From: Methyloprofundus sedimenti
GTDB taxonomy: Bacteria > Pseudomonadota > Gammaproteobacteria > Methylococcales > Methylomonadaceae
Reading direction: 5' to 3'
DNA: 64,000 bases
NCBI RefSeq assembly: GCF_002072955.1
Contig: NZ_LPUF01000001.1
Coordinates: forward strand, 653,001-717,000
Positions 1 through 64,000 of the stretch are shown here, in pieces (within the stretch, counting starts at the first letter, position 1; each line of letters opens with the position of its first letter). The translations under genes and the position numbers were made by a program. Below the pieces are notes generated by a model. The model worked only from the letters and a program-made list of their open reading frames with translations, did no database searches and had not been told where the DNA came from.

Positions 1-2
1 AA

Positions 3-44
3 TTAATACGCCAGCGTTTACGTGATAAATATAGCTCATTATGA
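3..44 (+). CDS. pstC: PstC phosphate permease, C-terminal end only
   Basis: An open frame enters from the left edge and stops with TGA at 42-44, giving a tail that ends RDKYSSL. The downstream PstA ends in a similar REKYRALEN, which fits the cytoplasmic tail of the sister permease. The position directly before pstA-pstB-phoU supports PstC. Only 13 codons are visible, so the call rests on context. Confidence 0.6.
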   Translation, partial: LIRQRLRDKYSSL

Positions 45-81
45 TGATTGATAATATAAGTTCAGTTTTAAAGGGTGCGGT

Positions 82-1740
82 ATGATTCGTCAGTGGTTTA
101 AAACAGGTGCACCGTGGGTTTGGCTAAATGCTGCTGCCGTAAGCTTAAGCTTGATTATGGTATTTGGTTTATTAATTTTGATAGCTATCCGGGGACTGGG
201 ACATTTTTGGCCTGCTCCTGTCGCTGCTTTTGAATATGTGGAAAAAGGCAGTGATCAGGCTAGCACGGTTATCGGCGAAATTGTTGAGTCCCAGGTACTC
301 AAGCCTGAACTTGCCAAAGCAGCAGGTTATACGCCTGAACAGGCTGCAGCAGGTCTAACCCAGTATTTAATAAAAACAGGTAACCGGGATATCAGTGGCC
401 TGGATTTTCGCTGGTTGCTGGGAAAGGATATCAAGCAAACTGATTACCCTAAGCTATTAATGGTGCTGGAACGCCGAGAATGGGGTAATTTCTATGGTTA
501 TTTAGAAAGCATTAAACAGGATGGCAAAATTGTTGCCGAGGGCGTTGACGCCTGGACTGCTTTGACAGCGCGTATGGAGCGTACGCTGGAAATTTTTGAA
601 CAAATTAAAGAAATTGAAAAGCATGATATTGGTGCGATAAATTACCAATTAGAACGATTACGTCTGAAGCAACGCAAATTTGAATTAGAAGACACGCTTG
701 ATGCACAGGCGAAACAAAGTATTGCTGTGCAGACAGCAGCGTTCGAAAAAAAATATCAGGCCTTACAAAGTCATTTAGCGGAACTAAATCAGCAAATTAA
801 ACGTGATACTCTGGTCGCTAAAGCAGCAAACGGACAGGAAGTTGAGATCGCATTAGCAAAAGTGGTGCTTTATTACCGGCCGAATGCAATGAATGTGTTG
901 CAAAAAACAGGACATTATTTCAGTAAAGTCTGGGAATTTTTAAGTGATGATCCACGCGAAGCCAATACTGAAGGTGGGGTGTTTCCTGCCATTTTTGGGA
1001 CGGTTATGATGGTTATGATCATGGCTGTTATCGTCACGCCTTTTGGTGTGGTTGCCGCCGTGTATATGCGTGAATATGCCAAGCAAGGCGTTATGACGCG
1101 TATTATCCGTATTGCAGTAAATAATCTGGCGGGTGTGCCGTCTATTGTCTATGGCGTATTTGGCTTAGGTTTTTTTGTGTATATTCTGGGTGGTAATATT
1201 GATGCTCTGTTTTTTCCGGAAGCCTTGCCCGCACCTACTTATGGTACTCCTGGTATGCTGTGGGCATCATTAACTTTGGCATTGCTTACTTTACCTGTTG
1301 TTATCGTTTCAACAGAAGAAGGCTTGTCGCGTATTCCCAAATCTATACGCGAAGGCAGTCTGGCTTTAGGGGCAACCAAGGCGGAAACATTATGGCGCAC
1401 GGTTTTACCGATGGCCAGTCCGGCCATGATGACCGGTTTGATTTTAGCCGTGGCCAGAGCGGCGGGTGAGGTTGCTCCGTTAATGCTGGTGGGCGTGGTA
1501 AAATTAGCGCCGACACTGCCTCTGGATGGCAATTTTCCATTTATTCATTTAGATAGAAAATTCATGCATTTAGGCTTTCATATTTATGATGTTGGCTTTC
1601 AAAGCCCCAATGTTGAAGCTGCCAGGCCGTTGGTTTATGCCACTGCTTTGCTATTAGTCTTGGTCATTATTGGCTTGAATTTATTTGCTGTTGGCATAAG
1701 AAACCATTTACGTGAAAAATATCGAGCATTAGAAAATTAA
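82..1740 (+). CDS. pstA: Phosphate ABC transporter permease PstA, long form
   Basis: This is one of the two inner-membrane channel subunits of the high-affinity phosphate importer PstSCAB. A first membrane helix lies at about residues 15-37. A non-membrane segment of roughly 260 residues follows and contains a charged, probably coiled-coil stretch at about 165-245. Five or so membrane helices of the BPD-transporter permease fold follow from about 300. The EAA loop that contacts PstB is visible near 412-443 (EEGLSRIPKSIREGSLALGA). At 552 aa it is almost twice the classical PstA length. Such long PstA proteins occur in gammaproteobacteria, so the extension is probably native. pstB begins 56 bp downstream. 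Confidence 0.95.
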   Translation: MIRQWFKTGAPWVWLNAAAVSLSLIMVFGLLILIAIRGLGHFWPAPVAAFEYVEKGSDQASTVIGEIVESQVLKPELAKAAGYTPEQAAAGLTQYLIKTGNRDISGLDFRWLLGKDIKQTDYPKLLMVLERREWGNFYGYLESIKQDGKIVAEGVDAWTALTARMERTLEIFEQIKEIEKHDIGAINYQLERLRLKQRKFELEDTLDAQAKQSIAVQTAAFEKKYQALQSHLAELNQQIKRDTLVAKAANGQEVEIALAKVVLYYRPNAMNVLQKTGHYFSKVWEFLSDDPREANTEGGVFPAIFGTVMMVMIMAVIVTPFGVVAAVYMREYAKQGVMTRIIRIAVNNLAGVPSIVYGVFGLGFFVYILGGNIDALFFPEALPAPTYGTPGMLWASLTLALLTLPVVIVSTEEGLSRIPKSIREGSLALGATKAETLWRTVLPMASPAMMTGLILAVARAAGEVAPLMLVGVVKLAPTLPLDGNFPFIHLDRKFMHLGFHIYDVGFQSPNVEAARPLVYATALLLVLVIIGLNLFAVGIRNHLREKYRALEN

Positions 1741-1796
1741 ATGCGTGACACTGCATTAACAAGAACATTAATTAAAAATATATTGAGTAATCCCCT

Positions 1797-2633
1797 ATGA
1801 GTACAAAACCAGCACGTAGCCATGCCATCGACATGAGTGCTATAACACAAAGCAGTCATGGGCAGCAGACAATTGCTAATAAAACCAGTATTAATATCCA
1901 CGATTTAAACCTGTTTTATGCTGACAAACAAGCCTTGCATAATATTAATATGCAGATACCTGAAAAACAGGTAACGGCTTATATTGGACCGAGTGGTTGT
2001 GGGAAATCAACTTTATTGCGTTGTATTAACCGCATGAATGATTTAGTAGATAGTGCCAGGATCGAAGGCAGTATTTGCATAGAAGGAGAAAATATTTATC
2101 GATCAGGCGTTGATGTTGCTGCATTACGTCGTCATGTTGGTATGGTGTTTCAAAAGCCAAACCCATTCCCCAAGTCCATATACGAAAATGTCGCTTATGG
2201 CTTGCGTATACAGGGAATTAATGACCGAAGGATCCTGGATGAAGCGGTAGAAAAGTCATTGCGTGGCGCGGCGATTTGGGATGAGGTAAAGGATCGTTTG
2301 CAGGATAATGCTTTAGGGCTGTCAGGTGGACAGCAACAACGTTTGGTGATTGCGCGCGCTATTGCAATTGAGCCGACCATTTTATTGCTGGATGAACCGT
2401 CATCTGCACTGGATCCGATTTCGTCATTAAAAGTTGAAGAACTGATTAATGAATTAAAAGCAACCTATACTATCGTTATAGTCACGCATAATATGCAGCA
2501 GGCCGCTCGTGTCTCTGATTTTACAGCGTTTATGTATATGGGGGATTTAATTGAATTTGGTGATACCAATACCATTTTTACCAACCCTGAAAAAAAGCAA
2601 ACAGAAGATTATATTACCGGGCGTTACGGATAA
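1797..2633 (+). CDS. pstB: Phosphate ABC transporter ATP-binding protein PstB
   Basis: This is the cytoplasmic ATPase that powers phosphate import with PstC and PstA. It shows Walker [10 protein letters not shown] at about residues 64-72, the Q-loop [11 protein letters not shown], the signature LSGGQQQR at about 174-181, Walker [14 protein letters not shown] at about 195, and the switch histidine in VTHNM. The first 35 or so residues precede the conserved domain and are poorly conserved, so a later start is possible. It lies between pstA and phoU in the expected operon order. Confidence 0.97.
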
Positions 2634-2658
2634 ATTACGACATTAAGCGAGCAAACAA

Positions 2659-3375
2659 ATGGAAAAAAAACATGTAGGTCAACACATTTCTCATAAGTTT
2701 AATGAAGAAATAGAGGATATTCGCAATAAGGTTCTTATTATGGGAGGACTGGTAGAGCAACAAACAATCGATGCCGTTGAAGCTGTGGTCACCGGTAATA
2801 TTGAATTAGCCGAAAATGTCGTACAAAGTGATAAAACGGTTAATGCTCTGGAGCAGGAAATAGATGAAGACTGTATGCTGATTATTGCAAAAAGACAGCC
2901 AGCTGCATTTGACTTGCGCTTATTGATTGGTATTTCCAAAACTATTACCGAGTTAGAAAGGACTGGCGATCAGGCGACACGTATAGCAGAAATGGCGTTT
3001 AAACTTGAAGACAATAATCGAGATTTATCAGACTACAGAGAATTAAAGCATTTATCAGAGTTAGTCAGACATATTTTACATGACGCACTGGATGCTTTTG
3101 CCCGCTTAGATGTTGAAAACTCAGTTGAAATTTTGACGCGAGATAAGGAAATAGATCAGGAATATGTGAGTGTTTTTCGCCAGTTAACTCTTTCAATGAT
3201 GGAAGACAGCCGTAATATTAAACGTGCATTAAACATCATGAGTGTTATACGCTCTTTGGAAAGAATAGGTGATCATGCCTGTAATGTCTGTGATTATGTG
3301 ATTTATGCAGTTAAAGGCGCAGATGTGCGTCATATGCCGGAAGATGAAATTAAAAAAACTGTCTTAGGAACGTAA
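2659..3375 (+). CDS. phoU: Phosphate signalling regulator PhoU
   Basis: PhoU links the Pst transporter to the PhoR/PhoB two-component system and restrains Pho regulon expression when phosphate is plentiful. The 238-aa protein has the two all-helical PhoU repeats, at about residues 15-105 and 120-205. Each repeat carries the acidic metal-binding type motif, seen as ELERTGDQATRIAE and SLERIGDHACNVCDY. It lies 25 bp after pstB and closes the pst operon. No Pho box is visible, as expected if the promoter lies before pstS outside the window. Confidence 0.97.
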   Translation: MEKKHVGQHISHKFNEEIEDIRNKVLIMGGLVEQQTIDAVEAVVTGNIELAENVVQSDKTVNALEQEIDEDCMLIIAKRQPAAFDLRLLIGISKTITELERTGDQATRIAEMAFKLEDNNRDLSDYRELKHLSELVRHILHDALDAFARLDVENSVEILTRDKEIDQEYVSVFRQLTLSMMEDSRNIKRALNIMSVIRSLERIGDHACNVCDYVIYAVKGADVRHMPEDEIKKTVLGT

Positions 3376-3595
3376 ATTTTTTTTGAAATGTACGTGACAG
3401 ACTTATACATCACTGATATAGGGAACAGGTCTTTAGACTTTATTTAATAAAAGGAACTATAGAATACGCACTCTGAAATCGCCAATTTTATTTGGCAATT
3501 TTGTCGTTGATTTTTTATCCTGCCTAATATCAAGAAACCAGTGATTAGTCTATGCTATATAATGGATTCATTTTGCAACGTCTATTGGGTAGCTT

Positions 3596-4498
3596 ATGGA
3601 TAAATTAACAGCAATGAAGGTATTTGTCAGAGTTGCCAAAGCAGGTAGCTTTGTTGGTGGTGCGAAAGAAATGTCAATTTCCCGGGCAATGGCTACCAAA
3701 CATATTGGACAGCTTGAAAGTCATCTGGGTGCGCGCTTATTTAACCGTACCACAAGGAGCTTAAGCTTGACTGATGTTGGTGCCGCTTATTTAAAACGTT
3801 GCCGTACCGTATTGGGCGATATTGACGAGATGGAAGATGCGGTGACGCAATTGCATACCGAGCCACGTGGGAAATTGAAAATTAGTTCTCCGCCCATTAT
3901 TGGCGCATTATATATAGCACCAGCGATTTCGGAGTTTTTGGCTATCCACAATGATCTAACTGTCAATTTGGTTTTGCAAACAAATTTTGGTGACTTGGTG
4001 GATGAAGGAATTGACATTGCTATTACGTTTGGTGGTTTAGATGATACTAGTCATGTGGCAAAAAAAATAGCAAGCTCTCGGTTGGTTGTGTGTGGATCTC
4101 CTGCTTATTTTGCTGAGTATGGTAAGCCTTTGCTGCCGGAAGATCTGGAAAATCACAGTTGTTTGATTAACTGGACTTTTCCGCCGCGGAATAAATGGAA
4201 ATTTAAAGGCCTGGAAGGTGAGAGAGAAATCCAGGTTCATGGACGTATGGAAACAAATGCGGCTGATCCGATACGTATCGCTGCCAAAAAAGATCTGGGG
4301 TTGGTTATGCTGCCAGAATATATTGTTGCTCGTGACATAGAAAAGGGCTATTTACAGGTTGTTTTGGATGACTATGCGATAGCACCGGTGGATATTCATG
4401 CTGTGTACCCTCATCGTAAATACCTGTCTGCGAAAGTGCGTGCATTTCTGACATTTCTTGAAGAGTGGCTAAGAACACGTTCTGCAGTACGTGAATAA
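3596..4498 (+). CDS. LysR-family transcriptional regulator
   Basis: The 300-aa protein has an N-terminal winged helix-turn-helix at about residues 1-60 (MDKLTAMKVFVRVAKAGSF, then GARLFNRTTRSLSLTDVG) and a LysR substrate-binding domain at about 90-295. The sequence resembles the large group of DNA-binding repressors often placed beside oxidoreductase genes. The effector and targets cannot be told. The stop overlaps the GTG start of the next gene, so the two may be translationally coupled. A 220-bp gap separates it from phoU, which suggests its own promoter. Confidence 0.9.
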   Translation: MDKLTAMKVFVRVAKAGSFVGGAKEMSISRAMATKHIGQLESHLGARLFNRTTRSLSLTDVGAAYLKRCRTVLGDIDEMEDAVTQLHTEPRGKLKISSPPIIGALYIAPAISEFLAIHNDLTVNLVLQTNFGDLVDEGIDIAITFGGLDDTSHVAKKIASSRLVVCGSPAYFAEYGKPLLPEDLENHSCLINWTFPPRNKWKFKGLEGEREIQVHGRMETNAADPIRIAAKKDLGLVMLPEYIVARDIEKGYLQVVLDDYAIAPVDIHAVYPHRKYLSAKVRAFLTFLEEWLRTRSAVRE

Positions 4499-5066
4499 TC
4501 CGGTTGCCGACAAGTGGAATCGCATTTATGCCTCTGCCTCTGCTGCGTCGAATCCTGCAGCAGTGTTATCCGAGAATCTATTTTTATTACCACAAACTGG
4601 CACAGCGCTGGATTTAGCCAGTGGCCTGGGTGCCAATGCTCTGCTTTTAGCCAAGCAAGGCCTGACGACGCAGGCATGGGATATTTCAGCTGTCGCATTG
4701 TTTAAATTACAACAGCAAGCAGATGCTGAAGCCTTAGCAATAAAGACATTCACTCGTGAAATAAGCACGCAAAGTTTTTCTCCTAACTGTTTTGATGTCA
4801 TCGTTGTCAGTCGATTTCTTGACCGTTCGATTTGTGATGCGATAATGGTCTGCTTGAAAATGGGTGGTTTACTGTTTTATCAGACTTATACGCAGCATAA
4901 AAAAATTGAACTAGGACCTAAAAATCCACGCTTTTTATTGGCAGAAAATGAACTACTAAGCTTATTTTCCTTGTTGAAGCTGGTTTATTATCGGGAAAAC
5001 TCAGCAATAGGTGAGATACAGCAAGGTTTAAGGAATGAAGCTCTGTTCATCGGGCAAAAGGTTTAA
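4491..5066 (+). CDS. Class I SAM-dependent methyltransferase
   Basis: This 191-aa protein carries motif I of class I methyltransferases (TALDLASGLGANALLLA, about residues 39-55), followed by an acidic post-I position (WDISAVAL). It resembles small TehB-like methyltransferases of unknown substrate. The only convincing start is GTG at 4491, which overlaps the LysR gene by 8 bp. A rhodanese gene follows after 20 bp, so it may sit in a three-gene operon. The substrate cannot be inferred. Confidence 0.8.
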   Translation: MNNPVADKWNRIYASASAASNPAAVLSENLFLLPQTGTALDLASGLGANALLLAKQGLTTQAWDISAVALFKLQQQADAEALAIKTFTREISTQSFSPNCFDVIVVSRFLDRSICDAIMVCLKMGGLLFYQTYTQHKKIELGPKNPRFLLAENELLSLFSLLKLVYYRENSAIGEIQQGLRNEALFIGQKV

Positions 5067-5086
5067 GTATAACGAGTTATAAGTAT

Positions 5087-5479
5087 ATGATAGAGAATTT
5101 AACACCACACCAATCATGGGCTTTAATGCAGGCTAATCCAGATGCCGTGTTAATTGACGTCAGAACAAAGGTTGAGCATGATTTTGTTGGACATCCTTTG
5201 AATGCAGTTCATATACCCTGGAAAGAGGCCCCAGACTGGCAGCTAAATCCGGAATTTATTGCACAGGTCAAACGCGCTGTGAAGGATAGTTCAGTCCCTG
5301 TCTTGTTGCTGTGTCGCAGTGGTGCGCGTTCATTAGCAGCGGCAGAGGCCCTGCAGCAAGCAGGTTTTAAGCACCTGGTTAATATCCTTGATGGTTTTGA
5401 AGGCGATGTGGATAAGCATAAACATCGAGGCAATCTAGGTGGCTGGCGTTTTTCTCAATTACCCTGGGAGCAATCGTAG
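5087..5479 (+). CDS. Rhodanese-like sulfurtransferase
   Basis: This single-domain rhodanese of 130 aa begins with the CH2A-type motif VLIDVRTKVEHDFVGHP and has the six-residue active-site loop CRSGAR with its catalytic Cys near residue 75. Such proteins carry sulfur as a persulfide, although the acceptor is unknown here. It is cytoplasmic, with no signal peptide. It follows the methyltransferase closely and ends 88 bp before bipA. Confidence 0.9.
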   Translation: MIENLTPHQSWALMQANPDAVLIDVRTKVEHDFVGHPLNAVHIPWKEAPDWQLNPEFIAQVKRAVKDSSVPVLLLCRSGARSLAAAEALQQAGFKHLVNILDGFEGDVDKHKHRGNLGGWRFSQLPWEQS

Positions 5480-5567
5480 CAGAGCTTATTGACGTAACAA
5501 AAGAATTAAAAACTTAGATGTTTTCAAATTAGAAAACATAACATTTATTAACAATAGTACAAATAAA

Positions 5568-7373
5568 GTGATACAAAAACTGAGAAATATAGCAATCATT
5601 GCGCACGTTGACCATGGTAAAACAACTTTGGTTGATAAATTATTAGAGCAGTCAGGTACTTTTTCCGATCATGAAAAAACCTCTGAAAGAATGATGGATT
5701 CAAACGATCTTGAAAAAGAGCGTGGAATTACAATTCTGGCAAAAAATACTGCAATTGACTGGAATGGCTACCACATTAATATTGTGGATACACCAGGACA
5801 TGCTGACTTCGGTGGTGAGGTTGAGCGTGTTTTATCCATGGTTGATTCCGTTTTGTTATTGGTTGATGCGGTTGATGGCCCTATGCCACAAACCCGTTTT
5901 GTCACTAAAAAAGCTTTTGCTTTGGGTTTAAAACCTATCGTTGTGATTAATAAAGTTGACCGTCCAGGCGCACGTCCTGACTGGGTTGTTGACCAAACTT
6001 TTGATTTGTTTGATAACTTGGGTGCCACTGATGAACAATTAGACTTCCCAATTGTCTATGCCTCTGCATTAAATGGATTTGCTGGTTTAGAAGCGGATGT
6101 ATCAAGTGGCGATATGACCCCTTTATTCCAAACCATCGTTGATAAAGTGGCGCCGCCGCCTGTTGATGTTGACGCACCTTTTCAAATGCAGGTTATCACC
6201 CTGGATTATAATTCCTATGTAGGTGTTATCGGTATAGGACGTATCCAGCGCGGTAGCGTGAAGAGAAATATGCCTTTGACCTTAGTGGATATTGAAGGTA
6301 AAACGCGTAGCGGTCGTATGTTGAAAATATACGGATTCAAAGGCTTGGAACGTATTGAGGTAGATTCTGCACAGGCGGGGGATATTATTGCATTCTGTGG
6401 TATTGAAAATCTGCAAATTTCCGAGACTTTATGTCATCCTGATCATGTAGATGCGCTACCGGCATTATCAGTTGACGAGCCTACAGTGAGCATGACCTTT
6501 CAGGTTAATAATTCACCGTTTGCGGGTAAAGAAGGTAAATTTATTACCACACGTCAAATTTATGATCGATTACAAAAAGAATTGCAACACAATGTTGCTT
6601 TGCGTGTTGATCTAACTGATGATCCAGATAAATTTAAAGTGTCAGGCCGTGGTGAATTACATTTATCTGTCTTGATCGAAAATATGCGCCGTGAAGGCTT
6701 TGAGATGGGGGTTTCTCGCCCACAAGTTATTATCAGAGAAATTGACGGCGTTAAATCAGAACCCTTTGAAAATGTAACCATTGAAGTTGAAGAGCAACAT
6801 CAGGGTACTATCATGGAAAAATTGGGTGACCGTAAAGGTGATCTAAAAGACATGGTTCCAGATGGTAAAGGACGTATCCGTTTAGAATATATCGTCCCTT
6901 CTCGCGGATTATTGGGATTCCAGACAGAGTTCTTAACAGCGACTTCAGGTTCTGGTTTGTTCTATCACGTATTTGATCATTATGGACCTGTAAAAGAAGG
7001 GGCTGTTGGTAGTCGTATTCGTGGAGTATTAATCTCCATGTCTAAAGGTAAAGCGGTAGATTACTCCTTATATCCTTTGCAGGCACGTGGTGAGCTATTA
7101 GTGGTAAATGGCGATGAAGTCTACGAAGGTCAATTAGTGGGGATTCATTCACGTACCAATGATTTGGTGGTTAATCCAACTAAACCTAAGCCATTAACTA
7201 ACGTACGTGCATCTGGTACGGATGAAAGCTTGACCTGTGCACGAATCCAAAAAATGACTCTTGAGCAGGCGTTAGAGTTTATTAGTGATGATGAGTTAGT
7301 CGAGGTAACACCTAAATCAATTCGTCTGCGTAAAATTTTATTAACTGAAAACGAGCGTAAACGCGCGAAGTAA
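5568..7373 (+). CDS. bipA: Ribosome-associated translational GTPase BipA/TypA
   Basis: This is an EF-G-like GTPase that acts in 50S subunit assembly and stress adaptation. G-domain motifs are G1 AHVDHGKTT at residues 12-20, the switch region [12 protein letters not shown]3 DTPGHADF near 74, and G4 NKVD near 128. Domain II, domain III, the domain V-like fold and the BipA-specific C-terminal domain follow, for 601 aa in all, the normal length. The start is GTG at 5568, because the conserved N-terminus begins there and no ATG is available. A hairpin at 7380-7406 may end its transcript. Confidence 0.97.
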
Positions 7374-7379
7374 TAATAG

Positions 7380-7406
7380 CATGGGGCGGGCAATGCTCGC
7401 TCCATG
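7380..7406 (+). terminator. Hairpin after bipA
   Basis: The sequence CATGGGGCGGGCA...TGCTCGCTCCATG forms a stem of about 12 pairs with two G-U pairs and a tiny loop, followed by TATTTTAA. It lies 7 bp after the bipA stop and 20 bp before hisB. The T-run is weak, so it could be a leaky terminator or an mRNA-stabilising hairpin. Confidence 0.5.
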
Positions 7407-7426
7407 TATTTTAACAATGTAAAACG

Positions 7427-8020
7427 ATGACAGATAGAATCGCAAGCGTTGAACGTAATACGTTGGAAACGCAAATTAGCATTAGCATTAATCTGGATGG
7501 TACTGGAAAGGCCAGTTTTGATACTGGTGTGCCTTTTCTTGAACATATGCTGGATCAAATAGCACGTCATGGCTTAATTGATATGGATATCTATTGTAAA
7601 GGCGATGTGCAAATCGACGACCATCATACGGTAGAAGATATCGGTATTACTTTAGGTAAAGCATTTGCTCGGGCTTTGGGGGATAAAAAAGGCTTGTTTC
7701 GCTATGGCCACGCTTATGTGCCATTAGACGAAGCCTTGTCGCGTGTAGTAATTGATTTTTCAGGTCGCCCGGGGTTACATTATGAAGTTGAATTTAAGAG
7801 AGCAATGATCGGCAGTTTTGATGTTGATTTATTTCGTGAATTCTTCCAGGGTTTTGTCAATCATGCGGGCGTAAGTTTGCATATTGATAATTTGAAAGGT
7901 ATTAATGCACACCATGTTGCGGAAACAGTGTTTAAAGCAATGGGGCGTGCGGTACGTATGGCAATTACCGAAGACCCGCGTATGGCAGGGATAATGCCAT
8001 CGACCAAAGGGGTGCTGTAG
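7427..8020 (+). CDS. hisB: Imidazoleglycerol-phosphate dehydratase
   Basis: This enzyme performs the sixth step of histidine synthesis, converting imidazole glycerol phosphate to imidazole acetol phosphate. The 197-aa protein is monofunctional and has the paired metal-binding motifs DDHHTVED near residue 65 and [13 protein letters not shown] near 162. It lacks the phosphatase domain found in the bifunctional enterobacterial HisB. It is the first gene of a hisB-H-A-F-I-E cluster, and hisG, hisD and hisC are not in the window. A 183-bp gap separates it from hisH. Confidence 0.97.
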
Positions 8021-8203
8021 TTGGGACTGCAGGATTTAGCCTGCTTCTCTTCTACTTGAGTATTTAGCGCATTTTGCTTCAGCATATGCAGATAGCAACT
8101 TAATTAAAACGCATAGTGAAATCCAGCATATTTTAACAACATTAGAGATTGCTGGCTTAGCGTCTGTTTTATATATTTTTAAACGATTTACTTATTAATC
8201 CAA

Positions 8204-8845
8204 ATGTCTTCTGTAGCAGTCATAGATTATGGCATGGGCAATCTCCATTCCATTGCCAAAGCTTTGCAACACGCAGCACCTGAAGTTGATGTCCGTGTTG
8301 TTTCTGATAAAAAATCCATATTATCCGCTGATCGTGTAGTATTTCCCGGTGTAGGTGCCATACGTGATTGTATGCATGCCTTACAAGATACAGAGTTAAA
8401 CCAGGTCATTGCTCAAGTTGCTCAAACTCGACCCTTGCTCGGTATTTGCCTGGGAATGCAGGCTTTACTGACTAATAGTGAAGAAAATGGCGGTACTGAA
8501 TGTTTGGCTATTCTGCCAGGCCAGGTTAAGCACTTTGCAGCAGATTTACATGCAGCCAATGGCGAGCGATTGAAAATTCCGCATATGGGCTGGAATCAAG
8601 TAGAGCAACATCATCATCCTCTCTGGCAAGATATTGCACAAAATAGTCGCTTCTATTTTGTGCATAGCTATTATGCGGAGCCTGACGATCCTGCTATCGT
8701 TGCAGCGACAACTGAGTACCCTGAAAAGTTTGCTTGTGCTTTAGCTAAAGATAATATCTTTGCTGTGCAGTTTCATCCTGAAAAAAGTCAAACAGCGGGA
8801 TTACAGTTACTAAATAATTTTTTACATTGGGATGGACTGGCTTAA
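8204..8845 (+). CDS. hisH: Imidazole glycerol phosphate synthase, glutaminase subunit
   Basis: This subunit releases ammonia from glutamine and channels it to HisF. It is a class I glutamine amidotransferase of 213 aa. The nucleophile Cys lies in GICLGMQ near residue 82, and the catalytic His-Glu pair in VQFHPEKS near 190. It lies upstream of hisA, with hisF next, so both synthase subunits are in the same cluster. Confidence 0.97.
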   Translation: MSSVAVIDYGMGNLHSIAKALQHAAPEVDVRVVSDKKSILSADRVVFPGVGAIRDCMHALQDTELNQVIAQVAQTRPLLGICLGMQALLTNSEENGGTECLAILPGQVKHFAADLHAANGERLKIPHMGWNQVEQHHHPLWQDIAQNSRFYFVHSYYAEPDDPAIVAATTEYPEKFACALAKDNIFAVQFHPEKSQTAGLQLLNNFLHWDGLA

Positions 8846-8894
8846 TTTAAGCGATTTTCCTGATTTTATTTTCACTCTATATTGAGGCAAAAAA

Positions 8895-9650
8895 ATGTTG
8901 TTAATACCCGCCATTGATTTAAAAGATGGTAAATGTGTACGTTTACGTCAAGGCCGTATGGAAGATGACACAGTATTTTCAGATAATCCAGTTGAAGTTG
9001 CTGGGCGTTGGGTTGCTGCAGGTGCACGACGTATCCATTTGGTCGATTTAGATGGCGCTTTTGCCGGTAAGCCAAAAAATGCTGATATTATTCATCAAAT
9101 TGTTGCTGCTTATCCCGATGTGCCAGTACAAATTGGTGGCGGTATACGTGACGAAGAAACGGTCATCGCCTATTTAGAAGCTGGGGTGCAATATGTCATT
9201 ATTGGTACTAAAGCGGTTAATGATCCGCATTTTGTTCGTGATCTAGCGCTGGCTTATCCAGGACATATTATTGTTGGTTTGGATGCTAAAGACGGTAAGG
9301 TTGCTGTTAATGGCTGGTCTAAGTTGTCACGTCATGACGTCATCGATATGGCGAAAAAATTTGAGTCATATGGCGTTGAAGCAATTATTTATACCGATAT
9401 TTCTCGTGACGGCATGATGAATGGTGTTAATGTTGAAGCGACGGCTAAGTTGGCCGCGGCTATTAATATCCCTGTGATCGCTTCGGGTGGTATTACCAAT
9501 ATGGATGATGTTAAAGCTTTAGCTGCCGCCTCAGAAGACGGTATTATGGGTGCTATTACTGGTCGTGCTATTTATGAAGGCACTTTAGATTTTGCTGAAG
9601 CGGAGAAACTAGCCCAATCTTTTCCTAAAGGTCATTATGAGCTTAGCTAA
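8895..9650 (+). CDS. hisA: ProFAR isomerase HisA
   Basis: HisA carries out the Amadori rearrangement of ProFAR in histidine synthesis. The 251-aa TIM barrel starts with [17 protein letters not shown], in which the first catalytic Asp lies, and has [21 protein letters not shown] and [13 protein letters not shown] with the second catalytic Asp. The gene overlaps hisF by 14 bp, which suggests coupled translation. Confidence 0.97.
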
Positions 9651-10413
9651 ACGAATTATCCCGTGCCTGGATGTTGATAATGGTCGCGTTGTTAAAGGCG
9701 TAAAATTTGTTGATATTCGTGATGCTGGAGATCCTGTCGAGGTGGCGCGTCGATATGACCGAGAAGGTGCAGACGAAATTACCTTTTTGGATATTACCGC
9801 AACACATCATGATCGCGATACCATCGTCCACGTGGTTGAACAGGTCGCTAGTGAAGTTTTTATCCCTTTAACGGTCGGCGGTGGTATAAGGAAACTGGAA
9901 GATATCCGGCGTATGCTGAATGCGGGGGCGGATAAGGTTGGCATTAACAGTGCGGCCGTTTTTAATCCTGAGTTTGTTCGCGAAGCCGCTGAGAAATTTG
10001 GTTCGCAATGTATTGTTGTCGCAATAGATGCTAAAAAAGTCAGCTGTGAAGGTGAGGCTAATCGGTGGGAAATTTTTACTCATGGTGGCCGTAAAGAAAC
10101 CGGTATTGACGCCATTGAATGGGCGAAGAAAATGGTTGACTATGGCGCCGGTGAGATTTTATTAACCAGCATGGACCGAGATGGTACACGCGAAGGTTTT
10201 GATTTAGCTTTAACACGAGCTATTAGCGAAGCAGTGGCTGTTCCTGTTATAGCCTCTGGCGGCGTGGGTAATTTGCAGCATTTGGCTGACGGTGTTACCA
10301 AGGGTAAAGCAGATGCAGTTTTAGCGGCAAGTATTTTTCATTTTGCAGAATACAGCGTGCAAGAAGCTAAAGAATATATGCAGAAAGAAGGTATCGAGGT
10401 GCGTTTAGCGTGA
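9637..10413 (+). CDS. hisF: Imidazole glycerol phosphate synthase, cyclase subunit
   Basis: HisF uses HisH-derived ammonia to form imidazole glycerol phosphate and AICAR. It is a 258-aa TIM barrel starting [21 protein letters not shown], with its first catalytic Asp in CLDVD and the second in [12 protein letters not shown]. It overlaps hisA by 14 bp and hisI by 4 bp, so hisA-hisF-hisI form a tight translational unit. Confidence 0.97.
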
Positions 10414-10799
10414 GCGAGACATGGCTGGATGAAATACGCTGGACGGATGATGGGCTAGTACCGGTCATTGCTCAGCAAACGGGTTCGGGAAAAGTGGTTA
10501 TGTTTGCCTGGATGAATCGTGAGTCTTTGGCTTTAAGTTATACAGGTGGCTATGCCGTTTATTGGTCGCGTTCACGTAATAAATTATGGCGTAAGGGTGA
10601 AGAATCCGGCAACAGGCAAAAGATTGTATCAATCTCTATAGATTGTGATGAGGATGTGTTATTGCTAGAAATAGAGCAAGAAGGCGGTATTTCTTGCCAT
10701 ACAGGCAGGGAAAGCTGCTTTTATAGAACTTTGCAGGATGGGGTTTGGCAAAAGAATTCTCCTGTCTTGAAAGATCCTGCAGAGATATATAAAAAATAA
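10410..10799 (+). CDS. hisI: Phosphoribosyl-AMP cyclohydrolase
   Basis: This enzyme opens the purine ring of PR-AMP in the third step of histidine synthesis. It is a single-domain protein of 129 aa with the metal-binding motif [11 protein letters not shown] and the cysteine motif [15 protein letters not shown]. The start is GTG at 10410, inside the hisF stop region. The pyrophosphohydrolase step is encoded separately by hisE downstream, unlike the fused HisIE of enterobacteria. Confidence 0.96.
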
Positions 10800-10815
10800 A
10801 AAATACTATAAGGCT

Positions 10816-10860
10816 TGGCTTTAGCCCGCCTTTAATGCGGAAACAGGCGGGCTAAAGCCA
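10816..10860. repeat. REP-like perfect inverted repeat between hisI and hisE
   Basis: Two 16-bp arms, TGGCTTTAGCCCGCCT at 10816-10831 and its exact complement at 10845-10860, enclose a 13-nt loop. The flank TAGGGCG reads like part of the same unit on the other strand. A degenerate single arm (TAGGGCCGACTTTAGTCCGC) lies near 55084, which suggests a dispersed family. There is no T-run, so it is more likely a REP-type element or an mRNA stabiliser than a terminator. Confidence 0.7.
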
Positions 10861-10892
10861 CGCCCTACGCGCCATCTTTATAGGGAGTAAGT

Positions 10893-11210
10893 ATGAGTGA
10901 AGTTTTAACTGAATTGGCTGTTATTCTGGAGCAACGCAAGCAAGAGTCAGCGGAGTCTTCGTATGTCGCGAGTTTATATGCAAAAGGTTTGGACACCATT
11001 TTAAAGAAAATTGGTGAAGAAGCGACCGAAACAGTTATCGCAGCCAAGGATGGAAATAAAGAGCAGATTATTTATGAAACGGCAGATTTGTGGTTTCATT
11101 GCATGGTATTGCTTGCCGAACAAGGTCTGCATCCTGATGATGTCTTAAATGAATTACAGCGACGTTTTGGTTTGTCTGGTCTGAAAGAAAAAGCGCAGCG
11201 TCAGAAATAA
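10893..11210 (+). CDS. hisE: Phosphoribosyl-ATP pyrophosphatase
   Basis: This enzyme hydrolyses PR-ATP to PR-AMP in the second step of histidine synthesis. The 105-aa MazG-like all-helical protein has the acidic metal-binding signature [15 protein letters not shown] and the later ETADLWFH motif. It is separated from hisI by a 93-bp gap containing a strong palindrome. tatA begins 54 bp after it, an arrangement common in proteobacteria. Confidence 0.95.
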
Positions 11211-11263
11211 GCATGCTTCGCAGGGTGGCAGCGGGAAGTATAATAACCTAAAGAGGAATTATC

Positions 11264-11500
11264 ATGGGAATCAGTGTAACTCAGTTATTAATTGTATTAG
11301 TCATTGTGATTGTTTTATTTGGCACCAAGCGTCTGCGTAATATGGGCGGTGATATAGGGGGGGCTATAAAGGGCTTTCGCTCAGCAATGAAAGAGGGTGA
11401 AGAAGATAAAAATCTGACAGAAAAAGAGAGTGATGTTATTGATGCTGAAGTGATTGATACCGAAGTGACAGAAAAAAAATCAGAGCAAGATAAAGTTTAA
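11264..11500 (+). CDS. tatA: Twin-arginine translocase subunit TatA
   Basis: TatA oligomers form the pore or weakened membrane patch through which folded proteins with twin-arginine signals cross. The 78-aa protein has one N-terminal membrane helix (about residues 3-19), the [20 protein letters not shown] hinge and amphipathic helix, and an acidic C-terminal tail. It is followed after 3 bp by tatB and then tatC. Confidence 0.95.
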
Positions 11501-11503
11501 GCC

Positions 11504-11812
11504 ATGTTTGATATAGGTTTTTGGGAACTTTGCATGATCGGTCTGGTCAGCTTGCTGGTTATTGGGCCTGAAAAATTGCCCAAAGTTGCACGTATTACAG
11601 GTTTCTGGTTAGGCAAAACCAGACATATGGTCGCTTCAGTAAAAGAAGAAATCAACGAAGAACTTAAGCAAGAAGAGTTAAGGCAGTTATTAAATGAGCA
11701 GCAGACCAAGATTGATTCCATGACTAAAGACCTGGACTTGAATGGTCAGGCAGAGCAATTTTTAGACGCAACTAAAGAACCGGTGGATAAAGAAAAGCAT
11801 GGTGGAAAATGA
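11504..11812 (+). CDS. tatB: Twin-arginine translocase subunit TatB
   Basis: TatB works with TatC as the receptor for twin-arginine signal peptides. The 102-aa protein begins MFDIGFWELCMIGLVSLLVIGPEKLP, with the TatB-type N-terminal helix and GPEKLP hinge. A long charged amphipathic helix follows. Its end overlaps tatC by 14 bp. Confidence 0.95.
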   Translation: MFDIGFWELCMIGLVSLLVIGPEKLPKVARITGFWLGKTRHMVASVKEEINEELKQEELRQLLNEQQTKIDSMTKDLDLNGQAEQFLDATKEPVDKEKHGGK

Positions 11813-12554
11813 AGAACAGGAACAGCCATTAATTTCTCATCTTGTTGAGTTACGTAATCGTTTATTAAGGGTTGTTGTAACAGTTTTGCTGATTTTTCTG
11901 GCAATGGCTCCTTTTGCCAACGAGATTTATAGTTTCTTGGCCAAACCCTTGATGCAATTTTTACCTGCCGATACATCGATGGTAGCGATTGATGTCGTCT
12001 CACCATTTTTAACGCCGTTTAAACTGGTTTTGGTCGCCTCAATATTTATTGCAATACCGGTTATTTTGTATCAATTCTGGGCTTTTGTTGCTCCTGGGCT
12101 GTATGCACATGAAAAGCGAATGATCGCTCCTTTGTTAATTGCCAGTACGCTTTTATTCATATTAGGAATGGTGTTTGCTTATTTTGTAGTATTCCCCCTG
12201 GTCTTCGGTTTTCTCACCTCTGCAGCACCTGTCGGTGTGTCAGTGATGACCGACATTGCCAAATATCTGGACTTTGTGCTGACGATGTTCTTTGCCTTTG
12301 GAATGGCATTTGAAGTACCCATTGTCACGATAGTATTGGTATGGGTAGGTGTTTTTACTCCTCAACAATTAGCTGAAAAGCGTCCCTATATTATTGTTGC
12401 CGCTTTTATCATAGGCATGTTTTTAACCCCGCCTGATGCTATTTCTCAAACTTTGCTTGCAGTCCCGATTTGGTTGCTATTTGAAACAGGTTTGTTATTT
12501 TCCCGCTTGTTTGTCAGAAAATCCGACTCTAAGCAGATAGCATCCGATAAATAA
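11799..12554 (+). CDS. tatC: Twin-arginine translocase subunit TatC
   Basis: TatC is the polytopic core of the Tat receptor that recognises the twin-arginine motif. The 251-aa protein has the family N-terminus PLISHLVELRNRLLR and six predicted membrane helices, with the conserved segment FWAFVAPGLYAHEKR near residue 90. It starts inside tatB. After it comes a 396-bp gene-free stretch. Confidence 0.97.
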   Translation: MVENEEQEQPLISHLVELRNRLLRVVVTVLLIFLAMAPFANEIYSFLAKPLMQFLPADTSMVAIDVVSPFLTPFKLVLVASIFIAIPVILYQFWAFVAPGLYAHEKRMIAPLLIASTLLFILGMVFAYFVVFPLVFGFLTSAAPVGVSVMTDIAKYLDFVLTMFFAFGMAFEVPIVTIVLVWVGVFTPQQLAEKRPYIIVAAFIIGMFLTPPDAISQTLLAVPIWLLFETGLLFSRLFVRKSDSKQIASDK

Positions 12555-12950
12555 ACGCTGCTTATAAATCGCGTAATCCACTAAATTACCTCATTAGGAT
12601 ACAGGAATCGGTCAATTTGAAGCAGAATTTCAATTAGATTTTTTCTCGGAATAATGGTGCGGATTATTACCATCAAGGCCTGTATTAAGCTGGAATGTAT
12701 GTATACTTCGCGCGGCCACATATGCGGTTTTCTAGCGGCCGATTTTAGCCGATAGCTGCGTTGCTGAAACAGTTGCGTAGCTTGCTATGCGCCTGTTTCA
12801 GCGCCTTGCTTTCGACTAAAATCAACTCGCTATTTGTCAGCATCCGTGACTGCGCGAAGTATAGCTGCAACCTAGAGGTCCCGTGTTTTCAGATTCAAAT
12901 CACTGCTGCAGAGAATCGTGCTCTGTATATTACGCTGAGATAGTCTCAAT
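12555..12950. other. Gene-free stretch between tatC and the DUF3465 gene
   Basis: Nothing in this 396-bp interval looks coding. It contains the long palindromic repeat at 12702-12863 and otherwise no clear promoter or terminator. The 60-codon open frame that crosses the repeat is a by-product of that repeat. Confidence 0.7.
12702..12863. repeat. MITE-like long palindromic element
   Basis: The 162-bp unit has terminal arms TATACTTCGCGC and GCGCGAAGTATA. Inside are nested complementary arms: GATTTTAG...CTAAAATC and GCTGAAACA...TGTTTCAGC. The whole could fold into one long imperfect hairpin. No transposase and no clear target duplication are seen. It looks like a non-autonomous miniature element or an extended REP-type palindrome. 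Confidence 0.7.
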
Positions 12951-13409
12951 ATGAAAAAAATCCTTATTTTATTAATAGCCGTTGCGCTAGTTATTTTTGA
13001 GGCTTACCAGGGGCAAGATTCGCCTTTATCCACGGAGGGATTATTACAAACTTTCACTAGTGACAATAGTGTAAATGTTAATGACGGCCTTCAACGTGCT
13101 TTTAAAAATAGACAAAGTGACCTGCAGATTCAGGGAAAAGGTGTAGTGATAAAAGTATTACGAGATGACACTAAAGGCTCAAGACATCAAAAGTTTATTA
13201 TCAGGGCTGGAGCGGAGCAAAGCGTGTTGGTGGCTCACAATATAGATTTGGCACCAAGACTTGACGGTTTGAAAAAAGGCGATGCAGTTGAGTTCAATGG
13301 CGAGTATGAATGGAATGCAAAAGGCGGTGTTATTCATTGGACGCATAAAGATCCAAAAGGCTATCATGTTCCTGGATGGCTAAAATATAATGGCAGGATT
13401 TATCAATAA
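12951..13409 (+). CDS. Exported DUF3465 protein
   Basis: This 152-aa protein begins with a hydrophobic signal or anchor segment (residues 2-16, KKILILLIAVALVIF). The mature part matches the DUF3465 pattern, with GKGVVIKVLRDDTKGSRHQKF and WTHKDPKGYHVPGWLKYNG. The fold resembles a small OB-like periplasmic protein and the function is unknown. Its stop overlaps the start of the next gene by one base. Confidence 0.75.
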   Translation: MKKILILLIAVALVIFEAYQGQDSPLSTEGLLQTFTSDNSVNVNDGLQRAFKNRQSDLQIQGKGVVIKVLRDDTKGSRHQKFIIRAGAEQSVLVAHNIDLAPRLDGLKKGDAVEFNGEYEWNAKGGVIHWTHKDPKGYHVPGWLKYNGRIYQ

Positions 13410-14146
13410 TGACGGCAAAAAAAAATATTTTAATTACGGGCGGAGCAAAAAGAGTAGGTGCTCATTGTGTGCGCTATTTACATGCGCAAGGCGCTAATAT
13501 TTTACTGCATTATCGTGCATCTAAAGACGACGCTGTAACTCTAGCTGATGAGCTGAATGGGCTACGGCCCGATTCCGTACGGATTTATCAAGCTGAATTG
13601 CAGAATATAAAAGCCTTGCAAGGATTGGCAAATGCAGCTGAACAGGCATGGGGCGGTGTAGATGTTTTAGTCAATAATGCCTCGGCATTTTATGTCACTT
13701 GTATGGGTGAGGTAACTGAATCACAATGGGATGATTTGCTGGGAAGTAATTTAAAGTCCCCCTTTTTCTTAATTCAGGCACTCACTCCAGTATTGCAAAA
13801 AAGGAATGGGTGTGTGGTTAATATAGTTGATATTCATGCAGAACGAGGATTAGAGGGATACCCCGTTTATTCCATTGCAAAGGCAGGTTTGGCGGCTTTG
13901 ACAAAGATACTTGCTAAAGAATTAGCCCCGCAGATACGGGTTAATGCAGTGGCTCCAGGTGCGATTTTATGGCCTGATCATGAACTTGCAGAGCAACAAA
14001 AACAGGAAGTGCAGGCTAAAATTGCGTTGCAACGTACTGGTTGCCCTGATGATATTGCCAAGGCGATTGCTTTTTTAATTTATGATGCCGAGTATGTGAC
14101 AGGTCAAGTCATAACGGTAGATGGCGGGCGTACCTTATTTAGCTAG
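13409..14146 (+). CDS. Pteridine reductase, short-chain dehydrogenase family
   Basis: This is a short-chain dehydrogenase of 245 aa. The N-terminal cofactor motif is TGGAKRVGAH, where the Arg after the glycines favours NADPH as in FolM and PTR1. NNAS lies near residue 90, and the catalytic Tyr-Lys pair in YPVYSIAKAGL near 150. It faces folK and folB on the other strand, overlapping folK by 12 bp, and this folate neighbourhood supports dihydropteridine reduction. Confidence 0.85.
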   Translation: MTAKKNILITGGAKRVGAHCVRYLHAQGANILLHYRASKDDAVTLADELNGLRPDSVRIYQAELQNIKALQGLANAAEQAWGGVDVLVNNASAFYVTCMGEVTESQWDDLLGSNLKSPFFLIQALTPVLQKRNGCVVNIVDIHAERGLEGYPVYSIAKAGLAALTKILAKELAPQIRVNAVAPGAILWPDHELAEQQKQEVQAKIALQRTGCPDDIAKAIAFLIYDAEYVTGQVITVDGGRTLFS

Positions 14147-14644
14147 GCTCTTTATACCTGGTAAATAGGGTATTTTCTGTTGCTTAGCAGTACTTTTATC
14201 GAATTCCTGCCAAAGTTTTTGGTAACAGATATTCTTGACGGGATGATGCCGTTCAGGCGCAATTTCAGCGAGAGGTTCAAGTACAAACGCATAATTGAGA
14301 ATATCATTGTGCGGGATAGTGAGTGTTTCTGTGGAGATCACTTGTTGATCATACAAGAGTAGATCCAGATCCAGCGTGCGCGAGGAAAATTTTTCTTTAG
14401 TCCGTATCCGGTCGTGATCAGTCTCTATATTTTTTAGCTGCATGGCGATGTGTAGAGGGTCATGGTCGCTGTAAAAAGAAATGACCAGATTTAAAAAGGC
14501 ATCTCCCGAAAAACCGACCGGTGCTGATTCATATACACTGGAATAGGTGAGGCTGCCAAACCTGTGCTGCAATACCTCAAGAGCAGAAGAAATATTATGC
14601 TCTCGATTGATATTGCTACCTATGCTGATAAAACAAAGCGGCAT
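14135..14644 (-). CDS. folK: 6-hydroxymethyl-7,8-dihydropterin pyrophosphokinase
   Basis: HPPK transfers pyrophosphate from ATP to hydroxymethyl-dihydropterin in folate synthesis. The 169-aa protein starts MPLCFISIGSNINREHNI and has SSVYESAPVGF, the FSSRTLDLDLLLYDQQ signature with the catalytic acidic residues, and IPHNDILNYAFVLEPLAEIAP. It lies 2 bp after folB on the same strand, so the two are probably co-transcribed. Confidence 0.95.
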   Translation of the reverse strand: MPLCFISIGSNINREHNISSALEVLQHRFGSLTYSSVYESAPVGFSGDAFLNLVISFYSDHDPLHIAMQLKNIETDHDRIRTKEKFSSRTLDLDLLLYDQQVISTETLTIPHNDILNYAFVLEPLAEIAPERHHPVKNICYQKLWQEFDKSTAKQQKIPYLPGIKSLAK

Positions 14645-14646
14645 TT

Positions 14647-15000
14647 TTACTTCACGCCGCGTTCAATAATAATACCGACATCACTGGCACCGCTGATCGC
14701 ACCTTTTTTATTCAGTGTTAGCTTGACCCAGGGGACCTTAAATTCTTTACGAATCGTGCTGATGATTTCTTCAGCAAGTTTTTCAACCAGAAAAAAATTA
14801 CTTTGTTCAACAAAGCTTATAACGTGTTGGGAAACAGCCTTGTAGTCTAATGTGTTTTCTATATCATCTGTGGCAGCCGCTTTCTGGATGTCATGAGCCA
14901 TTTCAATATCCAGAATAACTGTTTGTTTGGTTTTGCGTTCCCAGTCATAAATACCGATAATTGTATCAATTTTCAAGCCACCTAAAAAAATAATGTCCAT
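14647..15000 (-). CDS. folB: Dihydroneopterin aldolase
   Basis: FolB cleaves 7,8-dihydroneopterin to 6-hydroxymethyl-dihydropterin and glycolaldehyde, giving the substrate of FolK. The 117-aa protein begins MDIIFLGGLKIDTIIGIYDWERKTKQ, containing the pterin-binding GIYDWER motif. The catalytic Lys region reads NKKGAISGASDVGIIIER. It precedes folK and diverges from plsY. Confidence 0.95.
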   Translation of the reverse strand: MDIIFLGGLKIDTIIGIYDWERKTKQTVILDIEMAHDIQKAAATDDIENTLDYKAVSQHVISFVEQSNFFLVEKLAEEIISTIRKEFKVPWVKLTLNKKGAISGASDVGIIIERGVK

Positions 15001-15109
15001 TAAGACTCCAGTTATTATTATAATTACACCTATTGTTTAGGCAATTGTATCAGGGAATTTACCCTGTTATGCAGTAGTGAACTCATATATTTAAAAATAG
15101 GATAGAAAA

Positions 15110-15682
15110 ATGATCGAATGGCTTTTAATCCCTGCTGCATATTTATTGGGCTCCATTTCCAGTGCAATTATTGTATGTAGAGTGATGGGGCTGCCTGATC
15201 CCCGTGCTGAAGGCTCCGGAAATCCGGGTGCGACTAATGTCATGCGGATTGGCGGGAAAAAAGCGGCTACAATTACTTTATTGGGTGATATGCTCAAAGG
15301 CTTAATACCAGTCTTATTGGCACAAATTTTAGATGTAGGTCCTGTCATTTTATCCGCGGTGGTTCTTGCCGCTTTTTTAGGTCATTTATATCCGGTTTTT
15401 TTTGGTTTTGCAGGTGGAAAAGGGGTGGCTACTTCTTTTGGTGTGCTGTTGGGAGCAAACTGGATGCTTGGTTTGGCCGTGGGTTTAACCTGGTTTGTCG
15501 TTTATAAGCTATTTAAAATTTCTTCTTTGTCCGCTTTAGTTGGGGCAACGCTTGCTCCTTTTTATGTTTATTTAATTATGGGTATGCAGCCACTGGTGTA
15601 TGTGGCTGCTTTGATTGCAGTTATATTAATTTGGCGGCATAAAACGAATATTCAACGTTTATTGGCAGGTGAAGAAAAGTAA
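15110..15682 (+). CDS. plsY: Acyl-phosphate glycerol-3-phosphate acyltransferase PlsY
   Basis: PlsY makes lysophosphatidic acid from acyl phosphate and glycerol-3-phosphate, starting phospholipid synthesis. The 190-aa membrane protein has about five hydrophobic helices and the conserved loops GSGNPGATNVMR (near residue 36), LGHLYPVFFGFAGGKGVAT (near 85) and IWRHKTNIQRLLAGEE at the end. It lies divergent from folB and convergent with tsaD, the usual neighbourhood. Confidence 0.97.
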   Translation: MIEWLLIPAAYLLGSISSAIIVCRVMGLPDPRAEGSGNPGATNVMRIGGKKAATITLLGDMLKGLIPVLLAQILDVGPVILSAVVLAAFLGHLYPVFFGFAGGKGVATSFGVLLGANWMLGLAVGLTWFVVYKLFKISSLSALVGATLAPFYVYLIMGMQPLVYVAALIAVILIWRHKTNIQRLLAGEEK

Positions 15683-15685
15683 CGT

Positions 15686-16708
15686 TTATAACTCATTTGT
15701 TTGTAACAATTCATCTATTGGCCAGCGAGGCCTGGCATTAATGCGTAAAGATTCCTGTTGTTGGGCTAACAGTCGCTGGCAGCCCGCATAGGCAATCATT
15801 GCGCCGTTATCAGTGCAAAATTCAGGCCTGGGAAAAAATATTTCAGCGCTTTCTTTAATGACCATCTGCGTTAATATTTGACGAATGTGGGTGTTAGCGC
15901 TAACTCCTCCGGCAACAACAAGCCGTTTTAATCCCGTTTGTTTAAGGGCGCGTTTGCATTTTATTGCCAGTGTTTCAGCAGTCGCTTGTTGAAAGGCAAG
16001 GGCAACATCAGCTTTGTCCTGTGCTGTTTGCTCGGTTTGGTTGAGTGTATTCATGGTAAAGGTTTTCAGTCCGCTAAAACTGAAGTCCAGGCCGGGGCGG
16101 TCGGTCATGGGACGAGGGAATTTAAATCGATTTGCCTGACCTTGTACTGCAAGCTTTGATAACAAAGGGCCGCCAGGGTAAGCCAGTCCTAGCATTTTTG
16201 CGGCTTTATCAAACGCTTCACCTGCAGCATCATCCAGAGATTCACCCAGCAGCTGATATAAACCGATACCTTTGACTTCGACTAATAGCGTGTGGCCGCC
16301 TGAAACCAGTAAAGCGACAAAAGGAAATTCTGGCGATTGCTCTTCTAACATAGGTGCAAGCAAGTGACCTTCCATATGATGCACGCCTATTGCTGGAATA
16401 TTTAATGACCAGGCCAGGCTTTTGGCGGTAGCTGCACCAACTAACAAAGCCCCTATTAAGCCAGGGCCAGCGGTATAGGCAATGCCTTGAATATCTGTTT
16501 TAGCAAGCTGGCTGTGATGTAGGCATTCATCTATCAGTGGTATAAGTTTGCGTATATGATCGCGTGAGGCCAGTTCAGGAACAATGCCGCCGTATTCATT
16601 GTGCATCGCAACCTGGCTATATAAACTATGGTGGATAAGTCCTTTGTCGCTATGGTAGAGAGCGACTCCAGTTTCATCGCAAGATGTCTCAATTCCTAAA
16701 ATGTACAT
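15686..16708 (-). CDS. tsaD: tRNA N6-adenosine threonylcarbamoyltransferase TsaD
   Basis: TsaD transfers the threonylcarbamoyl group to A37 of ANN-decoding tRNAs, with TsaB and TsaE. The ATG at 16708 gives [19 protein letters not shown], the typical N-terminus. A further upstream ATG at 16765 would add 19 unconserved residues and run through the rpsU promoter, so it was not used. Metal-binding [10 protein letters not shown] and [11 protein letters not shown] are present. The length of 340 aa is normal, and the gene is divergent from rpsU as in many proteobacteria. Confidence 0.96.
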
Positions 16709-16715
16709 TGATTTT

Positions 16716-16743
16716 TTGATTTTAAAAAAATTACTGCTATAAT
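16716..16743 (+). promoter_or_regulatory. Sigma-70 type promoter for rpsU-dnaG-rpoD
   Basis: A TTGATT -35 box at 16716-16721 and a perfect TATAAT -10 box at 16738-16743 are 16 bp apart, and rpsU starts 78 bp later. The elements lie just beyond the tsaD start on the other strand, in the tsaD-rpsU intergenic region. This is a motif-based prediction. Confidence 0.65.
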
Positions 16744-16821
16744 CGAGGGTTTCGCTAGCTGACAAGTATAGGGTTCAGCTGGCACAATGTGATTTTGAAT
16801 TTTAGCAAACTGGAAAAATTT

Positions 16822-17055
16822 ATGCCCGCAATTAAAGTTAAAGAAAACGAACCATTTGATATTGCTCTTCGCCGTTTTAAACGTTCATGTGAAAAAGCTG
16901 GTGTTCTGTCTGAAGTACGTCGTCGCGAGTTTTATGAAAAACCAACAGCAGAACGTAAACGTAAAGCTGCTGCAGCTGTAAAGCGCCATCTTAAAAAATT
17001 ATCACGTGAGCGTTATGCGTTGAAAAATCTGCGTCGTGGCCGTCCACTGCTGTAA
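16822..17055 (+). CDS. rpsU: 30S ribosomal protein S21
   Basis: S21 is a small basic protein of the 30S platform needed for initiation. The start at 16822 gives [27 protein letters not shown], the standard N-terminus. The frame is open further upstream to 16789 but that extension is not conserved. The 77-aa protein ends in the typical basic tail LRRGRPLL. It is the first gene of the macromolecular synthesis operon. Confidence 0.97.
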
Positions 17056-17061
17056 GCAAAG

Positions 17062-17511
17062 ATGACTATTATGCAAGCTCGTCTTAAAGACGCAATGAAG
17101 CTGGCAATGAAAAGTCGGGAAAAAGTTCGCTTAGGGACTATCCGATTAATATTATCAGCGATTAAGCAAAGAGAAGTGGACGAACGTATTGTTCTGGATG
17201 ACCAGCAAGTCATTGTTGTGTTGGATAAAATGCTAAAGCAGCGTAGAGAGTCAATCAGACAATATCGTGATGCGAGTCGAGATGATTTGGCTGCAGTGGA
17301 AGAAGCTGAAGTTTTGGTAATACAGGAATTCTTGCCTCAAGAATTGACTGAAGAAGAAATTAGTGACTTGGTTAAGTCGGCTATTGCAGATAGTTCGGCA
17401 AGCTCAATTAAGGATATGGGTAAGGTCATGGCAATATTAAAGCCGGCCATGCAAGGACGAGCAGATATGGCTGTGGTAAGCACAAAAATAAAGGCGATGT
17501 TAGCGACTTAA
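17062..17511 (+). CDS. GatB/YqeY domain protein
   Basis: This 149-aa helical protein belongs to the YqeY family (MQARLKDAMKLAMKSREKVRLGTIRLILSAIKQREVDER), related to the C-terminal tRNA-binding domain of GatB. Its cellular role is not well defined. The position between rpsU and dnaG is typical. Translation may start at 17062 or at the ATG three codons later. Confidence 0.93.
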   Translation: MTIMQARLKDAMKLAMKSREKVRLGTIRLILSAIKQREVDERIVLDDQQVIVVLDKMLKQRRESIRQYRDASRDDLAAVEEAEVLVIQEFLPQELTEEEISDLVKSAIADSSASSIKDMGKVMAILKPAMQGRADMAVVSTKIKAMLAT

Positions 17512-17524
17512 GGCTTAGCTGATT

Positions 17525-19267
17525 ATGGCTGGCAAAATCCCCCGATCATTTATAGATGACCTGTTGGCCAGGGTTGATATTGTTGACCTGGTAGATTCTT
17601 ATGTTCCGCTGAAGAAATCAGGTAGTAGTTATGTTGCTCGTTGCCCTTTTCATACTGAAAAAACACCCAGTTTTGTGGTAACACGTAATAAGCAGCTTTA
17701 TCATTGCTTCGGCTGCGACGCGGGTGGCAACGCCATTAATTTTTTAATGGATTATAGTCATCTTAATTTTGTTGAGGCTGTGGAAGATCTAGCAGATTTT
17801 GTCGGTGTACCCGTGCCGAGAGAATCAGCTAATAGGGCAATAAAGAAGGATAATGTAACTGAAATTTTTCAGGTGCTTGAGCAGGTTGCTGGTTTTTATG
17901 TTCAGCAGTTACGTGAAAATGAGTCAGCTAAGGTAGCAATCGATTACCTTAAATCCCGTGGTTTGAGTGGCGAGATAGCGCGTGAGTATCAGATCGGTTT
18001 TGCGCCTGATGGCTGGGATACATTATTAAAGCGGTTTAATGCCCGGCAGCTTATTGAAGCGGGATTGGCGATACCCAAAGAAAATGGTTCGGTTTATGAT
18101 CGTTTCCGTGGCCGTGTGGTTTTCCCTATCCGCGATAGAAGAAGCAGAAAGGGCCAAGTTTTGGGCTTTGGTGGCCGGGTTCTGGATGACTCTTTGCCTA
18201 AATATTTGAACTCACCTGAGACAGCTGTTTTTCATAAAGGACGTGAGGTTTATGGTTTGTATGAGTTGCTCGCCAGGAACTCAAAACCAGAACGGATTGT
18301 TGTAGTCGAAGGTTATATGGATGTGATTGCGCTGGCTCAGTTTGGTGCAGCTTGTGCGGTGGCAACTTTGGGAACGGCAACATCAAAGGAACACCTGGAA
18401 TTATTGTTCCGCTTTAGTTCAGAAATTGTATTATGTTTTGATGGGGATAAAGCTGGAAGAGAGGCTACCTGGCGTGCAGTTCTATCGGCTTTTCCCAGTC
18501 TTAGGGATGGCAGGCAGGTAAAAATAATGCAGTTACCCTTGGGTAGCGACCCGGATACATTTATCAGAGATCGGGGGCTGGAAGAATTTGAGCGTAGTGT
18601 GCAGTCGGCACAAGCCTTATCGGATTATTTTTTTGCACGAGTTAAACAAGGCTTAAGTCTTCGTAACCTTGAAGGCCAGGTTAATTTAGCTAAAAAAGTA
18701 ACTGAATATTGGGGAAATTTGCCAAATGGTGAATTTCAGCTGCAGATGGAAAAGCAGTTAAGAAGCCTATGTAATATAGAGGGGCTGGATTTATTTGAAA
18801 ACCACGCTAAACTTAAAAAACAAATAGAGAATAAGAGGCTTGTTGACAAGCAGAGGCGCGACGATAATTCATTTACGCCTGTAAGAGTAGCTATTTCTTT
18901 ACTGTTACAATACCCTGATTTTATAGAAGTAATTGAGCAAAAAGAAATAAACTGGCAGTCTATTAATTTGCGCGGTGCTGATTTGTTAAAAGAGGTGGTT
19001 GAAATTATTTTGCAGAGTCCCAATATTAAACCATCACAGTTGTTAGAATATTTTCGAGATCATGAATATGAGAAGCATGTTAAAAAAGTAGTTAATGATC
19101 ATTTTCTTATTTCGGGAAAAGAAGAGCTAAAAGAAGAGTTTTCAGGCGCAGTAGATAGGTTAATTCAACAGGGAAGGGATGCTCGTTTTGCTGAGTTAAA
19201 TGCAAATGTGAGTGACTTAAGTGCATATGAGTTGCAGGAAATGCTAGCACATACTAAGCGCAGATAG
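17525..19267 (+). CDS. dnaG: DNA primase
   Basis: DnaG synthesises RNA primers at the replication fork and is recruited by DnaB. The 580-aa protein has the N-terminal CHC2 zinc domain (CPFHTEKTPSF and HCFGCDAGGNAINF, residues 38-70), the primase core with YLNSPETAVFHKG, the TOPRIM domain (VVEGYMDVIAL near 260, then CFDGDKAGREA), and a C-terminal DnaB-interaction region. It is the third gene of the operon. Confidence 0.97.
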   Translation: MAGKIPRSFIDDLLARVDIVDLVDSYVPLKKSGSSYVARCPFHTEKTPSFVVTRNKQLYHCFGCDAGGNAINFLMDYSHLNFVEAVEDLADFVGVPVPRESANRAIKKDNVTEIFQVLEQVAGFYVQQLRENESAKVAIDYLKSRGLSGEIAREYQIGFAPDGWDTLLKRFNARQLIEAGLAIPKENGSVYDRFRGRVVFPIRDRRSRKGQVLGFGGRVLDDSLPKYLNSPETAVFHKGREVYGLYELLARNSKPERIVVVEGYMDVIALAQFGAACAVATLGTATSKEHLELLFRFSSEIVLCFDGDKAGREATWRAVLSAFPSLRDGRQVKIMQLPLGSDPDTFIRDRGLEEFERSVQSAQALSDYFFARVKQGLSLRNLEGQVNLAKKVTEYWGNLPNGEFQLQMEKQLRSLCNIEGLDLFENHAKLKKQIENKRLVDKQRRDDNSFTPVRVAISLLLQYPDFIEVIEQKEINWQSINLRGADLLKEVVEIILQSPNIKPSQLLEYFRDHEYEKHVKKVVNDHFLISGKEELKEEFSGAVDRLIQQGRDARFAELNANVSDLSAYELQEMLAHTKRR

Positions 19268-19278
19268 TGTAATTTTCT

Positions 19279-19301
19279 CATGCCATACGGCATGGATTTT
19301 T
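19279..19301 (+). terminator. Terminator-like hairpin between dnaG and rpoD
   Basis: The arms CATGCC and GGCATG (19279-19284 and 19289-19294) enclose a 4-nt loop and are followed by GATTTTT. With only 6 pairs it is probably leaky. It would lower rpoD read-through from the rpsU promoter or act as a processing site, in line with the graded expression known for this operon in E. coli. Confidence 0.55.
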
Positions 19302-19312
19302 AAGAGTACATC

Positions 19313-21135
19313 ATGAATCAAGAACAGCAGCAGTCCCAACTTAAACAATTAATTGCTAAAGGAAAAGCACAAGGTTATTTAACTTATTCCGAAGTTAATG
19401 ATCACTTGCCTAGTGAAATAGTTGACCCTGAACAAATAGAAGATATTATTGGTATGATCAATGGCCTTGGTATCAAGGTTCATGAGTCTGCCCCGGATGA
19501 TGAAGATTTATCTGAGGAAGTTGCCTCTGATGACGATGACGATGATGCAGAAGAAGTTGCAGCATTGGCTTCGGTTGATAGTGAGTTTGGGCGTACCACT
19601 GATCCAGTCAGAATGTATATGCGTGAAATGGGCTCCGTTGGTTTGTTAACCCGGCCAGAAGAGTTGAAGATTGCACGTAGAATTGAAGAGGGTCAGCGCC
19701 AGATTGTTCGGGCTGTTTCTCGCTCCAAGCTCGTTATTGACTCATTGTTTGCTGATTTTGCAACCATCGGAGAAGAAAATGGTTTGCGTTTAACCGATAT
19801 TCTAAGTGACTTTATCGACCTGAATGAGCCAGATTATGATGATTCCAGAGTCGCTGCAACTCCGGTAGATGCTGCTGACAATGACGCGGATGACGCTGAA
19901 GATGAAGCTCCTGAGCCAACGGGTGCAACCTTTGAAGAGGCTCAAGAAAAAATTTCCGAAATTAGGGTAGCATATAAACGTGTTGAAGCTTCTATAAAAA
20001 AGCATGGCTATCAGCATGATAAAACTGAACAGGAATTTGAAAATCTTTCTGAGCGTTTTCTTGAAGTTAAATGGGCTCCTCAGTACTTCAAAAAACAAGT
20101 TGCTATGGTTGCGGGGATCACGAAAAGCATTCGTGAACAAGAAAGAAATATTATGGAGCTTTGCGTTAAGCAGGCGAAAATAAATCGTAAGGATTTTATT
20201 GATAATTTTATTGGCAATGAAGCAAATTTAAAATGGTTATCCCGCTTTGCAGATAAAGATGAGGCAATTGCAGCTGTTTTAAAGTTAAAAGAGAAAGAAA
20301 TTAAAAGAGTAGAGGCGCATTTTGCTGCAATAGAAGAAAGTCATGGGTTGTCCATTACCGAGCTGAAAGATATTAGCCGCCGTGTGTCTATCGGTGAAGC
20401 AAAGTCCAGACGCGCAAAAAAAGATATGATTGAAGCCAATTTAAGACTGGTGATTTCAATTGCAAAAAATATACTAATCGCGGTTTGCAGTTTTTGGATT
20501 TAATTCAAGAAGGAAATATCGGTTTAATGAAAGCGGTTGATAAATTTGAATACCGTCGCGGTTATAAATTTTCGACCTATGCAACCTGGTGGATACGTCA
20601 GGCAATTACGCGTTCAATTGCGGATCAGGCAAGAACAATACGTATACCAGTGCATATGATTGAAACGATTAATAAATTAAATCGTATTTCAAGACAGATT
20701 ATGCAGGAAAAAGGCAGAGAGGCAACGCCTGAAGAATTAGCGGTACATATGGAGATGCCAGAGGATAAGGTACGTAAGGTACTAAAAATTGCTAAAGAAC
20801 CCATTTCTATGGAAACGCCGATAGGTGATGATGAAGATTCACATTTAGGTGATTTTATTGAAGATTCAAAGATGCTTTCACCGGTTGAGTCTGCTACAAT
20901 AGAAGGCTTGAAAGAATCCACTCAAGGTGTATTAGCAGGGCTAACGGCACGAGAGTCGAAAGTGCTACGTATGCGTTTTGGTATTAATATGAATACTGAT
21001 CATACGCTGGAAGAAGTTGGTAAGCAGTTTGATGTAACTCGTGAGCGCATTAGACAGATTGAGGCGAAAGCGTTACGTAAGTTACGCCATCCATCGCGCT
21101 CTGATCAGTTAAGATGCTTTTTAGACGCAGAATAA
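19313..21135 (+). CDS. rpoD: RNA polymerase sigma-70 factor RpoD, frame broken by one base
   Basis: RpoD is the housekeeping sigma factor. Region 1.1 (residues 1-80), an acidic stretch, region 1.2 ([21 protein letters not shown]), the non-conserved insert and the start of region 2 are read in one frame that stops at 20503. Regions 2.2 to 4.2 ([20 protein letters not shown], the [10 protein letters not shown] core, [18 protein letters not shown]) continue in another frame from 20485 to 21135. The expected codons GCA AAA AAA TAT ACT AAT CGC become GCA AAA AAT ATA CTA because an A-run at 20464-20469 has six A instead of seven. Restoring one A gives about 607 aa, a normal length. As the gene is essential, a sequencing or assembly error is likeliest. 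Confidence 0.93.
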
Positions 21136-21159
21136 TGCGCATCTAAAGTTTTAAGTTTA

Positions 21160-21236
21160 GGGCCCTTAGCTCAGTTGGTTAGAGCATCCGACTCATAATC
21201 GGCAGGTCCCCAGTTCGAGTCTGGGAGGGCCCACCA
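21160..21236 (+). tRNA. tRNA with CAU anticodon, probably tRNA-Ile2
   Basis: A 77-nt cloverleaf with encoded CCA is seen. The acceptor GGGCCCT pairs with AGGGCCC (21226-21232), and the D arm is TAGCTCAGTTGGTTAGAGCA. The anticodon loop CTCATAA carries CAT, and the T arm is CCCAGTTCGAGTCTGGG. The acceptor resembles E. coli ileX, whose C34 is modified to lysidine, more than elongator Met. Identity between Ile2 and Met cannot be settled by eye. The top pair of the anticodon stem is a T-C mismatch. Confidence 0.9.
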
Positions 21237-21244
21237 TACATAGA

Positions 21245-21273
21245 AAGGCTGCCTTAGGCAGCCTTTTTTTTTA
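21245..21273 (+). terminator. Rho-independent terminator after the tRNA
   Basis: AGGCTGCC, TTA and GGCAGCCT form an 8-bp GC-rich stem with a 3-nt loop, followed by a run of nine or so T. It ends the rpoD-tRNA transcript before metK. Confidence 0.9.
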
Positions 21274-21334
21274 TACCTGAGCGCATATACAGGTTCAGGG
21301 TTATATTTATCCCTTATTAAAGAAGGACCATAAA

Positions 21335-22495
21335 ATGAGCAATAATTATATTTTTACTTCTGAGTCGGTCTCAGAAGGTCATCCTGATAAAGTTGCTGAT
21401 CAGATTTCCGATGCAATTTTAGATTCTCTACTTGCAAAAGATCCTAATTCACGAGTGGCGTGTGAAACGCTAGTTAAAACTGGAATGGTTCTTATTGCTG
21501 GAGAAATTACCACTAATGCCTGGGTTGATACGGAAGAGGTGGTGAGAGGAGTCGTTAAAGAAATAGGTTATAACAGCTCGGAAATTGGTTTTGATTATGA
21601 AAGTTGCGCAGTCCTAAATGCTATAGGTAAACAATCTGCCGATATTTCCATGGGGGTTGACGATAGCGAAGATCATGAACAGGGTGCTGGAGATCAGGGT
21701 TTAATGTTTGGTTATGCCAGCAATGAAACTGATGTATTAATGCCTGCCCCCATTACTTTCGCGCATCTTTTAATGAAGCGTCAGGCAGAAGTGCGTAAAA
21801 ATGGTACTTTGCCCTGGTTGCGCCCAGATGCAAAAAGTCAGATTACCTTTCGTTATGAAAATAACAAGCCAGTTGCCATAGATGCAGTGGTTTTATCGAC
21901 TCAGCATTCACCTGAAATGGGCGGTAAACTACTAGAAGAAGCGGTAATGGATGAAATTATTCTACCTACTTTACCGAAAGAGTGGTTGCATGCAGGTACG
22001 AAATATTTCATTAACCCAACTGGTCAATTTATTATTGGTGGTCCTGTCGGAGATTGTGGATTAACGGGTCGTAAAATAATTGTTGATACTTACGGCGGTA
22101 TGGCTAGACATGGTGGTGGTGCCTTTTCAGGCAAAGATCCTTCAAAAGTGGACCGCTCGGCAGCCTATATGTGTCGTTATGTCGCAAAAAATATTGTTGC
22201 AGCCGGACTGGCGCAGCGCTGTGAGATTCAAGTGTCTTATGCGATTGGTGTGGCTGAACCTACCTCTATCAGTGTGGAAACTTTTGGTACGGGTAAAATC
22301 AGCGAAGACAGGATGGTTGATATCATTAGAGATGTTTTTGATTTAAGACCTAAAGGTTTGATTGCTATGCTGGATTTATTAAAGCCTATCTATTTACCTA
22401 CAGCTGCTTACGGACATTTTGGTCGGACTGAAGATACATTCAGTTGGGAAAAAACAGATAAAGTTGATGCTTTAAAAAGCGCTGCAGGTCTTTAA
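21335..22495 (+). CDS. metK: S-adenosylmethionine synthetase
   Basis: MetK makes SAM from methionine and ATP. The 386-aa protein has [21 protein letters not shown] at the N-terminus, [12 protein letters not shown] near 125 and the P-loop-like [19 protein letters not shown] near 260. It begins a metK-ahcY-metF cluster that covers SAM formation, SAH removal and methyl-folate supply. No SAM or SAH riboswitch was recognised in its short leader. Confidence 0.98.
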
Positions 22496-22519
22496 CATTA
22501 AATAAACTGGATATTAAAC

Positions 22520-23812
22520 ATGAGTTCACAAGATTATAAAGTAGCCGATATGGCTTTGGCTGGATGGGGCCGTAAAGAAACATTAATTGCTGAAACGGAA
22601 ATGCCAGGTTTAATGGCTTTACGTGAAGAATTCGGTGCAGCACAACCGTTAAAAGGTGCGCGTATTGCCGGATGTTTGCATATGACAATTCAAACTGCAG
22701 TATTGATAGAAACGCTAACTGCGTTAGGTGCTGAAGTACGCTGGTCTTCATGTAATATATTTTCGACACAGGATCATGCAGCTGCAGCAATGGCTGCAGC
22801 GGGTATTCCTGTATTTGCCTGGAAAGGTGAAACTGAAGAAGAAGCTGAATGGTGTATTGAACAAACCATTATTGGGCCTAATGGCTGGCGCCCGAATATG
22901 ATTCTTGATGATGGCGGTGATTTAACCGTGATGATGCACACTAAATTCCCGGAATTAATGGCTGATGTTAAAGGGCTTTCTGAGGAAACCACGACGGGTG
23001 TATTACGTTTGTATGAAATGGTTGCTAAAGGTACTTTAAAAGTACCTGCATTCAATGTAAACGATTCTGTGACTAAATCTAAATTCGATAACTTATATGG
23101 TTGCCGTGAATCTTTGGTTGACGGTATTAAACGAGCTACAGATGTAATGATCGCCGGTAAAATTGCAGTGGTTTGTGGTTATGGTGATGTTGGTAAGGGG
23201 TGTGCGCAATCTCTGCGTGGCTTAGGTGCTACTGTTTGGATAACTGAGATTGATCCAATTTGTGCACTACAGGCATCAATGGAAGGTTTTCGTGTTGTGA
23301 CGATGGAAGATGCTGCGCCACAAGCTAATATCTTTGTAACAGCAACGGGTAATTATCATGTTATTACTCATGAGCATATGCAAGCGATGAAAAATAACGC
23401 TATCGTGTGTAATATCGGTCACTTTGATTCAGAGATTGAAATTGCAGCACTACGCCAGTACACATGGGATAACATTAAACCTCAAGTCGATCATGTGATC
23501 TTTGCTGATGGTAAAAAAATAATTGTCCTGGCGGAAGGTCGTTTAGTAAACCTGGGTTGTGCAACAGGTCATCCTAGTTTTGTGATGTCTAATTCTTTCT
23601 GCAACCAGGTTTTGGCTCAGATGGAATTATGGGAAAATGCGGCTGATTACGAAAATAAAGTTTACATTTTACCGAAAAAACTAGATGAAAAAGTCGCTCG
23701 TTCGCATTTAGAACAGCTGGGTGTGCAATTAACACAACTGACATCTGAGCAAGCTGAATATATTAGCGTACCGGTTGAAGGCCCTTACAAAGCGGACCAT
23801 TACCGTTACTAA
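22520..23812 (+). CDS. ahcY: Adenosylhomocysteinase
   Basis: AhcY cleaves SAH to adenosine and homocysteine, relieving product inhibition of methyltransferases. The 430-aa protein has [16 protein letters not shown], the substrate-binding [13 protein letters not shown], and the NAD-binding [20 protein letters not shown] near residue 217. It ends in the typical KADHYRY. The gap from metK is 24 bp, so the two are probably co-transcribed. Confidence 0.98.
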
Positions 23813-23826
23813 TATTCAATGTTGGT

Positions 23827-23867
23827 CCGGGTTATTTATCATGCAAGGTACAGAGCAGATAACCCGG
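23827..23867 (+). promoter_or_regulatory. Inverted repeat between ahcY and metF
   Basis: CCGGGTTAT at 23827-23835 and ATAACCCGG at 23859-23867 are perfect complements with a 23-nt loop. No T-run follows, so a terminator is unlikely. It could be an mRNA element or an operator controlling metF. Function is unknown. Confidence 0.4.
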
Positions 23868-23968
23868 CTCCGTTATCCAGGATTGATATTGGGCTTATGT
23901 TGTTTTTTACCAAACAATAATAAATCTAATCTGACCTACACTATATTATTGGCCCTTATGCTTAAAAT

Positions 23969-24817
23969 ATGATGATGACAAAAGAAAACAAGGCAGACTT
24001 ATTTAGTTTTGAATTTTATCCACCCAAAACAGAAGAGGGGGCGGCCAATTTAGAACAGGTTCATCGTGATCTGGCCAAACTAAATCCAGACTTTTTCTCG
24101 GTAACATTTGGTGCTGGTGGATCAACACGCGATAAGACCTATGATACTGTAGTTAAAATTCAAAAAAGTGAAATAGCTGCTGCGCCTCATTTATCCTGTG
24201 TTGCTTCAACTAAAGAAAATATCCGTGATATATTAAAAAATTACCGCGAGCATGGCGTATCTAAAATTGTCGCCTTGCGCGGTGATTTACCTTCAGGCAT
24301 GATGTCTGCCGGCGAATTTCGTTTTGCGAATGAATTAGTCGAGTTTATTCGGGCGGAAACGGGTGACCATTTTCAGATCCATGTTGCTGGATATCCAGAG
24401 ATCCACCCTCAAGCCAAGAATGCCACTGAAGACTTTAACAACTTTAAACGAAAAGTCGATGCTGGTGCGGATTCAGTGATTACTCAGTATTTTTATAATG
24501 CAGAAGCTTATTTTTACTTTATGGATAAATGTGAAAAAAATGGCATAGATATTCCCGTTGTGCCGGGTATTATGCCGATAACCAATTATTCACAATTGTT
24601 TCGTTTTTCCGATATGTGTGGTGCAGATATTCCACGCTGGATGCGTAAAACACTGGAATGTTTTGGTGATGACAAGGCTTCAATTATGGCTTTTGGTGAA
24701 GACGTGGTGTCTAAATTATGCCAGCAATTACTGGATAATGGTGCACCGGGTTTGCATTTTTATACCATGAATCAATCAAAAGCAACTTTGGCAGTTTGGA
24801 ATAATCTGAAGTTTTAA
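23969..24817 (+). CDS. metF: 5,10-methylenetetrahydrofolate reductase
   Basis: MetF reduces methylene-THF to methyl-THF with FAD, feeding methionine synthesis. The 282-aa TIM barrel shows FSFEFYPPKTEEGAANL at the N-terminus, SVTFGAGGSTRDKTYD, ALRGDLP near residue 110, and ITQYFYNAEAYFYFMD. The start has three consecutive ATG codons (23969-23977), so the exact first Met is uncertain. It follows ahcY after 156 bp. Confidence 0.96.
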   Translation: MMMTKENKADLFSFEFYPPKTEEGAANLEQVHRDLAKLNPDFFSVTFGAGGSTRDKTYDTVVKIQKSEIAAAPHLSCVASTKENIRDILKNYREHGVSKIVALRGDLPSGMMSAGEFRFANELVEFIRAETGDHFQIHVAGYPEIHPQAKNATEDFNNFKRKVDAGADSVITQYFYNAEAYFYFMDKCEKNGIDIPVVPGIMPITNYSQLFRFSDMCGADIPRWMRKTLECFGDDKASIMAFGEDVVSKLCQQLLDNGAPGLHFYTMNQSKATLAVWNNLKF

Positions 24818-24840
24818 TCAGTTACTAAACTTGTTATCAA

Positions 24841-24880
24841 AAAGGCAGGCAAGGCATAATATGCTTTGCCTGCCTTTTTT
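24841..24880 (+). terminator. Strong terminator after metF
   Basis: AAAGGCAGGCAAGGCATA pairs with TGCTTTGCCTGCCTTT around a short loop and is followed by more T. A stem of about 17 pairs with a T-run makes this a clear rho-independent terminator, and it could also work from the other side. Confidence 0.9.
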
Positions 24881-25029
24881 ATTGCACTCGTTCCTATGCA
24901 GAGCGCAACGAGTCGAAAGCAAGAGCTTCAAGTCCTTCATGGTAAAGTAAGAACATTTGCCTGGAGTCAGTGCCAGATGCCCGCTTATATTGAACGAGTC
25001 CGGGTAAGCAAGGTGTTTTAGGAAAGATT

Positions 25030-25773
25030 ATGAGAGTTTCACGATTATATGTTGCTATGCCTTTGGTTTTACATGAAACCATTGAGCTGGATGAAGATAG
25101 CGCCCATTACTTGCGTACGGTTTTAAGACTAAAGAAAACGCAAACAATTACCTTATTTAATGGTGAAGGTGGCGAGTATCAGGGCAAAGTTGTTGAGGTA
25201 TCACGAAAACGTGTATTAATTGAGCTATTGTCTTTTACTAATCGGAGTGTCGAGTCAGGCTTGCATGTTATTTTAGGATTAGGAGTGTCGCGCGGCGATC
25301 GTATGGATTTTTCGGTGCAAAAATCAGTAGAATTAGGCATAGCAAAGATTACACCCTTGCAAACGGAACGGTGTGTTGTACAGTTAAAAGCAGAAAAAGG
25401 TCAGAATAAAGTACGGCATTGGCAGAAAATCGCACAGCATGCGACTGAACAAAGTGGACGTACTTTTAGGCCTACGGTTGAAGCTGTTGAAAATATTGAG
25501 GCATGGGTAAAGCAGCAGACTGGTCTTAAGCTTTTTTTAGACCCATTTGCTACGCGAACCCTTAAACAATTACAGCCAGAAGGTAGGCAAGTTACTTTAT
25601 TAGCGGGGCCTGAAGGTGGATTTTCCGAACAAGAGCGTGAAATGGCAAAGCAGGCCGGGTTTATTCCCGTGCAGATGGGGCCACGCATTTTACGTACTGA
25701 AACAGCCGCGCTCACCGCTATAACAGCGGTACAGGTTTTATGGGGCGATTTAGGAAGAGAAGATGCTGAATAA
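25030..25773 (+). CDS. rsmE: 16S rRNA m3U1498 methyltransferase RsmE
   Basis: RsmE methylates U1498 of 16S rRNA. The 247-aa protein has the N-terminal PUA-like domain (HYLRTVLRLKKTQTITLFNGEGGEY) and the C-terminal SPOUT knot with LLAGPEGGFSEQE and MGPRILRTETAALTAI. It overlaps the next gene by 11 bp. Confidence 0.95.
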   Translation: MRVSRLYVAMPLVLHETIELDEDSAHYLRTVLRLKKTQTITLFNGEGGEYQGKVVEVSRKRVLIELLSFTNRSVESGLHVILGLGVSRGDRMDFSVQKSVELGIAKITPLQTERCVVQLKAEKGQNKVRHWQKIAQHATEQSGRTFRPTVEAVENIEAWVKQQTGLKLFLDPFATRTLKQLQPEGRQVTLLAGPEGGFSEQEREMAKQAGFIPVQMGPRILRTETAALTAITAVQVLWGDLGREDAE

Positions 25774-26653
25774 AACGCTAATAAGCTTAATACCTTTTTT
25801 AGTGCTGCTGCTTTTTTCCATCATTGCCTGTTTTATCGGTTACGCAATCTTTATTTTGCTGGATGGGGCGGCTGAGTTGAGTCGAATTATAAGTCGAGTG
25901 ACGCAGGTCATGCTGATTTTAAGTATATATCCGCTAATGCGCTGGTTAGATATCAGTATCGCAGATATGGGATTTGCGCCTGTTAAAGTATTTCTTAAGC
26001 AAATGACGGGAGGTATGGTTTTAGGTTTGGCTACTTTGTTGCCTGTGCTGGTACTCAACTATGCTCTGGGAATTACGGTTGTTGATATGCATAATGTTTG
26101 GGCTTTAGATAAGTTGCTTATTAGTTTGTTAGTGGCTTTTTTATTGGCTTTGATGATTTCATTATTAGAAGAGCCCATGTTTAGAGGGATTTTAATTTCT
26201 GCTTATATAAAGCGTATCGGAATAACAGGGACTATTTTCGTGAGTTCTTTGTATTATGCTGTATTGCATTTTATTAAAACAAAAACATCTATAGCCGTTG
26301 AAGAGGCTGAGTTTTCAGATAGTTTTAAACTTTTATTAGAAGCCTTTGAAAATTTATTGAATCCTGATAACTTTGGAGCTTTATGGGCATTAATAATGGT
26401 GGGATTTTTTTTGGCCGTAATGCGCACCCGACTGCAGCTTGGTCTGGCGTGGTGCATAGGTTGCCATGCAGCGTGGGTATGGCAGATTAAAATGGCGCAT
26501 AAAATAACAACAGTAGATCAGAACTCGGAATTGCTTTATTTGGTCAGTCCATATGATGGTGTTATTGGTCCAATGGTAGCAATATGGTTGACTCTGGTTT
26601 TAGGTGTTTATCTGGCTTATGAGCAGTTTGTAAAAAATAAGCAACAGGGGTAG
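25763..26653 (+). CDS. CPBP-family intramembrane protease-like protein
   Basis: The 296-aa protein has about seven hydrophobic segments and CPBP (Abi) motif 1, LLEEPMFRGIL, near residue 135. A histidine motif follows (YYAVLHFI), and a second His occurs in CIGCHAAWVW. These resemble the metal-binding residues of Rce1/CPBP glutamyl proteases. The substrate is unknown. The start overlaps rsmE, which implies coupling. Confidence 0.85.
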   Translation: MLNKTLISLIPFLVLLLFSIIACFIGYAIFILLDGAAELSRIISRVTQVMLILSIYPLMRWLDISIADMGFAPVKVFLKQMTGGMVLGLATLLPVLVLNYALGITVVDMHNVWALDKLLISLLVAFLLALMISLLEEPMFRGILISAYIKRIGITGTIFVSSLYYAVLHFIKTKTSIAVEEAEFSDSFKLLLEAFENLLNPDNFGALWALIMVGFFLAVMRTRLQLGLAWCIGCHAAWVWQIKMAHKITTVDQNSELLYLVSPYDGVIGPMVAIWLTLVLGVYLAYEQFVKNKQQG

Positions 26654-26712
26654 GCTTTAGCCTAAAAGTCTACCCCAACAAGATGACTATAAAATGAATA
26701 ATAAAAAGGGTT

Positions 26713-27195
26713 TTAATCCCTGAAATTATTAAATTGCAATGGCTGTTCTAGCTCCTGCCCGCGCAAAATCTGCATTGTTTCTTGCAGGTCATCTCTTTTT
26801 TTACCGGTTACCCGGATTTTTTCGCCTTCAATGGCTGTCTGTACCTTAACCTTGCTATCTTTAATAATCTTAATAATTTGTTTTGCTAAAGGTTTATCAA
26901 TACCTTCTTTAAGTGATAGCGGTTGTTGTGCTGTTTTTGCAGTTTCTTTTACATCGCCAGTTTCTAAGCAGCTAATATCTATGCCGCGCTTAGTCATTTT
27001 AGAAAATAAAATGGGCAGCATTTGTTGTAGCTGGAAAGGTGATGCGGCTTTCATCAAGATGGATCCATCATTTAATTCAAATTCTGCATTAGAGCCTTTA
27101 AAATCAAAACGAGCACCTACTTCTTTGTTGGCCTGGTCTATAGCATTTTGTGCTTCGTGCATATCAAGTTCTGAAACAATGTCAAAAGACGGCAT
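26713..27195 (-). CDS. YajQ-family nucleotide-binding protein
   Basis: This 160-aa protein begins MPSFDIVSELDMHEAQNAIDQA and has EVGARFDFKGSNAEFEL and KMTKRGIDISCLETGDVK, which mark the YajQ (UPF0234) family. Some members bind cyclic di-GMP and act in virulence regulation. The role here is unknown. It lies 13 bp downstream of cca on the same strand. Confidence 0.93.
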   Translation of the reverse strand: MPSFDIVSELDMHEAQNAIDQANKEVGARFDFKGSNAEFELNDGSILMKAASPFQLQQMLPILFSKMTKRGIDISCLETGDVKETAKTAQQPLSLKEGIDKPLAKQIIKIIKDSKVKVQTAIEGEKIRVTGKKRDDLQETMQILRGQELEQPLQFNNFRD

Positions 27196-27208
27196 ATTAA
27201 ATCCTGTT

Positions 27209-28444
27209 TTATAAATTTTGGGTGAAATGGTGTTTTATTTTACTAATTTCATGAGTGCGCAGTCTATGGATGGCTAAGCCAATTTCTTTACCTTGCAAAT
27301 TTTCGTCCGTAACCGCTGTGCTATCTATGCACTTGGCAGCCTTTAAGGCTGCTCGAATATAATCCGCCTGGGGGTAGGGCTGATTTTCAAGCCCCTGGCG
27401 ACCCCTGGCATCCGCTTCGCAGGCTAGCAAAAAATCACTGATTTGATTTTGCTTTTTAAAGGCACCTATACTGGCAAGCATATCGCATAGTGTGCCCGGC
27501 CGTAATTCAAAGGCGCGATGACAATGGGTATGGTATTGCATCACCTGTAAAGCCAGTTTTTGATGATTATTAGGTATTCGAAGGCGCTGGCAAAGCGTTT
27601 TCAATGCATTGATGCCCAGGGTCTCATGTCCGTGATGACTGGGCCATTTTTCAGCTGGCGTTAGAGCTTTGCCTAAATCATGCGTCAGGGCAGCAAAGCG
27701 CACCGTAGTTTTATCACTCAATAAAGCGGCCTGTTCCAGCACCATTAATACATGTATCCCGGTATCAATTTCCGGGTGATGCTGGGCAGGCTGCGGGACA
27801 CCAAACAGGGCGTCTAACTCTGGAAAAATACGTGCCAGTGCATTGCAATCGCGTAAAGCCTGGAAGTAGGCGGCAGGTGATTGTTCGCTTAATGCTTTGG
27901 CTGTTTCAGCCCAAACTCGCTCCGGTACGAGGTGATCAATTTCACCTTGCACCACCATTTCATGCAAAAGTTTTTGTGTCTCAGGTGCAATACTGAATCC
28001 TAAGTGTTGATAACGGGCACAAAATCTTGCAATGCGCAATACCCGCACAGGGTCTTCACAAAAAGCAGGTGAAATATGGCGAAATATTTTGTTCTCAAGG
28101 TCTTTCTGCCCCCCGTAAGGATCGAATATTTCACCATTATCCATAATAGCCATGGCATTAATGGTCAAATCTCTGCGTATAAGATCATCTTCCAGACTAA
28201 CATCGGGTGTGGCATGGACAGCAAAGCCTTTGTATCCGTGAGTGGTTTTTCTTTCGATGCGAGCCAGAGCATACTCATCTTTTGTTTCTGGATGCAGAAA
28301 CACCGGGAAATCTCTGCCTACTTCAGTATAGCCACGTGCGATCATGGCTTCCGGCGTCTCGCCAATGACCACCCAGTCCCGTTCGCGAACAGGAAGCTTA
28401 AGGAGTGTGTCACGTACTGCGCCGCCGACTAAATAGGCTTTCAT
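27209..28444 (-). CDS. cca: Multifunctional CCA-adding tRNA nucleotidyltransferase
   Basis: Cca builds or repairs the tRNA 3' CCA end without a template. The 411-aa protein starts MKAYLVGGAVRDTLLKLPVRERDWVVIG, in which the GGxVRD and DxD-type metal residues are seen. RRDLTINAMA and the RxxRF region follow. A C-terminal HD domain (FAALTHDLGKALTPAEKWPSHHGHE, near residue 250) gives the phosphohydrolase activities of the long gammaproteobacterial form. Confidence 0.97.
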   Translation of the reverse strand: MKAYLVGGAVRDTLLKLPVRERDWVVIGETPEAMIARGYTEVGRDFPVFLHPETKDEYALARIERKTTHGYKGFAVHATPDVSLEDDLIRRDLTINAMAIMDNGEIFDPYGGQKDLENKIFRHISPAFCEDPVRVLRIARFCARYQHLGFSIAPETQKLLHEMVVQGEIDHLVPERVWAETAKALSEQSPAAYFQALRDCNALARIFPELDALFGVPQPAQHHPEIDTGIHVLMVLEQAALLSDKTTVRFAALTHDLGKALTPAEKWPSHHGHETLGINALKTLCQRLRIPNNHQKLALQVMQYHTHCHRAFELRPGTLCDMLASIGAFKKQNQISDFLLACEADARGRQGLENQPYPQADYIRAALKAAKCIDSTAVTDENLQGKEIGLAIHRLRTHEISKIKHHFTQNL

Positions 28445-28577
28445 TATAAAAATAAGTTTTTAATTAAATGTAAATGCATGATAAATGATTCGCGGACTAT
28501 TTGGAAATCTGCATTTTACTGAAAGACGAGTGTATAGTGTCAGGAATTGAATATTATAATGATTTATAGACAATAGA

Positions 28578-29378
28578 ATGTTAGAAATATTACTTATTTG
28601 CCTTGCTTTTGGTTGCTTTTCAGGTATTTTAGCGGGGCTTTTTGGTCTCGGGGGCGGCTTGGTGCTGGTGCCTTTTTTCCTTTTTTTGCTGGAATCACGT
28701 GGCATCGCGAATGAATTGCTTATGTTGATGGCGGTGGCAACCTCATTGGCAACAATGATTATTACTTCTATAGCGGCAACCTTAATGCAGCATCGTCTGG
28801 GTGCTGTAATCTGGAAGAGTGTTTTTAATTTATCTTGTGGTATTTTGTTTGGGGTAATTATAGGTACTATAGTAGCTGATTCGATTTCATCTGATAACTT
28901 ACGCTTTATCTTTGCCCTGTATATGTTATATGTCGCTATAGAGATGGCTGTGTCTAGCAAAATTGAAGCTAAGTTTAAGTCTCTTAGCGCGCGTACTATG
29001 ACTATGTCGGGCTCTGTTATAGGTTTTGTTTCTGCGGTATTAGGTATAGGTGGAGGAACTTTGACGGTTCCTTTGCTGGCCAGGCATCAGGTGCCAATGC
29101 GCAATGCAGTTGCAATTTCGAGTGCATGTGGTTTGCCTATAGCGGTTGTGGGAACGATAAGCTATGCAATATTGGGATGGCAAAAAATGGGTTTGCCTGA
29201 TGGCAGTGTGGGTTACGTATACATACCAGCCTTTTTAGGCGTAGTAATGAGCAGTATGTTAACTGCGCCTGTCGGTGCTAAATGGGCAAACAAATTGCCT
29301 ACAAGACAGCTGAAGCGTTATTTTTCTCTGTTGTTGTTTGTAGTGGCAGCCAAGCTATTATGGGCTATTTTTAAATAA
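28578..29378 (+). CDS. TauE/SafE (DUF81) family membrane permease
   Basis: The 266-aa protein has about eight hydrophobic helices and the two GLGGG-type repeats of the TauE/SafE family, FGLGGGLVLVPFF near residue 22 and LGIGGGTLTVPLL near 155. Members export sulfite, sulfoacetate or other anions, but the substrate here cannot be read from sequence. A rubredoxin gene follows after 14 bp. Confidence 0.9.
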   Translation: MLEILLICLAFGCFSGILAGLFGLGGGLVLVPFFLFLLESRGIANELLMLMAVATSLATMIITSIAATLMQHRLGAVIWKSVFNLSCGILFGVIIGTIVADSISSDNLRFIFALYMLYVAIEMAVSSKIEAKFKSLSARTMTMSGSVIGFVSAVLGIGGGTLTVPLLARHQVPMRNAVAISSACGLPIAVVGTISYAILGWQKMGLPDGSVGYVYIPAFLGVVMSSMLTAPVGAKWANKLPTRQLKRYFSLLLFVVAAKLLWAIFK

Positions 29379-29392
29379 GTCAGGAGTTTGCC

Positions 29393-29563
29393 ATGGTTGA
29401 ATATAAAAAATATCGTTGTATGGAATGTGAACATATTTATGACGAGGAAAAAGGTGACCCAGATAGCGGTTTAGCACCGGGAACATTATGGGATAATATT
29501 CCCGAGGATTGGGCTTGCCCCGTGTGTGGGGCGCCTAAAAGCTTTTTTAAGCTAATGGAATAA
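29393..29563 (+). CDS. Rubredoxin
   Basis: This short gene encodes 56 aa with the two iron-binding knuckles CMECEHIYDEEKGD (residues 9-22) and CPVCGAPKSFF (residues 42-52), and the core PEDWACP. Rubredoxins carry single electrons, in bacteria often to alkane hydroxylases or oxidative-stress enzymes. The ATG at 29393 is preceded by CAGGAG. No partner reductase is nearby. Confidence 0.96.
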   Translation: MVEYKKYRCMECEHIYDEEKGDPDSGLAPGTLWDNIPEDWACPVCGAPKSFFKLME

Positions 29564-29720
29564 CCCCGGTCCTTTTATTGAGGAAGGCATTGCCATGTCT
29601 GCAGGGAGATGCTTCAAACTGTTAATACGTAAAAGTGACTTTTAGCAGGGTTGAAGTCCTGCCTTGCGCACATTTTCATGTATCTTCAGCTTATGCTATT
29701 AAACGCGCATTAAATTATAG

Positions 29721-31226
<1,506 letters not shown>

Positions 31227-31253
31227 TAAGTAATCCAGTTGCAACCTTATATT

Positions 31254-31276
31254 TCGAGGCTCCTAGTGAGCCTCGA
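31254..31276 (+). terminator. Terminator after guaB
   Basis: TCGAGGCTC and GAGCCTCGA form a 9-bp stem around CTAGT, followed by TTTGTTT. It lies 28 bp after the guaB stop. Confidence 0.75.
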
Positions 31277-31465
31277 TTTGTTTATAACCCAAGTTTTATA
31301 TGACCGTAGATTGGAATAGATTTTTTTGCGCAGCAATAAAAACGTCATCAGGCATAATGCGTATTCCACCGAAAAATGTCGGTTTTCGCTTCGAGCTTTG
31401 CTGGTCGTTACTAGTGCTTCGCGAAGTAAGCTAACCCGACCTATAGAACAACCTAAGAGATCACC

Positions 31466-33052
31466 GTGAATCAACAAACAACAGACATTCATGCGCACAA
31501 AATTCTTATTCTAGATTTTGGCTCACAATACACTCAACTCATTGCACGACGCATACGTGAAATTGGCGTTTATTGCGAAATTTATTCTTGTGACTGCAAT
31601 GATGAGGAAGTTTATGCGTTTAATGCAAAAGGTATAATTTTATCTGGTGGACCTGAATCTGTTACCGCAGGTAATACGCCAAGAGCACCGCAAGCAGTCT
31701 TTGATGCAGGCGTTCCGGTATTAGGTATTTGTTATGGTATGCAAACCATGACCGAGCAATTAAATGGCAAAGTAGCGTCTTCAGAGCATCGGGAATTCGG
31801 TTATGCGCAAGTCAGGGCGCGCGGACATTCTAAATTATTAACCGATATAGAAGACCATACTTCAGCAGAAGGGTATGGTTTATTAGATGTGTGGATGAGT
31901 CATGGCGATCGCGTTGTGACTTTGCCCGAAGGCTTTAAACTGATAGCAAGCTCTGATGGCGCGCCGATTGCAGGCATAGCCAATGAAGAGAAGGGTTTTT
32001 ATGGTGTACAGTTCCACCCGGAAGTGACGCATACTAAACAAGGTGGACGGATATTAAGTCGCTTTGTATTGGATATTTGTGGTTGCGACGCCTTTTGGGA
32101 CTCAGCACATATTATTAATGAAAATCTGCAAAGAATTAAACAAAAAGTAGGCAGTGATCACGTTGTTCTTGGTCTTTCAGGAGGCGTAGATTCCTCTGTC
32201 GTTGCTGCATTATTACATAAAGCGATAGGTGATCAGCTCACTTGCGTATTTGTTGATACCGGCTTATTGCGCCTGCATGAAGGCGATCAGGTTATGGCAA
32301 CCTTTGCGCAAAATATGGGCGTAAAAGTCATTCGTGTTGATGCTGAACAACGTTATCTAAATGCGTTGGCGGGAAAAACTGACCCGGAAGAAAAACGTAA
32401 AATCATCGGTAATTTATTTGTCGAAATATTTGATGAGCAGGCGGGCAAATTAATTGATGCAAAATGGCTGGCACAAGGCACAATTTATCCTGATGTCATT
32501 GAATCAGCAGGTGCAGCGAGTGGTAAAGCGCATTTAATTAAATCACATCATAATGTCGGTGGTTTGCCTGAAAATATGACGTTAAAACTGCTCGAACCCT
32601 TACGCGAGTTATTTAAAGATGAAGTGCGTAAATTAGGTACGGAATTAGGGTTACCCTACGATATGATTTATCGCCACCCATTTCCAGGGCCGGGTTTGGG
32701 CGTGCGTATCTTGGGTGAAGTAAAAAAACAGTATGCCGATTTATTGCGTCAGGCTGATGCGATTTTTATGGAAGAGTTATACAAGCAGGATTTATATCAA
32801 ACAGTGAGTCAGGCTTTTGCTGTATTCCTGCCGATTAAATCCGTTGGTGTGATGGGCGATGGTAGACGTTATGATTATGTCATTGCATTACGCGCAGTTG
32901 AAACGATAGATTTTATGACCGCGCGCTGGGCACACCTGCCGTATGATTTTTTAGGTCATGTTTCAACACGCATTATTAATGAAGTCGATGGTATTTCACG
33001 CGTAACCTATGATATTTCAGGTAAACCACCTGCAACGATTGAATGGGAGTAG
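31466..33052 (+). CDS. guaA: GMP synthase (glutamine-hydrolysing)
   Basis: GuaA aminates XMP to GMP. The 528-aa protein has an N-terminal class I glutaminase (catalytic Cys in GICYGMQ near residue 88, His-Glu in FHPEVTHT), the ATP-pyrophosphatase P-loop [11 protein letters not shown] near 235, and the C-terminal dimerisation domain ending PPATIEWE. The start is GTG at 31466. The end overlaps tadA by 10 bp. Confidence 0.98.
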
Positions 33053-33510
33053 CCTTAGCCGAAGATGAAGCCTGGATGCGTCATGCCATCAGGCTGGCGC
33101 AACGTGCTGAAGCACAGGGAGAGGTGCCGGTAGGTGCCGTTCTGGTTTTAGATAATAAATGTATGGCAGAAGGGTGGAACACGCCTATCACTGCCAATGA
33201 CCCGACAGCACATGCTGAAATAATGGCTATTCGACTGGCGGGGCAAAGACTGGCTAATTATCGCTTGCTCGACTGTACCTTATATGTCACCTTGGAGCCT
33301 TGTGTGATGTGTATGGGAGCAATTGCCCATGCACGCGTTAAACGCCTGGTTTTTGGCGCAATAGATGCAAAACGTGGCGCAGTATGCAGTGCTTTAGAAC
33401 TAGCTAATGCCGATTTTCTAAATCATCAGGTCGACTGGCAAGGTGAGATTCTTGCAGAAATCTGTGGCGATTTATTGCGTGATTTTTTTAAAGCGAGACG
33501 CAAAAGATAA
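33043..33510 (+). CDS. tadA: tRNA-specific adenosine deaminase TadA
   Basis: TadA converts A34 to inosine in tRNA-Arg(ACG). The 155-aa deaminase has the zinc motif TAHAEIMAI near residue 56 and [12 protein letters not shown] near 86, where the second and third zinc ligands lie. The ATG at 33043 is inside the guaA end. The placement after guaA is common. Confidence 0.95.
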
Positions 33511-33756
33511 CAATATTTCGAGCAAGACCTGGATAGGTGCATAATACACTATTTATCCTGGGAGCACAGGCACAGGGGGCAGCTTGTCAGGGAAATGCTG
33601 CAGAAGCTCATCTGCACACCCAATAAATAGCCCGCCTAAGTTATATTTGCTACACATCCTTTAGTCCATTATGCTAACGGTTAGCCACACCCATTTCCTG
33701 GTTTGTATGATACTGAAAAATAGATATATTTAATTGTTGGATTACAGGAGAAAGAC

Positions 33757-34473
33757 ATGCATGAAAATAATAAATTAAGTGCTTTTATTCTGGGCGTGTT
33801 TATATTTCTCGGTCTCGCCGCTTTCGGTTATCAGTTAGGCAGCGCAGCCATCCGGGTAAAAGAATATGAACGCACGGTTACGGCAAAAGGATTATCCGAA
33901 CGCGAGTATGATGCGGACATAGTCATCTGGCCGATACAATTTACTGAAACCAGTAATGATCTAACTCAACTTTATAAGTCCATAGAGGCGAGTAATTCAA
34001 AAATAACTGACTTTTTGCTGAAACAGGGCATAAAAGCTAGCGAAATAACACTTGCTTCCCCGGTTATTACCGATAAATCTGCACAGCAATATGGTGATGC
34101 CAAAGCAGAGTTCCGATACGCAGCATTGCAAACGGTCACCGTGTATTCCAAAAATATCAGCAATGTTCGCGATGTTATGAAATCTTTGCCAGTTCTAGGT
34201 AAAAGCGGGATAGCCTTTACCGGAAATAATTATCAGGATCAGACTGAGTATATTTTCACCCGGCTTAATGAAGTCAAGCCGGAAATGATTGAAGAGGCAA
34301 CTCGCAATGCCAGAGAAGTGGCAGAAAAATTTGCCGCTGACTCAGCAAGCAAGCTGGGGAAAATCAGAAGGGCATCACAGGGACAATTTAGTATCAGTGC
34401 CAGAGATAAAAATAGTCCGCATATAAAAAAAATTCGCGTCGTTTCTACAGTTGAGTACTATTTGTCTGATTGA
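33757..34473 (+). CDS. SIMPL (DUF541) domain periplasmic protein
   Basis: The 238-aa protein starts with an uncleaved or cleaved hydrophobic segment (about residues 10-30, FILGVFIFLGLAAFGYQLGS). The SIMPL domain follows, starting RTVTAKGLSEREYDADIVIW, with the late block ARNAREVAEKFAADSASKLGKIRRASQG. SIMPL proteins are periplasmic or membrane bound and are linked loosely to stress resistance. Exact function is unknown. Confidence 0.88.
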   Translation: MHENNKLSAFILGVFIFLGLAAFGYQLGSAAIRVKEYERTVTAKGLSEREYDADIVIWPIQFTETSNDLTQLYKSIEASNSKITDFLLKQGIKASEITLASPVITDKSAQQYGDAKAEFRYAALQTVTVYSKNISNVRDVMKSLPVLGKSGIAFTGNNYQDQTEYIFTRLNEVKPEMIEEATRNAREVAEKFAADSASKLGKIRRASQGQFSISARDKNSPHIKKIRVVSTVEYYLSD

Positions 34474-34570
34474 TAGCCGCGTAGTAAGTTGTGGCTATCT
34501 TGTTAATGCATAACCTCAGCAAACTGCATGTCATCGTATTAAAGATATAATGCATATTTAGGAGAACTTT

Positions 34571-34978
34571 ATGAAACGCCTTACATTATCCGTTTTATTG
34601 CTTACATTAGTGCCCCTGGTTATGTCGAATAGTGCTGTGGCAGAAAGCAAGAAAACTCAGCATAAAGCACATCATATTGTCATCATTTGGCTTAAGCAGC
34701 ACGGCAATGAAAGTATGCGTCGTCAATATATCAAAGCAAGCAAACGCCTCGCCAAATTACCGGGTGTACTTGCTTATAATATTGGCACCGTAGCTGCCGT
34801 TAAGCGTGATTCATCAGTTCATGCGCTGGATGATTCCTACGATATTGCCATTTCCAGTACTTTCGAGAATCAACAGGCGCTGGAAAATTATTTAAATCAT
34901 CCAGAGCATAACAAAATCATTCAAAACGCTCTAAAACCGTTAGTTGATAAATACAAGATTTATGATTTTGTTGAATAA
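34571..34978 (+). CDS. Exported Dabb-domain protein
   Basis: This 135-aa protein has a cleavable signal peptide (LTLSVLLLTLVPLVMSNSAVA, site near residue 24). A stress-responsive alpha/beta-barrel (Dabb) domain follows, starting HHIVIIWLKQHGNES and ending QNALKPLVDKYKIYDF. Dabb domains are dimeric ferredoxin-like folds; an exported one is uncommon. The role is unknown. It precedes the exported cytochrome gene by 11 bp. Confidence 0.82.
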   Translation: MKRLTLSVLLLTLVPLVMSNSAVAESKKTQHKAHHIVIIWLKQHGNESMRRQYIKASKRLAKLPGVLAYNIGTVAAVKRDSSVHALDDSYDIAISSTFENQQALENYLNHPEHNKIIQNALKPLVDKYKIYDFVE

Positions 34979-34989
34979 ATGGGTGTTGC

Positions 34990-35880
34990 ATGGACATAAT
35001 CAATTATGAACTACAACTGAGTTTATTACTGATCTTGATGCTTTTTTTCAGTAGTGCGCATGCGGAACAAGCAAGCTTAAGCATACGCAAAGATGATTTA
35101 ATGGTTAAAACACTCACGGTTAAGCAATTCAGGCAGTTGCAAAGTGATCTCACATCATTAACCGTTGATAATCCGACCGATTCTAAAGTCCATGTTTACC
35201 AGGGTATTTTATTAAAGACTTTATTAACACGATTTTTTGGTAAAGATTGGCAACAATTCGATGCGCTTAAGTTTAGCTCGCAAGATGGTTATCAGCCTAT
35301 TATCCCAATCGCCAATGTCATGGCACATACTGGTATGATTGCGATTACGGAAAAAGGTCAGCAAAGCTTAAGTCATTTGCCGCGCATCAATGGCGAAACT
35401 GTTAATCCGGCACCATTTTTTTTGATTTGGGAAAATATTAATGATGCTCCCGCTAGAACAGATGAGTGGTTAAGCTGGCCCTGGCAATTAACAGACATAG
35501 AGCTTACCCATTTTGCCCGAGAGTATCCAAATTCGGCACCACCCGCGACCGCCGATGAAAAAGTAACCCAAGGCTTTCTGGCCTTTCGGCAGCATTGCAT
35601 GAAATGTCATGCGATTAATGGCGATGGTGGAGAGATGGCACCAGAATTAAATTATCCTGTTAACGTCACCGAATATTGGCAACCCCAATGGTTGGCACGT
35701 TTTATTGATGACCCTCAAAGTGTAAGAGCCAATAGTAAAATGATTGCTTTTTATCGGGATGTAGAAAATAGAGCGGCACTGATAGAAACAATTATTGCGT
35801 ATTTAAAAAGAATGAAGAATAAGAAAATAACGGCAGCACCTAAAGCGGTCATGGAAACCAAAGGAAGCAGTAGCGATTGA
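34990..35880 (+). CDS. Exported protein with C-terminal cytochrome c domain
   Basis: A signal peptide (SLLLILMLFFSSAHA, ending near residue 25) precedes a region at about 35-185 that resembles the small molybdopterin-oxidoreductase-like fold without an obvious cofactor Cys. A c-type cytochrome domain follows, with the haem motif CMKCH near residue 203 and a possible distal Met in SKMIAFYRD near 254. It should be a periplasmic electron carrier. The electron partner is unknown. Its closeness to the Dabb gene suggests a shared transcript. Confidence 0.75.
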   Translation: MDIINYELQLSLLLILMLFFSSAHAEQASLSIRKDDLMVKTLTVKQFRQLQSDLTSLTVDNPTDSKVHVYQGILLKTLLTRFFGKDWQQFDALKFSSQDGYQPIIPIANVMAHTGMIAITEKGQQSLSHLPRINGETVNPAPFFLIWENINDAPARTDEWLSWPWQLTDIELTHFAREYPNSAPPATADEKVTQGFLAFRQHCMKCHAINGDGGEMAPELNYPVNVTEYWQPQWLARFIDDPQSVRANSKMIAFYRDVENRAALIETIIAYLKRMKNKKITAAPKAVMETKGSSSD

Positions 35881-35968
35881 AAAGCTGAATGTATCCTTTG
35901 CCCGCTATGGGGGAATCAAGGTTAATCAAGGGGAGCCTCAGCCAGCTTGATTTAAGTTTTTAAAAGAT

Positions 35969-36012
35969 AAAAGGGGTCGAGTAAAAGGGCTACGACCCCT
36001 TCGACCCCTTTT
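35969..36012. terminator. Bidirectional terminator-like palindrome
   Basis: AAAAGGGGTCGA and TCGACCCCTTTT are perfect 12-bp arms with a 20-nt loop that itself contains a CGACCCC copy. A-run and T-run on the two sides would allow use from both strands, between the cytochrome gene and the convergent gene on the minus strand. Confidence 0.6.
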
Positions 36013-36029
36013 ACTTTAATTATTAAACC

Positions 36030-36062
36030 ATCAATAAATCTATAACATATTGATTTATTGAT
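36030..36062. repeat. Second inverted repeat in the same gap
   Basis: ATCAATAAATC and GATTTATTGAT are perfect 11-bp arms, extendable to 15 of 16 bp, around 11 nt. AT-rich and without T-run. Function is unknown. It marks the left edge of the accessory region. Confidence 0.5.
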
Positions 36063-36106
36063 GATTTAACTGACGGGTAGCGGTATTTCTAGCTGACCCC
36101 TTGATC

Positions 36107-38164
36107 CTACTTCGAGCGCAGATCAATATAGGTGACCGCCAACGGATCATCGAGGGCCTGCAGCACTTCCACCGTGTGGTTCGGACTTCCTTGCGTGTAG
36201 GTAACACCCTCAACTGGATTGTTGCCCGGACCGCCGGGGTTATAAAACGGCTTGTACCCTTCCTCCGTGGAGGGGACGTCGACCGCTACTATCTTGCGCA
36301 TAACTTCCACGTCGCCCTTGAGGACGATGTCAATTTGGTTGTCCTTGTCTTCACCGTAACAATCATTTCCCTCGACCACTTGGCCGGGCGCCCCGAGCTC
36401 GGCGAGACCGACCACCTGGATCGTTTTACCATCTATGGTATAATCCTGGCCGGACTTTAGAAGCGGGACCAGATCCCCCGCGTTGTTCTTGACCTGCACG
36501 CGGAAGAACGTGTCGTATTCAGTGGGTTTAAGGCCCGTAACACCGTCAGGGGTGTAGCCGCCGGTAGTGTATACCCGAAGGCGGTACTGCGCATCGGCTC
36601 CGTAAAGGGCAGTCCCATCATTGGGCGTGTAGGCGGTAAAGCCTGGTGCTCCACCGTCCCCCACCGCCGACATGACGTTCAGTTTAGCGCCGACAAGTTT
36701 GGGTCCAAGCCCAGGCGTCTTGTACGGCGATCCCGGAGCGTCTGCGTACATCCCCACTGCCGATACCAACGAGCCGCCGGGACCGATCAACATCATGGGG
36801 GTATCATCCTCCACGACCTCAACCTTCGTCGGGAAGAGAACATCGGGATCGTCGAGGTCCAGGCGGTTTCCAAATTGCCCAAATAGTACGACGACGCCAC
36901 GCTCGTTGTAGTCCGAATTAGGTGAGAACCCCCCGACGTCGGCCATCACCTGGCTGCCATCATTCAGGGTTACCATGAAATCGGTGCCCTGCACCGTACT
37001 CAGTAGTGGGGGATAGGAAAACTCAACGGGCATGCCACCGGCGTAAGAAACCGCTGGGGGGCCCCATATCCCCTCCACCATTTGCGGGCTCACGGCGGAG
37101 GTGTAGTTTGCCACCCCCGGCGTCACGTCTCCACAGCCACTCAGTGTGTTCCATGTACCTCCGGCTTCAATGACGGCGGGTTCACTCGCGGGCAAATCGG
37201 TCAAGTCAATACCTTCAATACCGATAATGTTGGAGAACCCAAGTCCAGCGGCCATCATCATCGGAGCCTGAACCCACAAGTCCGAGTTGATAACGATATC
37301 CAGGTGGAGGACCTGATAAGCACTCAACCCATCACCAGGAAGCGTAAGGGTCATGTCAGAGCCTTCTGGCTCGAAGATGATTTTGCCAATCTGCTTGCCG
37401 GCTTTCGTGATCAGTTCGAGTTCCACCTTCGCCAGGTCCGTCGCCACGCTGAAGTTCGCCGCAGCTTGCCTCGGCACTAGTTGACTGGAAACAACATTGC
37501 CTTCGGCATCCGAACCGACGATGCGGATTTCTGTGACATCAAGCGTGACGTTATCCTGCAACATCGATGTGGCATCCACAATCGTTCTCTTTGCGTAACA
37601 TCCTCCGTTACACAATTGCTCATTAGCACCATCTAAGGTATCGAAAAAATACCATACTCCATTTAAATAATACCAAATTTCATTCAATGCACTGTCTATG
37701 GCTACAATTTCAACAGGTGACGTATAAAAACGAACATAATAACGGCCATGGCTATAATCCGTGCTGGAGTGAGGAGATAAATATTTCAAATAGACTGATT
37801 CAAGTTTATTAAAAATAATTTCAGCTTTTTCCTGTGTACTTTGTGAAAAAGCTGCAGTTAGTAATTCTTGATTTGTTCCAACATTGACAGGAATATTACC
37901 AAAGGTTCCTCCGACAACATATACTGAATCATTAGCGTTAACCCCTAGATAAATATTATTGTTATAAGGGCCGCGATAATATGGCCACTCGGGAGGGGAA
38001 ATTTGGGTTGCTAATGCAGGACTAAAATATTGTGGAAAACCCTGTTCAGCAAGGTTAAAAATTTCTTCAGCCTGTTGACTTGTCACTACAGCCATAGCAA
38101 AGTTACTCACTAGCAGACCGAACAAAAAGCACAATAATACCAACTTCGTTGTCATAATTTTCAT
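36107..38164 (-). CDS. Secreted mosaic protein of unknown function
   Basis: I do not recognise this 685-aa protein as a known enzyme. Residues 1-25 are a signal peptide ending AMA. Residues 30-190 are AT-rich host-like DNA and hold two related units, QAEEIFNLAEQGFPQYFSP and KAEIIFNKLESVYLKYLSP, each followed by a Tyr-rich stretch. After about residue 190 (nucleotide 37594) the DNA becomes much richer in G and C to the stop. That part is a beta-rich, Gly/Pro/Asp-rich domain with few Cys. The fusion is in one open frame, so it may be expressed. CTGACCCC and GGGGTCAG motifs bracket the gene. Confidence 0.75.
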   Translation of the reverse strand: MKIMTTKLVLLCFLFGLLVSNFAMAVVTSQQAEEIFNLAEQGFPQYFSPALATQISPPEWPYYRGPYNNNIYLGVNANDSVYVVGGTFGNIPVNVGTNQELLTAAFSQSTQEKAEIIFNKLESVYLKYLSPHSSTDYSHGRYYVRFYTSPVEIVAIDSALNEIWYYLNGVWYFFDTLDGANEQLCNGGCYAKRTIVDATSMLQDNVTLDVTEIRIVGSDAEGNVVSSQLVPRQAAANFSVATDLAKVELELITKAGKQIGKIIFEPEGSDMTLTLPGDGLSAYQVLHLDIVINSDLWVQAPMMMAAGLGFSNIIGIEGIDLTDLPASEPAVIEAGGTWNTLSGCGDVTPGVANYTSAVSPQMVEGIWGPPAVSYAGGMPVEFSYPPLLSTVQGTDFMVTLNDGSQVMADVGGFSPNSDYNERGVVVLFGQFGNRLDLDDPDVLFPTKVEVVEDDTPMMLIGPGGSLVSAVGMYADAPGSPYKTPGLGPKLVGAKLNVMSAVGDGGAPGFTAYTPNDGTALYGADAQYRLRVYTTGGYTPDGVTGLKPTEYDTFFRVQVKNNAGDLVPLLKSGQDYTIDGKTIQVVGLAELGAPGQVVEGNDCYGEDKDNQIDIVLKGDVEVMRKIVAVDVPSTEEGYKPFYNPGGPGNNPVEGVTYTQGSPNHTVEVLQALDDPLAVTYIDLRSK

Positions 38165-38281
38165 ATTATATTCTTCTAAAAATGCACAGTTATACTTCTA
38201 AATATAACACTATTTAAAACACATTACTTTTAGAATCAGGACTTCCTCGATTCGCATGATATAAGTGCAAAAATAATGGGG

Positions 38282-38337
38282 TCAGGTCTTTGGTCTATGA
38301 TTGTCTACGTATAGTTAATCATAGATCAAAGACCTGA
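38282..38337. repeat. Long imperfect hairpin beside the IS4 remnant
   Basis: TCAGGTCTTTGGTCTATGAT at 38282 pairs with its near-complement ending at 38337, 20 of 21 positions, with the one mismatch a G-U in RNA, around a loop of about 14 nt. Preceded by GGGG. The GGGGTCAGGTCTT start resembles dispersed palindromes that occur next to transposase genes in gammaproteobacteria. It overlaps the end of the IS4 fragment. Confidence 0.6.
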
Positions 38338-38595
38338 ATATCCCTCAGTGCTCTGCTGCCTGAAAACCAAAGCTGTTCCTCGTCTAGTCAGAAGAACAAT
38401 GTTGGCATAGGAAGTATAATATCGATCTGCAAGCAGTAAATCATGTTTGCCGAGAGATTGAATCAAATAAGAAAATAGTGATGCTTCACCCGTTCCTTTG
38501 CCTTGATAAGGACCAATGGTATAATCAACACAGCTTCCCGTTGCTAATGACAACAAGCCTACCAATCGTACGATAGGAAATTCAATTATATCCAA
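38326..38595 (-). pseudogene. IS4-family transposase remnant
   Basis: The 89-aa frame contains VRLVGLLSLATGSCVDYTIGP and LGKHDLLLADRYYTSYANI, the stretch around the second DDE aspartate of IS4-family transposases. The N-terminal half and the C-terminal YREK region with the catalytic Glu are missing. No complete terminal repeats are seen. It is a dead fragment. Confidence 0.8.
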
Positions 38596-38644
38596 TACGT
38601 AGTTAAAGCCTAACTTTAAATATCCGAAAATCCTTATTATTCAA

Positions 38645-39577
38645 GTGCATGAGTTGCCACTGGTAACAGCATTACTGGCTAACCCCTTCATTTCCGACAC
38701 AATCAGCCGAACCTCAAGATTTATTTTCAAAAAATATTTTACTTATTTAGCTCCCTCCCAAGGACAAGTCAATACTGTGGCCAACTTTAAAACGCATTTA
38801 TCTGTTGCATCTATCGCTTCTAGTGGTGCTGCAAGTCTTGCAGTTAATATTCAATTAATTGATTTACTGGATGCGCCCTGGCTTATTTTAGTGGGGACTA
38901 TTGGCGGATTGTTACCAGATATTGATTCAGATAATTCAAAACCAGCCAAATTACTGTTTCTATTATTGGCCATTATTAGCGCATTAACCGTACTATCCAT
39001 ATTTTCAATCTCACATGAAATAACGGAACTATTTAACCCTGATAAATTGGTTTGTGATTTATCAATATTTAACACCTCGAGCCTACTATCAGCATTGAGT
39101 GAAAAATGCATCTCCCTTTCCTTATTGTTAATTGTATTGACGACATTTGTTATCGTGCGCTATTTGTTATTTGCTGTATTTAATTCATTAACAGTACACC
39201 GAGGTGTATTTCATTCTATTTTGGCAGCAATATTCTTTGCATTGTTAGTCACCTGCATAGCTCATTTTTACCTCCAGCAAACAATCGAATTTTCGTGGCT
39301 CAGTGGCTTGTTTGTCTGTATAGGTTTCATCGTGCACTTATTACTGGATGAAGTTTTTAGTGTTGACCTGTCCAATTCCAGGATGAAAAAGTCCTTTGGG
39401 ACAGCTCTGAAATTATGCAGTTACAACAGCTGGTCTGCATCCATCATAATGCTACTGTGTACTCTGACACTTTATTACACTAGTCCTCCTCTTGCCTCAA
39501 CCATCAATAGAATATATTTACAAATCGCACCTACTCAGCATATTGCTTTCGAAGGGGGAAATGAGAAGTCAATATAG
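38645..39577 (+). CDS. YdjM-like membrane-bound metal-dependent hydrolase
   Basis: The protein has the LexA-regulated YdjM/DUF457 pattern: NFKTHLSVASIASSGAASL, GTIGGLLPDIDSDNSKPAKLL near residue 83, the TVHRGVFHSI motif near 193 and HLLLDEVF near 235, with four or five hydrophobic helices. The metal-binding His and Asp residues are present. Conserved sequence begins only at about residue 46. GTG at 38777, with AAGGA upstream, is therefore a plausible real start (266 aa), and the first 44 residues may be untranslated. Function is unproven. Confidence 0.75.
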   Translation: MHELPLVTALLANPFISDTISRTSRFIFKKYFTYLAPSQGQVNTVANFKTHLSVASIASSGAASLAVNIQLIDLLDAPWLILVGTIGGLLPDIDSDNSKPAKLLFLLLAIISALTVLSIFSISHEITELFNPDKLVCDLSIFNTSSLLSALSEKCISLSLLLIVLTTFVIVRYLLFAVFNSLTVHRGVFHSILAAIFFALLVTCIAHFYLQQTIEFSWLSGLFVCIGFIVHLLLDEVFSVDLSNSRMKKSFGTALKLCSYNSWSASIIMLLCTLTLYYTSPPLASTINRIYLQIAPTQHIAFEGGNEKSI

Positions 39578-39753
39578 TTCACAAAATTCTAATTGTTATT
39601 GTAGTTGCCGCAGAAAGATTATGATTACGGCAAATAAGGACAAATTCACGGCAGACAGTACAAATAGCAAATGAGTTTTTCAACTGGCGGGCCCATTGCG
39701 ATCACAGGCATCAAAGCAATAAAGGGCTCTGCTCCTGAGGTATCCCCACGAAT

Positions 39754-40120
39754 TTAGACCGCCTCCAGCTTCTCAAAATATCCTTTCAACATCGTCTGCG
39801 CTAATTCCAGATAGTCCGCTGGAAGCTCAAACTGAACATATTTACACGCTATTCGAGCAAGGAAAATTACAGAATAGGGTGTTCGATTTTTACCGGTATT
39901 GACCCAGATATGCCGCTCAGTTCCGTACGTTAAAACCCATGGATCAATTAAGTCAACACTGTTTGCCGATTTTGATATAGCTATCAATATAAAGTACGTT
40001 ACAATTTCAGATAAGAAACTTTTATTTAGAGCCTTGCAGAAAGTTAAACTATTACCAGTCAAGTAATTTAACAAGTTGCTGCATGCGGAAAGCTGCTTTG
40101 CAGCTTCTGGTGAGCAAGGC
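39754..40120 (-). other. Possible gene fragment cut by the group II intron
   Basis: The minus-strand frame ending at 39754 has protein-like composition in its last 75 codons (LIDPWVLTYGTERHIWVN, then FELPADYLELAQTMLKGYFE). Its upstream part runs into the attC-like site and then the intron, where no sense can be made of it. It lacks a clear start. I do not recognise the family. It may be the tail of a cassette gene in reverse orientation. Confidence 0.35.
40068..40120 (+). repeat. attC-like site, left part, interrupted by intron copy 1
   Basis: ATTTAAC (matching RYYYAAC) is followed by AAGTTGCT, a central hairpin AAGCTGC-TTT-GCAGCTT, and TGAGCAAGG. The intron begins at about 40121. Sequence after the intron (TTAAGC at about 41959) would complete GTTAAGC, which fits the GTTRRRY right end. 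TTGCT and AGCAA pair as expected for L boxes. Read by eye only. Confidence 0.5.
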
Positions 40121-41960
40121 GTGTGTGTCGGGCATGGCACAGAACTAGAGAGGTGCAAGTCCTCTTGCCAGGTATTTGTGAAGCCGAAGGCTAGCGAAAG
40201 GACAAGGTTAATATCGTGAGGTATTGGCTGAAGGAAGTACAACGCAAAGTTGCGGGGTGACGAACAGGAACTGGATATAAGGTGTGACGTATTCGAGACC
40301 AGTGGGCACGTGACCATGAAGTCTTCCACTCACGCAAGGGATACGTTTTATAAATCCAGCATCTACGCAACGAAAGCTCTGTGCCTTACCCCGAGAGATC
40401 TGTTATATGTGCAAGGAAAGCACTGAAATCAAAGCAATTTGATTTGATCGTATAACAGAAGTCAGCAGAAGACATAGTAGGTGGTTCCTTCCTTGTACCA
40501 CTGAAGGTCAGAACATTATTGGAGAATGAATAAGATGAAGTATTACGCCGTTTTCACAGACCAGTGGACGCAATCTTTCAATTAGAAAGGCAAACCGTAA
40601 TGGGAAAAGCTTATACTCATAGCTCCAGCGAAGAACTATCATTGATGGCGCAAGTATTAGAAAGAAACAATCTACTGCAAGCGCTAAAACAAGTTGTCCG
40701 TAACAAAGGTGTTGCTGGTGTTGATGGAATGACAGTAGAAGAACTGCCTGACTATCTTACACAGCACTGGCCAGACATCAAAGCCAGACTGGAGACAGGA
40801 ATATACAGTCCACAGCCTGTACTGCGAATAGAAATTCCCAAAGCAAACGGCAAGAAGCGAAAATTGGGTATCCCGACGGTCATAGACCGAATGATACAAC
40901 AAGCCATCGCCCAAATTCTTAGCCAGCGATGGGAGCTGCAATTCCATCCCAACAGCTATGGGTTTCGTCCACTGCGGAGTGCCCAACAAGCGGTATGCAC
41001 TGCACAAAGCGAAATAAACAATGGCAAGCAATGGGTGGTTGATCTTGATCTTGAATCCTTCTTTGACCGTGTGAATCATGATAGACTCATGAATACATTA
41101 AAGAGCGAGATCAAAGACAAAACACTGTTGCGATTGATCAATAGCTACCTCAAAGCAGGCATTGAAATTAATGGACAGTATGAGAAAACAACAGAAGGCG
41201 TTCCACAAGGAAGCCCGTTATCTCCATTACTAGCCAATATAGTGCTGAATGAGTTAGATTGGGAGCTGGAAAAGCGAGGCCACATCTTTGTTCGCTATGC
41301 CGATGATTGTCAAATCTATGTAAGCAGTCAGCGAGCAGGTGAACGGGTAAAACAGAGTATAACGTACTTTATAGAACATACCTTAAGACTCAAGGTCAAT
41401 GAAAGCAAAAGTGCGGTAGATCGCCCATGGAAACGAAAGTTTCTGGGTTTTACCTTTAGCCCACGCCGAGGACATAAATTGAAAGTCTCCGAAGCAGCAT
41501 TGGAGAAGCTCAAATATACGGTGAGAGGGCTATGTCGTCGAACACGAGGAAAATCACAAATCAAATTATTGCGGAGCTAAGAAAGTCCCTGCTTGGTTGG
41601 AAAGCATATTTTGGTATAGCCGAAGTAAAGAGTCCGCTACGTGATATAGATAAATGGATAAGACGGAAGTTACGGTGTTATTTATACAAACAGTGGGGTA
41701 GGTCAGGCTACCGAAAGCTCAGGAAACTAGGTGTCAAACGGCAATTGGCTTGGAACACTGCTAAATCAGCGCATGGCCCTTGGCGATTGAGTAATAGTCC
41801 AGCTTTGACTTACGGCTTGTCGAATAAATACTTTACAAACTTGGGGCTACCTTCATTGGTAGCATGATATGAAACGTAATAATGAACCGCCATGGTACGT
41901 GATCCGTATGCCTGGTGGTGTGGGAGGAGAGGTGCTGTGAAGCATCTCCCTATCCCGATT
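40121..41960 (+). mobile_element. Group II intron, copy 1
   Basis: The 5' end reads GTGTGTGTCGGGC, in line with the GTGYG start. Ribozyme-like sequence follows to about 40560 (GAGAGGTGCAAGTCCTC and later GGACAAGGTTAATATCGTGAGG). A maturase gene and a domain V-VI-like 3' end (GTGATCCGTATGCC, then GCATCTCCCTATCCCGAT) complete it. The RT lacks an endonuclease domain. Insertion just after a short hairpin suggests class C. Boundaries were set by comparison with copy 2 and are good to 1-3 nt. Confidence 0.85.
40600..41867 (+). pseudogene. ltrA: Group II intron reverse transcriptase/maturase, frameshifted
   Basis: The RT part (QALKQVVRNKGVAGVDGMTV, YGFRPLRSAQQAV, VVDLDLESFFDRVNHD, EGVPQGSPLSPLLANIVL, FVRYADDCQIY, KFLGF) runs from 40600 to 41580. 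The maturase/X domain and tail (SLLGWKAYFGIAEVKS, WRLSNSPALTYGLSNKYF, LGLPSL) continue in another frame to 41867. The shift lies at about 41545-41562. The catalytic YADD box is intact. An alternative GTG start at 40564 exists. No HNH endonuclease domain is present. Confidence 0.85.
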
Positions 41961-41996
41961 AAGCGTTTTTTTCACTAAACCGAAAAGGTGATCTCT

Positions 41997-42401
41997 ATGG
42001 AATATTTTGGTCTTAATCTGGCTGGAATTCTTGTGGCAACTTTTATAGGAATGGCTTTAGGAGTCTTATGGTATTCGCCGCTTCTATTTGGAAAACGGTG
42101 GATGGAGAGTATTGGAAAAACACCAGATACATTAGGTGGTACTACTTTGCCAATGATAGGTAGCATAGTCGCTAATCTGATGACTGCAGTGGGTGTCTCT
42201 ATTTTATTTTCATTTATTGACGTGGAAAGTTTATCGATGGGTATTGCAATTGGCCTAACTCTGGGATTACTTATTATATTTCCAGCTTTACTATCAGATA
42301 ATCTGTTTTGTGGCTGGGGGAATCAGTTATTATTCATTCAGTCGGGCTACCGTGCTTTAAGTGTTTTGCTAATGTCGGTTGTCTCGGTATATTTTTCGTA
42401 G
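41997..42401 (+). CDS. DUF1761 membrane protein
   Basis: The 134-aa protein has four hydrophobic helices and the DUF1761 pattern: ATFIGMALGVLWYSPLLFGKRWMESIG near the start, and LLSDNLFCGWGNQLLFIQSGYRAL near the end. Function is unknown. The ATG at 41997 follows AAAAGGTGAT, so it is preferred over GTG at 41988. It is the first candidate cassette gene after intron copy 1. Confidence 0.82.
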   Translation: MEYFGLNLAGILVATFIGMALGVLWYSPLLFGKRWMESIGKTPDTLGGTTLPMIGSIVANLMTAVGVSILFSFIDVESLSMGIAIGLTLGLLIIFPALLSDNLFCGWGNQLLFIQSGYRALSVLLMSVVSVYFS

Positions 42402-42405
42402 TTGC

Positions 42406-42446
42406 GCCTAACAAAGTGCTGCTGCGGAAATTAGCTCTAGTTAAAC
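42406..42446 (+). repeat. attC-like site after the DUF1761 gene
   Basis: GCCTAAC (RYYYAAC) at 42406-42412 and GTTAAAC (GTTRRRY) at 42440-42446 bound a 41-nt stretch with a central AGTGCTGCTGCGG. The length is below the common range for attC sites (about 57-141 nt), so it may be a short or decayed form. Confidence 0.45.
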
Positions 42447-42459
42447 GAGTAAATTACAT

Positions 42460-43326
42460 ATGAAATCAGTATCTTTAGTTCTTGGTAGTGGCGGTGCTCG
42501 TGGATTGGCACACATTGGTGTAATTCATTGGCTGGAAGAGCACAATTACCGTATACAATCCATTTCAGGATGTTCTATGGGAGCCCTTATTGGTGGCATT
42601 TATGCCGCTGGGAAGTTGGATGAATTCGAAAAATGGGTTCGCGCAATAACAAAGCTGGAGATTATTACTTTACTTGATATTTCATGGAATAAAAGTGGAC
42701 TGGTCAAGGGCGACAAGATTATCAACACTCTTATCGATCTCGTAGGCGATATGAAGATTGAGGACCTACCGATTAAATATACTGCGGTTGCAGCAGACGT
42801 AAACGAAGAAAAGGAAATATGGATTAATTCAGGGCGACTGTTTGATGCCATACGCGCCTCGATTTCTCTGCCTATGCTTTTTACACCTCACTATTATATG
42901 GGGGCGCACTTAATCGACGGCGGTGTACTTAATCCAGTTCCTATCGCTCCAACGTTCAGTGATAACACAGACATCACCCTTGCAGTAAACTTGGGTGGTA
43001 AATTGATTTCAAATTCTAATGCAATAGATATTAACGATCACCAGAAGAAAAAAAATAACGATGGAATAAATGAAAAAATCAATAATTATATACAACAGCT
43101 TAAGAACAAGATTGATCTCCCACAAGAAATAGACTGGGGAGCCTACGAAATAGCTAATCAGGCATTTGACGCTATGCAAAGTACCATAGCCAGACAAAAG
43201 CTAGCGGCCTATCCGCCAGATAGAAGTATTGAAATCGCGAGGAACGCCTGTGGCACACTCGAATTTGATCGCGCTGATGAAATGATCACACTCGGTTATC
43301 GCAAGGCTCAAGAGAGTTTCACTTGA
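42460..43326 (+). CDS. Patatin-like phospholipase
   Basis: The 288-aa protein has the patatin oxyanion hole SGGARGLAHIG near residue 11, the nucleophile elbow GCSMG near 38, and the catalytic Asp in DGGVLNPVPI near 152, like bacterial RssA-type acyl hydrolases. No signal peptide or membrane segment is seen, so it is probably cytoplasmic. It starts 14 bp after the attC-like site, which fits a cassette gene. Its substrate is unknown. Confidence 0.9.
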   Translation: MKSVSLVLGSGGARGLAHIGVIHWLEEHNYRIQSISGCSMGALIGGIYAAGKLDEFEKWVRAITKLEIITLLDISWNKSGLVKGDKIINTLIDLVGDMKIEDLPIKYTAVAADVNEEKEIWINSGRLFDAIRASISLPMLFTPHYYMGAHLIDGGVLNPVPIAPTFSDNTDITLAVNLGGKLISNSNAIDINDHQKKKNNDGINEKINNYIQQLKNKIDLPQEIDWGAYEIANQAFDAMQSTIARQKLAAYPPDRSIEIARNACGTLEFDRADEMITLGYRKAQESFT

Positions 43327-43357
43327 CAAAGGGTTCATATTCTTACTATCTTGTGTA

Positions 43358-43423
43358 CAGTTAACAATTCGTTCCAGAGCGACATTCGTTAGGTTGCAGC
43401 CACTTATCTCAATCGTTGGATGC
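43358..43423 (+). repeat. attC-like site after the patatin gene
   Basis: GTTAACAATTCGTTCCAGAGCGAC resembles the common left half of attC sites (TAACAATTCGTTCAAGC...). GTTAGGT at 43389-43395 and GTTGGAT at 43415-43421 both fit GTTRRRY. The site is either about 40 or about 65 nt. The left box (AGTTAAC) is an imperfect RYYYAAC. Confidence 0.5.
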
Positions 43424-43445
43424 AGAAACATAAAGGAGACACATC

Positions 43446-43688
43446 ATGGATATTCAGACAATGACAGCATTCTTTATGTGGTGCACCATCATAAATGGTG
43501 GCATATTCATTTTGTGGACAGTGTTTTCCATATTCGCCCCTGATTTTGTGTATCGCATGCAAAGCAAACTGTTCCCAATTTCCCGAGAAACCTACAACGT
43601 GGTCATTTACTCGTTTTTCGGGTTATTCAAGATCGTCTTTTTGGTCTTCAATGTTGTTCCTTACGTGGCGCTACTGATTGTCGGATAA
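43446..43688 (+). CDS. Small membrane protein, DUF6868-like
   Basis: This 80-aa protein has two hydrophobic helices (about residues 6-27 and 52-78) joined by FVYRMQSKLFPISRETYNVVIY, which I recall as the core of the DUF6868 group. The function is unknown. The ATG at 43446 follows AAAGGAG by about 7 bp, a good ribosome binding site. It is the third candidate cassette gene. Confidence 0.75.
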   Translation: MDIQTMTAFFMWCTIINGGIFILWTVFSIFAPDFVYRMQSKLFPISRETYNVVIYSFFGLFKIVFLVFNVVPYVALLIVG

Positions 43689-43696
43689 AAAAGACC

Positions 43697-43776
43697 ATCC
43701 AATTAGTCATTCAAACCGGTCGGGAATATGCCGCGTGCTTTAAATCAGGTCTGCAGCCCGGGGGCTTAATTCTGTC
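43697..43776 (+). repeat. attC-like left part interrupted by intron copy 2
   Basis: CCAATTAGTCATTCAAACCGGTCGGG resembles a decayed attC left half, and a hairpin AGCCC-GG-GGGCT lies at about 43755-43766, just before the intron. After the intron the sequence is TTAGATCACACGG, and with the exon G this could restore GTTAGAT (GTTRRRY). The boxes are weak, so confidence is low. Confidence 0.35.
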
Positions 43777-44520
43777 GTGTGTGTTGGAGATGGCACAGAA
43801 ATAGAGAGATGCAAGTTCTATTGCCAGGTATTCGTGACACCGAAGGTTGGCGAAAGGACAAGGTTAATGTTGATGTTGATCTCGATCTTGAAACCTTCTG
43901 TGATCGTGTGATTTATGAAACGTTTGTGACCATGTTACAGGGTGAGATCCAAGACAGACCTTAATACTCAAGGTCAATGAAAGCAAAAGTGCGATAGATC
44001 GACCATGGAAACGTAAGTTTCTGTGTTTTACCTTTAGCCTACACCGAGGGCATACATTAAATGCCTCCGCAGCAGCACTGGAGAAGCTTAAATATACGGT
44101 GAGAAAGCTATGTTGTCGAACACAAGGAAAATCAATTTAATGCGGAGCTAAGAATGTCCCTGCCTGGTTGGAAAGCGTATTTCAGAATAGTCGAAGTGAA
44201 GAGTCCACGTGATATAGATAAATGGATAAGACGGACGTTACAGTATTATGTATACAAACAGTGGGATAAATCAGGCTACCGAAAACTCAGGAAGCTCGGT
44301 GTCTTGGAACACAGCCAAATCAGCGCATGGCCCTTGGCGGGGCTGAGTAATAGTCCAGCTCTGACTTACGCCTAATCGAATAAATACTTTATAAACATGA
44401 GGCTACCTTCACCGAGAAGAGCATGATATGAAACGTAGTAATAAACCGCCATGGAACGTGATCCGTATGTCTGGTGGTGTGGGAGGAGAGGTGTTGTGAG
44501 GTATCTCCCTATCCCGATTA
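43777..44520 (+). mobile_element. Group II intron, copy 2, internally deleted
   Basis: This 744-bp sequence matches both ends of copy 1 (GTGTGTGT, ATGGCACAGAA, AGGTATTCGTGACACCGAAGG at the left; GTGGGAGGAGAGGTGTTGTGAG and TCTCCCTATCCCGAT at the right). Most of the maturase gene is missing, through at least two deletions: from about the GACAAGGTTAAT segment to the VDLDLE segment, and from the region near NTLKSEIKDK to LKVNESK. The remaining frame is broken. Domain V-VI-like sequence is kept, so it could still be a substrate for a maturase in trans. Confidence 0.85.
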
Positions 44521-44548
44521 GATCACACGGCAACCATTGGAGCATTCC

Positions 44549-45127
44549 ATGCCAACCCTAATACGACAATCCGATTGCCTTGCAGCAGCACTTCGTAAAC
44601 GAGATGCATACACAGAAGCTCACTGCGGCCGTGTTGAATCTCTGAGTGTGCAACTAGGGCTCCGGTGCCACCTTAACGCTTATGAAATCGGACTCCTACG
44701 AGTAGCTTCGAAACTACATGACGTAGGCAAGATCGGGGTCCCTGACTATGTTTTGTTAAAATCTGGAGACTTGGACGCAGGTGAGCTCGAAATAATGCGG
44801 TCTCACGCTGAGTTAGGGCAGGATATCTGTAACAAACTTCCACACAAAGACGCATCAAAGATTAGTCTTTATGTTCGGCATCACCATGAAGCGTTCGATG
44901 GCAGCGGCTATCCGGACGGATTGTCGGGAGAGCACATTCCAATCTACTCAAGAATCATATCCTTGGCAGATAATTATGATGCGATGTTGACAACGCGGTC
45001 TTATCATCGCGCTCGCTCCCATGCGCAGGTCATGGAAATAATGGAGTGTGAATGTGGGAAAAAAATTGATCCTTTTTTATTCGGGCACTTTGAAAAAATA
45101 GTGGCGAGTGCCGCGGGTGCCCCCTGA
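44549..45127 (+). CDS. Stand-alone HD-GYP domain protein
   Basis: This 192-aa protein is a bare HD-GYP domain: AYTEAHCGRVESLSVQLG, HDVGKIGVPDYVLLKSG near residue 54, HHHEAFDGSGYPDGL near 112, and LADNYDAMLTTRSYHRARS. HD-GYP enzymes hydrolyse cyclic di-GMP or 3',3'-cGAMP. There is no receiver or sensor domain. The ATG at 44549 with GGAG 7 bp upstream is preferred to TTG at 44537. It begins 28 bp after intron copy 2 and is closed by an attC-like site, so it looks like a cassette gene. Confidence 0.85.
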   Translation: MPTLIRQSDCLAAALRKRDAYTEAHCGRVESLSVQLGLRCHLNAYEIGLLRVASKLHDVGKIGVPDYVLLKSGDLDAGELEIMRSHAELGQDICNKLPHKDASKISLYVRHHHEAFDGSGYPDGLSGEHIPIYSRIISLADNYDAMLTTRSYHRARSHAQVMEIMECECGKKIDPFLFGHFEKIVASAAGAP

Positions 45128-45130
45128 CTG

Positions 45131-45173
45131 GCCTAAACTGGCGTTCAAGCGGAGCTTCGACTCTACGTTATGC
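45131..45173 (+). repeat. attC-like site after the HD-GYP gene
   Basis: GCCTAAAC at 45131, GGCGTTCAAGCGGAGC in the middle and CGTTATGC at 45166-45173 form a 43-nt site. The left and centre resemble known attC sites, and GTTATGC is the right end seen in Vibrio repeats. The site starts 4 bp after the HD-GYP stop. Confidence 0.55.
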
Positions 45174-45201
45174 ATGATTCAAATCAAAGTAGGAGAAATT
45201 A

Positions 45202-45510
45202 ATGGAGATTGATGACATAAAGGGCGATAAAGATGCTGCCAATCTGATTCTAGAATTAACTAAGAATTGGGATAAATCGGTTGAGCTTGGTAATTCTGAA
45301 GAATTGCCGCATTTTTACAGCGAAAACGTTGAATGTTTTGATATAGGCTCTCAAACCATTTTAGTAACACCGTGTTTGATGAAGTTAGGGTGGTGTTATC
45401 AAGAAGCTAAGATTTTATGGAGCCTTATAGGATGCTATAGGCATAAAAAAACCCGGAAACCTGGTATTAACAGGGTATTTCGGGTCTATTTTGAATCTTG
45501 TGAAATCTGA
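45202..45510 (+). pseudogene. Truncated last cassette gene, SnoaL-like start
   Basis: The first 50 residues (DAANLILELTKNWDKSVELG, then FYSENVECFDIG) look like a real protein, perhaps the start of a SnoaL/NTF2-like fold. From about residue 60 the frame runs through the ssrA terminator and loses protein character (CYRHKKTRKPGINRVFRVYF). The gene was probably cut where the accessory region meets the tmRNA locus at about 45440. Confidence 0.5.
45444..45486 (-). terminator. Terminator of the tmRNA gene
   Basis: On the minus strand, GACCCGAAATACCCTG and CCAGGTTTCCGGG fold into a stem with small bulges, followed by seven T. It starts 28 nt after the tmRNA end. Confidence 0.8.
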
Positions 45511-45513
45511 ATT

Positions 45514-45890
45514 TGGTGGAGGCGGCGGGGATTGAACCCGCGTCCGCAAGCATTCCGCCTAAAGGTCTACATGCTTATCTCGTGCTTTTTATTTAACTAA
45601 TGACTACCCGCCGAGCCAGGAAAATCATTAGCGATTTCGATTGAATTTAACGTTTTGAACTCCGAACCAAGTTCTGACGCGATCTTATGTAATGTGACTT
45701 CTGAATGTCCCGAAAGACGCTACACGCATAAGTACATGTAGTCAGAAGAATGGTGCTGTGTTTAAGCAGCTAAAGCCATTGAGTAGTTATCGTCATTTGC
45801 GAATACTTGTGTTCAGTAGGTTTTACGTGGTGTACTGTCCACGGCATGCACTCAAGGTTTTGCTACCCACGTCGAAACCAGGTCGCCCCC
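45514..45890 (-). ncRNA. ssrA: Transfer-messenger RNA
   Basis: tmRNA rescues stalled ribosomes with SmpB. The 5' end GGGGGCGACCTGG and 3' end GGGTTCAATCCCCGCCGCCTCCACCA pair as the tRNA-like acceptor. The tag frame starts with GCA at about 45796 and reads ANDDNYSMALAA before TAA. Pseudoknot-like sequences follow. It is a one-piece tmRNA of 377 nt. Its 3' end is a common integration site, and accessory DNA lies directly downstream. Confidence 0.96.
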
Positions 45891-45979
45891 AGGATTGTAC
45901 TAACAAAGAAGATTGATGCTTTTAATGAAGACTTCAAGAGCTAACATAAAAAGTATGCTGATTTTTGTGTGTGTTTTTT

Positions 45980-46011
45980 AAAAAGTCGCAGCCCATCAAG
46001 AGCTACGACTT
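45980..46011 (-). terminator. Terminator of the cold-shock gene
   Basis: On the minus strand, AAGTCGTAGCTC and GGGCTGCGACTT form 12 pairs including two G-U, with a 5-nt loop, then TTTTT. It lies 10 nt after the stop. Confidence 0.85.
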
Positions 46012-46020
46012 GTTTAGCCT

Positions 46021-46233
46021 TTAGATAACGTTTACGTTTTCAGCTTGCGGGCCTTTTTGGCCTTGCGCAACTGTAAACTCAACTTGTTGGCCTTCGTCTA
46101 ATGACTTGTAGCCGCCTGAGTTATTAATTTGTTGAAAATGTACGAAAACATCGGCGCCTGATTGTTGTTCAATAAAGCCATAGCCTTTATCAGAATTAAA
46201 TCATTTTACGGTGCCAGTAGTTGTAGTAGACAT
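46021..46233 (-). pseudogene. Cold-shock protein with in-frame TGA
   Basis: The frame encodes a CspA-type OB fold of 70 codons: MSTTTTGTVK, stop, then [25 protein letters not shown] and the end [14 protein letters not shown]. Codon 11 (46201-46203) is TGA where the family has an almost invariant Trp (KWFN). One base change, TGG to TGA, explains it. The rest of the protein, both RNA-binding motifs (KGYGFI, VFVHF), the ribosome site AGGA and the terminator are intact, so the mutation is recent or a sequence error. Confidence 0.9.
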
Positions 46234-46668
46234 AATGAGTCCTATAATATTTTTTATATAAAGCCTTAGAATAAGGCAGGTAAAGCTGATAATGAGGAAA
46301 TTACTTAATGAAGAACAGGACGAGCGACTACAGAACAAACGGAAGAGACATCGAATTGGTAAAACAAGGGTAAATCAAATTTTCTAGCTGGAACCTATTA
46401 TAAATAGATTATTAGGATTGTCAAATATTATTTAATTCTTATATTTGGGTATCACGTCAACTATCATAATTACTTAGACTCTCGCCAAACACTTTTTATG
46501 CTCAGATCTAAATGGAAAGTGACCATGATGTGCTTGAGTTATCATGCTTATGCAATTTTTATTTTTTGACGACAGCCGAATATCCGTGCTCAACTGCGGT
46601 TTCTGAGATTATCAGTTTTCTGGATACTCTAGTGTAAGATTGTTTTGTTTGAATTCAGTTCAAACCAA
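46234..46668. other. Gene-free stretch between the cold-shock gene and gcvP
   Basis: The part next to the cold-shock start holds a small hairpin, GCCTTA-GAA-TAAGGC (46263-46277), in what would be the leader RNA. At about 46588-46603 lies TCAACTGCGGTTTCT, matching the terminal repeat of the element at 60298-60539. Nothing else is recognised. Confidence 0.5.
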
Positions 46669-49548
46669 CTATAAACAAGTACATTTTAAGTGGCGATCGC
46701 CATAAGTTTCATCGATACGACCGACAGGGGGCCAGTATTTATTTTCATATTGGCTGTTATCTGGAAAGAATGCCTGTTGTTTGCTATACGGGTGTGGCCA
46801 CTCATCAGCGATTAGGCTTAATTGCGTATGTGGAGCATTAATCAATAGATTATCTTGTTTGTCAGCAACGCCGTTTTCTATAGCGGCTATTTCTTTACGA
46901 ATGGAAATCAGGGCGGCACAAAACTTATCCAGCTCTGGCTTATTTTCACTTTCGGTGGGTTCTATCATCAGCGTTTCATGTACCGGAAAAGAAACGGTAG
47001 GCGCATGATAGCCGTAATCTATTAAGCGTTTTGCAATATCGTTTACGGTGATTCCGCTGGTTTTTTTAAAGGTACTACAATCTATGATGCATTCGTGAGC
47101 AATCCAGCCATTTTTCCCCTTGTATAAGATAGGGTAATGGGGGGCAAGCTTCATGGCTATGTAATTTGCATTTAAGATAGCGGTTAAAGTGCTCTTTTTA
47201 AGTCCTGCTGCGCCCATCATGGCAATATAGGCCCAGGGTATACTAAGGATATTGGCAGATCCCCAGGGGGCAGCTGAAATAGTGCCGATACTGGTTTCAC
47301 CATTTGCTGCAGGGTTTACGCCGGATACAACAGGATGCACGGGCAAATATTCAATTAAATGCTCGCCTACACCAATAGGTCCAACGCCCGGACCTCCACC
47401 GCCATGCGGAATACTAAATGTTTTGTGCAGGTTAAGATGGGCGACATCTGCACCTATTTTTCCAGGGCGGGTCACACCGACCAGCGCATTAAAATTTGCC
47501 CCATCTAAATACACCTGGCCCCCGTGCTGATGGATAATCTGGCATATTTGACAGAATGATTCTTCAAATACGCCGTGTGTCGATGGGTAGGTAATCATGA
47601 TGGCCGCCAGAGAACTGGAGTGCTCAGTAACAATTTCTTTAAGCTGTTCTAAACTTATATTGCCTTGTTTATCGCAAGGAATATTAACAATAGTGTAACC
47701 CGCCAAAGCTGCGCTTGCTGGATTAGTGCCATGTGCTGATTCTGGAATCAGGCAAATATTACGCTGACTTTCACCGCGTGATTGATGATATTTTTGAATG
47801 ACTAACAAGCCACTGTATTCGCCTTGAGAGCCTGCATTCGGTTGTAGAGAAAATGCAGCGAAGCCGGTTAAATCACAGAGCATGTTTTCCAGTTCTTCAA
47901 ATAACTGCTGGTAGCCCTGCGCCTGATAAGTGGGGATAAACGGATGCAGACTATTAAATTCATACTGCGAGATGGCTTGCAATGAAGTGGCTGAATTCAG
48001 CTTCATGGTGCAGGACCCCAAGGGAATCATGGATCGATCTAAAGCAATATCCTTAGCTGCCAACAAGCGCATATAACGCATCATTTCTGTTTCTGAATGG
48101 TAGAGATGAAATACCGGGTGCTGTAGAATCGAGTCTGTTCTAAGTAAAGAATCGGGTATGCATTCATCGATATTTTTATCGATTTCTATCAAGTCTGGTA
48201 ATTTTTTACCGGGTAAGGCGAAGATTTTCCAGAGTTGCCGGATGAGCTTTCGAGAACTGCTTTGATCTAATGAAATACCCAAGGTATTGTTGTCAATAAT
48301 ACGCAGATTAATCTTCGCTTCTTCTGCTCTTGCGGCTATGCGATGTGCTTTGTAAGGAGTTTGTATGATAATGGTATCAAAGTAAGATGTGTTAATTACC
48401 TGATAACCTAACTGCTCGATCCCCTGAGCAAGGATTTGGCTGTAACGATGTACGCGTTGAGCGATCATTTTTAACCCGTATTCGCCATGATAAACAGCAT
48501 AAAATCCTGATAAAACCGCTAATAACACCTGCGCTGTGCAAATATTGCTAGTCGCTTTTTCACGTCTAATATGTTGTTCACGGGTTTGTAAGCTCATGCG
48601 GTAGGCAATATTACCGTGACTATCCCTGGATACGCCTATTATTCTGCCAGGCATAGAGCGCTTATGACTGTCTTTACAGGCAAAAAAAGCGGCATGAGGC
48701 CCACCATAGCCCATAGGGACACCAAAGCGTTGCGCATTACCAATCACTATGTCGGCATCGAATTCAGCAGGTGCTTTGAGTAATACCAGGCTGAGTAAAT
48801 CTGTGGCAATAGTAAGTAATGCGGATTTTTCGTGGGCTAGTTTGCCTAGCTGATGAAAATCCTTAATTTCGCCAAATGTGTCTGGATATTGGACAAGAAT
48901 GCCAAAGCATTGCTGCTGTGCAAAATCTTCTAAGGGGTCACCTAATACTATTTTCAGGTCGAGTGGTTTTGCATGTGTTTGCAGAACAGCAATCGTTTGT
49001 GGATGACAGTGCTTATCGACAAAATAGTTATTCGAGTCACTTTTACTAAGGCGTCTGCTCATATTCATTGCTTCAGCAGCGGCTGTCGCTTCATCTAGCA
49101 GAGATGCGTTGGCAATATCCATGGCTGTTAAATCAATGATCAACTGTTGAAAATTAATCAGCGCTTCCAGTCGACCCTGGCTTACTTCTGCCTGGTATGG
49201 CGTATAGGCTGTATACCAGGATGGATTTTCAAGAACATTACGTTTTATGACGGCGGGCATGACGGTATCGTAATAACCCATGCCGATCAATGATGTGAAG
49301 GTTTTGTTACGCGCGCGTATTTTACGTAAATAAACGATTGCAGCACGCTCGCTGATGGCATCGACCAGCATTAAAGGGTCCTGATCGACTATATTGTCAG
49401 GAAAAGCTGTAGGGATTATATCCTCCAGTGATTGTAAGCCCAGTTCATTTAATGTTTCTTGAATTTGCCGGTCATTCGAACCTATGTGCCGATGCACGAA
49501 ATTCCCACGCATTTCCAGTTCTGATAAAGGTGTTTTTGTATTGGTCAT
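46669..49548 (-). CDS. gcvP: Glycine dehydrogenase (decarboxylating), P protein
   Basis: GcvP is the PLP-dependent subunit of the glycine cleavage system, loading the aminomethyl group on GcvH. The 959-aa protein is the long homodimeric form. It starts with FVHRHIGSNDRQIQETL and shows PLGSCTMKLNSA near 505 and the PLP Lys in HLNLHKTFSIPHGGGGPG near 710. It lies 35 bp after gcvT. gcvH is not in the window. Confidence 0.97.
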   Translation of the reverse strand: MTNTKTPLSELEMRGNFVHRHIGSNDRQIQETLNELGLQSLEDIIPTAFPDNIVDQDPLMLVDAISERAAIVYLRKIRARNKTFTSLIGMGYYDTVMPAVIKRNVLENPSWYTAYTPYQAEVSQGRLEALINFQQLIIDLTAMDIANASLLDEATAAAEAMNMSRRLSKSDSNNYFVDKHCHPQTIAVLQTHAKPLDLKIVLGDPLEDFAQQQCFGILVQYPDTFGEIKDFHQLGKLAHEKSALLTIATDLLSLVLLKAPAEFDADIVIGNAQRFGVPMGYGGPHAAFFACKDSHKRSMPGRIIGVSRDSHGNIAYRMSLQTREQHIRREKATSNICTAQVLLAVLSGFYAVYHGEYGLKMIAQRVHRYSQILAQGIEQLGYQVINTSYFDTIIIQTPYKAHRIAARAEEAKINLRIIDNNTLGISLDQSSSRKLIRQLWKIFALPGKKLPDLIEIDKNIDECIPDSLLRTDSILQHPVFHLYHSETEMMRYMRLLAAKDIALDRSMIPLGSCTMKLNSATSLQAISQYEFNSLHPFIPTYQAQGYQQLFEELENMLCDLTGFAAFSLQPNAGSQGEYSGLLVIQKYHQSRGESQRNICLIPESAHGTNPASAALAGYTIVNIPCDKQGNISLEQLKEIVTEHSSSLAAIMITYPSTHGVFEESFCQICQIIHQHGGQVYLDGANFNALVGVTRPGKIGADVAHLNLHKTFSIPHGGGGPGVGPIGVGEHLIEYLPVHPVVSGVNPAANGETSIGTISAAPWGSANILSIPWAYIAMMGAAGLKKSTLTAILNANYIAMKLAPHYPILYKGKNGWIAHECIIDCSTFKKTSGITVNDIAKRLIDYGYHAPTVSFPVHETLMIEPTESENKPELDKFCAALISIRKEIAAIENGVADKQDNLLINAPHTQLSLIADEWPHPYSKQQAFFPDNSQYENKYWPPVGRIDETYGDRHLKCTCL

Positions 49549-49583
49549 ATTAAGTACCTTGGCAATAGGAGAGTAGTACCTGC

Positions 49584-50672
49584 TCAGCGGTAATAGCGAT
49601 GTTTTACAAAAGGCAGCTGGGTAACGGTGACTTCAATATCTTTATTGCGTTGTTTGCAAGTAAGCTGGCTTCCAGGGGCAATAAGCTCAGTTATGACATA
49701 GGCCATGGCAACCGGTTTTTGTATGCTAGCTCCAAAGCTGCCACTACTGATATAACCGGCTTTATTGCCCTGCAGATCAAATAATTCGGTTCCTTCTCTG
49801 AGTATGCTTTTACTACTTGTTGCAATACCGACTCGATAGTGCTCTGCCCCTTCGAGAAATTGATAGCGAACTCTTTTAGCGCCTAAATAGTCAGTTCGAT
49901 CTTTTGCAACTAGCCATGATAAATTTGCTTCTATTGCTGTGATCTCTACTGAAAGTTCATGACCATACAGGCAAAGTCCTGCCTCCAGACGCAGGCTGTC
50001 TCGTGCTCCTAAGCCTATAGGCAATACTTCGGTATGAGACAGCAGCAATTGCGCCAGATTTAAGACATTATTATTAGTAACGGAAATTTCAAAACCATCT
50101 TCACCGGTATAACCGCTACGGCTAATAGTGCAAGGGATACTATTAATGTGGGTTTGACGTACACTCATATAAGGCATAGTGCTAAATTGAGTGTCGTACT
50201 GGGTAAGTACTGTAACGGCTTGTGGTCCTTGAAGTGCTAATAGGGCTTGCTCTGATTGAAATGCAATCTGGCAGTGGTGAGGCAAGTGATTCTGCAGGTG
50301 TTGTAAGACAATGTTTTTACGCGAGGCGTTAACAATGAGTAGCAGGTGAGTGCCAAGGTTTGCAATGATCAAATCATCAATAATGCCTCCAGACTTATTG
50401 GTCAGCACTGTATAGCGTTGCTTTCCTGGAGGCAGGTTCTGTAAGTTGCTAGGGACTAGCTTCTCTAATTCAGCGGCGCATTGTGCTCCGTTCAGGTGTA
50501 TTTGCCCCATATGGGAAATATCAAATAAACCAGCCTGGGAACGGGTATGCAGGTGTTCTTTAATTATTCCTGAGGAATAGTGTAGCGGCATTGCATAACC
50601 GGCAAAAGGGGTCATTTTCGCTTTCAGTTCAGCATGCAGTGAATATAATGCGGTTTGTTCAATAGTTTGCAT
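49584..50672 (-). CDS. gcvT: Aminomethyltransferase, T protein
   Basis: GcvT takes the aminomethyl group from GcvH and makes methylene-THF and ammonia. The 362-aa protein begins with TALYSLHAELKAKMTPFAGYAMPLHY and has GLFDISHMGQIHLNG near 50, GYTGEDGFEISV near 195 and the GLGARDSLRLEAGLCLYGHEL block near 220. It is divergent from hemC. No glycine riboswitch was recognised in the leader. Confidence 0.96.
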   Translation of the reverse strand: MQTIEQTALYSLHAELKAKMTPFAGYAMPLHYSSGIIKEHLHTRSQAGLFDISHMGQIHLNGAQCAAELEKLVPSNLQNLPPGKQRYTVLTNKSGGIIDDLIIANLGTHLLLIVNASRKNIVLQHLQNHLPHHCQIAFQSEQALLALQGPQAVTVLTQYDTQFSTMPYMSVRQTHINSIPCTISRSGYTGEDGFEISVTNNNVLNLAQLLLSHTEVLPIGLGARDSLRLEAGLCLYGHELSVEITAIEANLSWLVAKDRTDYLGAKRVRYQFLEGAEHYRVGIATSSKSILREGTELFDLQGNKAGYISSGSFGASIQKPVAMAYVITELIAPGSQLTCKQRNKDIEVTVTQLPFVKHRYYR

Positions 50673-50839
50673 AGCAATATTTATCTGGTTTCTGTTGAAA
50701 AAAGGTGCTTGCTACTTTTATTGTTTTTATTATTTCGTTTACTATAGTGGAAAAGAAATATTTGTGCGCATTTTTTAAGAAAAAATTAGTAGAACAATAA
50801 AAACACAGATAAATGTGCTAATAAACGGCATAAAAAAGG

Positions 50840-50845
50840 TACAAT
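50840..50845 (+). promoter_or_regulatory. -10 box before hemC
   Basis: TACAAT preceded by GG lies 37 bp before the hemC GTG. A convincing -35 was not found at 16-18 bp. Motif-level prediction. Confidence 0.4.
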
Positions 50846-50881
50846 GTTCGGCGTTATTGCAAAAGGAAATTAGGAAAACTA

Positions 50882-51808
50882 GTGACACAGCGAATTATTA
50901 AAATAGCAACACGACAAAGTCCTCTGGCATTATGGCAGGCTGAAAATGTAGCGGAAAGACTACAACAAGCTCACCCCGGCATAAAAACCGAATTAGTGAA
51001 AATGGTGACTAAAGGCGATAAAATTCTCGACGCTCCTTTAGCTAAAATTGGTGGCAAAGGTTTATTTGTTAAAGAGTTAGAACAGGGCATGCTGGAAGGC
51101 TCGGCTGACATAGCGGTGCATTCCATGAAAGATGTCCCGGTTGAATTTCCGGAAGGGTTGCATTTGGCAGTTATTCTACTGCGCGAAGACCCTTATGATG
51201 CCTATGTGTCCAATCACTATAAGTCGATAGAAGACTTACCAGTCGGTGCGAAGGTTGGTACCTCTAGCTTGCGTCGTCAATGTCAATTTGCAGAGCGTCA
51301 ACCGCATGCGCAAATTTTATCCCTAAGAGGTAATGTAAATACTCGGCTAGCCAAACTTGATGCGGGCGATTATGATGCCATCATCCTGGCGGCTGCCGGC
51401 TTAAAACGCCTGGGCTTCGAGCATAGAATTACTCAGTTGCTAGACAGCAGCGTCAGCTTACCCGCAATAGGGCAAGGGGCTGTCGGGATTGAATGCCGAA
51501 TAGATGATATAGAGATGAATCAGTTACTGGCTCCATTACAAGACGTTGAAAGTACTATTAGAGTAAAGGCAGAGCGAGCCATGAATGCGCGTTTGAATGG
51601 TGGTTGTCAGGTGCCTATTGCCGGGTTCGCCGAGTTGCAAGGAGAGCAGTTGTTTATGCGTGGTTTAGTAGGCAAACCTGATGGTAGTGTTATGTATCGC
51701 GCGGAAAAAACGGGTCCTATGGAAGAAGCTGAGTCGATTGGTCGAGCGGTGGCTGATGAACTCCTGTCAAAAGGGGCGGGCGAGGTTTTAAAGGCATTAT
51801 ACGTATAA
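50882..51808 (+). CDS. hemC: Porphobilinogen deaminase
   Basis: HemC polymerises four porphobilinogens into hydroxymethylbilane. The 308-aa protein has [37 protein letters not shown] near residue 128, and the dipyrromethane-cofactor Cys in [16 protein letters not shown] near 242. The start is GTG at 50882. It begins a hemC-hemD-hemX-hemY cluster, as in many gammaproteobacteria. Confidence 0.97.
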
Positions 51809-51833
51809 GTCTGAATAGCTATCGCCTGGAAAA

Positions 51834-52601
51834 ATGTACACAGGAAAAAAAATATTAGTTACACGCCCCAACCATCAATCGGAAAATATGTGTCGGCTGA
51901 TTGAACAACAAGGCTGGCAGGCTATTCGTTTTCCGGTGATAGCGATTAAAGCCAGGTCATTATCTACTCAGGAGATAAGGCGGGCGGAGAATATTGACCT
52001 ATATCAGCAGGTTTTTTTTGTCAGTGTCAATGCGGTAAATTTTGCACTACAGATAATTAATGGCAAAATGAAGGGCTTGCAAAAAGTCTCTTGTATCGCG
52101 TTGGGCAACGCGACTTATAAGGCTTTAACAGCTCACGGAATTAGCAATATATTAGTGCCGGAGCAGGGATTTAATAGCGAAGCGATACTGGCCATGCCTG
52201 AAATGCAGGACATGCAAGGACAATCCTGTCTGATTATAAGAGGTGAAGGTGGCCGGGAGTTATTGGCAGCTAGTTTACAAGAACGTGGCGCAACAGTAGA
52301 TTATCTGGAAGTATATAAGCGTGCGATGCCTATAACTGATAATCGTTTGGTAAGCGAATATTTGCAGCATAAGGCAGTATCTGCCATCCTTGTTTATAGT
52401 GGCGATGCACTGAATAATCTGTTAAAAATGCTGGCCAAACAAGATATTAATCAGAATTTGCTAAATACTCCTCTCGTAGTTATTAGCCAGAGAGTACAGC
52501 ATTTGGCTAAAAAAATCGGATTTAAGAATATTGTTATTGCTGATGAAGCATCTGATGCAGCAATGATGAATGCATTATTGAATGGGGAAGAATGTGGCTG
52601 A
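51834..52601 (+). CDS. hemD: Uroporphyrinogen-III synthase
   Basis: HemD cyclises hydroxymethylbilane with ring-D inversion. The family is poorly conserved. The 255-aa protein has GKKILVTRPNHQSENMCRLIEQQGW at the start, FVSVNAVNFAL near 62 and IIRGEGGRELLAASLQERGATVDYLEVYKR near 134, typical for HemD. It is placed between hemC and hemX. Confidence 0.93.
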   Translation: MYTGKKILVTRPNHQSENMCRLIEQQGWQAIRFPVIAIKARSLSTQEIRRAENIDLYQQVFFVSVNAVNFALQIINGKMKGLQKVSCIALGNATYKALTAHGISNILVPEQGFNSEAILAMPEMQDMQGQSCLIIRGEGGRELLAASLQERGATVDYLEVYKRAMPITDNRLVSEYLQHKAVSAILVYSGDALNNLLKMLAKQDINQNLLNTPLVVISQRVQHLAKKIGFKNIVIADEASDAAMMNALLNGEECG

Positions 52602-53823
52602 AATTATAGAAGAACAAAATCAACAAAAGGTAGCACCAACTCCGGCGTCAACACCTAAGCAAAAGAAATCTGGCAATGGAGCCTGGTTTGGACTGGTTAT
52701 TATATTAATTATTTTAGGCCTGGCTGGTGCAGGTTTTCTGCTATTGCAACAATTGCGTGATAAACAACAAGACCTGGGCGGCGTACTTAGTAAGGATTCT
52801 CAACAGATGCAGGAGTTGACTAAACAGATTTCGGGTTATCAGAATCAGTTAGTGGCAATTCAAACGCAATTATCCAGTTTAAGTGCAGAAGTAGGTAGTA
52901 AAGAAAGTAACTTTGAACATAAATTAAATGAACATAGCGACATACACAATCAACGTTTAACTAACGTCGCAGAGCGATTAAAAGAGTCCATACAGCATAT
53001 ACAAAGGCAGTTAGGGAAAACAAGAGGTGACTGGCTGGTTGCCGATGCGGAGTATTTATTAAGTGTTGCTAATCGACGACTGCATTTAATGGGCGATGTT
53101 GCGACCGCAATCGAAGCTTTAAAAGCTGCGGATAATCGTTTGCGTGAGAGCGGTGACACTGCGGCCTTTAAAGTGCGGAGCCAGATTGCTAAAGAAATAT
53201 CCTTAGTTAAAAAAGTAGAAGTTGCAGATGTTGTGGGTATTTATTCAACGCTGGATATGCTGGAAGAAGATGTTGACAAGCTCAATGTATTTCTACCCTA
53301 CTCGGGCAAGACGAAAGACCAGCAAAGCACAAGTAAAGTATCACCAGACACACCTGCGGCAGATGAGACATCTACTGATGATGTAAATGATATGCTAGAT
53401 AAGGCATTGGTTGAAATTGAAGGTATCATTACTATCAGACGGTTAGATAATCCGGTAACGACAATCATTAGCCCAGAACAGAAAGCATTTATAACCGAGC
53501 AGTTGAGCACGAAGCTAGCTATTGTCAAGCTTGCCTTAGTTCAACATAATGATGCGCTTTATCAGGCCGGGATTGATGATGTTCAACAATGGTTAGATAA
53601 AAACTTTACTAAAGATGCGGAATATAAACACTTCCTCACTGAACTAGAGCAGTTAAAAAGGATACAGCTAAGAAGTAATTTCCCGGACATTAGTCAATCA
53701 CTCAAAATGCTAAGAGATATTGCTAAGCTAAGACTGGATTCAGATCAAGCCTCTCAGTCGGAGCAAGAACCGGATATAGAGCCTAAACCCTTAACGCAAC
53801 CTGAAACTCAGGAAGCTCAATAA
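52594..53823 (+). CDS. hemX: HemX-like membrane protein
   Basis: HemX proteins accompany hemCD in gammaproteobacteria and are annotated as uroporphyrinogen-III methyltransferase-like, without proof of activity. One membrane helix (about residues 30-52, WFGLVIILIILGLAGAGFLLL) follows a short cytoplasmic tail. The rest is periplasmic and helical, with the block RGDWLVADAEYLLSVANRRLHLMGD. GTG at 52594 with GGGGAAG upstream fits better than ATG at 52582. It overlaps hemD by 8 bp. Confidence 0.88.
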   Translation: MAEIIEEQNQQKVAPTPASTPKQKKSGNGAWFGLVIILIILGLAGAGFLLLQQLRDKQQDLGGVLSKDSQQMQELTKQISGYQNQLVAIQTQLSSLSAEVGSKESNFEHKLNEHSDIHNQRLTNVAERLKESIQHIQRQLGKTRGDWLVADAEYLLSVANRRLHLMGDVATAIEALKAADNRLRESGDTAAFKVRSQIAKEISLVKKVEVADVVGIYSTLDMLEEDVDKLNVFLPYSGKTKDQQSTSKVSPDTPAADETSTDDVNDMLDKALVEIEGIITIRRLDNPVTTIISPEQKAFITEQLSTKLAIVKLALVQHNDALYQAGIDDVQQWLDKNFTKDAEYKHFLTELEQLKRIQLRSNFPDISQSLKMLRDIAKLRLDSDQASQSEQEPDIEPKPLTQPETQEAQ

Positions 53824-53838
53824 AAAGGGAATTCTAGT

Positions 53839-55065
53839 ATGAAAAATATTCTATTTTTTTTAGTAACATTAGTTACCGCTCTTGGTTTTGCCTTTATTGT
53901 TCATGAGTGGATGCTGCAATATAATGATCCGGGCTATGTGCTTATTGGTGTTGGTCACTGGGCTATGGAAACATCCTTAATTGTTTTTACTGTTGGACTC
54001 ATTATCAGTTTCTTTATTTTTTATGTCTTGTTCAGGATTCTGGGCTGGTTAATTCGGCTTCCTGGGAAAATCAAAACGCGTGGTAAATCAGTTAAATTTA
54101 ATCGTTCACAAGATGCCCTGATTGCAGGTCTGGTTGATTCAGCAGAGGGTAATTGGGAGCGCGCAGAAAGAACGTTGATCAAACACGCTTCAAATAGTGG
54201 TGCGCCTTTAATACATTATTTAACTGCTGCGCGTGCTGCGCATTCCCGGGGAGCAATGGATAAGCGTGATGAATATTTGCGTCGCGCAACCAAAGATGCT
54301 CCTGGATCGGAAATGGCAGTTGGCTTAACTCAGGCTGAACTAAATTTATCTCAAAAACAATTTAATCAGGCACTGGAAACATTAACAAAATTGCACTCTA
54401 TTGATTCTTCGCATGCCAGTGTTTTAAAATTGTTACATCAAACTTATCAGCAGTTGGGGGACTGGAAAGCGATCCGTTCCTTGTTACCAGCATTTTATGA
54501 AAATAAAGTTTTTATGGAAGCGGAAGTGAGGTTATTAGAAGTAGAGACTTACAGTGTTTTACTTAAAGAAGCTTCAGAACATGCAGATGCACGAGAAATT
54601 CAGGAGCTTTGGGATAGTGTTCCTGAGCACGTTAAAACGATGTCGGGCGTCCCCGCCATTTATTACGCTGCAATGATAGAAGCAGGGGCGGGAGCAAATA
54701 TTGAACAAGAACTGATTAAATCTTTAAATAATAAATGGGATATGACCTTGCTGGTTTTATTTGGCAGCGTACAGTCTATAGATTTTCGTGGACAGTTGGA
54801 AATGGCCGAAAAATGGTTATTGCAACATGGCAATGACGCTATCTTGTTACGTGTTTTGGGCAAAATTTCCATTAAATGTGAATTTTCCGAGAAAGCTAAA
54901 AAATACCTTGCTAAAAGTATCGGTGTTGAGCCGACTGTCGAAGCTTATCGTATTCTGGGAAACTTTCTTGCACAGGAAGGTGATCAGGAGCGTGCGAGTG
55001 AATGTTACAAGCTTGGCCTGGAGTTAGCTTCGACCCAAGTGATCAGTGTTGCTAGTGAAATGTAA
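53839..55065 (+). CDS. hemY: HemY membrane protein with TPR repeats
   Basis: This is the gammaproteobacterial HemY, unrelated to protoporphyrinogen oxidase HemY of Bacillus. Two N-terminal helices (residues 3-22 and about 43-68) are followed by TPR-like repeats to the end, such as GSEMAVGLTQAELNLSQKQF and VEAYRILGNFLAQEGDQERA. It has an unclear role linked to haem synthesis. The gap from hemX is 15 bp. Confidence 0.9.
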   Translation: MKNILFFLVTLVTALGFAFIVHEWMLQYNDPGYVLIGVGHWAMETSLIVFTVGLIISFFIFYVLFRILGWLIRLPGKIKTRGKSVKFNRSQDALIAGLVDSAEGNWERAERTLIKHASNSGAPLIHYLTAARAAHSRGAMDKRDEYLRRATKDAPGSEMAVGLTQAELNLSQKQFNQALETLTKLHSIDSSHASVLKLLHQTYQQLGDWKAIRSLLPAFYENKVFMEAEVRLLEVETYSVLLKEASEHADAREIQELWDSVPEHVKTMSGVPAIYYAAMIEAGAGANIEQELIKSLNNKWDMTLLVLFGSVQSIDFRGQLEMAEKWLLQHGNDAILLRVLGKISIKCEFSEKAKKYLAKSIGVEPTVEAYRILGNFLAQEGDQERASECYKLGLELASTQVISVASEM

Positions 55066-55252
55066 TCGTTAGTAACATTTACAGTAGGGCCGACTTTAGT
55101 CCGCTTAAAGTATTTTATCAGGCGTAACATGCTTTATTATTTTAGCTATTGCACTCCTGCTAATTGAATGGCATTAAGGGTTTTCCTGGAAATTTATACA
55201 GGAATGCTTTACATAATGCGTCATAAATTGCAGGAGCATGATAACTTGGGAA

Positions 55253-56227
55253 TTAATCAATTGTTGCAACAAAAGTTGCTCGTCTGGGTGCCGGATGGCC
55301 TTCAATCGTCAAATCAGGATTATTCGGATCTAAAAAGTCCTGAAGAGAATTAAACGTCATCCACGGTGTCGAACGTTGTTCCAGCATACTGGTTTGATTT
55401 ACATCTACAACACGTATATTTTTAAAACCACAGCGTTTCATCCAGCTTGCTAATGTATCGCAAGTAGGGAGAAACCAGACATTGCGCATGCGTGCATATC
55501 GATCTACGGGAACTAACACTTCGCCTTGTTTGCCTTCTATCACCAGGGTTTCTAAAACCAGCTCACCACCACTGCGTAAACAATCTCGTAAGTCTGTTAA
55601 ATGATCAATTGGCGAACGACGATGGTAAAGTACGCCCATGGAAAACACAGTATCAAAAATATTGGTTTTTTCGGGTATCTCTTCTAGTGTTAGCGGTAAA
55701 ACATACACGGGTGCTTCACCATATAAACGGCGTATTGCCTGAAACTGTAATACATGCAACTGCACAGGATCGACACCGATTACCATTTGCGCGCCGGCAC
55801 CCAGCATGCGCCAACAGTGATAGCCATTACCACAGCCTACATCCAAAACCAGGCGGTTATCTAATGGAGTTATTTGATCTTTGATCCGTTCCCATTTCCA
55901 GTCGGATCGCCACTCGGTGTCAAGGTGTAAATCAAATAAATCGTAAGGTCCTTTACGCCAGGGAAACAGGTTCTTTAAGCCAGCATCAAGCTGCTGCCAT
56001 TGTGTTTTAGATAGTTCATCTGCTCGACCAATTTTGAAGCCCTCATTATTAAGCTGTAGACTAGGATTTTTCGGGATAGGTAATTGTTCAACGGCGGCAT
56101 TCCACTTGGAGAAATTACCATGTGCTTCAGGATTAAGTTTTTGCTGAATTTGACCGGGTAAGATTGCACTCCAATGTTCTGCATTTCTTGTTGTCAGTAG
56201 CTCGTAGAGCGGTTGATAGTCAATCAT
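55253..56227 (-). CDS. cmoB: tRNA U34 carboxymethyltransferase CmoB
   Basis: CmoB uses carboxy-SAM to turn ho5U34 into cmo5U34 in tRNAs. The 324-aa protein ends in a class I methyltransferase domain with [20 protein letters not shown] near residue 125, [16 protein letters not shown] and [17 protein letters not shown]. It overlaps cmoA by 4 bp, and the pair makes and uses the same cofactor. Confidence 0.96.
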
Positions 56228-56967
56228 TTCAGGGCAATTATGGACGCAAAATTAAAATATTGAAACCAGACCTCGGCATTATCAAAGCCCGATTGTAACA
56301 GTCGGTTTTTATGTTGGGTGAATGTTTCAGGGATTAACACATTTTCTAGTGAAGCGCGTTTTTGACTGATTTCCATATCACTATAGCCATTCGCTTTTTT
56401 AAATGCATGATGCATCTCGGTTTGTAAGGATTGCTGTCTTAAATCACTAAAAAATAGTTTTTCAGAGAGAACTAATAAGCCACCAGGCCGTAGTCCGGCA
56501 TATATCTTCTTAATAAAGGCATTGCGGTCAGCCAGAGGGATAAATTGCAAAGTAAAATTCAATACAACTACTGAGGCATTTTGTATTTTAATATCCTGAA
56601 TATCGCTACACACCAGTTCGACAGGAATTGATGCGGTATCTCTTGTTATAATTTTTTCACAACGTGATAGCATGGCAGTCGAATTATCTACAGCAATAAT
56701 TTTACAGTTTGCTGCGGATATTTTATGCCGCATGGACAGCGTAGCGGCACCTAATGAGCAGCCCAGGTCATAACAAACGCTATCCGCCTGAGCAAAGCGG
56801 CTGGCTAGCAAGCCAATAGCAGAAATAATAGCACTGTATCCAGGTACAGAACGTTGTATCATATCCGGGAAAACATCGACGACGCTGGCATCGAATTTAA
56901 AGCCATCGATATCGCCCAGCGGACTTGCGTATAAGGTATCTTTTTGTAAATTCATTGTAATTATCAT
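56224..56967 (-). CDS. cmoA: Carboxy-SAM synthase CmoA
   Basis: CmoA converts SAM and prephenate to carboxy-SAM. The 247-aa protein has [25 protein letters not shown] near the start, [16 protein letters not shown] as motif I near 62, and [19 protein letters not shown]. It precedes cmoB and diverges from hemF. Confidence 0.96.
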
Positions 56968-57040
56968 AAAAATAGAAAGTTAATTTTACTTAAAAATTAC
57001 CACTTTGTACGCAGAAAAAACTTTAAGGAGAAAATGAATA

Positions 57041-57979
57041 GTGACTCAGCTTAATAAAAATCAACCCAGCCAAATTCAAATTGAACAAGTAAAAGCATTT
57101 TTATTCGGTTTGCAAGATAGTATTTGTACAGGATTGCAAGCCGAAGATGGCGGCGCCGTGTTTGTCGAAGATTCCTGGGATAGAGAAGAAGGGGGTGGTG
57201 GGCGATCAAGGGTGTTAACTAATGGAACGATTTTTGAACAGGCAGGCGTTAATTTTTCCCATGTATTTGGGCAGAAACTTCCGGCTTCTGCCACAGCGAA
57301 ACGACCAGAGCTGGAGGGGCGTGATTTTCAGGCGATGGGCGTGTCTTTAGTGATGCACCCACATAATCCTTATGTACCGACTTCACATGCAAATGTACGT
57401 TTTTTTATCGCCGAAAAACCGGACGAAGATCCCATTTGGTGGTTTGGCGGTGGCTTTGATTTAACGCCCTTTTATCCTTATAAAGAAGATGTGATAGCCT
57501 GGCATAAAACCGCAAAATCTGCTTGTGATCCCTTTGGTAAAGAGGTTTATGCAAAATATAAAAAATGGTGTGATGAATACTTTTACCTCAAACATCGAGA
57601 TGAGACAAGAGGTGTGGGGGGGCTATTTTTTGATGATTTAAATGCACCAGGGTTCGAGGAAAGCTTTGCTTTTATGCAAAGCGTTGGAGAGCATTTCTTA
57701 AAGGCGTATTTGCCGATAGTACAAAATCGTAAAGCGACAGAATATGGTGAACGCGAGCGTAATTTTCAGCTCTATCGTCGTGGACGGTATGTTGAATTTA
57801 ACCTGGTCTACGATCGCGGCACTTTGTTCGGTTTGCAATCAGGAGGACGTACCGAATCGATCCTAATGTCCATGCCGCCCGTTGTGCATTGGAAGTATGA
57901 CTGGAGCCCTGAAGAAGGCAGTCCTGAAGCAGTATTGTATGCAGATTATTTACATGCCAGAGACTGGCTGGCAGAATAG
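57041..57979 (+). CDS. hemF: Oxygen-dependent coproporphyrinogen III oxidase
   Basis: HemF decarboxylates coproporphyrinogen III with O2. The 312-aa protein shows [79 protein letters not shown] and [32 protein letters not shown]. The start is GTG at 57041, 9 bp after AAGGAG. Its presence points to haem synthesis under aerobic conditions. Confidence 0.97.
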
Positions 57980-58041
57980 ATTTTTTGAACGGGTGTTTCA
58001 GTCACTAGTCACTTATTATTGAAAATATCAAGGCGGGCATA

Positions 58042-58293
58042 ATGCGGATTAAATTCTTAAGCAGCAGCTTATTTCTAATTGTATTCACGGCATGCACAAC
58101 GAAAGTAGTCCAGGCACCTAAAACGGTAATGTTGGGTTCAGACCGGGATGCTCATGCATGCATTTCATCAGCAGGTTATAGATGGTGTGCGGTTACTCAG
58201 CAATGCGAACGCCCCTGGGAACTGGCAAAAATGCAGAAATTTGCCAACACACGGTCTGCATTTGATAAATATTGTGAAAATCCTGAGCAGTAG
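58042..58293 (+). CDS. Small lipoprotein of unknown function
   Basis: The 83-aa protein has a signal peptide with a lipobox-like FTAC (Cys near residue 18). The short mature part ends in GYRWCAVTQQCERPWELA, a motif I have seen in small lipoproteins and protease-inhibitor-like proteins. Four Cys remain after the lipid Cys. Function is unknown. Confidence 0.7.
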   Translation: MRIKFLSSSLFLIVFTACTTKVVQAPKTVMLGSDRDAHACISSAGYRWCAVTQQCERPWELAKMQKFANTRSAFDKYCENPEQ

Positions 58294-58356
58294 TCGCACT
58301 TTGAAGATCAGAGAACGTTATCAAACCACAATTAAATTTAATGAGTTGCAACGTAC

Positions 58357-59463
58357 ATGCAAACCATAAAGAAAAAGGAGAAAGTTTTCTTGAAGATATT
58401 GATGACAAATCAATTTTATAGAACTAATACGTCGACTGACAGAGTCTGGACAGCCCCCTTTGGCTGGATACATGTCTTGTTATTCTGTCTGTGTTTATTG
58501 ATAACAGAATCCTGTATTGCCGGTGAAAAGCAGGGGTTTATAAAAATTAAAGTTGATTTAAAGGTCTCTCAGTCATCACAAGTAGCAAAAATATGGATAC
58601 CTTATCCTGTTTCAGACGAGAATCAACTGATTGAAAATATGGCTATTAAAGGTAATTTTGTAAACTCTGCGGTTTATACAGAACCCCAAAGTGGCGCATT
58701 ATACTTCTTTGCTGAATGGCCGAAAGAAATTCAGGAAAAAGACATGGAAATGGGCTTTAAAGTAAGTACTAAAGAACGCAAAAATACAAATTTGCTAGAT
58801 ACAGGTGCGCCAGTTCCTCTTGAAATACAAAAGTATTTAGCGTCAGACTGGTGGGTTCCAACCGAAGGGCAGGTAGCAGAAATTGCCAATAGCATACAAA
58901 AAGACAAAACCGGCATTTTAGAGAAAGCACGCGCTGTTTATGACTGGGTGGTCGAAAACACCTATAGAGATCCTAATGTAAAAGGATGTGGTCTTGGTAT
59001 CGTCGAAGTTACTTTAAGTAAACGCAGTGGAAAATGTGCTGACCTAGGCTCTGTCTATGTGGCTTTGGCTAGGAATGTCGGCGTTCCGGCAAGAGAAGTG
59101 TTTGGTCTCAGACTGGGTAAAAAAGCAAACCAGGATATTACTGGTGGTTATCATTGCTGGGCAGAATTTTACTTGCCTGGTGCGGGCTGGATTGCAGTAG
59201 ACCCAGCTGATGTAAGAAAGAAAATGCTGGTTGATAAATTAGAGCTGGCCGATGTAAAGGAGCTTCGTGAATACTTTTTCGGAGGGGTTGATGCAGACAG
59301 AATGGTGCTCGAAACAGGCGGCAGAGGAATTACTTTACAACCTGCACAAGAATCTGAGCCTGTTAACTACCTGATGTATCCGTATGCAGAAATTAATGGC
59401 AAGGCATTAGATTACTTTGATCCGGAAAATTTTCGTTATTCAGTTCAATTTAAACAACTATAG
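58357..59463 (+). CDS. Exported transglutaminase-like protein
   Basis: The C-terminal half has the transglutaminase-like cysteine fold: KRSGKCADLGSVYVALARNVGVPAREVFGLR with the catalytic Cys near residue 227, GGYHCWAEFYLPGAGWIAVDPADV with His and Asp. A hydrophobic signal segment lies at about 38-57 (HVLLFCLCLLITESCIAG), so the protein is probably periplasmic. The start is uncertain: TTG at 58390 has the better ribosome site (AAGGAG), ATG at 58402 is also possible. The substrate is unknown. Confidence 0.83.
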   Translation: MQTIKKKEKVFLKILMTNQFYRTNTSTDRVWTAPFGWIHVLLFCLCLLITESCIAGEKQGFIKIKVDLKVSQSSQVAKIWIPYPVSDENQLIENMAIKGNFVNSAVYTEPQSGALYFFAEWPKEIQEKDMEMGFKVSTKERKNTNLLDTGAPVPLEIQKYLASDWWVPTEGQVAEIANSIQKDKTGILEKARAVYDWVVENTYRDPNVKGCGLGIVEVTLSKRSGKCADLGSVYVALARNVGVPAREVFGLRLGKKANQDITGGYHCWAEFYLPGAGWIAVDPADVRKKMLVDKLELADVKELREYFFGGVDADRMVLETGGRGITLQPAQESEPVNYLMYPYAEINGKALDYFDPENFRYSVQFKQL

Positions 59464-59528
59464 CACCTCACCAGACTGAGCCAGGCTTGAGTTTCCTTTG
59501 TTGTATTCTGCTAGTCTTCAAGTGAGCT

Positions 59529-60116
59529 TTAAGTAGCCCGTTTCTTGCGATACCAGAATACACCGAGCGCAATAAACGCCAGCGCAAAAACTATGCTGTT
59601 TGCCTGTTGTATATAGATAATAACGCTTTCACCATAGTGAAAATACAGCGTAAAGAAACTGATAGTCGAGATTGTACAGGCTAGCAAGTCGGACAAGGCA
59701 AATTTGATAAAATTCATTTTCCCCAGGCCTGCAGTTAAAAACAGCGCATTTCTAACGCCAAATGGGATGAACCGGCCTAATAATAAAGTAATCACCCCGT
59801 ATTTTTGATAGTACGCATGAATCTTGGAAATTCTTTCGTGAGACACCATATTGGCAAAAAAGCGGATCTCAAATATCTTTGGTCCGATAAACCTGCCTAA
59901 ACAGTATGAGATAAAATCAGAAAAAAAGGCCCCCAGATAAACAGCCATGAACAAGTGAGGCAAATAATCAGGGTGCTTGCTGGCCAAAAGAGCGGAAATA
60001 AAAATCATGACATCTTCAGATACTGGGATATTTAATCCAGCTAATAGCAACGCGCTAAAAATAATAAAATGGGCATGATGGATATGAGCGTGAATAAGTT
60101 GTATCAGTTCTTCCAT
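59529..60116 (-). CDS. DedA-family membrane protein
   Basis: The 195-aa protein has the DedA pattern: LAGLNIPVSEDVMIFISALLAS, GAFFSDFISYCLGRFIGPKIF near 65, and the GRFIPFGVRNALFLTAGLGKMN motif near 112, with four or five hydrophobic segments. DedA proteins are lipid flippase-like proteins required for membrane homeostasis. Function here is inferred from family only. Confidence 0.88.
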   Translation of the reverse strand: MEELIQLIHAHIHHAHFIIFSALLLAGLNIPVSEDVMIFISALLASKHPDYLPHLFMAVYLGAFFSDFISYCLGRFIGPKIFEIRFFANMVSHERISKIHAYYQKYGVITLLLGRFIPFGVRNALFLTAGLGKMNFIKFALSDLLACTISTISFFTLYFHYGESVIIYIQQANSIVFALAFIALGVFWYRKKRAT

Positions 60117-60874
60117 TGCTGTTTTTGTGTGTTTAAGCGAACAAAAATATTTTATATTATGCCTCGTTTATATGAGCGAGGGACTTGTTTTTTAGCTGAC
60201 CGGGAAAACGACGCTTTTGCAAATTGATTGATCTGATGCTCTTCAGACAATTTCAGTTAAAGACACATTTGGATATTCCTTTATCGAAGCCCCCTCAAAC
60301 CTAGAAACCGCAGTTGACCGCTATAAAACATAAGTGACTGAATATAAAATATAATGATCGTAAAGGCTTGTCACCTGTTGGATGATTCTACTCCGCTTCA
60401 CGGTTTTGTGGATAAATCTGAGCACGAAATACTGCGCTACAGCTCTTGCCAAGGACTACGGCCATTGCCTGCGAGCTGTGCCTTGTCTTTCATACGCAGA
60501 TTTTCCACAAAATCCGTAATCAACTGAGGTTTCTAGGTTAAATAGCCTTCGTATTACTGACTTAACAAAGCGGTATATGCCATCTTGCAGGCAAGCATTA
60601 TGCTTAAAGAAACTGTCACTTTTGTGTTGGTGTTATGGCTGTTTGTTTTAGTTGCTCATATTTATTTCTAATGATATTGTGAATCAGATTTTAAAATAGT
60701 CCTGTTATCTTAAACTATTCCAGGTTGGAGCAGCTTATGAAGCTCTGGTATATTAATTTAGTGTTACGCATAGCTAATGACTCATCTTGTGCAATATGTT
60801 AACAACCTCTTTTATCGGGTGTTTTTAAAAAGTAGAATATACATTAATTTACCGAAAAATATGAAAAATCACTC
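60117..60874. other. Gene-free stretch between dedA and the PqiA-like gene
   Basis: This 758-bp interval has no credible gene. It contains the palindromic element at 60298-60539. The remaining right part (60540-60874) is AT-rich and without recognisable motifs beyond scattered promoter-like hexamers. Confidence 0.65.
60298..60539. repeat. MITE-like element with 20-bp terminal inverted repeats
   Basis: AACCTAGAAACCGCAGTTGA at 60298-60317 and TCAACTGAGGTTTCTAGGTT at 60520-60539 match as inverted repeats in 19 of 20 positions. Nested inside are CGGTTTTGTGGATAAATCTG (60401-60420) and CAGATTTTCCACAAAATCCG (60497-60516), also near-complementary. The element encodes nothing. A half-repeat lies at 46588, so this is probably a dispersed family. 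Confidence 0.75.
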
Positions 60875-61489
60875 ATGAAAAAATACCTTCCAGCATTCCT
60901 GTTTATTCTGTCTATTGGCTTTTTAATTTCAGGCATTATTCAGCCTTTTATGACTATTAAGGCAGACATCAATAAGCAAGAATTATTCGATATTGCAGCG
61001 AAAGAATTTTTGCCGCCTGATCAGCAAGGTAATGATTTTATTCAACATATGTTGCAATCGGTATTACAGGAAGTTAATTTTGAAGGCTCTATTACAGCAT
61101 TTGAAATTACTCGCAGTTTATTAGAAACGATGAGTGAACTGATTTCGCATGATCATGTTATCGTTGGCTTGTTGATCGGTTTATTTGGTCTGGTTATTCC
61201 GTTTTTAAAGATTGTTCTTACGTTGATTGCTTTACTTTTAGCATCAGGAAAAACCAGAAATGATCTGTTATTAATCAACAGTGTGTTAAGTAAATGGTCT
61301 ATGTCTGATGTATTTTTGATGGCTATTCTGGTTGCCTTTTTTACGGTAAATGCCAATGCACAAACGATTAATACTATACAAATGAGTGCTAAGCTAGAAT
61401 CAGGTTTTTATCTGTTCGCTACTTATTGTTTATTAGCGATTATTGCGAGCCAGTTAATGCAATTCCAGAAAGAGAAAACTGAGGAATAA
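60875..61489 (+). CDS. PqiA-like (paraquat-inducible protein A family) membrane protein
   Basis: The 204-aa protein has four hydrophobic segments and the PqiA-type stretch LLLINSVLSKWSMSDVFLMAILVAFF near residue 130. PqiA-family proteins work with MCE proteins in lipid traffic between membranes. Here it is a half-size, stand-alone protein with no MCE partner nearby and lacks the zinc-ribbon start. Function is uncertain. Confidence 0.75.
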   Translation: MKKYLPAFLFILSIGFLISGIIQPFMTIKADINKQELFDIAAKEFLPPDQQGNDFIQHMLQSVLQEVNFEGSITAFEITRSLLETMSELISHDHVIVGLLIGLFGLVIPFLKIVLTLIALLLASGKTRNDLLLINSVLSKWSMSDVFLMAILVAFFTVNANAQTINTIQMSAKLESGFYLFATYCLLAIIASQLMQFQKEKTEE

Positions 61490-61740
61490 AGAGTGTCATG
61501 CGAAATCCATGCTGATTTAATAACAGGGCTTCAGAAGAATTAAGTATTGATACTGGAAATAGACGACAACTTGATATGATGCTTGTCGTTCAATGATCGA
61601 TTTAAATTGCGTGCTGGTGAAATTAATTGCAAACCTCCAAGAGGTAAACATTTGCACGGTATTATGTATCTTGCGTTATGATGGCGACTATATACTTTTT
61701 GGATATAAAAAACTTTGAATAAAAAAAGATTATTAAATTT

Positions 61741-64000
61741 ATGAGCAAAGACTCAGATAAAGGTTTGGACTTTAGTACCATAACCGACCCTTATGCACAA
61801 CGTGAGGCTGAGAAATATGAACAGCCGATACCTAGTCGAGAATTGATTTTACAACTGATCGAGAAAGGTGGGCGACCGATAGGGCGAAAGCAAATTGCGG
61901 AAGCGTTTGCACTGGAATCAGATGAGCAATTAGAGGCCTTACGTCGACGCTTAAGGGCTATGGAACGTGATGGGCAGCTATTGTTTAACCGCCGTCAGCA
62001 ATATTGCCTGGTTGATAATCATGATTTAATCCCGGGGCGAATCTTAAGTTACCCTGACGGTTTTGGCTTTTTAAAGCCTGATGACGGGGGGGAAGATTTG
62101 TTTTTATCTCCACGGGAAATGAATCGTGTGTTACATAATGATCGTGCCCTGGTGCGTGTTTCAGGAACGGATAGAAAGGGGCGTCGGGAAGGTAAGATCG
62201 TAGAAGTATTAGAGCGAAACACCAAACAAGTGGTCGGGCGCTTTATAAAAGAACATGGCGTGCAATTTGTGCAGCCGGATAATAAAAAAATCACCCAAAA
62301 TATTTTGATTCCTGGTGGCAAAGGAAATGGCGCTAAAAAAGGTGATATGGTTGTCGCGTCCATCATCGAACAGCCTACTTCAACAAGTCAGCCTATAGGA
62401 AAAATTACTGAAGTGCTAGGTGCGCATATGGCACCGGGTATGGAAATCGATGTTGCTATTCGCACTTATGATTTACCTAGCGTCTGGCCTGACGAAGTCA
62501 TTGAGCAGGTTAAGCCATTTAAAAAAGTGGTTTCCGAGGAAGCGAAGCAAGGCCGGGTTGATATACGCAATGTACCATTAGTTACAATTGATGGTGCCGA
62601 TGCGCGTGATTTTGATGATGCCGTTTTTTGTAGTAAAACGCCTAATGGCTGGAAGCTCCTGGTAGCGATTGCGGATGTATCGCATTATGTGCAACCGGGC
62701 AGTGCTTTAGACCTTGAGGCAAGAAACCGGAGCACCTCGGTTTATTTTCCTGAGCAGGTTATTCCGATGCTGCCCGAGATATTATCTAATGGGTTGTGTT
62801 CAATAAATCCTGATGAAGATCGTTTGTGCATGGTCTGTGAGATGATTATTAATGCTCAGGGACAAGTAACGCGTGCGAAATTTTTTGATGCAGTGATGTG
62901 CTCCCATGCGCGGTTAACCTACGATAAGGTATCCGCAATGCTGGAACATAATAATAGTAAATTAAGAAAACAATATAATGCTGTACTGCCTCATTTGGAG
63001 GAAATGTATGCTTTATATAAAGCCATGCGTGGGCAACGTGAAATACGTGGCGCAATGGATTTTGATACTCAGGAAACGCAAATTGTTTTTGCTGCAGACC
63101 GCAAGATTGAGAAAATTATTCCGGTACAGCGTAATGACGCGCATAAACTGATAGAAGAGTTTATGATTGCTGCGAATAGTACAGCAGCGCGTTATTTGAA
63201 TCGTAAAAAAATGCCGCGCTTATTACGTATTCATGAAGGTCCTTCAGAAGAAAAAATTCGTACATTAAAAACCTTTCTAGGTGAAGTGGGTTTGCATATG
63301 GGCGGGGGTGACAAACCAACTCCTGTTGACTATATGCATTTGACCAATAGCATAAAGGACAGACCAGATGCGCATTTAATTCAGACTGTGTTATTACGCT
63401 CTATGTCACAGGCAGTATATAGCCCTGAGAAAAAGGGGCATTTCGGTCTGGCATTAGAGGCTTATACTCACTTTACTTCACCTATACGTCGTTATCCTGA
63501 TTTAATGGTTCACCGGGCAATTCGGCATTGTTTACAGGGTAAAGCGCCAGAAAGTTTTTATTGTGGTTTTCCTGATATAACCACTCTGGGTGAGCATTGT
63601 TCATCTAATGAACGGCGTGCAGATGAAGCAACACGTGATGTGGTCAGCTGGCTAAAATGTGAATATATGCAGGACAAAATAGGCGAATCTTTTGCCGGTG
63701 TTATTTCTGCAGTTACCAGTTTTGGATTTTTTGTCGAGCTTTCTGATTTATATGTTGAAGGTTTAGTGCATGTGACGTCCCTGGGGCAAGATTTTTTTAA
63801 ATTTGATCCGACAAGTCACCAGTTAAAAGGTGAGCGAACTGGAGTATGCTATCGGCTGGGTGATAGCGTGAATGTAACAGTCATCAGTGTAAATCTGGAT
63901 GATAAAAAAATGGATTTTGATTTGGTCGGCATACCGCGCAGAGGTGCGCCGCAGTCTGTAGAAAAAAGTTCGAAAAAGCCTAAACATGATGATAAGAAGA
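61741..64000 (+). CDS. rnr: Ribonuclease R, truncated by the window end
   Basis: RNase R is a processive 3'-5' exoribonuclease that can degrade structured RNA and acts on tmRNA-tagged transcripts. The visible 753 codons contain an N-terminal helix-turn-helix (IPSRELILQLIEKGGRPIGR), cold-shock domains, the RNB catalytic motif VTIDGADARDFDDAVF near residue 281 with its Asp cluster, and the S1 domain start (GVISAVTSFGFFVELSDLYVEGLVH) near 650. The stop lies beyond the window. Confidence 0.96.
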   Translation, partial: MSKDSDKGLDFSTITDPYAQREAEKYEQPIPSRELILQLIEKGGRPIGRKQIAEAFALESDEQLEALRRRLRAMERDGQLLFNRRQQYCLVDNHDLIPGRILSYPDGFGFLKPDDGGEDLFLSPREMNRVLHNDRALVRVSGTDRKGRREGKIVEVLERNTKQVVGRFIKEHGVQFVQPDNKKITQNILIPGGKGNGAKKGDMVVASIIEQPTSTSQPIGKITEVLGAHMAPGMEIDVAIRTYDLPSVWPDEVIEQVKPFKKVVSEEAKQGRVDIRNVPLVTIDGADARDFDDAVFCSKTPNGWKLLVAIADVSHYVQPGSALDLEARNRSTSVYFPEQVIPMLPEILSNGLCSINPDEDRLCMVCEMIINAQGQVTRAKFFDAVMCSHARLTYDKVSAMLEHNNSKLRKQYNAVLPHLEEMYALYKAMRGQREIRGAMDFDTQETQIVFAADRKIEKIIPVQRNDAHKLIEEFMIAANSTAARYLNRKKMPRLLRIHEGPSEEKIRTLKTFLGEVGLHMGGGDKPTPVDYMHLTNSIKDRPDAHLIQTVLLRSMSQAVYSPEKKGHFGLALEAYTHFTSPIRRYPDLMVHRAIRHCLQGKAPESFYCGFPDITTLGEHCSSNERRADEATRDVVSWLKCEYMQDKIGESFAGVISAVTSFGFFVELSDLYVEGLVHVTSLGQDFFKFDPTSHQLKGERTGVCYRLGDSVNVTVISVNLDDKKMDFDLVGIPRRGAPQSVEKSSKKPKHDDKK

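Follow-up and report, generated by a model that had tools for sequence, protein, structure and literature searches.

The 1837-nucleotide group II intron described here very probably represents a distinct lineage of group IIC retroelements that targets the top strand of attC sites, entering the R′ box after the GT and before the T of the sequence NCGT/TRRRY (slashes mark the insertion point). The window, that is the whole stretch of 64,000 nucleotides that was analysed, corresponds to C1:653001-717000 of the 4.29-Mb genome of Methyloprofundus sedimenti (6 contigs). The intron, its target and a second copy of it occupy the following window positions.

40066..40122, plus strand: 5′ part of the split attC, comprising the R″ box ATTTAAC (40066-40072), the L″ and L′ arms and the spacer, and ending in GCGT (attC profile, arm alignment)
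40119-40122, plus strand: IBS1, GCGT, at the end of the attC 5′ part
40123..41959, plus strand: group IIC intron, GTGTG...CCCGAT, 1837 nt (limits from the other copies; Rfam)
40308..40311, plus strand: EBS1, ACGT, in the domain I loop GGGC-ACGT-GACC (complementarity to the exons)
40564..41580, plus strand: RT part of the intron-encoded protein, ORF 1, with an ATG at 40600 (ORF list, NCBIfam/Pfam, PDB comparison)
41532..41867, plus strand: maturase/thumb and C-terminal part in another frame, ORF 2 (Pfam; ORF layout common to the other two full-length copies)
41884..41959, plus strand: domains V and VI (folding)
41960..41964, plus strand: remainder of the attC R′ box, GT/TAAGC (copy comparison, profile)
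43779..44518, plus strand: second copy of the intron, decayed and shortened, in pieces 85% and 87% identical, at CGT/TAGAT (DNA search)

That a group II intron is present had been proposed by an earlier sequence-only reading of the window. This was borne out by matches to two Rfam group II intron domain families, RF02001 (40210-40384, 132 bits) and RF01998 (40423-40509), and by matches of the encoded protein to NCBIfam group_II_RT_mat (363.6 bits) and to Pfam RVT_1 and GIIM. At E ≤ 0.001, RVT_1 and GIIM were the only Pfam matches, showing a protein without an endonuclease domain. The limits 40123-41959 were retained because the flanks of the copies within the genome are unrelated right up to the intron ends. 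The limits 40068-41965 given previously do contain the intron but are too wide, as they extend over the 5′ part of the attC and into the first 6 bases of the 3′ exon. The ends GTGTG...CGAT agree with the GUGYG start and the RAY end of class C introns.

Among proteins of solved structure, the best relatives of the RT were GsI-IIC RT (7.8e-106) and chain 7uim_D (1e-93), which we take to be the E. rectale IIC enzyme, whereas LtrA scored 8.9e-42. RT phylogeny and domain V structure had been suggested as means of classifying the intron. Both this PDB ranking and the RT tree presented below place the predicted RT in class C, and the region of domains V and VI (41878-41959) folds at -36.7 kcal/mol (z -4.98), a value reached by 0/200 shuffles. 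Also as class C requires, a predicted stem-loop made of the attC arms precedes the insertion, and the putative IBS1-EBS1 pairing is short, with four positions.

We then considered the site itself. Once joined, the flanks of the intron form an R″ box of the RYYYAAC consensus and an R′ box of the GTTRRRY consensus, with paired arms, and the arm alignment shows extra bases in the 5′ arm. An attC profile was trained on 31 attC junctions, all from other genomes (15 sites contributing to the R″ half, 31 to the R′ half and 12 to the 3′ exon, with arm pairing scored in addition), and was used to score the 2,063 GTT positions found on both strands of the window, from which both introns had been removed. 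With this profile, which favours CGT because 17 of the 31 training sites came from a CGT-requiring pattern (386 of the 2,063 scored positions being CGTT), the junction of the window intron ranked first and that of the decayed second copy ranked second. The third rank was obtained by the first site read on the opposite strand, with a score of 12.3 as compared to 31.6 for the top reading. The earlier suggestion that the two flanks join into one attC is thus upheld. The folding energy of the joined empty site did not exceed chance (DNA z -0.67, 41/200 shuffles equally good). An arm-pairing score compared with shuffles was not significant at the window site either (37/100 shuffles equally good); several clear attC sites also failed in this comparison, and the score was dropped as too noisy in favour of the trained profile. 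A search of 18 genomes of the genus, that of the window among them, recovered no empty allele of this site and only distant matches to cassette genes and repeats; the empty site was therefore inferred from the flanks and from the other copies. For the boundaries, which the earlier reading wished to see defined against empty sites, copies in other flanks were used. Overall, the data support the placement of the window intron inside a predicted attC.

A terminator-targeting class C intron, lying behind a hairpin that merely resembles an attC, is a very unlikely alternative given this ranking. Class C introns are found mostly at terminators and in smaller part at attC sites (PMC4424553, excerpted text), many relatives in the RT set lie behind T-tract hairpins and the window site folds no better than its shuffles, all of which speaks for such an origin. 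However, no T tract precedes the window junction, and CGT precedes each of the 15 clade introns that are linked to an RT and have a legible 5′ end, nearly all of their flanks showing attC arms by eye.

The intron is readable at five places of the genome, four with both junctions, including the decayed one, and one as a 5′ fragment. The copy at C3:102883-104719 is identical to the window intron over 1837 bases and that at C1:1905495-1907331 differs from it by 4 bases. The DNA search returned no further full-length copy in this genome, and among the 18 genomes of the genus it is the only one to carry full-length copies. The junctions are GCGT/TAAGC in the window, TCGT/TAGAT for the decayed copy, ACGT/TATAT for the C3 copy and GCGT/TAGCC for the C1:1905495 copy. 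The 5′ fragment at C1:2429181 is preceded by CAT instead of CGT and has a polarity, as scored below, of -1. The C1:1905495 copy belongs to an array headed by an intact intI gene that is encoded on the opposite strand (C1:1903346-1904296, 436 bits). This position of intI indicates that the copy points along the cassettes.

In all three full-length copies, the RT frame is shifted at the same place, after RTRG, in the short linker that joins the RT part to the maturase part, and both halves are well conserved. In an alignment, the two halves of the window RT correspond to residues 36-339 and 345-445 in the protein of a relative carried by the Aeromonas hydrophila plasmid pR148 (L030). In the region concerned (window 41505-41600), the ATG of the second half (41532) falls within ORF 1. 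An open-frame check of 13 loci, own copies included and some others cut by the locus end, showed at least 7 relatives having RT and maturase in one open frame (L030, L031, L034, L035, L042, L114, L115). The break of the frame argues against present autonomous mobility of the intron. Either the family spread before the frame was broken and the copies were later evened out, or help is given in trans, or the two protein pieces cooperate.

The copies might also have been spread by cassette or homologous recombination of intron-bearing attC sites rather than by retrotransposition of the intron. Their integron or cassette-like surroundings and the RT frame broken in all three full-length copies favour this possibility, which we nevertheless regard as very improbable, since the flanks of the copies are dissimilar as far as the intron boundaries and since the two flanks of the plasmid sister meet directly in other records, which lack the intron. 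Indeed, the flanks of the pR148 intron adjoin in the intron-free record NZ_CP033632.1, where the 84-base 5′ flank matches 981-898 and the 3′ side 898-829, the first matched base of the 3′ side being common to the intron end and to the last base of the 5′ exon. Because the flanks end on neighbouring bases of this record, the insertion in pR148 neither duplicated nor lost bases. Retrotransposition of the intron would account for these observations.

A second family of group II RTs is present in the genome as four near-identical copies (C1:1018104, 1154502, 2180126 and 2418551; L143-L146). In L143, about 1.25 kb separate the upstream region from the RT, and another copy of this second family adjoins a gene for an integron integrase whose reading frame is divided in two.

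To place the window RT among its relatives, RTs were collected from the best 80 of 260 loci and from searches bounded by E-value. The resulting set held 113 distinct segments of at least 240 aligned residues. Segments with stops, with less than 40% identity or originating from two particular loci were dropped, leaving 110, of which 77 representatives were used for the tree. Strand labels were assigned by junction before tree building. All 10 rows with NCGT junctions formed one clade (100/100), inside which no row without an NCGT junction was found. The 7 rows labelled as bottom-strand formed a separate clade (100/99) including Kl.pn.I3, the only published IIC-attC member of the tree. The window RT is the sister of the pR148 RT (70% identity, 100/95). 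The rows of the top-strand clade come from two plasmids, from Marinobacter and from genomes of the family, order and class of the window's genome; the same NCGT junction was also seen in Acidithiobacillus sulfuriphilus. Overall, the tree supports a lineage distinct from the classical IIC-attC clade. The sequence-only reading, which had seen here a group IIC-attC intron, was therefore right as to a class C intron targeting attC, but the RT falls outside the IIC-attC lineage.

Of 369 genomes drawn evenly from the class, 16, the window's own genome among them, have a CGT-linked intron 5′ end. When the exon was left out of the 5′-end pattern, 38 places were found in 25 of the 369 genomes, and 25 of these 38 were CGT places. 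Two of the latter (L178, L193) were not attC-like and were excluded from the profile training and from the extra polarity list used below. The other 13 places were sorted by eye into 7 behind T-tract terminators, 2 behind other hairpins, 3 likely chance matches in coding sequence and the CAT fragment of the window's genome.

The attC being nearly palindromic, two signs were used to identify the strand, the direct context and the asymmetry of the arms. Extra bases are a feature of the L″ arm of attC sites and are visible in the aadA1 site. We therefore scored polarity by allowing bulges in one arm only and by comparing the 5′ arm with the 3′ arm. In the top-strand clade, the 5′ arm (L″) won at 14 of 18 sites, with one tie and three cases against, namely two Marinobacter sites and the decayed window copy (14.5 vs 16.5). 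In the bottom-strand group, the 3′ arm won at 10 of 14 sites, with one tie and three against. The two groups differed with a one-sided p of 2e-4. At 55 other class C sites the outcome was even (20 top, 18 tie, 17 bottom). Nineteen further sites outside the main set, picked by hand, gave 14 for, 1 tie and 4 against. At the window site itself, the polarity signal is modest (27 vs 24). Direct context is given by the C1:1905495 copy in its intI-anchored array and by two relatives in class 1 integrons, those of pR148 behind aadA1 and of pPp47 behind aac(6′)-Ib4, both lying in the gene direction. Taken together, these data support the top strand of attC, at the R′ box and in the cassette direction, as the putative target of the intron. 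The doubt raised earlier about the orientation was justified, as the target is not the bottom strand at R″.

It is very improbable that the intron is an ordinary bottom-strand IIC-attC intron, sitting in the attC of an inverted cassette so that only the gene direction is unusual: the near-palindromic attC, whose R boxes alone cannot tell the strands apart, and the small polarity signal of the window leave room for it, but the RT lies outside the Kl.pn.I3 clade, the top reading scores 31.6 vs 12.3, IBS1 is GCGT and not TTGT, the C1:1905495 copy follows the cassette direction in an intI-anchored array and the plasmid sister stands behind aadA1 in the gene direction.

Insertion into the top strand is accompanied by EBS1-IBS1 complementarity. 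The tetranucleotide ACGT, in the loop GGGC-ACGT-GACC (the last part of which is slightly variable), was found in 15/15 introns of the clade for which the RT is linked and the 5′ end can be read; pairing with the last four exon bases is possible at 4/4 positions, G-U being allowed. The loop pattern matched 15/15 top-strand but only 5/14 bottom-strand introns. In Kl.pn.I3 and L140, ACAA stands at the EBS1 place facing a TTGT exon, with 4/4 pairs. Two genomes of the same genus, G006 (L152, L153, L017, L024, L028) and G008 (L025), carry introns of the bottom-strand type that are cut one base earlier and have CAAT as EBS1. By eye, CAAT pairs at 4/4 positions in three and 3/4 in two of the G006 introns, and at 2/4 in the G008 intron. 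This shift of CAAT in step with the one-base-earlier cut supports the EBS1 assignment, which also agrees with the position of EBS1 in domain I of the E. rectale structure (PMC10190682, in the part available). With five of the bottom-strand exons, ACGT could likewise make three or four of the four pairs. EBS1 alone therefore fails to explain the choice of strand, for which hairpin shape or protein contacts must also be needed.

These features can be combined into a model for insertion. The attC hairpin would serve as the stem-loop required by class C introns, EBS1 ACGU would pair with NCGT immediately upstream of the insertion point, and the T that begins the 3′ exon would pair with a putative EBS3. 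The RNP would read the folded attC, reverse-splice between GT and T, and have reverse transcription primed at the fork. This likely course, from RNP to reverse splicing and fork priming, follows from established knowledge of class C introns. Insertion into R′ of the top strand would therefore leave the intron in the cassette direction, so that it may be transcribed with the cassettes and spliced out of the array transcript. As the insertion splits the attC, the preceding cassette should become hard to excise. On a broader scale, we lean towards the view that class C introns took up attC twice, once per strand. The present clade would be a dedicated specialist of the top-strand R′ box with a fixed EBS1 ACGU, and would have reached the class 1 integrons of resistance plasmids from integrons on the chromosomes of environmental Pseudomonadota. 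This would explain the odd same-direction cases in print.

Several known systems can be compared with the window intron. IIC-attC introns have been defined as a lineage in the bottom strand of attC, opposite to the cassettes, at TTGT/T (PMC7923331, excerpt), and Kl.pn.I3 was located in an attC (PMC5027574, excerpt). The window intron resembles this group (Kl.pn.I3; S.ma.I2 compared by name only) in its class C affiliation, in the attC hairpin and in its insertion within a GTTRRRY box. It differs by its RT, which lies outside their clade, by its junction GCGT/T at R′ and by its direction, the same as that of the cassettes, whereas the IIC-attC introns are inserted at R″ of the bottom strand at TTGT/T with EBS1 ACAA and run opposite to the cassettes. 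With the terminator-targeting introns of GsI-IIC RT and E. rectale it shares the RT class, but its target is an attC and not a terminator. For this terminator type, a stem-loop target and a 4-bp IBS1-EBS1 pairing from a domain I loop were reported (PMC10190682, same excerpt).

The closest plasmid relatives are the introns of pR148 and of a Shewanella algae KC-Na-R1 plasmid (L253), with RTs 70% identical to that of the window, both behind aadA1 in the cassette direction. Unlike the window intron, they lie in class 1 integrons of plasmids and have an intact RT frame. The RT protein accession of pR148 also occurs in pOXA436 (L254) behind a predicted aadA2 instead of aadA1, which suggests that the same intron is found in two cassettes. 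The same-direction intron of S. algae KC-Na-R1 was called odd, and a different invasion process was proposed (PMC9229058, excerpt). Judged by its RT, this case is assigned to the lineage of the window intron and thereby gains a lineage. An Enterobacter cloacae class C intron, in the top strand of attC and in the cassette direction, was described as not belonging to IIC-attC (Rodriguez-Martinez 2012, J Bacteriol 194:150, via an excerpt of PMC7923331). This is one clinical case, compared here by description only, whereas the genome of the window has several chromosomal copies. Among the papers listed in searches of an open-licence library, outside which the 2012 E. cloacae analysis lies, none described a top-strand attC lineage in its title or the start of its abstract.

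As a class C intron lying within an attC, the finding is for the most part of an ordinary kind; single top-strand cases were already in print, and it extends a known theme. Less ordinary is that the intron belongs to a lineage of its own, specific to one strand and carrying a conserved recognition sequence. S.ma.I2 separates downstream cassettes from the array promoter and supplies an outward promoter of its own (PMC8876359, excerpt). A top-strand intron could splice out of the array transcript and may therefore sit in cassette arrays unnoticed. The two lineages form a natural pair for asking how a retroelement distinguishes the strands of a near-palindromic hairpin, a question made approachable by the structure reported in PMC10190682.

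Finally, the following features were found 3′ of the window intron.

41988..42401, plus strand: cassette-type gene, DUF1761 (Pfam)
42406..42446, plus strand: short attC-like remnant, GCCTAAC ... GTTAAAC (read from the sequence; outside the 25 best profile positions)
42460..43326, plus strand: patatin-like gene (Pfam)
43359..43421, plus strand: attC-like site ending in CGT/TGGAT (profile rank 15 of 2,063, with end point 43416 in the scan)
43446..43688, plus strand: DUF6868 gene (Pfam)
44537..45127, plus strand: HD-domain gene (Pfam)
45131..45173, plus strand: attC-like site ending in ACGT/TATGC (profile rank 9 of 2,063, with end point 45168 in the scan)

The four genes have the direction of the intron, as had been noticed from the sequence alone. 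Among the integron-integrase matches listed for the genome, none lies in the 64-kb window. With its cassette-type genes in one direction and no such match, the stretch reads as a decayed attC cluster without integrase. On its 3′ side, the cluster is bordered by a tmRNA gene on the minus strand (window 45514-45890, Rfam); tmRNA genes are common landing places of islands. Further on, a cold-shock-protein-like gene on the minus strand shows by eye an in-frame TGA (window 46201-46203) after MSTTTTGTVK. Shortly before the split attC, a repeated sequence some 200 bases long (window 39721-39921) recurs, whole or in part, at five other places of the genome with 82-97% identity.
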